NCBI GenBank assembly: GCA_029880245.1
Contig: JAOUOR010000004.1
Location: 1-54,273 of the forward strand
Reading direction: 5' to 3'
Origin: Alphaproteobacteria bacterium
GTDB lineage: Bacteria > Pseudomonadota > Alphaproteobacteria > Micavibrionales > Micavibrionaceae
Length of the DNA stretch: 54,273 bases
The notes under the pieces were generated by a model. It was not told where the DNA came from. It did no database searches and saw only the letters and a list, made by a program, of their open reading frames with translations. How positions within the stretch are numbered: the first letter of the stretch is position 1; the number at the start of each line of letters is the position of its first letter. A program made the translations under genes and the position numbers. This document shows, one piece after another, positions 1 through 54,273 of the stretch.

Positions 1-1194
1 AGCCTGTGCTTTTTGAGTGGCTTCAACCACTTTTTCTGCGGCGTCTTCAAGATCATTCGCAGCAATGATGGGCAGGCCGGAATTTGCCAGAATATCTTTC
101 CCTTTATCCACATTCGTGCCTTCAAGGCGCACAACAAGCGGAACTTCGAGCGAGACTTCTTTGGCGGCGGTCACGATCCCCTCGGCGATCACATCGCAGC
201 GCATAATCCCGCCAAAAATATTCACCAGAATACCTTTTACATTCGGATCGGATAAAATGATCTTGAAGGCAGTCGTCACGCGCTCGGCTGTTGCGCCGCC
301 CCCGACATCCAGAAAGTTGGCTGGCTCGCCGCCTTTCAGCTTGATAATATCCATAGTCGCCATTGCCAGACCCGCACCATTGACCATACAGCCAATATTC
401 CCGTCCAGACGCACATAGGAAAGCTCGTTATCCGCAGCAACTTTCTCATTCTCGTCTTCTTCGCTCTCATCGCGCAAAGCCTGAACGTCCGGATGGCGGA
501 ACAAGGCATTAGGATCAAAATTCATCTTCGCATCCAAAGCCATAACCTCGTCACCGACCAGAATCATCGGGTTAATCTCGACAATAGAAGCATCCAGCTC
601 CGTAAAGGCTTTGTACAGGCTGGAGAAAAACTTAACTGCCGATTTAACTTGCGCGCCTTCAAGGCCCAGACCAAAAGCCATCTTGCGGCAGTGAAAACCG
701 GAAATACCGGAAGCCGGATCAACAGAAACCTTGATGATTTTCTCTGGCGTTTTCTCGGCGACTTCTTCGATATCCATACCGCCTTCGGTCGATACCATGA
801 AGGTGATTCGGCTGGTTGCGCGGTCTAAAACGACAGAACAATAATATTCCTTCTCGATATCCACACCGTCTGTCACGTAAAGACGCTGGACTTCTTTGCC
901 CTCCGGTCCGGTTTGTTTTGTAACCAGAACTTTACCCATCATCGCTTCGGCAGCGTCTTTGACTTCATCAACCGTTTTGCATAAACGAACGCCGCCCTTG
1001 CCTTTCGGGTTATCCGTAAAGTGACCTGCGCCGCGCCCACCGGCATGAATCTGGGCCTTCACCACAAAAAGCGAAGCATTCATGTCTTGCGCGGCCTTAA
1101 CAGCCTCATCCACGCTCATCGCCGGAATGCCTTTTGGCACGGCAACACCGTATTTCGCCAGTAATTCTTTCGCCTGATATTCATGTATGTTCAT
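1..1194 (-). CDS. sucC: Succinyl-CoA ligase (ADP-forming) beta subunit, 3' end cut by window edge
   Basis: Beta subunit of the TCA-cycle ligase that interconverts succinyl-CoA and succinate with nucleotide phosphorylation; works as a complex with SucD. Reading leftwards from the ATG at 1194-1192 the frame is open for 398 codons to the window edge. The protein starts [17 protein letters not shown], the usual SucC N-terminus, followed by an ATP-grasp domain ([10 protein letters not shown] near residue 47; EINPM in the second third) and a C-terminal ligase domain containing [12 protein letters not shown]. Family length is about 386-400 residues, so only the last few codons are missing. A GGAG lies about 10 bases upstream of the start. 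sucD would be expected beyond the left edge. It is transcribed away from sucA, not in the same operon. Confidence 0.95.
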
Positions 1195-1506
1195 GAGGGT
1201 TTTAACTCCGTTTAATTCTCATATGGGTTCGGTCACGAAACTAAGTCGTGCAGGTACTTTTCGACTTTTAACATCATAAAAAGCTTTTGGAAACTGCTAA
1301 TTCACGCCTTGGCCAAAGTTTCTTGCATGGTAATTTTGACAAACACACAGGATTTGCATTAGAATAATGGTAATTTTTTAAGAATGTGACGCTATACTAG
1401 GCGCATTGTGATTGCATAATATAGTGTGACATGTGTATAATTATATTATACATATATATTAAGGTGTAAGCGGCGTAAACGGGACGCTTTTTGAAGGGAA
1501 ATAATA
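1195..1506. other. Divergent intergenic region, no gene seen
   Basis: This 312-base AT-rich gap separates sucC (leftward) from the coiled-coil gene (rightward) and must hold both promoters. I see no open frame with a credible start. The only good promoter-like pair faces right (1336-1365). A second -10-like TATACT is at 1393-1398. Nothing resembling an RNA gene was recognised. Confidence 0.5.
1336..1365 (+). promoter_or_regulatory. Sigma-70-like promoter upstream of the coiled-coil gene
   Basis: A perfect TTGACA at 1336-1341 is followed after 18 bases by TAGAAT at 1360-1365. It faces the gene at 1507, leaving a leader of about 135 bases. Prediction by eye only. Confidence 0.45.
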
Positions 1507-3195
1507 ATGGGTCCAGAAAATCCGGGTGAAAAAGAGAAAATTGAGATTGATCCCCTTGAGTTAACTCCTGACGTTAAAACGTCTGATCCAGAATCTGGCG
1601 GCATGAAAGTTGGTAACGAGACCAATACGACAGACCAGCAAATAAAACTCGAAGTCGAGCAACATAATTTGGGTATTGCCACTGTTAGCGAGCAGCAGGA
1701 AGAACAAAAAATTGAGGGTAACCCTTATGGGGACCAGAAGGCAAATGAGGCACGCGTTGAAGCGTATAACGCGGTAAACTCAGGAAGTAATCAAAATATA
1801 TCCGGCACCATTGATAGTGCGGCCCGTGAAAAAGAAGAGCTTTTGCTAGAGAAGGAAAAAAAAGAGCGTGACGAATTAATCGCGCTTCTCGTTGACCATA
1901 AAATAGATGAAGATCTTGCCAATCTTGTTGCCGATTTTGCCGAAAGAGAAGGCCAGTTGGCAAGTCTTGGTACCGGATTGGCCGAGACTGTTCAAAGAGC
2001 TAATGATCTCATTGAAGAGCTTCTCTGGAAAGATTCACAGCTTGATATCAGGCATGATGAATTGCAAAAACGTTTGGAAGAAAATCAAGCACGTTTGGAT
2101 GAAATAAACGAACAGCTTAAAACTGAAACAGACCCCGATAAAATAAGGGAGTTACAGTATTTAAAAGAGGGATTAGAGGCAGATAATATAGGACTCGGAG
2201 CAGAGATAGATCAAAATAGAGATATCAAAGAAATCTACAGGCATAGTATAAAAGGTACGGCCTCCCAGATTAGAGATGCACAGAAGGCTATGGAAAAGGC
2301 CGTTGCCGGAAAAGGTAATCTGCAGGCACAATTAAAAGAAGCAATGGAAACGGGTGCCGATCCGGAAAAAATTCAGAAAATCAAAGATCAAATGAAAGCG
2401 CTGGATGAGCAGATCGCCGAGTCTAGAGAACAAATTGAAACTTTATCAAGAAATTTGGAAGGCGTAGATAAACAAATAAAAGCCATGTCAAATAGCAAGA
2501 CCATGGAAGGGAAGGCTGTCTGGACAGGAGACCAGCAAAATAATTTGAAAACACCTGATCCGGAGGTTGTTCTCGCTGCAGGAAGAGTTATGAATCAGGT
2601 CGAAAATGGCTCTATAACAGCAGAAAGACTTAGTGAAACATTGATTGCAGCAAAAATAGAACTCGGTCTTACAAATGAGCAAGTAAGTGAATTGATTGCA
2701 GCCGTGGAGAATGAAGTCGAGGCGGATCCAAATAATCCAAAAGTTAGGCTGATAGGGGATATGGACCCCTATATGGAGCAAATTATGAATGCCCAGCCCT
2801 TAGTGGCTGAAGCCCAGATTGAGACTGTTGCCCCGATCGCCGGTTCCTATATCTCTGGTATTCAATTCCAGCAAGAGATCACAGCGGCAGCGTTTGTGCC
2901 GGACCCCAATGGTATTGAGCCGTCTGGTGATGCTTATATATCTTTTGCTGATACTGATTTTACAAAAATGAACCATGATCCAAACGCAGTGGCTTATAAT
3001 TGGACCCCCCCCGAAGTGGTTACTAATAATGCAGGTCTAGCTAAGTTAGCTATGAGCAATACCCTTGGCGGTAAGTCTGCCTTCGGTGGTAGTGGTAGCG
3101 CAGCTGGCACGAATACTGGCGCACAACCTGACCAAGAGTTGATGATGACCGAGGAACAACGCCCTACCACCACAGTGGGTGGTATGATAGGGTAA
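1507..3195 (+). CDS. Cysteine-free coiled-coil protein of unknown function
   Basis: I do not recognise this 562-residue protein. It has no signal peptide or membrane segment. Residues 1-100 are polar and probably disordered. Residues about 105-340 are rich in E, K, Q and L with heptad-like spacing, including two similar charged segments with the pattern (T)DPDKIRELQYLKEG and ADPEKIQKIKDQM, indicating a long coiled coil. Residues about 350-440 look helical. The last 130 residues are rich in G, S, T, P and N and end in VGGMIG. I find no cysteine anywhere. It starts at ATG 1507 with AAGGGAA a few bases upstream. A lysozyme-like gene, also without cysteine, lies 125 bases downstream on the same strand, so the two may be co-transcribed. 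Structural, surface or secreted-substrate roles are all possible. Confidence 0.75.
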   Translation: MGPENPGEKEKIEIDPLELTPDVKTSDPESGGMKVGNETNTTDQQIKLEVEQHNLGIATVSEQQEEQKIEGNPYGDQKANEARVEAYNAVNSGSNQNISGTIDSAAREKEELLLEKEKKERDELIALLVDHKIDEDLANLVADFAEREGQLASLGTGLAETVQRANDLIEELLWKDSQLDIRHDELQKRLEENQARLDEINEQLKTETDPDKIRELQYLKEGLEADNIGLGAEIDQNRDIKEIYRHSIKGTASQIRDAQKAMEKAVAGKGNLQAQLKEAMETGADPEKIQKIKDQMKALDEQIAESREQIETLSRNLEGVDKQIKAMSNSKTMEGKAVWTGDQQNNLKTPDPEVVLAAGRVMNQVENGSITAERLSETLIAAKIELGLTNEQVSELIAAVENEVEADPNNPKVRLIGDMDPYMEQIMNAQPLVAEAQIETVAPIAGSYISGIQFQQEITAAAFVPDPNGIEPSGDAYISFADTDFTKMNHDPNAVAYNWTPPEVVTNNAGLAKLAMSNTLGGKSAFGGSGSAAGTNTGAQPDQELMMTEEQRPTTTVGGMIG

Positions 3196-3320
3196 ATCGC
3201 GTAGGCCGCATAAAAAATTTGACCTTTACTGTGTTTTTCCTGTAAAATCGGGGGAATATTGGTTGAATACAATAAAATGCCTGATGTAACGGGTGAAAAT
3301 AAAGATAAAAGGGTGTTATT

Positions 3321-4685
3321 TTGAGCAAAGATACTAAAGATCAAAGCGGTTTCGATGATTGGGATCTAGATCTCACCAAGAACTTTACCGAAAAAAACGA
3401 AAAACGTTCTTATGATAATCTAGATGATTCTCAAAAGAATTTTGCACTTATACTTATTCTTCTAAGCTTTTTTTCAGGAAATGACTCAGAGGCTAATGCC
3501 GAGGTTCTTTCAGATGTTACAGGTGTAGAGGTTCCGGAATTAAAAAAGCGCAAAGAGACGCACCGCAATAATAATAAATCACCCGAAGATGTGGCTAGAT
3601 CCTTTTCCTATGATACCGAAAAGCTTAATGCCAAAATGCAAAAAGCGAATTCCGGCTTGTTTGTGCCGCCATCGGTAAGTATTGAGGATGATACCGAAGA
3701 GTTTGATGACACCCACGTGCAAACAACGAAACCTTCCGATGAGCTAGTGTCGCCCCCGGAAAGTGTTGAGGATGATGCCGGAAAGCCTGACGCCCCCCCC
3801 AAGCAAACAACAAAATCTTCTGATGTGATAGCGCCGCCATTGGCAAAAGTTGAGAAGGATGCCGGAAAGCCTGACGCCACCCCCAAGCAAACAACAAAAT
3901 CTTCTGATGTGATAGCGCCGCCATTGGAAAAAGTTGAGAAGGATGCCGGAAAGCCTGACACTCACAAGCAAACAGCAAAATCTGCCCCGCCATCGGCAAA
4001 TATTGAGAAAGGTGCCGGATTAAATAAAAAGCAATGGCAGGAAGTGCTTGCTGATATTCTTAAGCGTGAAGGATTTCGTAATGATGTGCATTTGGTAAAA
4101 GGAAAGCCACATGTTGGTGTTGGGCATCTTATAAAAAGTGGCGAGCCTTATAAAATGGGGGATGTGATTTCAGATGCTGAAGTTATGAAACTACTGGAGA
4201 AAGACTTGTCAAAATCCTACAAGGCATCACTCCGGCAGGCACAGGAAGCAAATATCAATGACGCAAAATTTGTACAGGCTTTGGTTTCTGTAAATTTCCA
4301 ATTAGGAACAGGTTGGACAAATATATTTCAGGATACATGGAAAGAAATCAAAAGCGGAAATTATGAACAAGCTATTGTCAATCTTGGTAAATCGAAATGG
4401 AATAAACAAACGCCAGTTCGCGTTGCCGATTTCAAGAATGCTTTAGAGCGTGCCATTGATATACGTGAGGAGAAGATAACGGCGGTGGCTTTAACTGCTC
4501 CACAATCCGGTACCCAACTCGCCTTTAATAATGGCGGAGTAAAAGAATCTTCGTCAAAGCTTTCTGCAAAATTCGATGGCAAAGGCACAGATCAAATCAC
4601 TCGGGCATCTGATGAGCTTAAGGGTACTAAAACAGCACATAGAAAACCAGGCGCTACTCAGCCAGGCCTCTCTCCTTCCGGATAA
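3321..4685 (+). CDS. GH24 lysozyme-like protein with an 84-bp-repeat linker
   Basis: 454 residues. Residues about 230-390 resemble phage-type lysozyme (glycoside hydrolase 24): REGF holds the likely catalytic Glu, GVGHLI matches the GIGH motif, and the C-terminal part has FQLGTGW and SKWNKQTPVR, matching the family's W..QtP.R segment. Where T4 lysozyme has D20 and T26, this protein seems to have a hydrophobic residue or gap and a His, so activity is uncertain. The N-terminal 105 residues are acidic, with a short hydrophobic stretch (about 41-53, ALILILLSFFSG) but no standard signal peptide. Residues about 115-230 are four imperfect 28-residue Pro/Lys/Asp repeats. The start is TTG at 3321 with an AAAAGGG ribosome site 7 bases before it; no ATG occurs nearby in frame. 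No cysteine. It could be a cell-wall enzyme, an endolysin relic or a pseudo-enzyme. Confidence 0.75.
   Translation: MSKDTKDQSGFDDWDLDLTKNFTEKNEKRSYDNLDDSQKNFALILILLSFFSGNDSEANAEVLSDVTGVEVPELKKRKETHRNNNKSPEDVARSFSYDTEKLNAKMQKANSGLFVPPSVSIEDDTEEFDDTHVQTTKPSDELVSPPESVEDDAGKPDAPPKQTTKSSDVIAPPLAKVEKDAGKPDATPKQTTKSSDVIAPPLEKVEKDAGKPDTHKQTAKSAPPSANIEKGAGLNKKQWQEVLADILKREGFRNDVHLVKGKPHVGVGHLIKSGEPYKMGDVISDAEVMKLLEKDLSKSYKASLRQAQEANINDAKFVQALVSVNFQLGTGWTNIFQDTWKEIKSGNYEQAIVNLGKSKWNKQTPVRVADFKNALERAIDIREEKITAVALTAPQSGTQLAFNNGGVKESSSKLSAKFDGKGTDQITRASDELKGTKTAHRKPGATQPGLSPSG
3660..4020 (+). repeat. Tandem 84-bp coding repeat in the lysozyme-like gene
   Basis: The segment GATGCCGGAAAGCCTGAC begins at 3774, 3858 and 3942, exactly 84 bases apart. 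The two central units are nearly identical over their full length, and a more diverged unit lies on each side. The unit encodes 28 residues of the type APPL-KVEKDAGKPD-PKQTTKSSDVI. The near-identity of the central copies points to recent duplication and likely copy-number variation. Confidence 0.85.
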
Positions 4686-4727
4686 AAGGCACAAAACCCG
4701 AATTTCTCTTCATTTCCGGCCTTGACT

Positions 4728-4747
4728 TTTATGCTCCGAAGCATAAA
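4728..4747. promoter_or_regulatory. Perfect 8-bp inverted repeat in the sucA promoter region
   Basis: TTTATGCT (4728-4735) and AGCATAAA (4740-4747) are exact inverted copies around CCGA. The palindrome directly follows TTGACT (4722-4727, a -35-like hexamer) and precedes TATACG (4752-4757, a -10-like hexamer but 24 bases from the -35). It lies 43 bases before the sucA start. It may be an operator or a leader hairpin. Confidence 0.4.
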
Positions 4748-4789
4748 CCTCTATACGGTGAAAATTTCAAGATCAAGGCACTTTCGAAC

Positions 4790-7696
4790 ATGACACAGAC
4801 ACAACCCGATACCACATTCTTGAGTGGCGTAAATGCCGAATATATCGCTCATTTATATGGTGAATACCTGAAACATCCGGCAAACGTGGATGAGAGTTGG
4901 CGCGGGTTTTTTGATGATCTGGGTGATGCGGAGAGCTCATTGCTCCGCGAGATGTCGGGCGCAAGCTGGACACCGGAAGAAAATATCAAGAGTGCCCGCC
5001 ATTTCGGCAGTGCAACCCTTGCTCCGGCCAATGATTTTTATCCGGATGCGGAAAAGCATAAACTTTCCGGAAAATCCGCAGCGACCTCGGTCGATGTCAG
5101 GCAAGCTGCGCAAGATTCTATCCGCGCGCTTATGCTGATCCGGAATTACCGTTTCCGTGGTCATATGCTGGCTAATCTTGATCCGTTAGGGATGAAACCG
5201 ATTGAGGAGCACCCCGAATTAAAGCCCGAACATTACGGTTTTACAGATAATGATTTTGATCGCCCGATATTTATCAATGGCTTGCTGGGCATGGAAAGTG
5301 CAACCTTGCGTGAGATCATGGCGGCGCTGCATGATATTTATTGTCGCACAATCGGTGTGGAATATATGCATTTGAGCGACCCCGCGCAGCGCAAATGGAT
5401 TCAGGAACGTATCGAAGAACCGCGCAACAAAACCGAATTCACCGTAGAGGGAAAAAAAGCTATTCTTGAGCGCCTGACAGCAGCAGAAGGCTTTGAACAG
5501 TTCTTACACAAAAAACATACTGGTACCAAGCGTTTTGGCGTAGATGGCGGAGAAGCCCTGATTCCGGCGATCGAGCAAATAATCAAGCGCGGCGGCCAGC
5601 TGGGCATGAATGAAATGGTGATCGGCATGGCTCACCGTGGACGTTTGAACGTTCTGGCCAATGTGATGGGGAAATCCTTTACGGCAATTTTCTCCGAGTT
5701 TCAGGGGAAATCCTCGACGCCGGAGGACATCCTTGGCTCTGGCGATGTGAAATACCATCTTGGCACCTCGAGCGATCGTGAGTTCGATGATAATAAAGTT
5801 CACCTGTCTTTGACGGCTAACCCCTCTCACCTTGAATTTGTCAATCCGGTTGTGATTGGTAAGGTCCGATCCAAAATGTATCAAAAGCGCGATAAGGAAT
5901 ATAAAGAGACTGTGCCGCTTCTCTTGCACGGGGATGCCGCTTTTGCCGGACAAGGTATCATCGCCGAGACTTTTATGATTTCCGAATTGCCGGGATATCG
6001 CGTTGGCGGCACGATTCATATCGTCATCAATAACCAGATTGGCTTTACCACTATGCCGAAATTCTCGCGCTCCGGCCCGTATTCTACAGATGTGGCCAAG
6101 ATGCTTGATGCCCCGATTTTCCATGTAAATGGCGATGATGCCGAAGCCGTTGTGCATGTTTCGCGTATCGCTACGGAATTCCGCCAGACTTTTAAAAAGG
6201 AAGTCGTCATCGATATTTTCTGTTACCGCCGCTACGGACATAATGAAGGGGACGAGCCGGCCTTCACACAGCCATTAATGTATCAGAAGATCGCAAAGCA
6301 GGAGACAGCCCGTTCGAAATATGCCCGTCAGTTGATCAATGAAGGCGTCTTAACCGAGCAAGAAGCCGATGCTATTCGCGATAATTACAATGACGGTTTG
6401 GAAAAAGCTTTTGAAGCTTCTAAAAACTACAAGCCGGATGAGGCAGATTTCCTTGGCGGCGCATGGTCGGATATGAAAGTTGCTTATGGCGACGATCGTC
6501 GCGGCGATACAGCCGTGAAGAAAAAGGATTTCAAGAAAGTCGGCGGGATTGTTACGACTATTCCTAATGATTTTGTCATCAATAAAAAGCTCGAACGTGT
6601 GATTGATGCACGTGCCAAAATGATTGAAACCGGCAAGGACTTTGACTGGTCTACGGCTGAGGCCATGGCTTTTGGAACTTTGCTTGATGAAGGATACTCC
6701 GTGCGCCTTTCCGGTCAGGATGTCGGGCGCGGCACATTCTCGCAGCGTCATGCGATCTGGTATGATCAGGAAACGGAGAAACAATATATTCCACTTAAAA
6801 AAGTTGCTCCGAAACCTCTTAAATTCGAAGCCCATGATAGCCCGCTTTCAGAAATGGCTGTGCTTGGATTTGAATACGGATTTTCTTTGGCTGATCCGAA
6901 GACGCTTGTTCTGTGGGAAGCGCAATTTGGAGACTTTGCCAATGGCGCGCAAGTCATGATCGACCAATTTATTTGTTCGGGTGAAAGTAAATGGCTGCGC
7001 ATGTCAGGGCTTGTTCTTCTTTTGCCGCATGGTTTCGAAGGGCAGGGGCCAGAGCATTCTTCGGCTCGTTTTGAACGTTTCTTGCAGCTTTCCGCGGATG
7101 ATAACTGGCAGGTCTGTAACTGTACGACTCCTGCGAACTATTTCCATGCTTTGCGCCGTCAGATGCACCGTGATTTCCGTAAACCTCTTGTGATGATGAC
7201 ACCAAAATCCTTGCTCCGGCATAAACTGGCTGTCTCTGATATGGATATGTTCACCGAAGGCAGCACTTTCCATCGTGTCCTTTGGGATAATGACAGGGAT
7301 CAATTAGTGGCTGCCGATAAAATCAAACGTGTAGTTCTATGCACAGGAAAAGTCTATTACGACCTGTTGCAGGAACGCCGTGACCGTAAAATTAAGGATG
7401 TTTATATTATGCGCCTTGAGCAAATCTATCCTTTCCCGCACAAGGCTCTGGCAGATGAGCTTAAACCGTTTAAAAATGCCGATATCGTTTGGTGTCAGGA
7501 AGAACCCTATAACCAAGGCGCATGGTTCTTTGTTGACCGGTTGATTGAAGGCGTTTTAACCGATCTTAAGCATAAGGCCGGGCGTCCGAAATATGTAGGC
7601 CGCAAGGCATCTGCGTCACCTGCTACAGGTCTGGCAAGTCGCCATGCAGCTGAGCAGAATGCTCTGGTTGACGAGGCGCTGAGTGTTTCTTCTTAA
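4790..7696 (+). CDS. sucA: 2-oxoglutarate dehydrogenase E1 component
   Basis: Thiamine-diphosphate-dependent E1 subunit that decarboxylates 2-oxoglutarate and reductively succinylates the lipoyl group of SucB. At 968 residues it is slightly longer than the E. coli enzyme (933). It has the N-terminal FLSGVNAEYIAHLYGEYLKH helix typical of SucA, the GMAHRGRLNVL motif, the ThDP-binding HGDAAFAGQG...NNQIGFTT region, and the C-terminal transketolase-like domain with HGFEGQGPEHSSARFERFLQL. It starts at ATG 4790. Downstream come thiE, thiD, a transporter and thiL before sucB, instead of sucB directly. The E1 cofactor is thiamine diphosphate, which makes that interruption functionally suggestive. Confidence 0.97.
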   Translation: MTQTQPDTTFLSGVNAEYIAHLYGEYLKHPANVDESWRGFFDDLGDAESSLLREMSGASWTPEENIKSARHFGSATLAPANDFYPDAEKHKLSGKSAATSVDVRQAAQDSIRALMLIRNYRFRGHMLANLDPLGMKPIEEHPELKPEHYGFTDNDFDRPIFINGLLGMESATLREIMAALHDIYCRTIGVEYMHLSDPAQRKWIQERIEEPRNKTEFTVEGKKAILERLTAAEGFEQFLHKKHTGTKRFGVDGGEALIPAIEQIIKRGGQLGMNEMVIGMAHRGRLNVLANVMGKSFTAIFSEFQGKSSTPEDILGSGDVKYHLGTSSDREFDDNKVHLSLTANPSHLEFVNPVVIGKVRSKMYQKRDKEYKETVPLLLHGDAAFAGQGIIAETFMISELPGYRVGGTIHIVINNQIGFTTMPKFSRSGPYSTDVAKMLDAPIFHVNGDDAEAVVHVSRIATEFRQTFKKEVVIDIFCYRRYGHNEGDEPAFTQPLMYQKIAKQETARSKYARQLINEGVLTEQEADAIRDNYNDGLEKAFEASKNYKPDEADFLGGAWSDMKVAYGDDRRGDTAVKKKDFKKVGGIVTTIPNDFVINKKLERVIDARAKMIETGKDFDWSTAEAMAFGTLLDEGYSVRLSGQDVGRGTFSQRHAIWYDQETEKQYIPLKKVAPKPLKFEAHDSPLSEMAVLGFEYGFSLADPKTLVLWEAQFGDFANGAQVMIDQFICSGESKWLRMSGLVLLLPHGFEGQGPEHSSARFERFLQLSADDNWQVCNCTTPANYFHALRRQMHRDFRKPLVMMTPKSLLRHKLAVSDMDMFTEGSTFHRVLWDNDRDQLVAADKIKRVVLCTGKVYYDLLQERRDRKIKDVYIMRLEQIYPFPHKALADELKPFKNADIVWCQEEPYNQGAWFFVDRLIEGVLTDLKHKAGRPKYVGRKASASPATGLASRHAAEQNALVDEALSVSS

Positions 7697-7699
7697 ACT

Positions 7700-7769
7700 G
7701 TCATCCCCGCGATGAGCGCAGCGAATTAAAACGGCGGGGATCCATAATGTCAGCGCGTATTTCGCGCTG
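7700..7769. repeat. GTCAT-type palindromic intergenic element between sucA and thiE
   Basis: It begins GTCATCCCCGC at 7700. ATCCCCGC (7703-7710) pairs with GCGGGGAT (7734-7741). A second perfect hairpin, CAGCGCG/CGCGCTG (7751-7757 and 7763-7769, loop 5), follows and is succeeded by TCTTT. The second hairpin might attenuate transcription between sucA and thiE. Confidence 0.7.
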
Positions 7770-7808
7770 TCTTTGCTGTCATAAAATAAACGTAAATGAC
7801 TATAATAT

Positions 7809-8435
7809 ATGAACAGAAAAAACTTTAATCCCTTACTCTACTTCATTGCCGACCCGTCTTGCTGTCTCGGGAGGCCTGTTGCCGATGTCGTTGCTGCGGC
7901 TGTACGGGGCGGGGTAACGGCTGTGCAACTCCGCGATAAGAGCGGTGATCTTGTCCAGATCAAAGAAGAAGCTCTTGCCATTCAATTGGTTTTGGAAGGC
8001 ACAAATATTCCCTTTATCCTTAATGATCACGCAGAGCTTGCCGCCGAAATCAATGCAGATGGCGTGCATATCGGGCAAGAAGATCTAAGCGCAGATCAAG
8101 CCCGCAAGATTATAGGGCCGGATAAAATTCTGGGGCTTACGGCTTTTACGCCTGAGCATTTCACAGCGCTCGATCCGTTAAGTGTCGATTATGTGGGCAC
8201 TGGCCCGTTTTTCCCGACACTTACCAAACCGGACAAAGCTGTATTGGGGTTTGATAAATTCTCTGAGTTGGTTAAAAATTCTCCCGTTCCTGTTATAGGC
8301 ATCGGTGGTATAACGCCCGAAAATGCTGCTCAGGTTATGATGGCTGGAGCGCATGGCGTGGCCATGATGCGCAGTATTTCGGAAAGTGAAGACCCTTGCA
8401 TGGCAGCGCGTGAACTGCTTAACTCCATTTCATGA
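7809..8435 (+). CDS. thiE: Thiamine-phosphate synthase
   Basis: Joins HMP diphosphate and thiazole phosphate (HET-P) to give thiamine monophosphate. 208 residues, a normal length for this TIM-barrel family. Visible family signatures are VQLRDK near residue 42, [24 protein letters not shown] for the substrate and Mg sites, [10 protein letters not shown] for the phosphate loop, and VIGIGGI near the end. The ATG at 7809 is the first in-frame start after a stop at 7803-7805; no ribosome site is visible, and a TATAAT lies at 7801-7806. The stop overlaps the thiD start as ATGA, indicating translational coupling. No thiC, thiG or thiS is nearby, so the pathway here looks like salvage or final assembly. 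Confidence 0.95.
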
Positions 8436-9229
8436 AAAAAACACCCAATATCCTTTCCATAGCGGGTTCTGATCCTTCCGGTGGTGCTGGAATACAGGCA
8501 GACCTCAAAACATTTGCGGCTCTTGGCGGGTATGGCATGGCGGTGATAACAGCGCTGACCGCACAAAATACGCAAGGCGTATCTGGCGTAATGGATGTGG
8601 ACGAAGCTTTTGTAAGGCAGCAAATCGAAGCTATTTTTCAGGATATTCACGTTGATGCCGTCAAAATCGGGATGCTGTCCAATGCGGAAATTATTAAGGT
8701 CGTTGCCGATATTTTGGAAAAATACCAGTCCCCTAATATAGTCCTTGATCCCGTAATGGTTTCTACGAGCGGGGATAGCCTGATTTCCGCTGATGCGGCG
8801 GAGGCCATGAAAGAGCATTTGATTCCGCTGGCTGATGTTCTGACCCCCAATATCCCCGAGGCAGAAAAACTCTCGCGCAAGGCTGTGCTGGATATGGAAG
8901 AGGCTGCGTTAGGATTGTTATCATTGGGATGTGAGGCGGTTTATTTAAAGGGCGGCCACTTAAAAACCTTACAAGCCCTTGATGTTTTGGCCAAAACCGG
9001 CGGTATAACAAAAACTTATGAGGCGGAGCGTATTGATACACAAAATACACATGGTACAGGCTGCACTTTATCTTCTGCACTTGCAGCTTATCTTGGTCAC
9101 GGAATGGAATTGGAAGAAGCCTGCGGGGCGGCCAAAAACTATCTCACCAAAGCTCTTGCTCATGCCGGGGAACTCGATGTAGGTTGCGGGCACGGGCCTG
9201 TGCATCATGGATGGAAAAACAATATATGA
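8432..9229 (+). CDS. thiD: Hydroxymethylpyrimidine/phosphomethylpyrimidine kinase
   Basis: Phosphorylates HMP and then HMP phosphate, supplying the pyrimidine substrate of ThiE. 265 residues, ribokinase-like fold. Starts [22 protein letters not shown], the characteristic N-terminus; [11 protein letters not shown] and the C-terminal [20 protein letters not shown] (anion hole and catalytic Asp region) follow. The last part of the usual motif is slightly altered, but GTGCT is intact. Its start overlaps the thiE stop by four bases, and its stop overlaps the start of the BASS gene by four bases (ATGA at 9226-9229), so three genes are translationally linked. Confidence 0.95.
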
Positions 9230-10128
9230 AGGACTGGATAGCCAGACATTTTAATTTAATCATGATCCTCGCAGTTATTCTGGGGTTGATATTGCCTGGT
9301 CTGGAACATCTCCCGCGATCATCAGGCATGATCTTGATTTCTATAGCGATCTTCTTTTCCTGTTCGAAAGTCACGATAGAGGAATTAAGGCATATTAACC
9401 TGAAATCGGCTTTGTCTTTTTACGGGATCAGATTTTTGTTTTTGCCTATTATGGTTTATTATGCAGCATTATATACCGTTCCTGAATATGCCATCGGTGT
9501 TCTGCTCATAGCTCTTGCCCCTGTAGGAGCTTCAGCGGCTTCGATCGCTTTGCTGACCCGATCGAATACGTCATTGGCCTTATCCTCGACTGTTGTGACG
9601 AATGCTCTGGCACCTGCCGCGATCACAGTTATTCTTTATATCACACTCAGTGAAGGTGCAAATCTACGAATTGATATTCTGAATTTCTTTACAACATTGG
9701 GTTTGAGCATCTTTTTACCGGCCTTTTTGTATTTTGCAGTTATTCGTAAAATTGAAAAAGTAAAATATATTGTCCGGCGGGATGCAGGATTTTATGCGAC
9801 GATATGTATTGCCTTGATGATTGCCATCGTGACGGCTCTGGAAAAAAACTATATTCTGGACAACCTTGATGATGTGTTTTTTATGGTATTAACCGGATGT
9901 GTTTTATTCGCAGTGCTTTATGGGGCTGCGTGGCTGTTTTTTATGCGCGGCAACCCTACGGATCGCAAAACATATATACTATGTTCGGGTGTGAATAATA
10001 CGGGACTGAGTTCTGGACTGGCTTTATTATATTTTCCCCCCGAAGTGATTGTCTTTACAATCGTTGCGGAAATACCGTGGACTTTGGGTATTATAGCGTT
10101 CAAAAAATATGCGGATAAAATTGAGTGA
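9226..10128 (+). CDS. BASS-family (bile acid:sodium symporter-like) transporter, possible thiamine-precursor carrier
   Basis: About 300 residues with some nine or ten hydrophobic helices. The pattern LIALAPVGASAASIALLTRSNTSLALSSTVVTN in the first half and CSGVNNTGLSSGLALLYFPP in the second half resembles the two broken-helix motifs of the BASS/SBF family. Known relatives carry bile acids, pyruvate or pantoate; the substrate here is unknown. I chose ATG 9226, which overlaps the thiD stop (ATGA) and gives MKDWIARHF; an upstream TTG at 9184 is less convincing. The stop at 10126-10128 overlaps the GTG start of thiL. Its position between thiD and thiL suggests transport of a thiamine-related compound such as HMP or thiazole alcohol. 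This is inference from context. Confidence 0.7.
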   Translation: MKDWIARHFNLIMILAVILGLILPGLEHLPRSSGMILISIAIFFSCSKVTIEELRHINLKSALSFYGIRFLFLPIMVYYAALYTVPEYAIGVLLIALAPVGASAASIALLTRSNTSLALSSTVVTNALAPAAITVILYITLSEGANLRIDILNFFTTLGLSIFLPAFLYFAVIRKIEKVKYIVRRDAGFYATICIALMIAIVTALEKNYILDNLDDVFFMVLTGCVLFAVLYGAAWLFFMRGNPTDRKTYILCSGVNNTGLSSGLALLYFPPEVIVFTIVAEIPWTLGIIAFKKYADKIE

Positions 10129-11081
10129 ATGAATTTGATCTTATAGAACAATATTTCAAACCCTTGACCCAAGGCCATGATGATCTCAAAGATGATGCGG
10201 CGGTGCTGGAGATTCCAAAAGATCATGAACTGGTCGTCACGAGCGATACGCTCAATGAAGGGGTTCATTTCTTTGAAGGTGAGACGCCTGAGAATATAGC
10301 CCGCAAATCCTTGCGCGTGAATCTTTCCGACCTTGCGGCAATGGGGGCCAAACCATTTTCCTATCAATTAAATTTAGCCCTAAATAAGCCCGATAAAAAC
10401 TGGCTGGCTGCTTTCACAAAGACCTTGTTGGAGGAGCAGAAATATTACGGCATATTTTGTTCCGGCGGGGATACGACCTCTATAAAGGGAGGACTTCTAA
10501 GTCTCTCTATAACGGCCCTAGGGATTGTGCCAAAAGGAAAAGCCTTGCGGCGCTCTGGTGCAAAGGATGGAGATCTTATCATCATAACCGGTCCGGTTGG
10601 TGATGCCTATCTGGGGCTTTGTGCCTTGAAAAACAACATTGACCCTTCAAAATACCCTAAAGCCATAGAGCGTTACCGATTGCCCCGGCCCAGAATTCTT
10701 GAAATACAGGGTATCACAGAATATATCCATGCTGCTGCGGATATTTCAGACGGGTTTTTAGCGGATTTAGGTCATATTTGCGAAGCCTCTAGCCTGTGGT
10801 CAATCACAAAACTGGACAATTTTGTGTACTCACAGGAAATGCAGGCGGCTCTGGGAGAGGGGCTGGTAAAGCCACTGGAGCCGCTTGGTAAGGGAGATGA
10901 CTACGAGCTTGTTCTGGCCGTTCCGCCCAAACATGCAAAAACAGTGATGGAACATCTCAAAGCACAAAATTGTACGCCTATGATTATCGGTGAATTTACC
11001 GGCGATCAGGAGAAACAGGCCTTGATGGAAAATGAAAAAAAAGTTTTTGCCGGTCCCGATACGGGCTGGACACATTTTTAG
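10125..11081 (+). CDS. thiL: Thiamine-monophosphate kinase
   Basis: Phosphorylates thiamine monophosphate to thiamine diphosphate, the cofactor of SucA upstream. 318 residues. The N-terminus MNEFDLIEQYFKPL is typical of ThiL, followed by HDDLKDDAAVL (metal-binding acidic motif), VVTSDTLNEGVHF, NLSDLAAMGAKP (the PurM-like ATP-binding dimer interface), FCSGGDTTS, and near the C-terminus GLVKPLEPLGKGDDYELVLAVP. The start is GTG at 10125, overlapping the previous stop as GTGA; the ATG four bases later is out of frame. It closes the coupled thiE-thiD-transporter-thiL run. Confidence 0.95.
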   Translation: MNEFDLIEQYFKPLTQGHDDLKDDAAVLEIPKDHELVVTSDTLNEGVHFFEGETPENIARKSLRVNLSDLAAMGAKPFSYQLNLALNKPDKNWLAAFTKTLLEEQKYYGIFCSGGDTTSIKGGLLSLSITALGIVPKGKALRRSGAKDGDLIIITGPVGDAYLGLCALKNNIDPSKYPKAIERYRLPRPRILEIQGITEYIHAAADISDGFLADLGHICEASSLWSITKLDNFVYSQEMQAALGEGLVKPLEPLGKGDDYELVLAVPPKHAKTVMEHLKAQNCTPMIIGEFTGDQEKQALMENEKKVFAGPDTGWTHF

Positions 11082-11114
11082 AGTGCTTTATAGTAGATAT
11101 TTGTTCAAACCCTA

Positions 11115-11141
11115 TTGCATTCTGTGACTTTTGAGTATAAC
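11115..11141 (+). promoter_or_regulatory. Possible internal promoter for sucB
   Basis: TTGCAT (11115-11120) and TATAAC (11136-11141) are separated by 15 bases in the 143-base gap before sucB. The gap itself suggests sucB need not depend only on read-through from sucA and the thi genes. Confidence 0.3.
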
Positions 11142-11224
11142 TAAAAAGTGCTATCTCTGCGTAAAATATTGAAATTTTATCAAGCGAAAGCAATGAATTG
11201 GAAAACGAGAAAAGAGCACGGATT

Positions 11225-12463
11225 ATGACGCAAATTGTAGTTCCTACACTGGGAGAATCTGTTGCGGAAGCAACTGTAGCACAATGGCTAAAACGGGAGG
11301 GTGATCCGGTTAAAGCGGATGAACCGATTGTGGAGCTTGAAACCGACAAAGTCACATTAGAAGTCAACGCACCATCCGATGGTGTGATTGTCAAGATTTC
11401 TGTCGGTGAGGGTGACAGTGTTGAAGTCGGCGCTATTCTTGGTGAAATGGAAGAGGGTGCTGTGGCCAATGATACAGCAAAACCTGCCAAGAAAGAAGAA
11501 AAGGCAGCGAGTGCGCCCAAGGGTGAAAAGAAAGAAGCCCCCAAGGCTGCACCGTCTCAAGATGTTAAAACATCACCTGCCGTGCGCAAACTCATTAATG
11601 ATAATAATCTGAACGCTGCGCAAATCCCTGCAAGCGGTAAAGATGGCCGTTTGAGCAAGCAGGATGTAGAGGATTATCTAAAATCTGCTAAGGGCGGGTC
11701 TTCAGCAGCACCTTCTCCGGCTCCGGCAGCTTCTGCTCCTGCCGCGCCGCGTGAAACCGGCCCGCGTGAAGAGCGCGTAAAGATGACAAAGCTGCGTCAG
11801 GTAATTGCCCGTCGTCTGAAAGAGGCACAAAACACGGCTGCTATGCTCACCACCTTTAACGAGGTCGATATGGGGCCTGTTATGGATCTGCGCAATGAAT
11901 ATAAGGATATTTTCGAGAAGAGACACGGCGTCAAGCTTGGCTTTATGTCCTTCTTTATCAAGGCCACTATTCAAGCTCTGAAAGAGTTTCCGGCTATTAA
12001 TGCTGAGATTGACGGTGAAGATATCATCTATAAAAACTACTATAATATCGGTGTTGCGGTTTCTACTCCGCAAGGTCTTGTCGTCCCTGTGCTCAAAGAT
12101 GTTGATCAGATGAGCATGGCCGAGATCGAAGCCAAGATCGTTGATTTCGGTAAACGCGCGCGCGACGGGAAGCTTGGCATGGATGAAATGACGGGCGGGA
12201 CTTACACCATCACTAATGGCGGTGTGTTTGGCTCGCTGATGTCGACGCCAATCCTCAATACGCCGCAATCAGGTATTTTGGGAATGCACACAATCCAAAA
12301 GCGTCCGATGGTTGGTAAAAACGGCGAGATCGAAGTCAAGCCGATGATGTATCTGGCGCAAAGCTATGACCATCGCATTGTTGATGGCCGCGAAGCCGTA
12401 AGCTCCTTGGTGCGTATTAAACAAGCTATCGAAGACCCGCAGCGCCTCTTGCTGGATGTTTAA
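11225..12463 (+). CDS. sucB: 2-oxoglutarate dehydrogenase E2, dihydrolipoyl succinyltransferase
   Basis: Core acyltransferase of the 2-oxoglutarate dehydrogenase complex. 412 residues from ATG 11225, which gives [13 protein letters not shown], the standard N-terminus; an upstream in-frame TTG at 11198 adds an unlikely charged leader. Domain order: one lipoyl domain ([11 protein letters not shown], lipoyl Lys42), an Ala/Pro/Lys linker, a peripheral-subunit-binding domain ([26 protein letters not shown]), a second flexible linker, then the catalytic domain ending [14 protein letters not shown] with the catalytic His and Asp. A SemiSWEET-like gene follows after only six bases. Confidence 0.97.
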
Positions 12464-12469
12464 GTTCGC

Positions 12470-12748
12470 GTGTTGGATATAATCGATTTCCTGTACTCGA
12501 TCGTAGGTATTGTTGTCGCCATTGGTTATTTGCCGCAGGCCTTCAGATTATTGCGGTCAAGGGGACCATGTAGAGATATATCAATTCTGGCCTGGGCCAT
12601 TTGGGAATATCCTGCTGTTATAAGCCTTCTCTATAGTATTTATATTTTGCCGGATCTAAAATTAATCATCGTCAATAGCGTAAATGTATTTTTTATTACG
12701 TTGATACTTGTGGTGACAATATATAAGCGCTGGAAATATGCCGATTAG
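12470..12748 (+). CDS. SemiSWEET / PQ-loop small membrane protein
   Basis: 92 residues with three hydrophobic helices and the GYLPQ motif in the first, the hallmark of PQ-loop/SemiSWEET proteins, which dimerise into small sugar or metabolite channels. The start is GTG at 12470, six bases after the sucB stop, so it is probably translated from the sucB message. The substrate cannot be told from sequence. Conserved polar residues in helix 2 (WAIWEYPAVISLLYSIY) resemble the substrate-facing helix of the family. Confidence 0.75.
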   Translation: MLDIIDFLYSIVGIVVAIGYLPQAFRLLRSRGPCRDISILAWAIWEYPAVISLLYSIYILPDLKLIIVNSVNVFFITLILVVTIYKRWKYAD

Positions 12749-12851
12749 GTCTGAAAACACCAACACCGCGGCTTCAGCCGTTGCTGGACGCAAATTTCCT
12801 GCTTCCCTTGCATTTTGACGAAAGTCAGAATCTCTTTACCACACTTCTCAG

Positions 12852-12871
12852 ATCCTGATTGACATCAGGAT
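12852..12871. repeat. 8-bp inverted repeat between convergent genes
   Basis: ATCCTGAT (12852-12859) and ATCAGGAT (12864-12871) pair perfectly around TGAC. No T-run follows on either strand, so it is only a weak terminator candidate for the convergent SemiSWEET-like and deaminase-like genes. Confidence 0.35.
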
Positions 12872-12887
12872 GCGTATACAGCTTATC

Positions 12888-13982
12888 CTAATCTGTCTTT
12901 ATTTTCTCATCCTTCAAAAGCCGTTTGAGAACATCATCTGGTTTCATCACTGTATAATCAATTGCCCCGATCTCCGAGAGCTGCTCCATGGCTTTTTGAG
13001 CATCACTGGAGGCCGGCAAATGCCCGTCAGTCAGGAATATATGTGACAGGCCAATATGGGCCAGATCAAGCTGGCGGCCGGAACTCGGCACATAATTCGA
13101 CAATATCCGTCCATCCATCAATTCCAGATTATGCTTCGAAGCTTCCATACACATATGAATAATCGGATCGAGTGGAAAACGGTAATGTTCGTCTTTAAAA
13201 CGCTTCTGCATTTCATCGCCGTATTCTTGCGTGAAGCCGGGCGGATGGCAATCTTCGGCGTAAATAAAGTGATGTGTATCCATTTTTTTATGTCGCGCAA
13301 CGCCGATAGCGGCTCTTACGCCTCTGGCTTTTGATAAGTAAAGCGAAGGGTTATGCGCGAGATCTTTCAGCTCTTTTTCCTGTAATATCCTTGCGTGAGT
13401 GCCCGCTTTGGGCCGTTGTACCGGAGGAAGACCATTATTAACAAGGCTGAGCCTTTCTTGTTCCATATTCACGGCATAAACAGGGATTTGTGCAGCTTCG
13501 GCAATAGGCAGAATAAGAGTATTCCAGAAATAAGCACGGTCTTGCGTCCATGGATTTTCCTGATCTTGGGGATTTTTCATGCCGGGCAGGCTGCTTGCAT
13601 CAAGAAAAATAGCATCGACCCCGCGCATCACCGCTGATTTCAGGCAAGCTGCACATGTCGGCGTGTTGCACCCCAAGAAAATATGTTTCGAGGGCGGCAC
13701 GTGATAAAGAAGCGGAAATTCTCCATGTACTGTCGTGCTGCCGTCACCGATTTTTTGATGGGAGTCAAAGCCTTTGCTCTTCAAAAACGCCGGTATTCTG
13801 TTAGCGTTGGTTTTTATATCCCGCTCATCACCGCTTTTATCCAGACTTAAAATCGCCGAGCCGACATGATAGCGATGATGATCACTTTCACGGGCAGATT
13901 TATGGCTCTGGCTAATAAGCCGGACCCCGATATCTTTAAGATGCTCTTCCGAAAAGCCTGTTTGTTGTTTGAAGTAGTCCAT
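12888..13982 (-). CDS. Divergent cytidine-deaminase-like protein
   Basis: 364 residues, no signal peptide. The first half carries a zinc-deaminase-like signature: H86-G-E88 and, about 20 residues later, P108-T-C110-A-A-C113, matching the H-x-E ... P-C-x-x-C motif of the cytidine deaminase fold with one residue between Pro and Cys. The order strand-HGE helix-PTCAAC helix-VDAIFLD strand fits that fold. The second half (from about residue 230) has a similar strand/helix look (IIHMCMEASKHN...HIGLSHIFLTDG) but no zinc ligands, so it may be a degenerate second domain. The gene lies alone on the minus strand between two plus-strand suc/lpd genes. The substrate is unknown; nucleoside, nucleotide or nucleic-acid base deamination are options. 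Confidence 0.6.
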   Translation of the reverse strand: MDYFKQQTGFSEEHLKDIGVRLISQSHKSARESDHHRYHVGSAILSLDKSGDERDIKTNANRIPAFLKSKGFDSHQKIGDGSTTVHGEFPLLYHVPPSKHIFLGCNTPTCAACLKSAVMRGVDAIFLDASSLPGMKNPQDQENPWTQDRAYFWNTLILPIAEAAQIPVYAVNMEQERLSLVNNGLPPVQRPKAGTHARILQEKELKDLAHNPSLYLSKARGVRAAIGVARHKKMDTHHFIYAEDCHPPGFTQEYGDEMQKRFKDEHYRFPLDPIIHMCMEASKHNLELMDGRILSNYVPSSGRQLDLAHIGLSHIFLTDGHLPASSDAQKAMEQLSEIGAIDYTVMKPDDVLKRLLKDEKIKTD

Positions 13983-14171
13983 TAAGTTTATATGTTTCCG
14001 AGTTTTTTTTGCGAATGACTCAAAATTGAAATTTTACACATATATTAAATTTTCTGGCTTTAAAAAGACTTAAAAATCTGTATTTTTCTGATACTTGTCT
14101 CTCGATTCTTAAGTATGTTTGCTGTAAGAATAAGTTTAGTGTGAATAATCAAAAAATAAAGGCTTAAAACA

Positions 14172-15560
14172 ATGTCTGATAAATTTGATGTGATTGTGAT
14201 TGGTGCCGGTCCGGGTGGATATGTCGCGGCGATCCGGTGCGCGCAATTAGGTATGAAAACCGCTTGTATCGAAAAGCGCAAAACACTTGGCGGCACATGC
14301 CTGAATATCGGATGTATCCCTTCCAAAGCCTTGCTTCATGCCTCGGAGAAATTTGAGGATGCGCAATCCCACATGGGTGATATGGGCATTAAGGTTAGCC
14401 CCAAGCTGGACCTTAAAGGCATGATGAAGCACAAAACAGGCGTTGTGGATGCCAATACAAAAGGCATCGAATTTCTGTTTAAGAAAAATAAAATTACTTC
14501 TATCGAAGGCACCGGCGAAATTGTCGAGGCCGGAAAAGTCAAAGTCGGCAAGAAAACCTATGAAGCCGATAACATCATTATTGCGACTGGCTCAGATGTG
14601 ATTTCCTTGCCCGGTATCAAAATTGACGAGAAGAAGATTGTCTCTTCTACCGGAGCGCTCGAATTGCCGGAAGTGCCGAAAACTATGGTTGTAATTGGCG
14701 GCGGCGTGATCGGTCTGGAACTTGGTACAGTCTGGAGACGTCTGGGCGCCAAAGTCACAGTCATTGAATTTCTGGATAATATTCTACCCGGCATGGATGG
14801 CGAGGTGCGTAAAGAGGCCCTTAAGGTCTTTAAAAAGCAGGGTCTGGAGTTTAAACTTTCCAGCAAAGTTACAGCCGCAAAAACTTCTGCCAAGGGCGTT
14901 GAGCTTACCGTTGAACCTGCTTCTGGTGGCAAGGCCGAGAAAATCAGCGCCGATGTCGTTCTGATGGCAATTGGCCGCAAACCTTACATAGAAGGATTAG
15001 GGCTTGAAAAGCTGGGTGTTGAGATGACCGAGCGCGGGCAGATCAAAACCGATGAGTTTTTTGAAACCTCTGTGGAGGGCATCTTTGCCATTGGTGATGT
15101 GATCCAAGGGCCAATGCTTGCCCATAAAGCCGAAGATGAGGGCGTTATTCTTGCCGAGCTTCTGGCGGGCGAAAGCGGACATATTGACTACAATATGATC
15201 CCCGGTGTGGTCTATACATGGCCGGAAGTTGCCAATGTCGGAAAAACAGAAGAAGAACTTAAGGAAGAAGGCATTGCTTATAACGCAGGCAAGTTTCCCT
15301 TTATGGCCAATGGCCGCGCCCGTGCAATGGGCATGACCGAAGGCTTTGTCAAGATATTGGCCGATAAGGAAACAGACCGCATACTGGGCGCGCATATCTT
15401 GGGGCCAAATGCAGGTGATCTCATTCAGGAAATTGTCAGCGTCATGGAATTTGAAGGCACAGCCGAGGATATTGCCCGTACATGCCACGCCCACCCGACT
15501 TTAACCGAAGTGGTGAAAGAGGCGGCTCTGGCAGTGCATAAACGGCCTATTCATATTTAA
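14172..15560 (+). CDS. lpdA: Dihydrolipoyl dehydrogenase (E3)
   Basis: FAD enzyme that reoxidises dihydrolipoamide of the 2-oxo acid dehydrogenase complexes with NAD+. 462 residues. FAD-binding GAGPGG (residues 11-16), the redox disulfide in [13 protein letters not shown] (C43 and C48), NAD-binding [12 protein letters not shown], the second FAD motif [21 protein letters not shown], and the C-terminal [15 protein letters not shown] with the catalytic His-Glu pair are all present. It follows the suc genes but is separated by a minus-strand gene, so it has its own promoter in 13983-14171. Confidence 0.97.
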
Positions 15561-15579
15561 AATCTTCGGGATTATTCCC

Positions 15580-15597
15580 CGCCCCTTGGGGCGTTTT
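15580..15597 (+). terminator. Rho-independent terminator after lpdA
   Basis: CGCCCC (15580-15585) and GGGGCG (15588-15593) form a GC stem followed directly by TTTT. It lies 20 bases after the lpdA stop. The loop is short, so a base pair or two may open. Confidence 0.55.
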
Positions 15598-15598
15598 C

Positions 15599-15693
15599 GT
15601 CATTGCACGGCTTGTCCGTGCAATCCAGAAATCCAGCATATGGATTACCCGCACAGGTTACCCGCATAAAGCGTGTAACAGGCGGGTAATGAC
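15599..15693. repeat. GTCAT...TGAC palindromic element between lpdA and xerC
   Basis: It begins GTCATTGCACGG and ends GGGTAATGAC. TTGCACGG pairs with CCGTGCAA just after it, and ATTACCCGC (about 15644) pairs with GCGGGTAAT (15682-15690) across a longer loop. Same architecture as the other GTCAT elements in the window. Confidence 0.7.
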
Positions 15694-15760
15694 GTCATGC
15701 ACTGCACTGCAAGCAGCGCGGTCGTTCATTAAAGGCAACTTACCCACATTAATGGCAGAA

Positions 15761-16696
15761 TCACGCCCTTGGGTGGGCCGCATTATAAATCCGCATGAGT
15801 TCTTCCGCATTTACCTCTGTATAGCGCTGTGTTGTGCTGAGTGATGAGTGTCCGAGAAGCTCCTGAATTTCTCTAAGATTTGCCCCGTTTTGGAGCAAAT
15901 GCGTGGCAAAGCTGTGACGCAGGGCATGAGGGGTGATATTCTCCGGCAGGCCAAAAGTCCGTCGCAAATCCCGCATCGCTTTTTGAGCCACGCCCTGATT
16001 AAGGCGCCCGCCGCGCGCGCCAATGAAAATAGGGCGATGAGATTCTATCGGGTAGGGGTATTCCTTCAGATAGGCGGCGAGCATGTTCTCTACATCCTCC
16101 AGTACCGGCACTTGCCGTTCTTTGCTGCCTTTTCCAACCACGCGCAAAAAACCATCTCGCGGCAAATCCGATAGGTTCAAAGATAAGGCCTCGTCGATCC
16201 GTAATCCGCATCCATAAAGCAAGGTGAATAAGGCAATATTACGCAAACCGATCCAGTCCTGCTTTTCCAGTATGTGGGCATTGTGAACCAACTCAATGGC
16301 TTGTGTTTCATGGATAGGCCGCGGGATTTTATGCGGCCTTTTGGGGGTGCGCACAGCTTTGATAGCGGCATTATGCACAATGCCTTGCTTGTCCAGCCAG
16401 CTTAGGAAATTCTTGATCCCTGAAAGGCTTCGTGCGCGACTGGCATTTGATGTGCCGTCCATTGCTTTTTTTGACATCCAGCTCCGGAAATCCTTGATCG
16501 AGACTTCGGAAAGGTCGTTCAGGCACGGGTTTTTACCAAAATGGTTAAACAGAAATTCTACAAAATGCGAAAGGTCGGAAATATAGGCGCGCAGCGTATG
16601 GCGGGAGCAATGCTTTTCCGTGCGTAAAAAATCTTCCCACTTCAGAATTTGAGCCGAAAGATCGGAAGCACAAAGGGCAAGTATATTGTGTTTCAT
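15761..16696 (-). CDS. xerC: Tyrosine recombinase XerC
   Basis: Site-specific recombinase that, with XerD, resolves chromosome dimers at dif. 311 residues. An N-terminal SAM-like core-binding domain (residues about 15-100) precedes the catalytic domain, with the first Arg in GCGLRIDEALSL, Lys in VGKGSKERQVPV, the HxxR box in HALRHSFATHLLQNGA, and the nucleophile Tyr in LLGHSSLSTTQRYTEV. It follows the DUF484 gene on the minus strand, an arrangement also found in other proteobacteria. This is the housekeeping Xer protein; nothing suggests a mobile-element integrase. Confidence 0.93.
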   Translation of the reverse strand: MKHNILALCASDLSAQILKWEDFLRTEKHCSRHTLRAYISDLSHFVEFLFNHFGKNPCLNDLSEVSIKDFRSWMSKKAMDGTSNASRARSLSGIKNFLSWLDKQGIVHNAAIKAVRTPKRPHKIPRPIHETQAIELVHNAHILEKQDWIGLRNIALFTLLYGCGLRIDEALSLNLSDLPRDGFLRVVGKGSKERQVPVLEDVENMLAAYLKEYPYPIESHRPIFIGARGGRLNQGVAQKAMRDLRRTFGLPENITPHALRHSFATHLLQNGANLREIQELLGHSSLSTTQRYTEVNAEELMRIYNAAHPRA

Positions 16697-16720
16697 TTTA
16701 AAATTTTTTAAACCTTCGAT

Positions 16721-16788
16721 GTCATTCCAGCGAAATCTGGAATCTGGTTGGTCTTATTTGAATAGATCCCTGCTTTCGCAAGGGTGAC
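16721..16788. repeat. GTCAT...TGAC palindromic element upstream of xerC
   Basis: It begins GTCATTCCAG and ends GGGTGAC. ATTCCAG (16724-16730) pairs with CTGGAAT (16737-16743), and the CCCTGC/GCAAGGG segment forms a second, bulged hairpin. It lies between the DUF484 gene and xerC. Confidence 0.75.
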
Positions 16789-16811
16789 GCCCATATATAA
16801 GGACAAAGAAT

Positions 16812-17516
16812 TTAACGCGGCAAATCCAGCCACATCTGGAAGCACCGCTCAATCACGCGGGCCAAGAAAGCAACCTGATCGGTGGCCTGACCATCATGGA
16901 ACATGTTCGGATCACGGCTGCCACAGGCCAGGATTGCCGGCGGCGTATCCATAGAAATACTGATTTTGAGCAAAATCTGGGATTGGACCAAAGGGCAAGC
17001 CCCGCCATATATGGCTTCAATACCGGAAATATCGCTTTGGAGCATGACTTCTTTCGTGCCCATCCATTGATCGACTGTGCCTTCGGGTAAAATGCGGATG
17101 CCGGGTTGCGGCACATGCGGAATATCCTCGCCGTTGGATTCAATCAGAAGGACAGCAATATCAACATCCATAAGGTTTGATAAATCAATGGTAATGGATT
17201 GGATGAAATCATTGAAGCTTTTGGCTTCTAGCAAGCGCAGAACAGCCTTATGGATGCGCTGCTGGTTATTCATATTGGACCGCGCATTTTCGATAATCTC
17301 GCGGGTTGAATTCAGGACTTCATTTTTATCAGTTTTAAGCCGCTCAATCATGTAGCTTTGAAAGTCAACGACGCCTTTTTTCCGCATCGGAGCAGGCGGC
17401 GTCAGATAATCGCAGGCTTGCGGATTATTCTGCAAAAAATCAGGATTTTCACGAAGGAAGTCCAGAACATCTTTTTCTGTCATGGGGGTATCTATATTTT
17501 GAGTTACGCTCGACAT
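16812..17516 (-). CDS. DUF484 family protein
   Basis: 234 residues, cytoplasmic. It opens with MTEKDVLDFLRENPDFLQNNP, the DUF484 N-terminus, followed by the conserved VDFQSYMIERLKTD segment, a coiled-coil helix, and a GAF-like domain (DLSNLMDVDIAVLLIES through ILACGSRDPNMF). DUF484 genes are commonly next to xerC, as here; their function is not established. Transcribed towards xerC. Confidence 0.88.
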   Translation of the reverse strand: MSSVTQNIDTPMTEKDVLDFLRENPDFLQNNPQACDYLTPPAPMRKKGVVDFQSYMIERLKTDKNEVLNSTREIIENARSNMNNQQRIHKAVLRLLEAKSFNDFIQSITIDLSNLMDVDIAVLLIESNGEDIPHVPQPGIRILPEGTVDQWMGTKEVMLQSDISGIEAIYGGACPLVQSQILLKISISMDTPPAILACGSRDPNMFHDGQATDQVAFLARVIERCFQMWLDLPR

Positions 17517-17560
17517 AAGGCACAGTCTACCACACAGGTGCTTAATAAGAAATCCTAAAT

Positions 17561-17638
17561 GTCATTCCGACTAACCCCGCACTTGAAGCGGGGGCATGGA
17601 GGAATCTTTTTAGATCCCTCGACTTCGCTCGGGATGAC
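17561..17638. repeat. GTCAT...TGAC palindromic element
   Basis: It begins GTCATTCCGA and ends GGGATGAC. CCCCGC pairs with GCGGGG (around 17575-17592), and ATCCC pairs with GGGAT around CTTCG near 17614-17635. It lies between the transaldolase and DUF484 genes. Confidence 0.8.
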
Positions 17639-17644
17639 AATAAT

Positions 17645-18301
17645 TTACAAAATACTCTGTCCGGTCTTTTTCCAGTCTTCGACAAAGGCGGCTAGCCCTT
17701 TATCCGTAAGAGGGTGATTATAGAGCTGGCGGATAACATTAGGCGGACACGTTGCCACATCTGCGCCCATCTTCGCGCTTTCGGTAATATGAAGGGGATT
17801 GCGCACAGAAGCCACAAGAACCTCGGTATCAAAATTCGGATATTGAGAGTAAACCGTCACAATTTCGGCGATCAGATCAAGGCCTGTTTGACCGATATCA
17901 TCCAAACGCCCAACAAAAGGCGAAATAAAAGCCGCACCTGCTTTGGCTGCGAGCAGAGCTTGCGCAACTGAAAAACACAACGTTACGTTTACCATAGTGC
18001 CGTCATCTGAAAGCTCTTTACAGACTTTCAGGCCAGCAGGCGTCAGAGGCACTTTTACGGCAATATTATCGGCGATCTTACGCAAGACTTCGGCTTCTTT
18101 GCGCATGGTTTCGTAATCTGTCGCGGCGACTTCGGCGCTCACCGGACCGGAAACAACTTCGCATATTTCCTTGATCAGCGGAATAAACTCCTTGCCTGAT
18201 TTGGCAATCAGAGAAGGGTTTGTTGTAACACCGTCTAAAAGACCCGTAGAGGCTAGATCTTTAATGTCATCAATATCTGCGGTATCTACAAAAAATTTCA
18301 T
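17645..18301 (-). CDS. tal: Transaldolase (small FSA/TalC subfamily)
   Basis: Transfers dihydroxyacetone units in the non-oxidative pentose phosphate pathway. 218 residues, the short form of the family. It begins [13 protein letters not shown] with the [10 protein letters not shown] motif; the Schiff-base lysine is K83 in VKVPLT. The segment [11 protein letters not shown] has Phe where fructose-6-phosphate aldolase has a Tyr-containing motif, favouring transaldolase over aldolase activity. A good AAAGGA ribosome site lies upstream of the ATG at 18301. It is divergent from priA, consistent with the conserved alphaproteobacterial xerC-DUF484-fsa-priA neighbourhood. Confidence 0.92.
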
Positions 18302-18426
18302 CGGGGTTAAATCCTTTCTTTTCCAGCCAATCAGGGCTATGATTTTTACATCAATATATTAGATATAAGTGTGGTACGCGGATTCTTGAAGCCATGCAAG
18401 AGTGTTTTACGAAAGTCATTTAACTC

Positions 18427-20664
18427 ATGTCACAGATTTCTCTATTCGGAGAGGAAAAGGAAGAAAAACAGGTCGTTCCGGGAGGTAAAACCGTCTCGGT
18501 TCTTGTGCCGTATCCGGTGGAAAAGGCTTATGATTATGCTGTGCCAAAGGATCTTGATTTACAGGCCGGAGATTATATCTGTGTTCCTTTGGGTAATCGG
18601 GAAATTACAGGCGTTGTCTGGGGTGAGGGGACCGGTGATGTGGAGCCTAAAAAGCTGAAATCGGTTATTTCCAAATACCCATTAAAGTCCATGTCTGGCA
18701 TTCATCGTAAATTTATAGATTGGGTGGCAAATTATACGCTTTCAGCAAAAGGCATGGTTTTAAAAATGTCTTTATCTGCACCTGCAGCTCTTAATCCGCC
18801 CAAACCTTCTATTGCCTATAAGAAGAAGATTTCAAAAATTCCTGATAAATTGCCTGAGAAGCGCAAAAAAGTTTTGGAAGTCATAGCTGAAGGGCAAGCT
18901 TACAGCGCTTCAGAGCTTGCAGAAATGGCAGGGTGCACAGCATCGGTGATTAAAGGCATGGCACAAAAAAACCTGCTGGAAATGGTCGAGGTTTTTGGAA
19001 CTGCACCGTGTTCCTATCTCAATCCTGATGCCGGATTGCATATTGATTTATCCGAACAGCAAAACGAAGCCGCTCAACAGATTATAGAGGATATCAGGGC
19101 TGATAAATTTTCTGTGTCTTTGCTCGATGGAGTGACGGGCGCGGGGAAAACGGAAGTATATTTTGAAGGCGTTGTGCAGGCGTTGAAAAACGGAAAACAG
19201 GTTTTAATTCTTTTGCCTGAGATTGCCTTATCCAATGCATTTCTTGATCGCTTTAAAAAGAGATTTGGTTGCTTACCTGCGCTTTGGCACTCAGGTCTCG
19301 GCAGTGCGCAGAGGAGGGAAACGTGGCGCGGTGTTGCCAGCGGCAAAACCAAAGTGGTGATTGGTGCGCGATCGGCGCTGTTTCTGCCCTATCAGGATTT
19401 AGGGCTGATCGTGGTGGATGAAGAACATGATCCGGCCTATAAACAGGAAGACGGCGTGATTTATCATGCGCGGGATATGGCGGTATTGCGTGCGCATTTG
19501 GGAAACTTTCCGATTGTTCTTGTCTCGGCTACGCCTTCTCTGGAGACAATCCATAATATCTGGGAGGGTAAATATAAGCATCTGGAACTGCCGGCGCGTT
19601 ACGGAGGCGCGCAGCTTCCCGATATCGCGCTTATAGATATGCGAGAGGATAAGCTAGAGCGTCAGAAATTTCTCTCCCGCGCTTTGATTAAGGCGCTGAA
19701 AGAAAATTTGGAAGAGGGAAACCAAAGTCTTCTTTTCCTTAACCGAAGAGGATATGCGCCGCTTACTCTTTGTCGAGGCTGTGGTCACCGGATGGAATGC
19801 CCGCGTTGTACGGCATGGCTGGTGGAACATAAGCGCAGCGGTAAGCTGCACTGCCATCACTGTGATTATCACATGAAAATGCCTAAAACCTGCCCGTCTT
19901 GTAATGAGGAGGAGTGCTTTGTGGCGTGTGGCCCCGGTGTGGAACGCATCTTCGAAGAGGTTAGGGAATACTTCCCCGATGCGCGGGTCATGGTGCTGGC
20001 CAGTGATACGGCGGAAAGTCACGAAGACCTGAAATCTATGCTCAAGAAAATCTCTGACGGTGAAGTGGATATTATCATCGGAACGCAGATCATGGCCAAA
20101 GGCCATCATTTTCCTAACCTGACATTGGTGGGCGTTGTGGATGCGGATTTAGGACTGCAAGGCGGAGATTTACGTGCTGCCGAGCGTACCTATCAACTTC
20201 TCCACCAAGTCTCGGGACGGGCAGGCCGTGAAGCGAAGAAAGGACGGGTTTTATTGCAAAGCTGGATGCCTGAACACAGAATTATGAAGGCGTTAGCGGC
20301 TGGTGAACGTGAGGCCTTTTTCGATATTGAGGCCTCGGAGCGGGAAATGGCAAATATGCCGCCCTATAGCCGTTTGGCAGGGATTATTATCTCTGGCCGT
20401 GAAGAGCATATAGTTCGGGAAACCGCAGAAGCTTTAGGAAAAATATCTCCGCAAGGGGCTAATGAGCATGGACAGCGTATTTTAACTCTCGGACCCGCAC
20501 CGGCCCCTTTTGCAAGATTAAGGGGAAAATATAGATATCGTTTATTGGTATGCGCTGATAAGAATCTGAATGTTCAAAAAACGATCTCTAACTGGATTTC
20601 GCAAATCAAAATCCCGAGTAACATAAGAATTTATGTCGATATCGACCCGCAAAGCTTTTTGTGA
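18427..20664 (+). CDS. priA: Primosomal protein N', replication restart helicase
   Basis: Helicase that recognises stalled forks and reloads the replisome. 745 residues. An N-terminal DNA-binding domain (SVLVPYPVEKAYDYAVP, VPLGNREITGVVW) is followed by a winged-helix part, Walker A GVTGAGKTEVYF, DEEHD box, zinc-binding cysteine pairs in CRGCGHRMECPRC and CHHCDYHMKMPKTCPSC, and helicase motifs IGTQIMAKGHHFPNLTLVGVVDAD and QVSGRAGR. All the family motifs are present. Starts at ATG 18427. Confidence 0.97.
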   Translation: MSQISLFGEEKEEKQVVPGGKTVSVLVPYPVEKAYDYAVPKDLDLQAGDYICVPLGNREITGVVWGEGTGDVEPKKLKSVISKYPLKSMSGIHRKFIDWVANYTLSAKGMVLKMSLSAPAALNPPKPSIAYKKKISKIPDKLPEKRKKVLEVIAEGQAYSASELAEMAGCTASVIKGMAQKNLLEMVEVFGTAPCSYLNPDAGLHIDLSEQQNEAAQQIIEDIRADKFSVSLLDGVTGAGKTEVYFEGVVQALKNGKQVLILLPEIALSNAFLDRFKKRFGCLPALWHSGLGSAQRRETWRGVASGKTKVVIGARSALFLPYQDLGLIVVDEEHDPAYKQEDGVIYHARDMAVLRAHLGNFPIVLVSATPSLETIHNIWEGKYKHLELPARYGGAQLPDIALIDMREDKLERQKFLSRALIKALKENLEEGNQSLLFLNRRGYAPLTLCRGCGHRMECPRCTAWLVEHKRSGKLHCHHCDYHMKMPKTCPSCNEEECFVACGPGVERIFEEVREYFPDARVMVLASDTAESHEDLKSMLKKISDGEVDIIIGTQIMAKGHHFPNLTLVGVVDADLGLQGGDLRAAERTYQLLHQVSGRAGREAKKGRVLLQSWMPEHRIMKALAAGEREAFFDIEASEREMANMPPYSRLAGIIISGREEHIVRETAEALGKISPQGANEHGQRILTLGPAPAPFARLRGKYRYRLLVCADKNLNVQKTISNWISQIKIPSNIRIYVDIDPQSFL

Positions 20665-20666
20665 AA

Positions 20667-22115
20667 CTACTGATCAGCCACAAACTTTGATTTAGGTGTG
20701 TCATAGAAGACTGTATTTTTATTATCCGTATAGATATGTCCTGCATCATAATCGTCCCTATGACGGTAAATATAGGCGATATTTGACATGTTTGCCGGAT
20801 CATCATTCCAAAGCAGATAATTTTCCATGATCACATGCCGTGAAATATGGAGGAAAACCGATCTTAGCGTATTGTCCAAAGATCGGCTGAAAACGTTATT
20901 GAAATTCGGTGAGGTAATAAAATTTGTTACAAGAATACCTTTATCCTTAAGTCTGGATTTTATTTCTTGAAAAAACTCTCTCGTAATAAGGTGTTCGGGC
21001 ACGCTTACGCCGCCTAAATAGGCATCAAGATAGATCACATCATATTTTTGATTTGTAGAGGATAAAAACGCTCTTGCTGGCGTAGCTTCAAATTTTTTAT
21101 TCTCTCCAATCGGCTCACCCAGAATATACTTCTCCGAGATGTTTTTTAGATCTTTATCAATATCAACGTAAGTATATGTGTTCTTTTTATCTTGATGACC
21201 AAATGTAAAACCGCCCGCGCCAATGACAAGTATATCTTTTGGCACAGGGGAGCCCATAATCGGAAGGATTGCAACACGCTCCGCAAACTCGATATATTTG
21301 TGTTTTCCGCCTGTCTCCCTGTTATAACGAGAAGAATAATTATCATTCAATAACAAATGATTGTCTCCATTTTTTAAAGACAAAACTGAGATATTATGGT
21401 ATTCGTTTAGCTTGACAAATCTAAAAGAACGCATTGTTCCATTGGAATTAATACCAATAGCCATAAGAGCAACCATAAAGGTCAGGATTACAGGGGCGGA
21501 ATTTTTCTTCTTTGCAAGAGAAATAACAAGAATAGCCAATAGTACAAAATTAAGGGTAACAGTATGATTAACCCCGATAGTACTCATAAGCACGAGTGTT
21601 GATAATATTGCCCCAAGAAAAGAGCCCACAGTTGAGAAAAACAGTATTTTTCCCGTAATTTTTGCAAGATGTTCTTTATTAAAAAAATTGCTGACCAAGG
21701 GTACGGTCTGCCCAAGAAGGTAAACAGGAATAACTATAAATAAAACACTATAAACGGCGGTCTGCCCTAATCTGTTTGAAATACCTAATTCTGTTAGGAA
21801 CGGAAAAAACCAACTCAGGAATTTATAAGATAAGCCGGGCAACAATATCAAAGCCGAGATAGAGATATTTAGAATCAGCTTTTTCCTTATATTTATTATT
21901 TTTCCAAAGATGCGCACGGGCTTGAAGTGCCCCCCGACTTGGTAGCCCAGAGCCAGAGGCATCAATACGGATGCGATGATAATGGAAACTGTATCTGTTC
22001 CGCTCCCGACAAAGGGTATGCTTTGCCGAATTGCAAGAAGCTCGGTGGAAAGGACTACATATCCTTCAATGATGATCACCAGAAAAAGGAGGATCGTATA
22101 GCGTGCTTGCAACAT
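20667..22115 (-). CDS. Membrane-anchored spermidine-synthase-like protein
   Basis: 482 residues. The first 215 or so form about six to eight membrane helices with polar loops (GQTVPLVSNFFN, STVGSFLGAILSTLV). The rest is a soluble Rossmann domain like polyamine aminopropyltransferases: ILVIGAGGFTFG, acidic VDIDKDL, and YDVIYLDAYLGG where synthases have the catalytic Asp. Such fusions are common in bacteria and their substrates are mostly unknown; true spermidine synthesis is not demonstrated. It is convergent with priA (stops two bases apart) and divergent from the TraX-like gene. Fairly AT-rich compared with priA. Confidence 0.72.
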   Translation of the reverse strand: MLQARYTILLFLVIIIEGYVVLSTELLAIRQSIPFVGSGTDTVSIIIASVLMPLALGYQVGGHFKPVRIFGKIINIRKKLILNISISALILLPGLSYKFLSWFFPFLTELGISNRLGQTAVYSVLFIVIPVYLLGQTVPLVSNFFNKEHLAKITGKILFFSTVGSFLGAILSTLVLMSTIGVNHTVTLNFVLLAILVISLAKKKNSAPVILTFMVALMAIGINSNGTMRSFRFVKLNEYHNISVLSLKNGDNHLLLNDNYSSRYNRETGGKHKYIEFAERVAILPIMGSPVPKDILVIGAGGFTFGHQDKKNTYTYVDIDKDLKNISEKYILGEPIGENKKFEATPARAFLSSTNQKYDVIYLDAYLGGVSVPEHLITREFFQEIKSRLKDKGILVTNFITSPNFNNVFSRSLDNTLRSVFLHISRHVIMENYLLWNDDPANMSNIAYIYRHRDDYDAGHIYTDNKNTVFYDTPKSKFVADQ

Positions 22116-22221
22116 TAATATAGTCCTTGCTTTTATCGGTTTATAATTTTTAGCTCTTGCATGCGTGTTGATTCCTATGATTTATATTCAAAATAACTCA
22201 GTGCTTTATAGAAAAAAACAT

Positions 22222-23061
22222 ATGTTAAGTCCACACCTAAGAGCCTTACCCAAAGAGATTAGCAGCTATGATATTTTGAAGACGCTGGCTATTATTTTTA
22301 TGATTGTCGACCATTTAGGTTATTATTTTTTTGATAATGAAGTGTGGTTTCGCCTTATAGGGAGATTTTCCGTACCGATATGGTTTTTTTTGGTCGGGTA
22401 TGCATCTTCCGATAAAATTCCGTTTCAGATCTGGCTTGGGGCAATTATCGTGGCGTTCTCATCTTTGGTCTCAGGGCAAGTGCTTTTTCCGCTCAATATC
22501 CTTTTTACAATTATGATAGCGCGGCATTTTCGTTCAAGATTGATTCTTGCCTCTTTGCGGACACATGAAACCTTATGGGGTATGTTTTTATTGCTTGTCT
22601 TAACCACACTGCCTACGAGCGTTTTCTTTGAATATGGAACAGGGGTATTCTTAATCGTGATTTTGGGGGTGGTAGCGCGCAATCCGGATATAGTGCCCGA
22701 TAAGTTAAAGGCAACTCATATAAAACTTTTCGCAGTTGCAAGTATCCTGTATTACTTTCTGTGGGAGGCAATCGGCCATGACGGGATAAATTATCTCCAA
22801 TTCACCATATATGCGGCAGGTGCCGCCGCTACGGCCCTGATGCTATATAAATTCGAACCCAAGACCTATCCGAATCTTACCAAAAAACTGCCATCACCTC
22901 TGTCAGGTCTGATCATGCTGACAGGGCGTTATACGCTTGAATTCTATGTGCTTCATCTTCTGGTATTCAGAGCTATCGCCATGGCTCTTTTTCCTGAAAA
23001 ATTTGCATTCTGGGACTGGGATATTATTCCCGCAGAAGCAGCGGCCCTGTTTGGTGTATAA
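22222..23061 (+). CDS. TraX-like / acyltransferase-type integral membrane protein
   Basis: About 279 residues from ATG 22222; in-frame alternatives are ATG 22177 and TTG 22165, and no clear ribosome site decides between them. Some eight to ten hydrophobic helices. The N-terminal pattern LKTLAIIFMIVDHLGYYFFDN...LIGRFSVPIWFFLVGYA closely follows TraX proteins (K-A-xx-M-xx-DH, then IGR-x-xP-xF), relatives of membrane O-acyltransferases; TraX acetylates pilin in F-type conjugation. No other conjugation gene is present, so here it more likely modifies an envelope molecule. A TATAAT at about 22142 may be its -10. Confidence 0.65.
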   Translation: MLSPHLRALPKEISSYDILKTLAIIFMIVDHLGYYFFDNEVWFRLIGRFSVPIWFFLVGYASSDKIPFQIWLGAIIVAFSSLVSGQVLFPLNILFTIMIARHFRSRLILASLRTHETLWGMFLLLVLTTLPTSVFFEYGTGVFLIVILGVVARNPDIVPDKLKATHIKLFAVASILYYFLWEAIGHDGINYLQFTIYAAGAAATALMLYKFEPKTYPNLTKKLPSPLSGLIMLTGRYTLEFYVLHLLVFRAIAMALFPEKFAFWDWDIIPAEAAALFGV

Positions 23062-23089
23062 AAAAATACAAATAACCGCGTCTTCGTAC

Positions 23090-23118
23090 TTGCAAGCATG
23101 ATTGTCATATGCTAATTC
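23090..23118 (+). promoter_or_regulatory. Possible atp operon promoter
   Basis: TTGCAA (23090-23095) and TAATTC (23113-23118) are spaced 17 bases, about 60 bases before the atpH start. The -10 is a weak match. No other better pair is seen in the 114-base gap. Confidence 0.3.
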
Positions 23119-23175
23119 TCGCACCCAATATATGTTTGAAGGTAGAAATTTATTTCAAGTTAAGGAAAAGCAGAC

Positions 23176-23778
23176 GTGAGCAACAACACGCCAGCCTCTT
23201 CGATTGTATCGGAAAGATACGCATTGGCCCTCTTGGATCTTGCAGAGCAAGGTAAGGCCGTAGATAAAGTTTTAGACGATTTTGCGTCTTTGGAAAAAGC
23301 GTTAGAGGATTCAAAAGACTTTGCAAGATTTATCGCGGCGCCTCTGATTAGTAAATCTCAGCAAAGTGCTGTCATAAAAGACATTTCCAAAAAGGGAAAA
23401 TTCCAGAAAATGACATCTAATTTTCTGGGTGTTCTGATTGAAAATGGCAGGCTTAATGCTTTGCCGGGTGTGATTGCATCCTATAAGAAGAAGGTCTCCG
23501 AGAAAAATGGAGAAGTGTTTGTTAAAGTTGAAACAGCTTTCAAGATAACGGCCAAACAAACGAAGGACCTGCAAAAGAAAATAGAGAAGGCTTTGGGTTC
23601 GGATGTCTCTATGGATATGCAAATTAGCCCCGAGATAATAGGCGGTATGGTCATAACAATTGGCTCATACATGATAGATGATTCAGTGCGTCGCAAGCTT
23701 GAACGCTTGAACGCAACATTGGTTAAAGGCGCAAGCCAAAGTGATACTAACGGTCAAAACTTGAGAGAGGTTGTATAA
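23176..23778 (+). CDS. atpH: F1 ATP synthase delta subunit
   Basis: Peripheral-stalk subunit (OSCP homologue) that ties F1 to the stator. 200 residues from GTG 23176, giving [25 protein letters not shown], the family N-terminus; the C-terminal [24 protein letters not shown] is the highly conserved delta signature. First gene of atpHAGDC; F0 genes are absent, as usual for alphaproteobacteria, where they form a separate operon. AtpA starts two bases after the stop. Confidence 0.95.
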
Positions 23779-23780
23779 TA

Positions 23781-25328
23781 ATGGAAATTCGTGCAGCAGA
23801 AATATCAGATATTTTAAAGAAACAAATCGCAGATTTCGGTGCGCAAGCAGATGTGGCAGAAATCGGACAGGTGCTCTCCATCGGAGACGGTGTGGCGCGC
23901 GTTTATGGTTTGGACAACGTTCAGGCCGGTGAGATGGTTGAATTTCCTAACGGTATTAAAGGTATGGCCTTGAACCTTGAAACCGATAATGTCGGGATCG
24001 TGGTGTTTGGTAATGACCGTGATATCAAAGAAGGTGACATTGTTCGCCGTACCGGAAAGATTGTTGAGGTTCCAACAGGTAAAGAGCTTTTGGGCCGCGT
24101 AGTTGATCCGCTTGGAAATCCGATTGACGGCAAAGGACCGATCAAAACAAAAACATCTAGCCGTATTGAAGTTAAAGCCCCGGGCATTATCCCACGTAAA
24201 TCCGTGCATGAACCGATGCAAACAGGACTTAAAGCGATTGATGCACTTGTACCAATTGGCCGTGGCCAGCGTGAGCTTATCATCGGCGACCGTCAAACAG
24301 GTAAGACGGCAGTAGCGGTGGACACAATTATTAATCAGAAAAAGGTAAATGCCTCTAAAGATGAAAGTGAGCATCTTTATTGTGTGTATGTTTCTATCGG
24401 TCAGAAACGCTCCACAGTTGCACAACTGGTTAAGGAACTGGAAGAGCAGGGCGCAATGGACTATACAATCGTTGTTGCAGCTACGGCTTCTGACCCTGCA
24501 CCGCTTCAATATCTTGCACCATATGCGGGAGCTTGTATGGGTGAGTTTTTCCGTGACAACGGTATGCATTCTTTGGCGATTTACGATGACTTGTCTAAAC
24601 AAGCCGTTGCGTATCGTCAAATGTCCCTGCTGCTTCGTCGTCCACCAGGCCGTGAAGCCTATCCGGGTGACGTGTTTTATATTCACTCACGTTTGCTGGA
24701 ACGTGCCTGTAAATTGTCGGAAGCGCATGGCAGTGGTTCTATGACGGCACTGCCGATCATTGAAACGCAAGGCGGTGATATCTCGGCTTATATTCCAACA
24801 AATGTGATTTCGATCACGGATGGTCAGATTTTCCTTGAAACAGGTTTGTTCTTTAAAGGTATCCGTCCCGCCATTGACGTAGGTGCGTCTGTGTCTCGCG
24901 TGGGATCAGCCGCGCAGATCAAGGCTATGAAGCAGGTCGCCGGTTCGATCAAGCTTGAATTGGCTCAGTACCGCGAAATGGAGGCTTTCGCCCAGTTTGC
25001 TTCTGATCTTGATGCCTCGACACAGAAACTTCTGGCGCGTGGTGCCCGTTTGACACAGCTTTTGAAACAGCCGCAATACTCACCTCTGGCGGTGGAAGAG
25101 CAAGTGGCTGTGATTTATGCCGGAACAAAAGGTTTCCTCGATAATGTGCCTATTGATGATGTCGGCAAATATGAAGCCCGCCTGCTTGAGCATTTGCGCA
25201 GCGCCGGTGAGAGCATTCTGGCTGATATCCGTGAGAAGAAAAAGCTGGATGAGTCGATTGAAACAGCGCTTAATGGCCTGCTGACCGATTTTACTAAAAG
25301 CTTTGAAAGTGTAAAAAACGCTGCTTAA
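23781..25328 (+). CDS. atpA: F1 ATP synthase alpha subunit
   Basis: Regulatory nucleotide-binding subunit of F1. 515 residues; typical length is about 510. It has [16 protein letters not shown] at the N-terminus, Walker A GDRQTGKT, the [12 protein letters not shown] segment, the signature region [17 protein letters not shown] with the Arg finger, and the helical C-terminal domain. It starts at ATG 23781, two bases after the atpH stop. The gap to atpG is unusual for this operon: 87 bases with competing hairpins. Confidence 0.97.
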
Positions 25329-25343
25329 ATCTAGTTAAAAGTT

Positions 25344-25410
25344 GCGGGTTTCAAGTTACAAGAAACCCGCTGTAAAAATCTTGTAACTTATAACTAAAGG
25401 ACTTGTAACT
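25344..25410 (+). promoter_or_regulatory. Mutually exclusive hairpins in the atpA-atpG spacer
   Basis: Stem 1: GCGGGTTTC (25344-25352) with GAAACCCGC (25362-25370), nine perfect pairs and a nine-base loop. The loop plus one stem base, AAGTTACAAG (25353-25362), is also exactly complementary to CTTGTAACTT (25380-25389) and, over nine bases, to CTTGTAACT (25402-25410), which lies between the AAAGGA ribosome site and the atpG ATG. The three structures compete or form a pseudoknot-like fold. It may set atpG translation or mRNA processing. Confidence 0.55.
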
Positions 25411-25415
25411 AAGAT

Positions 25416-26324
25416 ATGCCAAGTTTAAGAGACTATAGAGACCGTATTAAATCGGTGAAATCCACCCGCAAGATTACCTCGGCTATGAAAATGGTGGCAG
25501 CCAGTAAATTGCGCCGTGCTCAGGAGCAGGCCGAAGCAAGCCAACCCTATGCAAGCAGCATGGCTGAAATGTTGGCCCGTGTATCAGCTAATGTCGTGGT
25601 CAGCGCAGCCAGTCCAAAACTTCTGGCGGGAACCGGATCTGACAAAGTAAATCTGATCGTGGTTGTGACTGCCGATAGAGGGCTTTGCGGTGGCTTTAAT
25701 GCATATACTGTAAAAGAAGCGCGTCAGAAGATTCTGGCTTTGCAAAGTGAAGGTAAAGACGTGAAAATAATTTGCGTTGGACGCAAAGGTTATGATGGTT
25801 TGCGCCGTGAATTCGGTCCCCAGATCATTAAACGCTTTACGGATGTTTTGGGCAAAAAACGCGTTGACTATGCCGAAGCCGATAAAATTGCGAATTTTAT
25901 TTTGAGCAGTTTTGAAGCTGGTGAATTTGATGTTTGCACAATAGTTTATAGCGAGTTCCAATCTGTTATGGTGCAAAAGCCTCTGTCACCACAGCTTATT
26001 CCTTTCAAAATCAATGAAGCTGATAGACAGAAAGAGGCTGAGGAAGAAAAGGCGGCTGATAAAATCCTCTCTCCTTATTCTTTTGAACCCGATGAAGAGG
26101 GTATTTTGGCCAAACTTTTACCACGTAATTTGGGTGTTCAGATCTTCCGTGCGATGCTTGATACATCTGCCGGAGAGCATGCTGCCCGTATGACGGCTAT
26201 GGATAATGCAACGCGCAATGCTGGCGAGATGATCAATGATCTAACGCTGGTATATAACCGCGCCCGTCAGGCCTATATTACCAAGGAACTGATCGAGATT
26301 ATCTCTGGAGCGGAAGCAATCTAA
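25416..26324 (+). CDS. atpG: F1 ATP synthase gamma subunit
   Basis: Central rotor shaft. 302 residues. N-terminal helix [35 protein letters not shown] and the C-terminal helix [48 protein letters not shown] are the two coiled-coil arms and match the family signature. [11 protein letters not shown] is also conserved. It starts at ATG 25416, with AAAGGA about 15 bases upstream. A phosphatase gene, not atpD, follows 24 bases later. Confidence 0.97.
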
Positions 26325-26348
26325 GCAAGATAATTAGTGTAAGTTGAA

Positions 26349-27197
26349 ATGAAAGAGCACAGGAAAAATTCTAGAATAAAGACACCGCTTACATCAAAGT
26401 GGATATGCTCTTATTTTCTTATTTTAGGCCTTTTCGTTTTCTCATCTTCAATGAGTACAGCAAATTCAGATATAGATGATATTCGATATCCGATTGAAGA
26501 ATGGGACCTGCATTTATTGAAGCTCATTGATAAAGGTCCTGTTTTACTAAAAGATTCTGAAGAATTCATACCTGAGCCTTTTCCGGCTAACAGCAGTGAA
26601 GAAACACAAGGTGAATTGGATTATCTTGTCGAACTGTCAAAAACTGCGCGTGATACAAAAACACTCAATATGATATTCGAAGAAAATGACAAGTTTTTTG
26701 TCTGGCAATCTTTTGCTGATGCAGGGATATTAGTAGAAGAAGACCAGAATGAAGCTTTTGAGAAGGTCATGGAGACTCTGAACCGGGAGCTTGGTTTTTT
26801 TATTCTGAAATATAAGAAATATTATTCAAGACCCAGACCATCGCAGTTAAGACCTTCACTAGAACGTGCTATAGATAACCCAGGACACGCGGCTTATCCT
26901 TCCGGCCACGCAACGCAGAGTTATGCGGCAGGCCTGATTTTGTCGAAAATGGATGAAGAAAATACAGATAAATATCTGGATGCTGCGCGGGCAATTGCAC
27001 ATAGACGAGAAATAGCCGGAGTGCACTATCCGAGCGATTCAAAAGCGGGGCAGATACTGGCGGAAAAAATTGTCAATAAATTATTGGAACTTCAAAAGTT
27101 TCAAACACAGTTGCAACAAGCCAAAGAGTCTTTTATAAAGGCTCCGGGCTTGGATAGTTACGAAATGCAAATGGTTGAAAAAACTGAGAAAGATTAA
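26349..27197 (+). CDS. Secreted or anchored PAP2-type acid phosphatase inserted between atpG and atpD
   Basis: 282 residues. An N-terminal hydrophobic segment (about residues 18-40, WICSYFLILGLFVFSSSMSTANS) suggests export. The PAP2/class A acid phosphatase motifs are complete: KYKKYYSRPRP (K-x6-RP), PSGHAT (PSGH, with the conserved His), and AHRREIAGVHYPSD (S/HR-x5-H-x3-D, nucleophile His). A charged C-terminal tail follows. It hydrolyses phosphomonoesters or lipid-linked pyrophosphates in the family; the substrate is unknown. Spacing is 24 bases from atpG and 18 bases to atpD, so it is co-transcribed with ATP synthase genes, which is not the usual content of this operon. Its own sequence is more AT-rich than atpG/atpD, suggesting insertion. 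Confidence 0.8.
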   Translation: MKEHRKNSRIKTPLTSKWICSYFLILGLFVFSSSMSTANSDIDDIRYPIEEWDLHLLKLIDKGPVLLKDSEEFIPEPFPANSSEETQGELDYLVELSKTARDTKTLNMIFEENDKFFVWQSFADAGILVEEDQNEAFEKVMETLNRELGFFILKYKKYYSRPRPSQLRPSLERAIDNPGHAAYPSGHATQSYAAGLILSKMDEENTDKYLDAARAIAHRREIAGVHYPSDSKAGQILAEKIVNKLLELQKFQTQLQQAKESFIKAPGLDSYEMQMVEKTEKD

Positions 27198-28655
<1,458 letters not shown>

Positions 28656-28664
28656 TCTACGTCT

Positions 28665-28699
28665 GTCATCCCCGCGCAAGCGGGGATCTGATTTTTTTT
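28665..28699 (+). terminator. GTCAT-type palindrome followed by T8, partial terminator after atpD
   Basis: GTCAT at 28665 opens the element; ATCCCCGC (28668-28675) pairs perfectly with GCGGGGAT (28680-28687) around GCAA. After CTGA there is a run of eight T (28692-28699). It belongs to the dispersed palindrome family but has all parts of an intrinsic terminator; because atpC lies downstream it would act as an attenuator. Confidence 0.6.
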
Positions 28700-28724
28700 A
28701 AACTACAGAGATCGCAGAGCGCGC
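28695..28724 (+). repeat. Left inverted repeat of the GxxExxY element (copy A)
   Basis: 28695-28710 reads TTTTTAAACTACAGAG and is inverted at 29613-29628 with 15 of 16 bases matching. The repeat continues as ATCGCAGAGCGCGCAG, the inverse of the CTCTGCG-rich copy at 29123-29151. It lies 15 bases before the small secreted-protein gene. Confidence 0.7.
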
Positions 28725-28741
28725 AGAAGAGGGGAGAGGAA

Positions 28742-29119
28742 ATGAAGGACTTTTTTAGTATATTTTCTTTTATAATATTTTTCGTTTTCTTATCATCTCC
28801 TGCATTAGCAACCGAGACTTATGAATGCCTATATTCACATTACAGTAATAAAGAAGGTTTGCATGATGCCGAGAAAAACTTTCTATTGACGTTTGTTATA
28901 GATAAGGAAGCCAATAAATCTTATATCGTAGGGAACAACGGAAGCAACGAAGTGAAATATATTGATGGTTATGGTGTTTCTTTTGTTGAAATAACACAAG
29001 TTGGAAATATTATGACCACAGCCATAGATTCAGAAATGAATTCTGTTCATAGTAGACACAGTATCCTTTCTGGGAAACTGATACCATCCCAATATTATGG
29101 GCAATGTGTAAAAAGATAA
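28742..29119 (+). CDS. Small secreted protein of unknown function
   Basis: 125 residues. A clear signal peptide (MKDFFSIFSFIIFFVFLSSPALA, cleavage after ALA at about 23) leads a mature part with one cysteine near the start (TYECLYSHY) and one near the end (YYGQCVKR), possibly a disulfide. The middle alternates hydrophobic and polar residues like a beta-sheet domain. I do not recognise a family. A GGGGAGAGGAA ribosome site directly precedes the ATG. It lies between atpD and the GxxExxY gene, bounded by inverted copies of a CTCTGCG-rich repeat. Confidence 0.6.
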   Translation: MKDFFSIFSFIIFFVFLSSPALATETYECLYSHYSNKEGLHDAEKNFLLTFVIDKEANKSYIVGNNGSNEVKYIDGYGVSFVEITQVGNIMTTAIDSEMNSVHSRHSILSGKLIPSQYYGQCVKR

Positions 29120-29122
29120 AAA

Positions 29123-29151
29123 ATCTCTGCGATCTCTGCGCCCTCTGTAGT
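29123..29151 (+). repeat. Central CTCTGCG-rich repeat (copy B)
   Basis: ATCTCTGCGATCTCTGCGCC followed by CTCTGTAG. It is in the same orientation as copy C at 29606 and inverted relative to copy A at 28701. It sits between the secreted-protein gene and the GxxExxY gene. Confidence 0.7.
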
Positions 29152-29183
29152 CAAAAAAATAGTTTATAACAAAAGAAACAAAT

Positions 29184-29600
29184 ATGACCGATAACAACAT
29201 AACAAACTTTCCTGATTTGGGCGGCGAATTGACACGGGATGTTATTGGCTGCGCGATTGAAGTGCACAAATATTTTGGTCCCGGCTTGCTGGAAAATATT
29301 TATGAGCAATGTCTTGCGATAGAGCTTGTTAATAAAGGTTTTGACGTTCAGGTTCAAACAGCGATGCCAGTCAATTACAAAGACAATATATTTGAAAACG
29401 CTTATAAAATGGATTTATGGGTGAATAAAAAACTGGTTGTTGAGCTTAAGGCCGTTGACAAGGTATTACCCGTTCACGAGGCTCAAATTCTGAGCTATAT
29501 GAAGCTATCTAAATCTCCTTTGGGATTGCTGATAAATTTTAATGCAAAACTGTTGAAAGATGGTATAAAGCGTTATGCTTTGAGTGAGCATAAAAAATAA
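29184..29600 (+). CDS. GxxExxY family protein, PD-(D/E)xK-like
   Basis: 138 residues. It contains FGPGLLENIYEQCL, the G-x-x-E-x-x-Y motif naming the family, preceded by GGELTRDVIGCAIEVHKYFGPG. The later segment YKMDLWVNKKLVVELKAVDKV has an Asp, then E-x-K spacing like the nuclease fold core (D ... ExK). Function unproven in the family. The gene lies between atpD and atpC and is bordered by CTCTGCG-rich repeats in the same orientation (29123-29151 and 29606-29624). It is preceded by an A-rich stretch with no strong ribosome site. Confidence 0.85.
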   Translation: MTDNNITNFPDLGGELTRDVIGCAIEVHKYFGPGLLENIYEQCLAIELVNKGFDVQVQTAMPVNYKDNIFENAYKMDLWVNKKLVVELKAVDKVLPVHEAQILSYMKLSKSPLGLLINFNAKLLKDGIKRYALSEHKK

Positions 29601-29605
29601 AAAAA

Positions 29606-29628
29606 CTGCGCACTCTGTAGTTTTAAAA
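29606..29628 (+). repeat. Right repeat of the GxxExxY element (copy C)
   Basis: CTGCGCACTCTGTAGTTTT followed by AAAA. It is a direct copy of the end of repeat B and the inverse of repeat A. It ends 9 bases before the atpC start and so contributes to the atpC leader. Confidence 0.7.
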
Positions 29629-29637
29629 GGAATAAAA

Positions 29638-30054
29638 ATGAGCGACACACAAATTAAATTCGAACTTGTTTCACCGGAAGAAAAGCTGGTTTCTGATTCA
29701 TACCGTATGGTGGTTGTACCGGGGGATGAGGGCATAATCGGCGTACTGCCGGGGCATAGCTCTTTAGTGACGTCATTAAAGGCTGGTGTTGTGAAGATGT
29801 ACAAAACCAACGATGATAAAGACCCGGCGCGTGTGTTTATTGCCGGCGGTTTTGCCGATATCACGCCCGAGCTATGTACGGTTCTGGCTGAAGGTGCGGT
29901 TAATGTGAACAAGCTTAACAAGGCCGATCTTGATAAAACTCTTGCCGATTTGAATGAAGATCTTAATCTTGCAAAAGAAGAGGCCGATAAAAAACGCATT
30001 GAGCAGAAAATTGCCATTGTGAAAGCCAAAATTCAGGCCGTCTCTGACGCTTGA
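29638..30054 (+). CDS. atpC: F1 ATP synthase epsilon subunit
   Basis: Rotor subunit and inhibitor of F1 ATPase activity. 138 residues from ATG 29638, preceded by AAAGGAAT; an in-frame ATG at 29584 would extend into the repeat and is unlikely. IKFELVSPEEKLVSDSYRMVVVPGDEGIIGVLPGHSSLVTSLKAGVV is the conserved beta-sandwich; the C-terminal part is a helical hairpin. It is separated from atpD by a 0.98-kb insertion with two foreign-looking genes. It is convergent with the LOG-family gene, stops one base apart. Confidence 0.94.
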   Translation: MSDTQIKFELVSPEEKLVSDSYRMVVVPGDEGIIGVLPGHSSLVTSLKAGVVKMYKTNDDKDPARVFIAGGFADITPELCTVLAEGAVNVNKLNKADLDKTLADLNEDLNLAKEEADKKRIEQKIAIVKAKIQAVSDA

Positions 30055-30055
30055 T

Positions 30056-30985
30056 TTAATTCTTCTCGACGATTTCAATATGGGTTTCAGTCTCGCTTGG
30101 CCCCCATTTTTCCTCATGCAGGTCTATTTTTGTTTCTTTTTGTGTGTTAAGCACTTCTTCCAGAGTCTCCATACTGCCCGCTACGGAAAATAGTCTCGTG
30201 CATTTAGGTGTGATGAAATGCTCATTTTGGGCTGTTCTAACCCATTTCAAAAAGAGGTCAAATTGCCCCTTATCATTAAGAAGGCCGATAGGACGGTTAT
30301 GTTTGCCAAGTTGTTTCAAGCCCAAAGCTGTGGCGAGGATATATGTGTTTTTGATATTGGCGTTATCAATGATCAAATCTTTGTTATCTTGTCTTAAAAT
30401 ATCATCTTCAAAATGGGGATAATTAATTTCGCTCTTGATAATAATTGACGGAGCTTTCCAACTTTCCAGCTTTGGAATTATCTGTTCTGTATTACTGACC
30501 TCAATGTAATAATTATAGGGCATATCAGGCAGCGTTTTAAGAAATTCTATTAAATGGTCCCAATAGCCCTCAATATTGACGAAGACAATAGGTTTTTTAT
30601 GCAAAGATAGATTGGCCCAATAGAGAGCTTCCAAAGCTTCGTCAATGGTACCAAAGCCTCCGGGCAGTACAATCACGACATCGGCTCTTTGAAACATCAG
30701 GCGTTTGCGTTCCCATAGATCCGGTACTAGAATAGTTTCATTAAGGTTCGGGTGAACGCGTTCACTGTCTTTTAGGCTTTTCGGGATAATGCCCGTAACA
30801 TGCGCTCCATATTCAAGACTGGAGCTTGCTACAATACCCATAAGACCCGCATCCATACCGCCATAAACGAGTTCACGGTTACTTTCACCAATGATTTGTC
30901 CTGTTTTTCGGGCCGTTTCCTTGAAAACATCGCGGCAGAGACCAGAAGAACCAAGATAGACAGCTAAGGATTTAATATTGTTCAT
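30056..30985 (-). CDS. LOG-family nucleoside-5'-monophosphate phosphoribohydrolase, with C-terminal extension
   Basis: 309 residues. The N-terminal 185 or so match the LOG/TIGR00730 lysine decarboxylase-like Rossmann family: VYLGSS, LVYGGMDAGLMGIVA, the ERKRLMFQRADVVIVLPGGFGTIDEALEAL motif (R ... PGGxGTxxE) that defines the active site, and the substrate helix WANLSLHKKPIVFVN. In the family these cut N6-modified AMP or similar nucleotides. The remaining 120 residues (HNRPIGLLNDKGQFDLFLKWV and on) are additional and may be a partial repeat, since they resemble the IGLLNx-GYFDxLLxFL part of other LOG proteins. Its start overlaps the pabA stop (ATGA), so it is translated with the folate genes. 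Confidence 0.8.
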   Translation of the reverse strand: MNNIKSLAVYLGSSGLCRDVFKETARKTGQIIGESNRELVYGGMDAGLMGIVASSSLEYGAHVTGIIPKSLKDSERVHPNLNETILVPDLWERKRLMFQRADVVIVLPGGFGTIDEALEALYWANLSLHKKPIVFVNIEGYWDHLIEFLKTLPDMPYNYYIEVSNTEQIIPKLESWKAPSIIIKSEINYPHFEDDILRQDNKDLIIDNANIKNTYILATALGLKQLGKHNRPIGLLNDKGQFDLFLKWVRTAQNEHFITPKCTRLFSVAGSMETLEEVLNTQKETKIDLHEEKWGPSETETHIEIVEKN

Positions 30986-31611
30986 TGATTATTATATTTG
31001 AGGTTAGAAAAAGTTTTATTTCCATCTTTATCTTTTTTATTCCATTCATCGGCAATATGCAGGAAATTTTTCATTAGGTCCAGTCCCCAATGCGTCAGAA
31101 CCGACTCCGGGTGAAATTGCAGGCCATAAACCGGATAATTCTTGTGACGTATGGCCATGATTTCTCCATTAGGGCTTTTGATCGTAACAACCAGATCGGA
31201 ACTTTCAGGAATCTCCGTTACAAGAGAATGATAACGCCCCGCGATAATCGGAGATTGAATGTTTTCAAAAATACCTGTGCTGTCATGCTCAAGCGCTTCA
31301 CTCTTACCATGCATGGGGTAATTACTGTGCACGGTCTTTCCGCCATAGGCTTCTCCAATGGCTTGATGCCCGAGACAAATGCCCAAAATAGGGATTGTAC
31401 TGCCGCATTGCCCGATTAGCTCGATACAAATTCCGGCTTTTTGTGGTGTAGAAGGGCCGGGAGACAAGATAACAGCCTCTGGCTTCATATCAAGAATATC
31501 CTCAACCGGGAGCGCATCATTCCGTATAACACGTGTCTCGCGGCCCAGCTTTTTGACATAGCCCGCCAATGTGTACACAAAAGAATCATAATTATCGATG
31601 ATCAGGATCAT
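30982..31611 (-). CDS. pabA: Aminodeoxychorismate/anthranilate synthase glutamine amidotransferase component
   Basis: Provides ammonia from glutamine to the chorismate-using partner. 209 residues, class I amidotransferase: LIIDNYDSFVYTL, LSPGPSTP, nucleophile Cys in GICLGHQAIGEAYGG, and QFHPESVLT with catalytic His and Glu. Because the upstream gene is pabB-like and no trp gene is near, PabA is the better name; many such proteins serve both folate and tryptophan pathways. The last 20 or so residues are a charged tail. Confidence 0.9.
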   Translation of the reverse strand: MILIIDNYDSFVYTLAGYVKKLGRETRVIRNDALPVEDILDMKPEAVILSPGPSTPQKAGICIELIGQCGSTIPILGICLGHQAIGEAYGGKTVHSNYPMHGKSEALEHDSTGIFENIQSPIIAGRYHSLVTEIPESSDLVVTIKSPNGEIMAIRHKNYPVYGLQFHPESVLTHWGLDLMKNFLHIADEWNKKDKDGNKTFSNLKYNNQ

Positions 31612-31639
31612 TGAGTTAGATTACAGCCGCTAAATAAGT

Positions 31640-31738
31640 GTCATTGCCTGAATTTTCTATTTAAGAAAATTCTAAGGCAATCCATACACAAGAAAATCAG
31701 ATTCCCCTAGAATTTTTTTCAAAAATTCGGGGAATGAC
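31640..31738. repeat. GTCAT...TGAC palindromic element between pabB and pabA
   Basis: It begins GTCATTGCCT and ends GGGGAATGAC. ATTGCCT (31643-31649) pairs with AGGCAAT downstream across a long AT stem, and ATTCCCC (31701-31707) pairs with GGGGAAT (31729-31735). This is the longest and most AT-rich member found. Confidence 0.75.
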
Positions 31739-31755
31739 GCTTCCAAAAAGTGTAA

Positions 31756-33174
31756 TTAGGCAGATGATTTTTTGAGAATGTCTGATTCTTTCTGAGTTTC
31801 GAATGACTTCAATATGCCCTCGGCTTTATCAAGGGTTTCCTGATATTCCTGAATAGGTGCGGAATCGGCCACAATCCCGCCGCCGACTTGCAGGCTTACC
31901 CCGTCCTGATCATAAACCAGCGTGCGGATCAGGATATTCGTATCCATTGTTCCGTCAAAGCCGATATATCCCATTGAACCGCAATAGGGTCCGCGGCGGT
32001 CTGTTTCCAGTTCCTCGATAATTTCCATGGCGCGGATTTTCGGCGCACCTGTGATCGAGCCGCCGGGGAAGCAGGCTTCGAGTAAATCAATGGAATCTTT
32101 ATCCTGCTCCAGCTTTCCTTTGATATAGGAAACAAGATGATGCACATTTGAAAACGTTTCAAGCTTGCATAAATCGCTCACATCTATGCTTTCGGGCGTA
32201 CACACTTTGGATAGATCATTCCTGAGTAAATCCACGATCATTGTATTCTCGGCGCGGTCTTTCTCACTATTTGTAAGATCCCTCCGGAAGGCACGATCTT
32301 GCGTTTTATCCTCGACATGGGGACGCGTACCTTTAATGGGGCAGGTTTCAACAAGACCGTCTTTTACAGTCACAAAACGCTCCGGCGAAGCAGAGGAAAT
32401 TTTCACTGCGCCTAAATTCATATAGCAGGCAAACGGTGCGGGATTAATCTCGCGCATATGGACGTAATGGACAAACGCGTCAAAATCCTTTGGGAGCTTT
32501 GACTCAAGTCGCTGAGATAAATTGGCTTGGAAAATCTCGCCACTTTTTATGTAATCGATGGTTTTCCGCACGTTATCCTGATAATCTTTTTCCGTGAAGT
32601 TCGAAACCCAATGCGTCTCGGCGGCTTCATAGGGTGGAATTTCATAACTATCCGATATCAGCCCTAGAAAATGAGCGCATTTTTTCGCGGCTTCTTCTTT
32701 GTTTTGTGCATGAGTAAAGATCCAGCTTTTATGGAGCAAATGATCACAAGCCAGAACTTGGTCGTAAACACCAACCGCCATGTCAGGGATATGTCTTCTG
32801 TTTTTGGTGGAAGAGGGGAGTTTTTCAATATAACGTCCGAGGTCATAACCGAATAGCCCTGCAAGACCGCCCTGAAACGGTGGCAGATTAGGCAGGCGTT
32901 TTGTTTCCTCAACCCACGACTCGATGCGGTCGCGTATCAGATTAAAAGGCTCATCACACTCGAAAGATAAACGCTGTTCCCAATTCGTAACATCGGCCTT
33001 ACCGTCTTTGACTTCGATTGTTTCAACGGGCTGGGCCATAACAAAGGAATAGCGGCTATTATTGTGGTTTTTATCGCTGCTATCCAGCAACAGGCTATAG
33101 GGCATGTGCTTGATGCCGGCAAAAGCCGCAATAGGGTCAATATAGTCGATTTGCTCTACATATGGTTTATTCAC
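31756..33174 (-). CDS. pabB: Aminodeoxychorismate synthase component I
   Basis: Converts chorismate and ammonia to 4-amino-4-deoxychorismate for folate. 472 residues, chorismate-binding family. The C-terminal half has FQANLSQRLE, SPERFV, TCPIKGTRPH, DLLRNDLSKV, HLVSYIKGKL, FPGGSITGAPKIRAMEII and GYIGFDG. The PIKGT box with Lys (TrpE has Ala there) supports PabB over anthranilate synthase. The N-terminus is a divergent glutamine-amidotransferase-binding region (PPFQGGLAGLFGYDLGRYIE). First gene of the minus-strand pabB-pabA-LOG run. No pabC is visible nearby. Confidence 0.93.
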   Translation of the reverse strand: MNKPYVEQIDYIDPIAAFAGIKHMPYSLLLDSSDKNHNNSRYSFVMAQPVETIEVKDGKADVTNWEQRLSFECDEPFNLIRDRIESWVEETKRLPNLPPFQGGLAGLFGYDLGRYIEKLPSSTKNRRHIPDMAVGVYDQVLACDHLLHKSWIFTHAQNKEEAAKKCAHFLGLISDSYEIPPYEAAETHWVSNFTEKDYQDNVRKTIDYIKSGEIFQANLSQRLESKLPKDFDAFVHYVHMREINPAPFACYMNLGAVKISSASPERFVTVKDGLVETCPIKGTRPHVEDKTQDRAFRRDLTNSEKDRAENTMIVDLLRNDLSKVCTPESIDVSDLCKLETFSNVHHLVSYIKGKLEQDKDSIDLLEACFPGGSITGAPKIRAMEIIEELETDRRGPYCGSMGYIGFDGTMDTNILIRTLVYDQDGVSLQVGGGIVADSAPIQEYQETLDKAEGILKSFETQKESDILKKSSA

Positions 33175-33418
33175 GACCCTGTTCCTCGTCTGTGTCTATA
33201 TCAATATAATGTTTGACTAAGTGCTTATAGTATAAAAAGCGATAGCCTCAAAACACAAACTTATTTCTGTTTTTTGTCCACAGTGGGTGAAGCAGTTAAG
33301 TCTTGTGGAGAAGTTGGATCATCGGACTATCGGCTTTTCTAGAATCATCCTAACCTAAAGAGGTGCTACGAAGATATTGGTTCTTGATTTGTTCTTTTTA
33401 TTGAGATAACTTGTTGTT

Positions 33419-34054
33419 ATGAATCCTTTAGAAAAATTAAATGGCTTATACGATATTATCAATTATAGAAATGCTGCGGGTATATTGCAAACAGGGTGCC
33501 CTGATGATTTTAATGAATTGATCGAAGCCTTTGTCAATGTTCGCCTATCTGTTGAAGATTTGACAGTTAGTGGCGGTAATGAGTCAAATATCCCGAAGAA
33601 ATTTTCTGTTTTATTACGGTCCAAAGGATGGAGAGAAACTCAGATTTCAGGTGATTTATTAGTAAAACTAAAGGCCCAAAAGACAGATTCTAGAGGTTTT
33701 GAAGAGAAGGATATTCTGATAGAAAAATTTCTTGATGGTCACAAAATAGATTACGTCAAAAATAGAATTGCTTTTGATTTGGAGTGGAATAGCAAAGATC
33801 AGACATTTGACAGGGATCTGTATGCTTTTGCGGCATTCTATCAGGCAAATATCATTGATGCTGCCGTGCTTGTCACACGTAGTGCTTCTATGAATCAAGT
33901 ATTTGAAAAATTAAATATTAAGAGGAAATATGGTGCAAGTACTACGTGGATGGGCAAACTTGATTATCGTATCAATGCAAATCGTAGTGGTGGATGTCCA
34001 GTATTAGCACTTGGCATAACTCCCAAATTAATACAAGACTGGCCTCAATCATAA
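33419..34054 (+). CDS. BglII-family type II restriction endonuclease
   Basis: 211 residues. Residues about 108-135, containing D111, D120-L-E122-W-N, K126 and DRDLYAFAAFY, resemble the catalytic segment of BglII-like endonucleases (acidic residue, then D/E-x-E/Q, with W-N-x-K-D...FDRDL after it). The middle (KKFSVLLRSKGW) also fits that family. No other gene type shares this arrangement as far as I can judge. It is followed 15 bases later by a DNA adenine methyltransferase, so the two form a compact type II restriction-modification system. The gene is visibly more AT-rich than uvrB beside it, suggesting acquisition. The site cut is unknown; BglII-like enzymes often recognise sequences with a GATC core. 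Confidence 0.75.
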   Translation: MNPLEKLNGLYDIINYRNAAGILQTGCPDDFNELIEAFVNVRLSVEDLTVSGGNESNIPKKFSVLLRSKGWRETQISGDLLVKLKAQKTDSRGFEEKDILIEKFLDGHKIDYVKNRIAFDLEWNSKDQTFDRDLYAFAAFYQANIIDAAVLVTRSASMNQVFEKLNIKRKYGASTTWMGKLDYRINANRSGGCPVLALGITPKLIQDWPQS

Positions 34055-34069
34055 ACCAAGGATAGGAAT

Positions 34070-34693
34070 ATGTTTAAAGATTTACACGGAAGAAAATATG
34101 GAACTATTTTGGCAGATCCTCCTTGGCAATTTGCTAATCGTACGGGGAAAGTTGCTCCCGAACACAAAAGGCTGAATAGATACAGTACAATGTCTCTAGA
34201 AGAAATCTGTTCAATGCCTGTCTCAGATATGGCAGAAGATAAAGCGCATTTATATTTATGGGTGCCAAATGCCCTTTTGAAAGAAGGGCTTGATGTGATG
34301 TCGGCTTGGGGATTTGACTACAAAACAAATATCATTTGGCAGAAAGTTCGGAAAGATGGTGAGCCAGATGGGCGGGGGGTAGGTTTTTACTTCCGTAATA
34401 CAACAGAGATACTTCTTTTTGGTATTAAGGGAAAAAATGCAAGAACATTACAACGCGGCAGATCTCAGGTTAATGTTATAAAAAGTAGAAAGAGGGAACA
34501 TTCAAGAAAACCTGATGAGCAATATGACATTATTCAGGATTGTAGTTGGGGGCCGTTTCTGGAGCTCTTTGCTCGTGGTCCACGTGAAGGATGGGATGTA
34601 TGGGGTAATCAATCAGAGGATTATGAACCTACATGGAAAACCTATTCAAATCACTCACAAAAAGAAGACCGTGAGACAGTTTCTGCTTTTTAA
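34070..34693 (+). CDS. MT-A70 family DNA N6-adenine methyltransferase
   Basis: 207 residues. The catalytic DPPW motif lies in [10 protein letters not shown] near residue 17; [32 protein letters not shown] and the [13 protein letters not shown] region follow the MT-A70 pattern, with the AdoMet-contacting WDVWGNQ near the end. In bacteria this family includes m6A DNA methyltransferases such as those related to M.MunI. It is the second gene of the endonuclease pair and would protect the host. The stop overlaps the uvrB stop on the opposite strand by a few bases. No controller gene is visible. AT-rich like its partner. Confidence 0.85.
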
Positions 34694-36750
34694 AACCCCA
34701 ACTCCGTTTCCTCTAATTTCTTAATTTCATCACGCAGGCGGGCGGCTTCTTCAAATTCGAGGTCGCTTGCGGCCTTAAACATTTTCTTGCGCAAGGCTTC
34801 GATATGCTTATGCAGGGCTTCAGGGCTATGCAGGAACTTTTGTGCGCCGTCATCATGCAATGTTCTATAGGTTGCGCTGTCTTTTTGTTCATACATATGA
34901 TCGAAGGCAGTCGAGATATTTTTCTCGATGGTTTTGGGGGTAATCCCGTGTTCCTCATTATAGGCCGTCTGCTTTTCGCGGCGGCGCTGTGTCTCGTCAA
35001 TTGCATATTGCATGGAGTCCGTGATGCGGTCGGCATAAAGGATGGCTTTGCCGTGAATATTTCTCGCGGCGCGGCCTATGGTCTGGACCATAGAGGTTTT
35101 GGAGCGTAAGAAGCCTTCCTTATCTGCATCCAAAATACACACGCGCATACATTCAGGAATATCCAGCCCCTCACGCAAGAGGTTAATCCCGACCAGAACG
35201 TTGAATTTGCCGTAGCGTAAATCCTGCATGATCTCTATGCGCTCCAGCGTATCGACGTCTGAGTGTAAATAGCGCACAGCAATGTTGTTATCATTGAGAT
35301 ATTCGCTCAAATCCTCGGCCATCTTTTTGGTCAGGGTCGTAACCAGAACGCGCCCGCCTTGTTTGATGACCTTATGACATTCATGCATTAGATCATCAAC
35401 TTGATGTTCCGTTGGTCTGACTTCGACTTCCGGATCAATCAGGCCAGTTGGGCGGACAACCTGCTCAGCGCTGATGCCGCCCGATTGCTCTAACTCCCAA
35501 GGACCAGGCGTGGCAGAGACATAGATGGTTTGTTTTCGCAAGGCATTCCATTCCTCGAACTGCAAGGGCCGGTTATCAAGCGCTGCCGGAACTCGAAATC
35601 CGTGCTCTACCAGAGTCATTTTGCGCTGACGATCGCCATTATACATGGCGCGAAGCTGAGGCACCATCACATGGCTTTCATCCAGAAACATCAGCGTGTC
35701 ATCCGGCAGATATTCGATCAGGGTCGGGGGTGGTTCGCCAATGTCTCGCCCTGTCAGGTAACGGGAATAATTTTCGATCCCTTTACAAGAGCCAGTGGCT
35801 GCCAGCATCTCAAGGTCAAATTTTGTACGTTGTTCAAGGCGTTGTGCTTCCAGCAATTTATTCTCATTGTTGAAATATGCCAGTCGTTCTTTAAGGTCTT
35901 TTCGGATGGACTTGATAGCTTGCTGCATGGTAGGGCCCGGCGTGATGTAATGCGAGTTCGCAAAGATACGCACACCTTCAAGGTTTTCAAATTTCTCACC
36001 TGTCAGGGGATCAAATTCCGTAATTTCTTCCAACTCATCTCCGAAGAGGGAAAACCGCCATGCACGGTCCTCGAAGTGCGCGGGGAATATCTCGACCGTA
36101 TCACCGCGCACACGGAAAGACCCTCGCTCAAAGGCCAAATCATTGCGGTTATATTGAAGCTCAACAAATTTGGCGATCATCTGGCTGCGGTCAATAATAT
36201 CGCCCTTGGTCAGGGGAAAAGCCATAGCCATGTAATCTTCTTTAGAGCCTATACCGTAAATCGAGGAAACAGAAGCCACGATGATACAATCTTTGCGCTC
36301 GAACAGGGCGCGAGTGGCAGCGTGACGCATCCGGTCGATCTGTTCATTGATGCTGGAATCCTTTTCTATGAACGTATCTGTTTTGGGAACATAAGCTTCC
36401 GGCTGGTAGTAATCATAATAAGAAACAAAATACTCCACGGCATTATCTGGAAAAAAACCTTTAAACTCGGAGTAAAGCTGAGCCGCCAGCGTCTTGTTTG
36501 GCGCTAAAATTAGGGCAGGGCGCTGGAGCTTCTGAATGATATGCGCCATAGTGAAGGTCTTACCCGATCCTGTAACGCCGAGCAGGGTTTGATCACTCAG
36601 GCCGTTTTCAATGCCGTCGCATAAAGTTTCGATAGCTTTAGGCTGGTCACCCGCAGGTTCAAAATCCGAATGAATCCTGAACGGGGCAGAGCGGTCAAAT
36701 TCTTTCGGAAGTATCAAAGGACGTTCATTATTTGAAATTATAGCTTTCAT
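34690..36750 (-). CDS. uvrB: UvrABC system protein B
   Basis: Damage-verifying helicase-like subunit of nucleotide excision repair. 686 residues, close to the family's usual length. [14 protein letters not shown], Walker A GVTGSGKT, the beta-hairpin [30 protein letters not shown] box, and helicase motifs [14 protein letters not shown] and QTIGRAARN are all present; the C-terminal UVR motif ([20 protein letters not shown]...[11 protein letters not shown]) binds UvrC. Starts at ATG 36750. Confidence 0.98.
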
Positions 36751-36893
36751 AGCTATTAATTACAGCATGACTTGATTTTTATCAATCGGCAGGGTGTGAA
36801 TGCTGCGACGCACAACAGTTTTCTGCGAAAATTGGATAAAATTTTAAATAAATTTTAATCAAACCCGCGATATAGTTAAAGTATAACGGAGTT

Positions 36894-36980
36894 ATGGGGG
36901 AAAAACAGCTGCGTATTACTTGTGCTTGCGCGTTTCTCTATATGTCTGCGTTAATAGTTTATAAAAAAACTATAGACTAA
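36894..36980 (+). CDS. Possible 28-residue ORF before the 37022 gene
   Basis: ATG at 36894, stop at 36978-36980: MGEKQLRITCACAFLYMSALIVYKK and three more residues, with a hydrophobic centre. CGGAG lies only two bases before the ATG, closer than usual, and TATAAC at 36883 would be too near to be its -10. It could be a leader peptide or chance. The rest of the 271-base gap before 37022 holds nothing else I recognise. Confidence 0.18.
   Translation: MGEKQLRITCACAFLYMSALIVYKKTID
36954..36973. promoter_or_regulatory. AT-rich inverted repeat upstream of the 37022 gene
   Basis: ATAGTTT (36954-36960) and AAACTAT (36967-36973) pair perfectly around ATAAAA, about 50 bases before the start at 37022. 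ATAGAC recurs twice just downstream. It may be an operator or chance in AT-rich DNA. Confidence 0.25.
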
Positions 36981-37021
36981 AATAATATTGTAATAACCAT
37001 AGACAAGAGAAATGCTGGGTC

Positions 37022-37531
37022 ATGATTAGCTTAGAGAGTATGCGTACTTCATCGAAGAAAATACTCAGGGACATAGAGGCTTTTGAACGCCATTGCGTCG
37101 GGGAAAGCCGCATGACACCAGAGGAATTTCGATCTATCAATATGGAATTGAGCGTTGGGGCAGTTTTAACAATCGGAAAATACCGTATTAAAAATTCTGA
37201 ACAGGGAAAACGTGTTTTCTGGCTGGGGCCTGATGGTCATGAGTATGATTTGGGTCTCGCTCATGATATAAATGTTTTGCGCGATTATCCGGGGTTTCAT
37301 GGTCAAAGATCCGTTGCTTTGGCGGCTGATAAAGTGGCAGAAAGTAAGATTGTACATATGGCCAGCGCACAAGGCAGTGTTTCTGTTGTGACAATGCGTG
37401 ACGGGAGTGTGGGCATAGGACCGAATTACAGAATGGCTCTACGAAATGCGGCTCTTAAGATGCATTTGAAATCCTATTTTAATCGTTTGAGTTTGGCCTC
37501 GCTATGGGAACGGGTTATGGGGTACGCCTAG
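37022..37531 (+). CDS. Hypothetical protein
   Basis: 169 residues, no signal peptide or membrane segment. I do not recognise it. It has an N-terminal charged helix, then a middle section with FWLGPDGHEYDLGLAHDINVLRDYPGFHG that looks like a small beta-rich fold, then MRDGSVGIGPNYRMALRNAALKMHLKSYF at the end. The phrase DGSVGIGPNYRMALRNAA may be a ligand-binding loop before a helix. Starts at ATG 37022, with no strong ribosome site. It precedes a MscS channel by 79 bases, so co-transcription is possible. Confidence 0.65.
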   Translation: MISLESMRTSSKKILRDIEAFERHCVGESRMTPEEFRSINMELSVGAVLTIGKYRIKNSEQGKRVFWLGPDGHEYDLGLAHDINVLRDYPGFHGQRSVALAADKVAESKIVHMASAQGSVSVVTMRDGSVGIGPNYRMALRNAALKMHLKSYFNRLSLASLWERVMGYA

Positions 37532-37610
37532 ACTTTTTTGGGCATGTGTCCTTGTACTCTAAACCTATAAATATTATGCTCCGGCTATTAGATAATAGCA
37601 GGAGTTTTTT

Positions 37611-38816
37611 ATGCCCGAGGCAATGGCAACAGAGGAAAAAGTCGTAACAAGTGCTCAGGAAGCTGTGCAAACCGTAGAAATTAAGGATTTATGGAGTGAA
37701 GTGGTCACTGTCTGGAACCACGGGTTTATGGGCATTGATGTCGGCAAGATATTATCAGCCTTGGTAATTTTTGCCATATTCCTCCTGCTTCGTGGAGCTT
37801 TGACAAAATATTTTCTGCATTATCTTAGATCCTGGACCCAAAAATCGGGAAATGATGTGGATGACAAAATTATAGAAGCCATCATTCCGCCAATCAGGTT
37901 TATTCCGATTGTCATGGGTGTGTTTTTTGCCGCACAGGCCTTGCAGCTAGAAGGGGTTCTCGCCGTTTTTGTCGGGCAGGTTGTTCGCTCGATGATTGCT
38001 TTTACAATTTTTTGGGCCTTGCATAGGTCGCTTGATCCTATACGCCGGATATCCCGCAAACTGGAAAAAGTCCTGACCAAAGCCATGATGGACTGGGTGT
38101 TTAAAGCCTTAAAAACTCTTGTCATGTTTATCGGTGGTGCTGTTATTCTTGAAATCTGGGGAATTGCTATCGGTCCTTTGCTGGCCGGTTTGGGGTTGTT
38201 CGGTGCGGCAGTGGCTCTGGGCGCGCAGGATTTATTCAAAAATCTGATTGGCGGCCTGACCGTCATTATTGAAAAACGGTTTCACGCCGGAGAGTGGATT
38301 AAGGTCGAAGGTGTTGTTGAAGGCGTGGTCGAGGAAATAGGTTTTCGTTCTACCAAAATAAGGCGTTTTGATAAAGCACCTGTGCATGTACCGAACTCTG
38401 ATCTTTCGGATGCGGTGGTCACAAATTTTAGCCGTATGACTCATCGGCGTATTTATTGGAAAATTGGCGTGACCTATTCTACAAGCCAGGATCAATTGCG
38501 TCTAATCCGTCAGGAAATAGAGGATTATCTCACGAATAATGAGGAATTTGCCCAGCCTCCCGAAGTCTCCACCTTTGTAAGGCTCGATAGTTTTAATGAC
38601 TCCTCTATTGATTTCATGATCTATTGTTTTACCAAGACCACGGATTGGGGAGAATGGCTCAGGATTAAGGAAGATTTCGCTCTTGTGATCAAGGAGATTG
38701 TTGAGGTCAAGGCAGGCACAGGCTTTGCTTTCCCGTCACAATCTATCTATGTGGAGAGTTTGCCCGATGGTAGTGCCCCCGAAAATTTCGTGCCGCCAGC
38801 AGGAAAAGCTGCCTAA
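37611..38816 (+). CDS. MscS-family mechanosensitive ion channel
   Basis: 401 residues with about four or five membrane helices between residues 40 and 210. The pore-lining helix and beta-domain match the MscS family: PLLAGLGLFGAAVALGAQDLFKNLIGGLTVIIEKRFHAGEWI (glycine/alanine-rich TM3, then the conserved FxxGD-like FHAGEWI) and VEEIGFRSTKIRRFDKAPVHVPNSDLSD. It releases solutes during hypo-osmotic stress in known members. CAGGAG lies seven bases before the ATG at 37611, supporting that start over ATG 37623. The N-terminal 30 residues are polar and cytoplasmic or periplasmic. Confidence 0.9.
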   Translation: MPEAMATEEKVVTSAQEAVQTVEIKDLWSEVVTVWNHGFMGIDVGKILSALVIFAIFLLLRGALTKYFLHYLRSWTQKSGNDVDDKIIEAIIPPIRFIPIVMGVFFAAQALQLEGVLAVFVGQVVRSMIAFTIFWALHRSLDPIRRISRKLEKVLTKAMMDWVFKALKTLVMFIGGAVILEIWGIAIGPLLAGLGLFGAAVALGAQDLFKNLIGGLTVIIEKRFHAGEWIKVEGVVEGVVEEIGFRSTKIRRFDKAPVHVPNSDLSDAVVTNFSRMTHRRIYWKIGVTYSTSQDQLRLIRQEIEDYLTNNEEFAQPPEVSTFVRLDSFNDSSIDFMIYCFTKTTDWGEWLRIKEDFALVIKEIVEVKAGTGFAFPSQSIYVESLPDGSAPENFVPPAGKAA

Positions 38817-38859
38817 ATTTTTACCCACGAGGCTAAAAGAATCTGATAAAGCTTAAGCT

Positions 38860-41646
38860 ATGCAGCCCGAAGCCAGAGTACAATCGCAAGTCCAGATTAT
38901 TTTACCGGATGTTCCGGCGCTCTTTGTGAATAGCAATAAGGCGTCATTATTAAGTAATGACGGGGAGTTATATAATTTATCTCACAGGGAAGTGCAGCCT
39001 CTTATTAAAAATCAAAACGTTTTGTTATGTAATGCGCCTTATACTAAAAAGCGCGTTGATTTCCAGGAATTTTATGCTTTTGATGTTTTAGAGCTATTTG
39101 CTTTTGTTTATCCGGCACGGTTTTGTGTGCCGACCCCTGCGGGGCTTTGTAAGGCATTATTACTTGATCCTCCTAAAGATTTTGATGATATGCCGATGGC
39201 TTTAATGGATATTGCCACAGGCTTACTTTCCGGTCTTCAGGAAGATTTTTCTGGAGCAGAAAATGAAAAGATACGGCGGAGCGTTCTGGATATTGCAAAT
39301 GCTATGGGCAAACAGGGAAAAGGGTGGAACTGGACGCCTTTTATCTTTGCCGCTCTAGGTGAGGATTATGACCCTTCTGCCGAGAGTTTTTCCAGATCAG
39401 CGCTTAACGTCTGGAAGGTTTTACCCGAATGGGCGGATGAAGCACCGGAAGCCACGCCATCCCATCATGGTGTAAGTCCCAAGGAAGCCCATGAGCGCCT
39501 TGACGAATTGCTCTTGAACAGTGATAAGGCGGAAGAGCGTGAGCAACAAAAAGACTACGCTGCTCATATCACCAAGGCTTTCGAGCCTGTGCAGGAGGAA
39601 GGGCAATCTCACATTGTGCTGGCCGAAGCTGGCACAGGGATTGGCAAGACTCTGGGCTATCTTTCTCCTGCAAGTGTCTGGGCAGAGAAAAACGAGGGCG
39701 CAGTATGGGTGTCGACCTATACCAAAAACCTTCAGCGTCAGATCGATAGTGAATTAGATAGGCTCTACCCGCATCCACAAGTCAAGGATGCTTATGTGAC
39801 TGTACGTAAAGGTCGCGAGAATTACTTGTGCTTACTTAATTATGAGGAACTTTCTAACAGCATGCCGCTCTCTCATAACCCGCGTCACGCTGTCGCGGCG
39901 GGACTTATGGCGCGCTGGGTCTCTGCCACAAAGGACGGTGATCTCAGTGGTAGTGATTTTCCGGGCTGGCTTGCTGGAATTTTGGGGTATGCCAATACTT
40001 ACGGTCTTGCCGATAAGCGGGGTGAGTGCATTTTTTCGGCCTGTGACCACTATCACCGTTGTTTTGTTGAACGCTCGATCCGCAAGGCCAAACGCGCTCG
40101 TATTGTTATTGCTAATCACGCCCTTGTGATGATCCAAAGCGCGATGTCGACCTCAATGACGAGCTTACCAACACGCTATATCTTTGATGAAGCGCATCAT
40201 TTGTTTGATGCCGCCGATAGCGCTTTTTCTTCGCATCTCACCGCGCGGGAAACGGCTGAATTGAGGCGCTGGATATTAGGCGCAGAAACACGAAAATCCA
40301 GCCGCGCACGCGGACTTAAACGCCGCGTCGAAGATTTACTGGAGGGCGATGCAGAAGCGCTTAAAGCTCTGGAGGCTATTATTCATGCTGCCTCGGCTTT
40401 GACTAATACAGGCTGGAGCAGGCGCATGAAAGATAAAGCCCCCTCTGGTGTTACCGAGCAATTTCTCTTTGATGTCTATAATCAGGTTTATGCCAGAGCG
40501 CCAGAGCAGGACAAGCAAGGGCCATATTCGTTGGAAACGGGGATGCATCCAGTGGCACCTGATTTGCTCGATAAGACAACAGCTCTCCGTGACTCTTTAC
40601 GCAAAATTCTTGTGCCTATGGAACGCCTTGCACGGATTATGGGACAGCGATTAGCCGAGGATGCTGGCGAAATGAATAGCGACAACCGCAAACGCTTTGA
40701 CTCGCTGATCCAGAGCCTTGAATATCGTGGCAATAATACGCTCAAAGCTTGGATAGCTTTGCTGGAATCCTTTGAAAAGGGCATCGAAGAGCAAGGATTT
40801 GTTGATTGGATGGGGGTTGAGCGCATAGACGGGCAGGCTATAGATGTAGGTCTATATCGTCACTATGTTGATCCCATGCGCCCCTTTGTCACAACTATTC
40901 GCCCTCATGCGCATGGCATGGCCATTACCTCGGCGACTTTGTGTGATGAAGATCAGGATTGGCGCAGCGCCCATGAACGTACCGGCGCGCATTATCTCTC
41001 CGGTGATCTGGCGCAAGAGAAATTTCTCTCTCCATTTGACTATAAAAACCGCAGTAAAGTCCTGATTATTGATGATGTGAATCGGAATAATCCCGAGCAA
41101 GTTGCCGCAGCCTATAAGGCTCTGTTTACGGCGAGTAACGGAGGCGGGCTGGGCTTGTTCACATCGGTAAACCGGTTAAAAAATACATATTCGAAAATAG
41201 CGGGCGACATGGAAAATCATGAAATCCCCTTATACGCTCAGCATATGGATGATATGGATGTGGGCACGTTGATTGATATTTTCCGTGACGAGCACAAAGC
41301 TTGTTTGCTGGGTACGGATGCGGTGCGTGACGGCGTGGATGTGCCGGGGAGATCTCTACGCCTGATTGTGTTTGACCGCGTGCCGTGGCCAAGGCCCGAT
41401 ATATTGCATAAGGCGCGAAGAGAGCTATTTGGAAAACGCCATTATGACGAGATGGTAACTCGCCTGAAAATCAAGCAGGCTTTTGGCCGCCTCATTCGGC
41501 GCGAGCATGATAAAGGCGTATTTGTAATGCTGGATTCTATGTTTCCCTCGCGCCTGCATACGGCCTTTCCCAAGGATGTAGAGATTGAAAAACTGGGCTT
41601 GGCCGAAGCCTGCGAGAATATCAAACATTTCCTTGATGAGAATTAG
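38860..41646 (+). CDS. DinG/XPD-like ATP-dependent DNA helicase
   Basis: 928 residues, superfamily 2 helicase. AEAGTGIGKTLGYL (Walker A), a likely iron-sulfur cluster made of Cys in NYLCLLNYEEL and three in GECIFSACDHYHRCF, then ANHALVM, DEAHH box, and the second RecA domain with ...GTDAVRDGVDVPGRSLRLIVFDRVPW and QAFGRLIRREHDKGVFVMLD. This is the DinG/YoaA/XPD arrangement. The first 240 residues are a distinct N-terminal region (LPDVPALFVNSNKASLLSNDGEL) not found in E. coli DinG. Such helicases unwind forked or R-loop DNA. It is followed by tRNA-Gly. Confidence 0.9.
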   Translation: MQPEARVQSQVQIILPDVPALFVNSNKASLLSNDGELYNLSHREVQPLIKNQNVLLCNAPYTKKRVDFQEFYAFDVLELFAFVYPARFCVPTPAGLCKALLLDPPKDFDDMPMALMDIATGLLSGLQEDFSGAENEKIRRSVLDIANAMGKQGKGWNWTPFIFAALGEDYDPSAESFSRSALNVWKVLPEWADEAPEATPSHHGVSPKEAHERLDELLLNSDKAEEREQQKDYAAHITKAFEPVQEEGQSHIVLAEAGTGIGKTLGYLSPASVWAEKNEGAVWVSTYTKNLQRQIDSELDRLYPHPQVKDAYVTVRKGRENYLCLLNYEELSNSMPLSHNPRHAVAAGLMARWVSATKDGDLSGSDFPGWLAGILGYANTYGLADKRGECIFSACDHYHRCFVERSIRKAKRARIVIANHALVMIQSAMSTSMTSLPTRYIFDEAHHLFDAADSAFSSHLTARETAELRRWILGAETRKSSRARGLKRRVEDLLEGDAEALKALEAIIHAASALTNTGWSRRMKDKAPSGVTEQFLFDVYNQVYARAPEQDKQGPYSLETGMHPVAPDLLDKTTALRDSLRKILVPMERLARIMGQRLAEDAGEMNSDNRKRFDSLIQSLEYRGNNTLKAWIALLESFEKGIEEQGFVDWMGVERIDGQAIDVGLYRHYVDPMRPFVTTIRPHAHGMAITSATLCDEDQDWRSAHERTGAHYLSGDLAQEKFLSPFDYKNRSKVLIIDDVNRNNPEQVAAAYKALFTASNGGGLGLFTSVNRLKNTYSKIAGDMENHEIPLYAQHMDDMDVGTLIDIFRDEHKACLLGTDAVRDGVDVPGRSLRLIVFDRVPWPRPDILHKARRELFGKRHYDEMVTRLKIKQAFGRLIRREHDKGVFVMLDSMFPSRLHTAFPKDVEIEKLGLAEACENIKHFLDEN

Positions 41647-41657
41647 AAATTTTGCTC

Positions 41658-41687
41658 TTGCATTTTGATCGCGATGGCGTTTATATA
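41658..41687 (+). promoter_or_regulatory. Promoter of the tRNA-Gly gene
   Basis: TTGCAT (41658-41663) and TATATA (41682-41687) are spaced 18 bases; the predicted start near 41694 is about 27 bases before the tRNA. A G/C-rich patch follows the -10, as in stringently controlled stable-RNA promoters. Confidence 0.5.
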
Positions 41688-41720
41688 GCGCTTACCCACT
41701 ATCACGCCTGTTGTGATTAA

Positions 41721-41795
41721 GCGAGTGTAGCTCAGGGGTAGAGCACAACCTTGCCAAGGTTGGGGTCGAGGGTTCGAATCCCTTCACTCGCTCCA
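41721..41795 (+). tRNA. tRNA-Gly (anticodon GCC)
   Basis: Acceptor stem GCGAGTG (41721-41727) pairs with CACTCGC (41785-41791), discriminator T, then encoded CCA (41793-41795). The D arm GCTC...GAGC, anticodon stem CAACC/GGTTG (41746-41750 and 41758-41762) around the loop TTGCCAA with anticodon GCC (41753-41755), and T loop GGTTCGAATCC are all intact. No variable-arm oddity. It lies between the helicase gene and a convergent HAD phosphatase gene. I see no duplicated 3' end nearby, so no integration scar. Confidence 0.96.
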
Positions 41796-41859
41796 AAATT
41801 TTTATAATTAAATCAATAACTTATATGAATAAAGGTTTGTACTCAGGTATTCAAAACAG

Positions 41860-42306
41860 CTAAAAATCGCCTTCGGCACATTGTAGGCAAGTAATCCCGT
41901 TCCGGCGCCACATATCAACAACCTGCTGGCGGTCATCGACAACAAACAAAATGTCTTTGCCTTCGGACTTAAACCTTTCGAGCAGTTCTTCCTTGATGAT
42001 GTGATCTGCCCGATAATCTCCGTTCGGGCGCATATGAAGCGTTTCAAAAGGAATATCATTCCAAATGAACCACTGTTCGGTTAGCTCGCGATATTTCTCT
42101 GTGCGTCCTGAAATAATTATGATTTCGTATTTACCGGTTTCCCAGAGTGTTTTATAGAGCTCTACGACCGGATCATTGGGTGTGTCATCTCCCATCTTGT
42201 CATTGAAGGACTTCCAGTCTTTCTTTTCCTGCTCCAGAAATTTTCGTCTATGCGTAATTTCTGCAAGTGTTCCATCTATGTCGAAAATTATGGTTTTCTT
42301 CGTCAT
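41860..42306 (-). CDS. HAD-superfamily phosphatase resembling the 3'-phosphatase domain of T4 polynucleotide kinase
   Basis: 148 residues. DIDGTLAEITHRRKFL (D9 nucleophile, D11), IIIISGRTEKY (motif II Ser, then Arg), K of HIIKEELLERF, and VVDDRQQVVDMWRRNGI (motif IV) make a complete HAD core. The W-SF at KKDWKSFNDKMGDDTPND and the PFETLHMRPNGDYRADHIIKEEL segment follow the PNKP/PseT 3'-phosphatase domain closely. No kinase P-loop is attached. A nucleic-acid end-healing role is plausible but not shown. It is convergent with tRNA-Gly. Confidence 0.75.
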   Translation of the reverse strand: MTKKTIIFDIDGTLAEITHRRKFLEQEKKDWKSFNDKMGDDTPNDPVVELYKTLWETGKYEIIIISGRTEKYRELTEQWFIWNDIPFETLHMRPNGDYRADHIIKEELLERFKSEGKDILFVVDDRQQVVDMWRRNGITCLQCAEGDF

Positions 42307-42463
42307 TTTCTACTCAATATTTCACTCGATGTACAAATCCTTGAGTACACCTGAATATTCCATCATCAAATCAAAATCATTTGACGATGAACATATCATA
42401 ATGGCAAGAAATTTATGGCAGATTTGTTGATACCACAACTAAGACAAATCCTTGTTCCGGGGA

Positions 42464-43099
42464 TCAGAAATCGTCACGGTAAATCTGTTCCAGAGATCTT
42501 TCACCATCTGTAATATATTCTACTATATCCACTTTCGGAGAGATAATATGGTCTTCCGGCATAGAGATAACATGCGATGGCTCAATCACACGATTTGGGT
42601 AAATGCTCTGTGGAGGGGAGGGTGCACGTCCGCCTGCACTTGGCTCGAGAGAAGATACAGAAACTTCTGAATCATTATCTGATGAGGGTGTGTCCCCTAA
42701 ATCTTGTGCAAGTAAAGCTTGTGAGGTATCGTTTTTCTCAAGAGAGGCACCTTTAACATCATCCTCATCTGTTTCAGTTTTTACATCTGAAGGGGCGGCT
42801 TTAGGGGATGGCGCACCTTTGGTTTGTGCATCATTAAATATTTTTTCTGCTTTGAGGGCAGGTTTGGGCTCTGTCTTAGTTTTAGCGGCGGCGGGTTCTT
42901 CAATTGCCGTTTCCGTCTCAAGCTTTAATTCCTTTTCCGGCAGCATTTTAGCCAAAACATAAGCTGTACCTGATCCTGCGGTTCTTTTATTACCATAAGG
43001 GAAATAATCTGTTGTTTTAACGACTTCCCAACCATCACCGCACGCAGTAAGAGCTAATGGGGCGCTCAAAAGAGCGAGACGTAATAATGATAAACGCAC
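42464..43099 (-). CDS. Putative outer-membrane lipoprotein, Pro/Glu/Lys-rich
   Basis: 211 residues. The signal peptide MRLSLLRLALLSAPLALTAC ends in a lipobox with Cys20. Next to it is a short ordered segment (GDGWEVVKTTDYFPYGNKRTAGSGTAYVLAKM), then about 110 residues rich in E, K, T, S, A and P that look disordered, and a C-terminal segment (PSHVISMPEDHIISPKVDIVEYITDGERSLEQIYRDDF). I recognise no family. It might span the periplasm. First of three lipoprotein genes on this strand, but separated by gaps of about 180 and 120 bases. Confidence 0.7.
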   Translation of the reverse strand: MRLSLLRLALLSAPLALTACGDGWEVVKTTDYFPYGNKRTAGSGTAYVLAKMLPEKELKLETETAIEEPAAAKTKTEPKPALKAEKIFNDAQTKGAPSPKAAPSDVKTETDEDDVKGASLEKNDTSQALLAQDLGDTPSSDNDSEVSVSSLEPSAGGRAPSPPQSIYPNRVIEPSHVISMPEDHIISPKVDIVEYITDGERSLEQIYRDDF

Positions 43100-43282
43100 G
43101 GTTTCCTCCCTTGTTAATAGGAACAGGTTTTCATGATGCTAAAAATATATACACAGATAATTTTGCAAGAAGAAGCTTGCAATAAAACGACAATAATCCG
43201 GTTGCCTTAAAAATGCAAGCCAATCACTTGAAAAAATAAATATTTTATTAATTGATTTTACGAATCATAATGCAGGCGTAAG

Positions 43283-43510
43283 TTACTCTACTGTAACGGT
43301 AGAATTATCCTGATCAATATCATTGATCAACTCGTAATCTATGACAGGTGTCTCATGTCTCAAAGGTGAGAAAGAAAGGACTGTTATTGGCTCTTTTTCT
43401 TCTTCGGATATGGCCTTCAGCTTTGAATTTGCGTAGTTGTAGCTGCTTGAACAGGCGCTCAAGGAAAATACTAGACAGAAAAGGCAAATAAGTTTTTTAA
43501 ATGTAATCAT
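43283..43510 (-). CDS. Small putative lipoprotein
   Basis: 75 residues with MITFKKLICLFCLVFSLSAC, a lipoprotein signal with Cys20. The mature part is 55 residues with no recognised domain. An AGGAG-like sequence (complement of GCTCCT at 43516-43521) precedes the ATG at 43510. AT-rich. Confidence 0.6.
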   Translation of the reverse strand: MITFKKLICLFCLVFSLSACSSSYNYANSKLKAISEEEKEPITVLSFSPLRHETPVIDYELINDIDQDNSTVTVE

Positions 43511-43634
43511 CTCGCATGCTCCTATAATTGTGACATATATCCGTACGCAGCAGATGAAAGCCAGAAATACTATAGATACTTACAGTGTAGCAAGTTTTCC
43601 AATGAATGCCAATTTATTTTTATTTTTTAAAGCA

Positions 43635-44243
43635 TTAGAAGTGACTATTAACCTTTTTCCTAAGGTCTTTGCTTATCTCTCTGAGTTCTCCCCAAGCAGT
43701 ATCCTCTTTACGGATAACCAGCTCATTATAGCCTGATCCTATTAAACCTTGCCATTTCGATGGGTAGAGACATTTTTCCTTGTTTGTCTTTTCAGGTGAA
43801 AATTTTAGCCTATATTCTAGTCTGACTTGTTCAAAATCTGTAAAACCATCCCAATCCAATCCAACACCATCAATATCCAGTGCAATGCGGCTACGGTCCC
43901 AATTATAGGCAATTAAGGCGTCGTTATCAAATCTATGATTGAGGTTACACTTTGTTTTGTCGGCATTTTTCGAAAGAGACGTATAAATGATTTCCGATTG
44001 CACCATATTATCAGGAATATTGGTAATAATCAATTGGCTGGGGGGTGTTATCTCATTGTTTTTATTGTAAATCCTCTCTGGCGGCGCAGGTGCTAAAGCT
44101 TGCGTCGTATGAGCATTGTTACACCCCGCGAGGGTTGGTAAACTCATCACCAGTAAAGTTAGTTTAAGTAACTCCTTTTTATATCTTTTTACCGTTTTAG
44201 TCCGCGGGATGAAAATCATTTTTTCCATCAGACTATATTTCAT
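43635..44243 (-). CDS. Putative lipoprotein of unknown function
   Basis: 202 residues as read from ATG 44243; alternative starts at 44228 and 44219 shorten a long charged n-region (residues 1-25). The hydrophobic stretch LLKLTLLVMSLPTLAGC ends in a lipobox with Cys41. The mature part contains LITNIPDNMVQSEIIYTSLS and a region with two cysteines (TKCNLNH and KCLYPSKW) and many charged residues. No family recognised. Mean base composition is AT-rich, like its neighbours. Confidence 0.6.
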   Translation of the reverse strand: MKYSLMEKMIFIPRTKTVKRYKKELLKLTLLVMSLPTLAGCNNAHTTQALAPAPPERIYNKNNEITPPSQLIITNIPDNMVQSEIIYTSLSKNADKTKCNLNHRFDNDALIAYNWDRSRIALDIDGVGLDWDGFTDFEQVRLEYRLKFSPEKTNKEKCLYPSKWQGLIGSGYNELVIRKEDTAWGELREISKDLRKKVNSHF

Positions 44244-44320
44244 AGCTTCATACTACCATGAAACCTATGCTCAGTGCGAGTTTTAGAAGAAAAAATGTTG
44301 CTGCGATGCGTTAAGTTATT

Positions 44321-44683
44321 TTATCTGTTAATGATTCTAAATATAATTGTCATAGCAGGAATGCCTATTGCTCCTGTTGTTAAGGCCCATAAAATATACG
44401 GGTTGATAGGGTCTGCGTAGTCAAACAACAAAAAGACCACATAACCCATTTTGGGGGAAATTAAGGCCAGTGTAACAAAGCTGACGCCGCTCACAAGTAA
44501 TAACTTGTCACGAAAATCCTTCCAGATAGAAGCCATAATATAAGAAGAGCCCAAGCCTATAATACCTATAATAATAGGGTCCATTGAGTTTATCTTCTGT
44601 GAGATTATAAAGGCTGAAAAGCCGATTATTAAACCAAGCGATATCATATACCATTTAATGGCCAGTAAGAATGATTCGGACAT
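44321..44683 (-). CDS. Small integral membrane protein of unknown function
   Basis: 120 residues with four hydrophobic segments (about residues 8-28, 36-52, 59-75 and 92-115) and short polar loops. No signature residues recognised. It precedes a 296-base AT-rich gap that holds no gene I can support apart from promoter-type sequence for the 44980 gene. That gap also contains GGGTGTATTTTATACCC, a short palindrome near 44866-44882. Confidence 0.55.
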   Translation of the reverse strand: MSESFLLAIKWYMISLGLIIGFSAFIISQKINSMDPIIIGIIGLGSSYIMASIWKDFRDKLLLVSGVSFVTLALISPKMGYVVFLLFDYADPINPYILWALTTGAIGIPAMTIIFRIINR

Positions 44684-44979
44684 TACTTTTGCCTAACTCT
44701 AAATATTATTATTAATTATATAATTTACATGACGATCGAAAATAAATCCAGAGTGTCTTGAGTCAGGTTAAATAAAAAAATTGATGAATACCTCTAAAAT
44801 TTGAAACAATATCGAAGCGATAGTTATGGACAGAATGACATAATAGGATTTAACATAATAGTATAAGGGTGTATTTTATACCCGTGTTTAAAACTTTCGA
44901 ATTAGCCATTGATGAAAATAATTTTATCGGTAGGCAGTGTTTGAGAAACAGTTAATACTCATATGGAAGGGGTTAAGTT

Positions 44980-45570
44980 ATGTCTTTAGAAGTAGAAACA
45001 ATAGTTGCTGTATCAGTTATGATGGCAGTATTCTCAGCGGTAGCTGCTGTGGGAACCAGTATTGTTCTTGGTGCAGGTTTTGAGCGGCTGCGCAGCGGTT
45101 TTGAGGTTGTTAAAAAGCAAACAGGCTTTTTCAGCGATGCTTTGCATAAGATCGAACAAAAGGTAGAAGAAGTTGATGCTCAAACAGCCAGCTTCACACA
45201 GTCTATATCTTTGATGGAGTCTAAAGTTAACAATGTTGGTGATCAGGCCAATGCGTTTAGTGAAAGCATGCAAAAGCTTGAGCGTAAGGTTGAAGTTGTA
45301 GATAGTCAGGCTGGGTTCTTTGGTGATGCTATCCATCGTTTGGAAGAAAAAATCGAGAAAACATCTGCTCATGAGGAAATGATAGCTGAAAGACTAGAGC
45401 AAAATGCTGATGCCGAATTAATCAGCGTTGGTAAAACAGAGGCTTTAGTATCTCACGCAGAAGAACTTTTGAGCCAAATGGGTATTATGGCTGATAAAAT
45501 GTCAGATAAGAAGCAGACCGAATATCTGCTTCATTATGGACAAGGCCAGGATGGTATCCATTACAACTAA
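44980..45570 (+). CDS. Membrane-anchored coiled-coil protein with four 21-residue repeats
   Basis: 196 residues. Residues about 7-31 form one membrane helix (IVAVSVMMAVFSAVAAVGTSIVL). Residues 47-130 are four copies of a 21-residue unit starting QTGFF, QTASF, QANAF and QAGFF and continuing with L/I-x2-LE-x-K-(V/I)-x2-V(D) at fixed places, exactly three heptads each, so a continuous left-handed coiled coil. The rest is helical and charged, with a short C-terminal tail (LLHYGQGQDGIHYN). It recalls stator- or chemoreceptor-like signalling rods but I recognise no family. A GGAAGGGG ribosome site precedes ATG 44980, and a strong terminator follows. Confidence 0.75.
   Translation: MSLEVETIVAVSVMMAVFSAVAAVGTSIVLGAGFERLRSGFEVVKKQTGFFSDALHKIEQKVEEVDAQTASFTQSISLMESKVNNVGDQANAFSESMQKLERKVEVVDSQAGFFGDAIHRLEEKIEKTSAHEEMIAERLEQNADAELISVGKTEALVSHAEELLSQMGIMADKMSDKKQTEYLLHYGQGQDGIHYN
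45118..45369 (+). repeat. Four in-frame 63-bp (21-residue) coding repeats
   Basis: Units begin at Gln codons 45118, 45181, 45244 and 45307. DNA identity is lower than protein pattern identity, so the array is old. Units 1 and 4 are most alike, as are their FF...(D)A(L/I)H positions. Confidence 0.7.
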
Positions 45571-45607
45571 GCATAAGTAAAAAGTAGAAAACAGAAAGCC
45601 AGTAAAA

Positions 45608-45640
45608 GAGCCGGAGGGTAACCTCCGGCTCAACTGTTTT
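45608..45640 (+). terminator. Strong rho-independent terminator after the 21-residue-repeat gene
   Basis: GAGCCGGAGG (45608-45617) pairs perfectly with CCTCCGGCTC (45622-45631) around GTAA, then AACTG and TTTTT. Ten GC-rich pairs make this the best terminator in the window. Confidence 0.88.
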
Positions 45641-45733
45641 TGCAAAGCATACTCTAGACACATGAATGCGAATTGCGTACAAAGAAGAGTAGGGGATTTG
45701 TATTTTCTCTAAATATGATATTCGGAGGCATAT

Positions 45734-46552
45734 TTGTCACTTTCTATATTGCTTTGGCTTTTTATTTCAACCTTTCTTTTAGGGTTTTGGCTCTGGACGT
45801 CTTATGTCCTTTATAAGCAAAAACGAGCATGGAAAATTTATGCTGAAAAAAGAAAGCTGCGTTATGATGGAAACGGATTATATGAATCGCCAAGTTTTTC
45901 TGGGTCTTTGAGTGAACATAAGATTCTAGCCTTTACAAGCGACCACTCTGAATATGATGCTCGATCACAAAGACGTTTAACCAGCATAGAAGTTACCCTG
46001 AATTCTGCTTTACCATTAGGCACGGCAATAGCCAGTGGAGGCATGGTACCTTATATAGAGACAGTAAAATTGGCGCAGGAGTTCAAGCCAGACGCAAAAG
46101 GTTGGGATGATTCCTATATCATAAGAACGGCTGATAAAAGCATAGTTTCGGTTTATCTTAATGAAAAGCGTCTCAAAACTTTACTGGACCTGATGAAGAC
46201 GCCAAGAGTGTGGATTGTCCTTATCTTTTATGATGGGGGAGGCTTACTAAGATTGGATACGCCAGCGCCATTATCCGACCCAAAGGAGCTGGATAAAATG
46301 GTAAAAATGCTTCTAGCCGCTGCAGAAGATTTTGAACTTGGTAAAGGTGAATACACTATTCTTCGTAAAAAAAGTAAGGAATTAAAGTCTTCAACAGCAA
46401 CATTGGATGTTGATGATGATCTATCTGCGCCATCTTACGAGCTTGAACTTGAAGATGAAGGAATAAAGGAGACCGTGAAAGGTGTTGAAGGTAGAAAGAG
46501 TGCAAAAAAAGGTAAGTCACAAGTAAAGTCAGATTCGGCTAATAAAGGCTAA
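45734..46552 (+). CDS. Membrane-anchored protein of unknown function, TTG start
   Basis: 272 residues. The start is TTG at 45734, supported by CGGAGG (45723-45728) five bases upstream and by the membrane helix it begins (LSILLWLFISTFLLGFWLWTSYVLY). A soluble cytoplasmic domain follows (residues about 35-210) with alternating strand-like segments such as VTLNSALPLGTAIASGG and WIVLIFYDGGGLLRLDTPAPLSDPKEL; a charged, disordered-looking Lys/Glu tail closes the protein. I recognise no family. It is preceded by a terminator and is therefore a new transcription unit. Confidence 0.65.
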   Translation: MSLSILLWLFISTFLLGFWLWTSYVLYKQKRAWKIYAEKRKLRYDGNGLYESPSFSGSLSEHKILAFTSDHSEYDARSQRRLTSIEVTLNSALPLGTAIASGGMVPYIETVKLAQEFKPDAKGWDDSYIIRTADKSIVSVYLNEKRLKTLLDLMKTPRVWIVLIFYDGGGLLRLDTPAPLSDPKELDKMVKMLLAAAEDFELGKGEYTILRKKSKELKSSTATLDVDDDLSAPSYELELEDEGIKETVKGVEGRKSAKKGKSQVKSDSANKG

Positions 46553-46577
46553 GTTACCTTTCTGCACGTACACCCCA

Positions 46578-48206
46578 TTATTCTTTGAAATTAAATCCTG
46601 AAATTTTAAATTCAAATCGCTTAAATTCGAGGTCATTATAGTGCTGATTGCGGTCCGAAATATTAAATGTACAAAACGTTTCATTTTTATTATATTTTCT
46701 TTTTAAAACAATAAGTTCTTCTCTGTCTTTGTCGTAAAACTTATAAGCGCCCCTTATTAAAGTGGGTTGATTCGTACGCCATTTCAAAAACATCCTCGTG
46801 AAATTTAAAACGCTGTCAGGGGTAGTACTCTGCGTTTCCATATTTAGCCCTAAATGTGATTCGGCCAAAGGCAGCCAAGGCTGTTTTTGGGAAAATCCTG
46901 CATAAAGATTTTGATCGGATAGATTTGACCACGGCATTGGTGTGCGGCATCCATCCCGCCCTTGCCATTCAGGCCATGTTTCCTTTGCCCACGGGTCCTG
47001 TAAATCCTCAAAGGCAATTTGAGCTTCCGGTAACCCTAATTCTTCTCCTTGATATAAAAATACTGTACCGGGCAAGCAACCAAGTAAAGCAATCAGCATT
47101 TTTGAAAAATCAGGATCATGTTCGTAAGGTTTAAACCAGCGACTAGCCACGCGTACAACATCATGATTTGAAAATGCCCAGCTTGGCCAACCGGTTTCCT
47201 CAAAATTCAATTCTGATTGACCTGTATGCCCCAGATAAGACTCTACCGGATCAATAATCATATTGGATTTTAAGGTTTTGTGCGTGCCTGACATCATATG
47301 CGTGTTGTAACAGGTATGAAGTCGTTTATTCCCGCATGTATATTCCTGTGAGCGTTTAATCGGCTGGTCATCACCTATTTCCCCCACCAGCATGCGGGCT
47401 TCGTATTGATCCGTTAACGCCCTGATCTCTTCTATGAATTCTACATTTTCTGGCTGGGATTTATCGTATATATGTTGCTGACGGGAATAGGGGACATCAG
47501 CTTCAAATTGTGTGGCATAGCTTGCCCCGCTCGTCCGTTCCGGATTATTCCGTAATTCGCGGTCATGGAAATAAAAATTCACAACATCCAGCCGGAATCC
47601 ATCTACACCTCTGTCTAGCCAGAACCTACAAATATCCAACATTTCTTTCTGTACGTCTTTATTGTGAAAGTTAAGATCAGGCTGCTCTTTCAGAAAATTA
47701 TGGAGGTAATATTGTTTTCGCTTCTCATCATATTCCCATGCACTGCCGCCAAAAACAGAGACCCAGTTATTAGGGGGATGGTTTTCTCCGTCAATGATTT
47801 TCGGATCAGCCCAGACATACCAATCGGCCCTGTCATTGTGTTTATCTGTGCGGCTTTTAATAAACCACGGATGCTGGTCCGAAGAATGAGATAAAACCAG
47901 ATCAATAATGATCTTAAGGCCCAGATTATGCGCTTTGGTAAGCATCTCGTCAAAGTCATCAAGGCTGCCGAATATCGGGTCGATATCTCGGTAATCAGAA
48001 ACATCATAGCCAAAATCTTTCATCGGTGATTTAAAGAAAGGCGAAATCCAGATAGCATCAACCCCGAGTGAAGCAATATAATCCAATCGTTGGATAATGC
48101 CTTTCAGATCGCCTATGCCGTCATTATTTGTGTCTTGAAAGCTGCGCGGATAAATCTGGTAAATAACCGCGCCGCGCCACCAATCTTCATCAAGAACTCT
48201 TGTCAT
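46578..48206 (-). CDS. Alpha-glucosidase, GH13 (oligo-1,6-glucosidase-like)
   Basis: 542 residues. WWRGAVIYQIYPRSFQDTNNDGIGDLKGI is the GH13 N-terminus (oligo-1,6-glucosidase/alpha-glucosidase subfamily). The active-site set is present: GFRLDVVNFY (nucleophile Asp), ARMLVGEIG (acid Glu), and FSNHDVVR (third Asp). The C-terminal beta domain is short and degenerate. It has no signal peptide, so it acts on imported oligosaccharides. The ATG at 48206 is chosen over an upstream TTG at 48221; the TAGAGGG ribosome site is close to it. No transporter or regulator for sugars is adjacent. Confidence 0.92.
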   Translation of the reverse strand: MTRVLDEDWWRGAVIYQIYPRSFQDTNNDGIGDLKGIIQRLDYIASLGVDAIWISPFFKSPMKDFGYDVSDYRDIDPIFGSLDDFDEMLTKAHNLGLKIIIDLVLSHSSDQHPWFIKSRTDKHNDRADWYVWADPKIIDGENHPPNNWVSVFGGSAWEYDEKRKQYYLHNFLKEQPDLNFHNKDVQKEMLDICRFWLDRGVDGFRLDVVNFYFHDRELRNNPERTSGASYATQFEADVPYSRQQHIYDKSQPENVEFIEEIRALTDQYEARMLVGEIGDDQPIKRSQEYTCGNKRLHTCYNTHMMSGTHKTLKSNMIIDPVESYLGHTGQSELNFEETGWPSWAFSNHDVVRVASRWFKPYEHDPDFSKMLIALLGCLPGTVFLYQGEELGLPEAQIAFEDLQDPWAKETWPEWQGRDGCRTPMPWSNLSDQNLYAGFSQKQPWLPLAESHLGLNMETQSTTPDSVLNFTRMFLKWRTNQPTLIRGAYKFYDKDREELIVLKRKYNKNETFCTFNISDRNQHYNDLEFKRFEFKISGFNFKE

Positions 48207-48277
48207 TGACCCTCTAAACAAGAAATACGCCTAATATTTATTATAGGCGCATTTACAATCATTTAAATAGATTAAAA

Positions 48278-48835
48278 TTATTCTGCTGCTTCCGAACTCT
48301 CTCCAGCTATTTTCAAAGAAATAATATTATCCGGATTAGCAGGCGGCTCACCTACGGCGACGGCATCAATATATTCCATGCCTGAAGTGACTTGCCCGAA
48401 AACGGTATATTGTCCTCTCAGGAAACTACAGCCTGTATCTGTGAAGCAGATAAAGAACTGTGAATTTGCACTATCCGGAGAGCCACCTCTGGCCATTCCG
48501 ACAGTTCCGCGCTTATATTCATATTGACTGAATTCTGCAGGCAAATCATCATATTTTGATCCACCCATACCAGTTCCCGTAGGATCACCGGTTTGAGCCA
48601 TAAAGCCAGTGATAACGCGGTGGAATACAACGCCATCATAAAAGCCTTCGGCTGTCAGTTGCTTGATGCGCTCAACATGCTTGGGGGCAATATCGGGAAG
48701 TAACTCGATTACGACGGTGCCGCCACTTGAAACTTCCATGTTTAGAGTATTTTCTTCTCCGGCCTGAGTATCTTGCGCAGCTGTTGTCATAATGAATAGA
48801 CCTCCTAGTAAAATCAAAAACTTCTTCATTATCAT
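48278..48835 (-). CDS. Periplasmic peptidyl-prolyl cis-trans isomerase, cyclophilin type
   Basis: Catalyses proline isomerisation during folding of exported proteins. 185 residues. A signal peptide (KKFLILLGGLFIMTTAAQDTQA) precedes a cyclophilin domain: DGVVFHRVITGFMAQTGDPTGTGMGG (catalytic FHR), GTVGMARGGSPDSANSQFFICF (core, with Q and F of the active site) and QYTVFGQVTSGMEYIDAV. An in-frame start two codons later is equally possible. The C-terminus is short. PpiA-like. Confidence 0.92.
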   Translation of the reverse strand: MIMKKFLILLGGLFIMTTAAQDTQAGEENTLNMEVSSGGTVVIELLPDIAPKHVERIKQLTAEGFYDGVVFHRVITGFMAQTGDPTGTGMGGSKYDDLPAEFSQYEYKRGTVGMARGGSPDSANSQFFICFTDTGCSFLRGQYTVFGQVTSGMEYIDAVAVGEPPANPDNIISLKIAGESSEAAE

Positions 48836-48947
48836 CTTCTTATTTTCCTCCTAGAAACCCATATAATGGGCTGTGGTTACAGATGAATTACTGATCTAAT
48901 GTGGTCGCATATTAAAAAATGGATTGCAAGGGCAATAATAAACCGGA

Positions 48948-49190
48948 TTACATTGTTTCCGATTTTTTCTTGATTAACTTTTTCATTGCATCGGAAATTT
49001 CACTAATGGTAATAGCATTATTGTGATGATCGACCATTTCTTTGATAGTGGGGCTGCATTTCCCGCATTTTTGCTCAGGAGCGCCTGAACAGGCTTTGTG
49101 AACCTCATTCACAGTTGTCTTATTCTCGATACAGCAAAGATGTTCTGAGATATTATGATCGGTAACGCCGTAGCAAAGGCAGACATACAT
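48948..49190 (-). CDS. bfd: Bacterioferritin-associated ferredoxin-like [2Fe-2S] protein
   Basis: 80 residues; the N-terminal MYVCLCYGVTDHNI carries the C-x-C pair and EQKCGKCSPTIKEMV the C-x-x-C pair, the exact [2Fe-2S] arrangement of Bfd, which reduces iron in bacterioferritin for release. Two extra cysteines (LCCIE) lie between. A perfect Fur-type palindrome sits 27 bases before the start, so the gene is likely induced by iron starvation. Bacterioferritin is encoded about 1.2 kb away at 50398. Confidence 0.85.
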   Translation of the reverse strand: MYVCLCYGVTDHNISEHLCCIENKTTVNEVHKACSGAPEQKCGKCSPTIKEMVDHHNNAITISEISDAMKKLIKKKSETM

Positions 49191-49217
49191 AGGGAATATC
49201 CATGTTTTATTTTTTAC

Positions 49218-49232
49218 TGATAATCATTATCA
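49218..49232. promoter_or_regulatory. Fur box (perfect 7-1-7 palindrome)
   Basis: TGATAATCATTATCA, with TGATAAT and ATTATCA perfectly inverted around one C. It matches the classical Fur consensus arms and lies between bfd (leftward) and the thioredoxin-like gene (rightward), so it may control both. A weaker similar stretch with TCATTGTCATTTG lies at about 49253-49266. Confidence 0.8.
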
Positions 49233-49299
49233 TATAGCTTTTGGTAATGCAAGTCATTGTCATTTGCTATAAAAATTTGCCCGATGATTTTTTTATGAT

Positions 49300-49809
49300 A
49301 TGTTTCCGTTTATGAAGACTAAGATTTTTCTATTATTGGTATTATTTTCCGAAGTGTTCATTTTTTCAGGTGGGCGGGCTTTGGCAAAAGAAGATAGTCA
49401 CAAAATATACCCTCTGCGTCCTTCGAGAATTGCGGATTACATAGAATTCACGAAAGGACAAAAAAGAGTTTTGGCTATCTATGTTTCATGGTGTCCGTAT
49501 TGCCGGAACAAAATGCCTGATTTTATAAAGATGGAACGCATGAAGAAAGGCTCGGTTATTGCTGTGTCGGAGGATCAGAATTACGCGGATCTATCAAAAT
49601 ATATCAAAACATTGAAGGATATTCCCTATAAGGTTATCCTAAGCAATCCTAAAGGCAAGGATACGTTAGAGAATGCCTTGAGTCGGTATGGAATTCAGAA
49701 ATGGAATAGCTATCCGACGGTTATTTTGCTAGATGAAAATAACAAAGTTGTTAGCCAGGGGAATTTGTCTTCAAACCAAATTGAACGGTTTCTTTTTCCC
49801 AAAAGATAA
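49300..49809 (+). CDS. Exported thioredoxin-like protein
   Basis: 169 residues from ATG 49300 (or 165 from ATG 49312, which gives a more typical signal peptide KTKIFLLLVLFSEVFIFSGGRALA). The mature domain has a redox motif VSWCPYCRNKMPDF (C-P-Y-C) and the cis-Pro loop in SYPTVILLDENNKVV, so a thioredoxin/TlpA fold. It is probably a periplasmic thiol-disulfide protein. It is divergent from bfd across the Fur box. Confidence 0.75.
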   Translation: MFPFMKTKIFLLLVLFSEVFIFSGGRALAKEDSHKIYPLRPSRIADYIEFTKGQKRVLAIYVSWCPYCRNKMPDFIKMERMKKGSVIAVSEDQNYADLSKYIKTLKDIPYKVILSNPKGKDTLENALSRYGIQKWNSYPTVILLDENNKVVSQGNLSSNQIERFLFPKR

Positions 49810-49875
49810 TTTGACAATGGATTCCATTTTTTGAGATTGTCAATATGAAAATAGTTTTTTCATGCGGAGGCCTTA

Positions 49876-50393
49876 GTGTCGGAAAATTCAATTAATCTTG
49901 TTAATCCAGAAGCCATTTCGGACTATCTGCACAAATTTTCGCGTAAAACTCAAAATGCCGAACTGGTTAGAATCTATCTGTAGATGGCAATTTATATTTT
50001 AAGACAGAGCAAAAGAATTTATTAAAGCCCTGCACCAAAATCATCGGGCGTATCTTTGAATATTTTCAAGAAGATGATAATGATCAGGTAAAGATTGTCA
50101 TTCATAAATCCGAGTTAGGGAGGGTGGTTGAAGAAAATTGGTGTATCCATAACAAGAGGGACCCGAACCTTGGGATGTGGTATCATCGTGAAGACGGGCC
50201 AGCTATAATAAATTATGATGCACGAACCCAAAAAGTGATAGCCGAAAAATGGTTTAGAAATGACAAGCTGCACCGAAGTGATGGGGGGCCAGCCGTTCAG
50301 ACTTGGGATTCAATTACCGGAAAACCAATGGGTCGCCACTGGTTCAGTAATGGTTATAAGGTCGACGAGCATTTCTTTAAAGTATCGGCTTAA
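49876..50393 (+). pseudogene. Hypothetical gene disrupted by a frameshift
   Basis: A GTG at 49876 with a perfect GGAGG (49866-49870) five bases upstream starts a 35-codon frame (SENSINLVNPEAISDYLHKF...) that stops at 49981-49983. From 49971 onward the next frame is open without a stop to 50393 and reads NLSVDGNLYFKTEQKNLLKP...EENWCIHNKRDPNLGMWYHREDGPAII. The two parts join smoothly at the overlap if one base was lost, making a protein of about 170 residues with a Trp/His/Asp-rich end: two REDGPA/RSDGGPA-type motifs, as in MORN-like short repeats. No slippery heptamer is seen there, so a real mutation or sequencing error is likelier than programmed frameshifting. Family not recognised. Confidence 0.6.
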
Positions 50394-50397
50394 ACTT

Positions 50398-50886
50398 TTA
50401 ACCTTCTGCATCTAACGGGCTTTGGGAATTAAGCTGTATATAGTTTTGAACGCCCATATCTTCGATCATTTTGAGTTGCGTCTCCAGATAGTCAATATGG
50501 CCCTCTTCCTCGCCTAGAATTTTGGCAAATAAATCGCGAGAAACATAGTCTTTGGCCTCTTCTGCATAGGCCACAGCTTCACGGTAATGGGCCGCACCAT
50601 CCAATTCCAGCTTCATGTCGCATTCCATGATCTCTTTGACATTTTGCCCGATATAGAGCTTGCCTAAATCCTGCAAATTCGGCAGACCTTCAAGGAAAAG
50701 TATACGTTTGATAAGCTCATCGGCGTGATGCATTTCCTCAAGGGATTCATTGTATTCATGCTTGGCCAGTTTGGTCATACCCCAATCATCCATAATGCGC
50801 GAATGCAGAAAATACTGGTTGATCGCTGTCAATTCCTTCTTAAGCGCCTCATTGAGGTATCCGATAATTTTCTTGTCGCCTTTCAT
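50398..50886 (-). CDS. bfr: Bacterioferritin
   Basis: Heme-containing iron-storage 24-mer. 162 residues. The ferroxidase ligands E18, E51 and H54 and the heme ligand M52 fall in [16 protein letters not shown] and [16 protein letters not shown]; the second pair of ligands is in [45 protein letters not shown] strong AGGAG precedes the ATG. It follows purB on the same strand after 26 bases. The ferredoxin-like partner Bfd is nearby on the same strand. Confidence 0.96.
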
Positions 50887-50912
50887 AACAGTTCTCCTGA
50901 GTGTTTTAAGGG

Positions 50913-52226
50913 TTAATCTTCTAATGCACGATCCAGTATCGCCGGGATATTCTTCGTGTAGGCTGCATAGTCGAAAATACTATCTAATGATGATTTGTCA
51001 AGTTTTTCAGTGACTTGTGAATCATTCTCAAGCGCAGCCCGAAGTTCAAGAGTGCCCTTTCCTGTGCTGCGGTCTTCCCAGACTTTCATAGCATTTCGCT
51101 GGACAATCCTGTATGCATCTTCCCGCGAAATGCCGGCTTGCGTGAGAGCCAGCATCGTACGCTGGGAAAAGACAAGTCCGCCTGTCATCTCTAAATTATG
51201 TTTCATACGTTCGGGATAAACCAAGAGTTTATCAATTAAGCCGGCCAGACGGTTAAGTGCATAATCCGCAGCGATTAAGGCATCAGGCAAGATCGTACGT
51301 TCTACAGCAGAATGAGAAATATCCCGTTCATGCCACAGCGCCACATTCTCAAGGGCCGGAATAACCGCAGAACGGATAATGCGCGCCTGGCCTGTCAAAT
51401 TCTCAGATCCGATAGGGTTGCGCTTATGGGGCATCGCGGAAGAGCCTTTCTGATTCTTGTCAAAATATTCTTCGGCTTCGCGCACTTCGGTACGTTGTAA
51501 ATGGCGGATTTCTATGGCAATATTTTCAATCGAAGAGGCAATAACGCCAAGCGTGGCAAAAAACATCGCATGACGGTCGCGCGGAATTACCTGTGTGGCA
51601 ACTGTTTCAGGCTTTAATCCAAGTTTTTCTGCAACATGAGTTTCAATCGCCGGATCAGCTGTGGCGTATGTTCCGACCGCGCCGGAAATTGTTATTGTAC
51701 TAATCTCTTCCTTGGCAGCGATCATGCGCTGCTTGGCACGTTTAAAAGCCGCGTAATGTCCGGCAAGTTTAAGGCCAAAGGTTGTTGGCTCACCGTGAAT
51801 ACCATGAGAACGCCCTATGCACAGCGTATCTTTATGCTCTAAGGCACGTTTTTTAAGCGCTGCCAGAACTTTATCCAGATCTTCGATAATGAGATCAGCT
51901 GCTTGAGTGAGCATGACGGCAAAGCTCGTATCAATAACATCGGAGGAGGTCATACCTTGGTGTACGTATCGGGAATCTTCTCCGACAAATTCGGCTACTG
52001 ATGTCAGGAAGGCAATAACATCATGTTTGACCTCGGCCTCGATCTCGTTAATGCGCTCGACATCGAAATTGCCTTTCTTACGCAAAGCCTTTGCCGCGCT
52101 CTCCGGTACAACGCCCATATCCGCCATTTTCTCCAGTGCCAGAGTTTCAACCTCCAGCCAGATGCGGAATTTGTTTTCCTGTTCAAATATATTAGCCATT
52201 TCAGGGCGGCTATAGCGGGGTATCAT
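50913..52226 (-). CDS. purB: Adenylosuccinate lyase
   Basis: Cleaves SAICAR and adenylosuccinate in purine synthesis. 437 residues. [21 protein letters not shown]-terminus, [31 protein letters not shown], and the fumarase/aspartase superfamily signature [15 protein letters not shown] are present, along with [18 protein letters not shown]. Starts at ATG 52226. Upstream of bfr and transcribed with it. Confidence 0.97.
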
Positions 52227-52309
52227 ATTCTTTCCTTCTTTATTATTATGCGCAAAATCTAGGCGATTTTCAGGGCGGGATCAAGGCATGAAATTATTAT
52301 AAGCTTGTC

Positions 52310-52972
52310 ATGATTCTTGAGGGCGCTTATAGTTATGTTATGAAAAAACGAATGTTCGATATAGCATTTGCAATAAGTGGGCTGGTAGTCATGGGGCTGC
52401 CAATGACTGTACTTTATGCTCTGAACAAATTTAAGTTGGACGGAGAAAGTCCATTTTTTACCATAACTCGCTTAGGTAAAGATGGAAAACCGTTCGAGAT
52501 GTATAAATTCCGGTCAATGAAAACACTTTATAATAATGAAGGAAAAATACTGCCAGAAACAGAGCGGGTTACTTCTTTTGGACAATTTATGCGTAAACGT
52601 GGGCTGGATGAATTGCCGCAATTATTTAATATTCTTAAAGGAGATATGAGTGTTGTCGGTCCAAGACCATGGACCGCTAGACCTACAAGGAAAAGAAATG
52701 TACTGAAAGATTATACCATACTGAATGTTCGGCCTGGCTTAACAGGGGTTTGTGCTGTTGAAAAAATAATGCGTGGGTATGAATTGAGCGGGTTGGAACG
52801 TGAAAAATTAGAGTCTGAATACGCAAGACAACCAGAGTCATTAAGTAGGGACTTTGCATTAATAGTAAAAACAATGCCTGTATTATGGTCTGGTAATAGC
52901 CCGCAAAAATATGAGCAAGAGGCTAGAGACCGTGGCGATATCGAAGAAATGCGGCCAGATCAACGACTTTAA
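52310..52972 (+). CDS. Bacterial sugar transferase (initial polyisoprenyl-phosphate glycosyltransferase)
   Basis: 220 residues from ATG 52310; ATG 52340 (MKKRMFDIAF) fits the family start better, and no ribosome site decides. One membrane helix (MFDIAFAISGLVVMGLPMTVLYAL), then EMYKFRSM, RKRGLDELPQLFNILKGDMSVVGPRP, RPGLTG: the WcaJ/RfbP-type catalytic domain. These enzymes load the first sugar phosphate onto undecaprenyl phosphate for a surface polysaccharide. No polysaccharide cluster surrounds it here. Its stop overlaps the convergent L,D-transpeptidase stop by four bases. Confidence 0.9.
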   Translation: MILEGAYSYVMKKRMFDIAFAISGLVVMGLPMTVLYALNKFKLDGESPFFTITRLGKDGKPFEMYKFRSMKTLYNNEGKILPETERVTSFGQFMRKRGLDELPQLFNILKGDMSVVGPRPWTARPTRKRNVLKDYTILNVRPGLTGVCAVEKIMRGYELSGLEREKLESEYARQPESLSRDFALIVKTMPVLWSGNSPQKYEQEARDRGDIEEMRPDQRL

Positions 52973-53727
52973 ATATCTCTTGCCCCATTTACTACATATT
53001 TTTTGTTTCTTATACTTATGACAGGGGGGCGGTTATACTCTTCGAAAAAGTCATAGCCTGCTTTGAGGTCTCTCCAGAAGGGCTGCCAGGGCGAGCCATT
53101 ACGCAACATCATATTTTCATGTGTCATGCGAAACGGAAAGATATGCACAGGTACACTTTCTATACCGTGCTTGAAATTTTGTTCCACAAGCAAGTAAATC
53201 TCACCTATATTTTGATCTGTCATCGCAAGACAACCCTGTGACACACAAGAGCCATGGACCATCAGCAGCGAGCCTGTACGTTTATGGGCTTTATCATAGG
53301 CATTGGGAAATCCGATATTAAAAGACAGATAGTATTTGCTGTTCGGGTTCATGCGATCTTCCGTGACATCGTAAAATCCTTCCGGTGTTTGTAAATCACC
53401 TTCTTTGAGTTTTGGCCCAAGAACTCCGGATTTATTGCATATTGGGTAAGTTTTAAATAGCTTGTACGTGCCTGTATAAGGGTTCTGCGCCCATACCTCC
53501 ATCTCCATTTCACTTTTGAAAGCTCGAATATAGAGTTGCGAGCCCAGAGTTAGCCCCTTAAGAGCCATTTCTGTCCGAATCGTCGAGAAGTTTTTCTTGC
53601 GAGCGTGCTCAAGAGTCGCAGAATAATAGGGTTTGCCTTTTGTACGTTTATACTGGGGTTCACTCATACAGGCACTGAGAGAAAGAACAGCAATTATAAG
53701 CGCTGTAAGAGAAGTAAGTCTAAGCAT
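52969..53727 (-). CDS. L,D-transpeptidase (YkuD) lipoprotein
   Basis: 252 residues. A lipoprotein signal (MLRLTSLTALIIAVLSLSAC, Cys20) is followed by an N-terminal cap and a YkuD domain, with the catalytic motif HGSCVSQGCLAMTD (His ... S-x-GC, catalytic Cys in the GC) and LQTPEGFYDVTEDRMNPNSKYYLSFNIGFPNAYDKAHKRTG. It would crosslink peptidoglycan or attach lipoprotein to it. The C-terminal 75 residues beyond the catalytic domain (ESVPVHIFPFRMTHENMM...) are as in YafK-type proteins. It is followed on the minus strand by nothing before the sugar transferase end. Confidence 0.9.
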   Translation of the reverse strand: MLRLTSLTALIIAVLSLSACMSEPQYKRTKGKPYYSATLEHARKKNFSTIRTEMALKGLTLGSQLYIRAFKSEMEMEVWAQNPYTGTYKLFKTYPICNKSGVLGPKLKEGDLQTPEGFYDVTEDRMNPNSKYYLSFNIGFPNAYDKAHKRTGSLLMVHGSCVSQGCLAMTDQNIGEIYLLVEQNFKHGIESVPVHIFPFRMTHENMMLRNGSPWQPFWRDLKAGYDFFEEYNRPPVISIRNKKYVVNGARDI

Positions 53728-53730
53728 CGT

Positions 53731-54273
53731 CTACATTAACCCCTCACTCTTAAAAGATGTATGCCCGTTTCTTGCAATAATCACGTGATCGTGGATTGTT
53801 ATATTGAACGGGCGTCCGGCCTCTATAATGGATTGCGTCATCTCGATGTCGGCTTGTGATGGTTTGGGGTCGCCGCTTGGATGATTATGCATCAGGATAA
53901 TCGCCGTAGCGCCAAGCTCAAGACTGCGTTTCATAATCTCGCGTGGATAGGCAGGTGTATGGTCAACCGTGCCTGATCCTTGAACTTCATCGGCCAGAAG
54001 CTCATTTTTTTTGTTTAAAAATAATATGCGGAAATGTTCCTTTTTTTCATGTGCCATAGTCGTGTGACAATATTCCAGCAATCGTGCCCATGAATTGAGT
54101 ATAGGTTTGCCCATCAAATCCTGCTTCATTGCGCGGTGGGATATTGCCGTTGCGGTTTTGATCGCTGTGGCTACGTTGTCACTCATCCCGTCACATTGGG
54201 ATAGAGCATGATGCGAGGCATGCATTACCTCGGTTAGGGAACCGAATTTCTGCAGTAGCTGTTTGGCTAGGGG
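53731..54273 (-). CDS. radC: RadC / JAB-domain DNA repair protein, 5' end cut by window edge
   Basis: At least 180 residues; the frame stays open to the right edge and reads PLAKQLLQKFGSLTEVMHASHHAL, the helix-hairpin-helix region typical of RadC, before the metal-binding JAB/MPN domain (EHFRILFLNKKNELLADEVQ...RGTVDHT-like region, LMHNHPSGDPKPSQADIEMTQ). The HxHPSG...SxxD signature is intact. Its biochemical role is unproven. Its start lies beyond the window. The L,D-transpeptidase start is three bases after its stop. Confidence 0.9.
   Translation of the reverse strand, partial: PLAKQLLQKFGSLTEVMHASHHALSQCDGMSDNVATAIKTATAISHRAMKQDLMGKPILNSWARLLEYCHTTMAHEKKEHFRILFLNKKNELLADEVQGSGTVDHTPAYPREIMKRSLELGATAIILMHNHPSGDPKPSQADIEMTQSIIEAGRPFNITIHDHVIIARNGHTSFKSEGLM

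Follow-up and report, generated by a model that had tools for sequence, protein, structure and literature searches.

What kind of element separates the ATP synthase genes atpD and atpC in the 54,273-nucleotide stretch of DNA analysed here (the window), and by which enzyme might it have moved? The insert at this junction is about 0.9 kb long (Table 1). The first-pass annotation had placed a candidate mobile element within the atp operon, and the identification of the neighbouring genes as atpD and atpC agrees with this. Both ORFs that it had described, for a secreted protein and a GxxExxY protein, lie where they were claimed to be, the former with a signal-peptide-like start and the latter with matches to TIGR04256 and PF13366. 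No DDE, HUH or tyrosine-recombinase enzyme was found inside the element, whose two ORFs are the GxxExxY gene and a passenger without a family match, so that its description as free of a transposase also stands. A second extra gene of the atp operon, encoding a PAP2-phosphatase-like protein, is located between atpG and atpD (26349-27197).

Table 1. Features of the atpD-atpC insert and its left border, in window coordinates.
Feature	Coordinates	Strand	Remarks
Outer ends	28695-28710 (TTTTTAAACTACAGAG) and 29613-29628 (reverse complement TTTTAAAACTACAGAG)		15 of 16 bases equal, read directly
Palindrome ATCCCCGC-GCAA-GCGGGGAT, followed by a T run	28668..28687	.	just beyond the left end
Array A, left end, TTTTTTAAACTACAGAGATCGCAGAGCGCGCAGA	28694..28727	+	inverted relative to B and C; score above every shuffle
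Passenger ORF, 125 aa, secreted, no Pfam/NCBIfam family	28742..29119	+	signal-peptide-like start
Array B, inner	29126..29159	-	inverted relative to A, direct relative to C
GxxExxY protein, 138 aa, Cas4/lambda-exonuclease-like PD-(D/E)XK nuclease (predicted)	29184..29600	+	TIGR04256, PF13366, structure model
Array C, right end, CTGCGCACTCTGTAGTTTTAAAA	29606..29628	-	inverted relative to A

The inverted outer ends were seen again at the coordinates given by the first-pass annotation. Arrays A and B form an inverted arm pair of 34 nt with 82% identity, and A and C one of 23 nt with 87% identity (28695-28717 against 29606-29628). Their local alignment scores are 38 and 31, respectively, compared with a best score of 26 in 300 shuffles of the region. 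With up to two mismatches, TCTGCGNYCTCTGYG occurs four times in the 54-kb window, every time in array A or B, and this count was reached in 0 of 100 shuffles. The claim of a CTCTGCG-rich repeat present three times thus holds for the positions of A, B and C, but C consists of two short units only, and CTCTGCG is not the specific word of such repeats but one of many array types. The palindrome beyond the left end is a separate terminator-like repeat, and array A of two relatives, G057 and G046, adjoins one too.

The GxxExxY protein matches TIGR04256 with an E value of 5e-43 (146.2 bits, cut-off 35) and PF13366 (PDDEXK_3) with an E value of 1e-41 (142.3 bits, cut-off 22). A comparison of 65 sequences shows ten invariant residues: G32, G34, E37, Y40, D77, E87, K89, Q101, N118 and F119. 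The set E37-D77-E87-K89-Q101 is complete in 112 of 113 array-flanked genes. A structure model of the window protein (pLDDT 89.7, pTM 0.83) was compared with solved structures by Foldseek. The best match is Cas4 SSO0001 (4ic1, E 2.7e-4), followed by lambda exonuclease, with modest TM-scores; a sequence search of the PDB found no relative. The protein is thus modelled as a Cas4/lambda-exonuclease-like nuclease by its fold and its D, ExK and Q active-site residues, and nuclease activity is predicted. Between the window genome (G000) and G057 the GxxExxY proteins are 81% identical and their genes 73.5%, which is a sign of purifying selection. A GxxExxY gene is present in 35 of 95 relatives, in 58 of 299 genomes of the phylum and in 8 of 72,556 plasmid records. 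PADLOC and PHROGs searches gave no match, and a role in anti-phage defence was rejected on the PADLOC result. Carriage by phages was likewise rejected, as no viral relative could be confirmed in IMG/VR. Two GxxExxY genes without arrays (L038 and L039, in G008 and G011) have altered catalytic residues, as if they had been immobilised or repurposed.

To place the window element among other GxxExxY loci, the best inverted match between the left and right 150-200-nt flanks of each gene was compared with shuffles, and control genes served as a second null. In the order, 24 of 32 loci have matched inverted arrays; the wider phylum adds 26 of 29, and named loci 64 of 80. None of 57 control loci has an inverted flank match (atpC 0/29, fabI 0/28). 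The named loci come from Bacteroidota, Planctomycetota, Verrucomicrobiota, Acidobacteria, Chloroflexi, Cyanobacteria, desulfobacterial lineages, several candidate phyla and Archaea (L188). Overall, when the search was widened, arrays flank 114 of 141 GxxExxY loci from more than ten phyla including Archaea; the 27 loci without an array match are explained in part by cut contigs or distant ends. The first-pass annotation had suggested that GxxExxY genes lie beside CTCTGCG-like repeats in unrelated phyla. This was right but too narrow, and the outcome that it had named as refuting, that no other GxxExxY gene is flanked by the repeat, is not what the search returned.

Each array consists of two to four tandem units of 8-10 nt and is inverted across the gene, and each GxxExxY gene tends to have an array of its own. 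The tandem repeat lag in the arms is mostly 8, 9 or 10, and typical words are CACAGAG, CACTGAG, CACCAAG, CGCAAAG, CACGAAG, CACGAAT and ACGGAG. Additional copies of an element's array are found within 1.5 kb at 37 of the 114 loci. At L192, for example, the element is located at leuD-leuB, and palindromes of its array are found at leuC-leuD and after leuB. At L159 (2819-3462) both ends of the GxxExxY element are complete array palindromes, each containing a terminator-like hairpin, so that the gene looks enclosed by a pair of palindromes.

Protein identity correlates with array similarity (rho 0.178, above all 1000 permutations), also when only cross-phylum pairs are considered (rho 0.142, matched by 0 of 2000 permutations). 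Although significant, this covariation is weak, and joint travel of proteins and arrays could produce it without any binding. For a SAR324 bacterium and a cyanobacterium, GxxExxY identity is 77% and the arrays are closely similar; a Methanosarcinales archaeon and Candidatus Hatepunaea have GxxExxY proteins with 76% identity and a CAGAG-type word in common. Some cross-phylum pairs thus combine similar arrays with a protein identity of 75-77%. From the sequences, this fits a joint lateral transfer of the nuclease and its ends.

Two additional GxxExxY loci are present in the window genome. One lies between ffh and rpsP, with the ends AACCACCAAGACACAAAGACACCAAG and CTTAGTGTCTTGGAGACTTGGTGGTT, and the other, truncated, between fabB and fabI, with the left end TAACGCGAAGGTTCGAAGGAACGAAG and an inverted counterpart at the right (gene names read from sequence). 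Their ends differ, so each copy has its own word, which is equal on both sides. The word of the window element also occurs at three more sites of the same genome in protein-less palindromes of about 75-80 nt. Such palindromes with the window's array, about 65-80 nt long, are present in G000, G001, G010 and G016, and a reversed-pattern control gave zero. Window-type arrays (ACTACAGAGN{4,5}CAGAG) occur in 7 of 59 genomes, the reversed control in none. All seven have GxxExxY genes, compared with about 22 of the 59 overall. In G016 (L237-L247) about 12 satellite sites carry the window-type word, mostly beside GC-rich palindromes of the ATCCCCGC..GCGGGGAT kind, and form BIME-like mosaics. Near-identical element copies at different sites of one genome were not found among 40 fetched regions. 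Transposition within a genome would thus be rare, old or confined to the palindromes.

The clearest view of insertion and decay is provided by the trpD-trpC junction in a single genus, that of G206, where four sites are empty, at least 12 are occupied and two hold remnants. At the empty sites (G119, G111, G103 and G138) the ATGA overlap of the two genes is intact. The occupied sites carry elements of mostly about 465-610 nt. There, the trpD stop codon TGA touches the array or lies a few nucleotides away (for example, TGA immediately followed by ACCGCAAAGG), and a separate ATG begins trpC. Of the remnants, that of G202 is a single array in decay, and that of G278 a scar of the right end. Empty, occupied and remnant sites within one genus argue for insertion and decay. 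The first-pass annotation had named vertical conservation of the arrangement in all relatives as evidence against mobility. This is not observed at trpD-trpC, nor at the window junction, since the other members of the genus examined have no GxxExxY gene directly upstream of atpC. Element mobility is strongly supported.

The target duplications that the first-pass annotation had proposed to look for do not appear at any fixed length across 110 loci, but in single cases. The fabB-fabI insert lies between GGATTAAATAT and GGATTAGATAT, a duplication of GGATTARATAT, and at least one relative without the insert (L260) retains the GGATTAA end of fabB. ATGA is present on both sides of many trpD-trpC inserts; a 4-nt target duplication is possible there, and selection keeping both genes would give the same result. 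An apparent excess of duplications of length 1-2 was rejected as an artefact of where local alignments end. Placement within operons is strongly oriented. Among 104 loci with readable neighbours, 75 share the strand of both neighbours and 3 are opposed to both (p 5e-19), and the median distance from the upstream stop codon to the array is 7 nt. In G309 (L320, 1440-1600) about 155 nt have been inserted relative to the close species G333 (L324), with duplication of the right array, the junction and the start region downstream.

At atpD-atpC the layout A - ORF - B - GxxExxY - C is found in three genera, represented by G000, G057 (L012) and G046 (L014), each time with an unrelated passenger: the 125-aa secreted protein in the window, a different 120-aa secreted protein in G057 and a MUG113/T5orf172 protein in G046. 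Homology of the two secreted passengers was considered and rejected, as a comparison of G000 with G057 found no similarity between them. A 52% homologue of the window passenger, without arrays, is present in G072 from another family of the order. Thus, the ORF is a real gene, and passengers are probably captured. In G013 the junction holds a GxxExxY gene and a membrane ORF. A DUF2513 protein adjoins GxxExxY in G007, between apparent sucC and sucD. Various other small genes are seen at atpD-atpC of relatives, and in G021, of another genus, this junction carries an inverted array whose word is of the S23 type and which encloses no protein gene (L050). The identities of GxxExxY, atpD and atpC disagree among the atpD-atpC loci. 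The sharing of this junction may reflect either descent from a common ancestor, with turnover of the passengers, or repeated invasions.

Taken together, the segment probably belongs to a large class of small mobile elements, in which a GxxExxY gene lies between inverted tandem arrays and its nuclease acts through these arrays. In such a mechanism, several GxxExxY subunits would bind the array units on both sides, which they could recognise in double-stranded form or as hairpins of the palindrome in single-stranded DNA. The Cas4-/lambda exonuclease-like nuclease would then cut or trim the ends, and the freed piece would be joined at a new gene junction, probably by host repair enzymes. Transcription comes from the host operon, and the element therefore needs no promoter of its own. 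At the atpD-atpC loci of the window and its relatives the extra array copy encloses an exchangeable passenger gene, and the system can thereby also carry or capture genes. The first-pass suggestion that the element is mobilised by its own nuclease-like protein receives indirect support from the protein-array covariation, the intact active site and the satellite palindromes; that the nuclease itself drives the movement through the arrays is what we infer from them.

The nuclease could also act in a different way. In a homing-type element it would cut the empty conserved junction, and homologous recombination through the host genes on either side would then copy the element into it, with the arrays serving regulation or end protection. 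PD-(D/E)XK homing enzymes exist. Occupation of one junction in several genera (atpD-atpC in G000, G057, G013 and G046) and of trpD-trpC in many species of one genus would be expected of homing, as would flanks made of conserved operon genes and the lack of amplification within a genome. However, one array type recurs at many unrelated junctions, also without a gene, the array word and not the junction covaries with the protein, and element-free trpD-trpC sites have no array. We therefore regard homing as unlikely.

A reading with GxxExxY as cargo appears still less probable; in it a different enzyme would disperse the arrays and palindromes, much as a transposase encoded elsewhere in a genome mobilises MITEs. 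In its favour, arrays also enclose other genes in the window, G057 and G046, S23 genes have arrays of their own around them, and most palindromes are gene-less. Yet array word and GxxExxY sequence covary even between phyla, a single protein family occupies array elements in more than ten phyla with its active site preserved, and window-type arrays were found only in genomes having GxxExxY genes. The inverted arrays might alternatively be RNA stems, that is, an attenuator or a processing site as in intervening sequences (IVS) cut by RNase III, with the gene as passenger of an RNA-level device. The location of the elements within operons in transcription orientation would suit this reading, and RNase III excises S23 elements in rRNA (PMC4990558). 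Against it, arm mismatches have no G-U bias (115 compatible and 117 incompatible at GxxExxY loci, 8 and 20 at S23 elements), so the arms match as DNA rather than as an RNA stem. A stem would not need the tandem word that the arrays keep, and the modelled protein fold is of a DNA-nuclease type. An RNA-stem function as the main role was rejected on the arm mismatches, and we consider the whole reading very improbable.

If the segment is a nuclease-mobilised array element, it would represent a mobility system that relies on a Cas4-like nuclease and has no transposase or recombinase of known type. Such a system would reach from phylum to phylum and into Archaea, with few signs of being carried by phages or plasmids. 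GxxExxY, a curated family without a known role, thereby receives a testable one, and the class would account for common intergenic repeats of the CACAGAG, CACGAAG, CGCAAAG and CACGAAT types. The covariation of array words with a 138-aa nuclease invites study of its DNA specificity. A wider proposal is that GxxExxY nucleases mobilise a major, hitherto unrecognised class of prokaryotic elements. Their tandem-word array ends would have protein-matched specificity, and the elements would insert in operons, spawn palindromic satellites and capture or exchange passengers, with the S23 IVS as a sister branch built on a four-helix protein. This we put forward tentatively, at slightly less than even confidence. 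The open literature mentions GxxExxY by name in passing only, with nothing on repeats, and searches of it for the repeats, PF13366 and S23 together with mobile elements returned no description of such a class (subscription journals and preprints were outside the scope). Thus, the protein family is already known, and the element class appears undescribed in the open literature searched. Its newness rests on this limited search and on the nuclease being, as we infer, the mobility enzyme.

Among known systems, the S23 intervening sequences have the same architecture, with one small ORF enclosed by terminal inverted repeats. The IVS of Coxiella burnetii rRNA, which encodes S23, has terminal inverted repeats and tandem heptamers beside the start codon, and its origin was described as unclear (PMC4990558). 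The window element likewise has an ORF between inverted repeats with short tandem units. S23 four-helix-bundle genes outside rRNA in the same order (L078-L095) are also found in operons, 14 of 18 between matched inverted arrays of other words (e.g., AGTTACAAG and GAATCTCCG) and 15 of 18 oriented with the operon. GxxExxY differs in being an unrelated nuclease, in its sites, which lie between protein genes and not in rRNA genes both in the window and at the other loci, and in arm mismatches without sign of a kept RNA stem. The common architecture bears on what rRNA intervening sequences are.

Cas4, RecB and lambda exonuclease resemble the modelled GxxExxY protein in fold and in the D-ExK-Q layout of the active site, whereas GxxExxY is short and single-domain, has no CRISPR or phage recombination partner alongside and, in the window sequence, no cysteine cluster. 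With integron gene cassettes the atpD-atpC loci share the swapping of a passenger beside a conserved gene, but here no tyrosine recombinase or attC site is seen, there is one passenger and inverted tandem arrays form both ends. MITEs and DDE insertion sequences also have terminal inverted repeats and gene-less derivatives; in our elements there is no DDE transposase, no fixed-length target duplication was found, and the ends are tandem units that differ from element to element. The multicopy nucleotide sequences of Geobacter are intergenic palindromic families with direct repeats of short units, and the part of that report considered here describes no linked protein (PMC2996986). By their description, they may include such array palindromes. 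A functional parallel is found in REP/BIME with RAYT and in IS200/IS605, where small palindromic intergenic multicopy satellites likewise accompany a small gene with matching ends. Those systems use HUH (Y1) tyrosine transposases and one imperfect hairpin, whereas GxxExxY is a PD-(D/E)XK nuclease, hence not an enzyme of that type, and its ends are arrays of tandem words.
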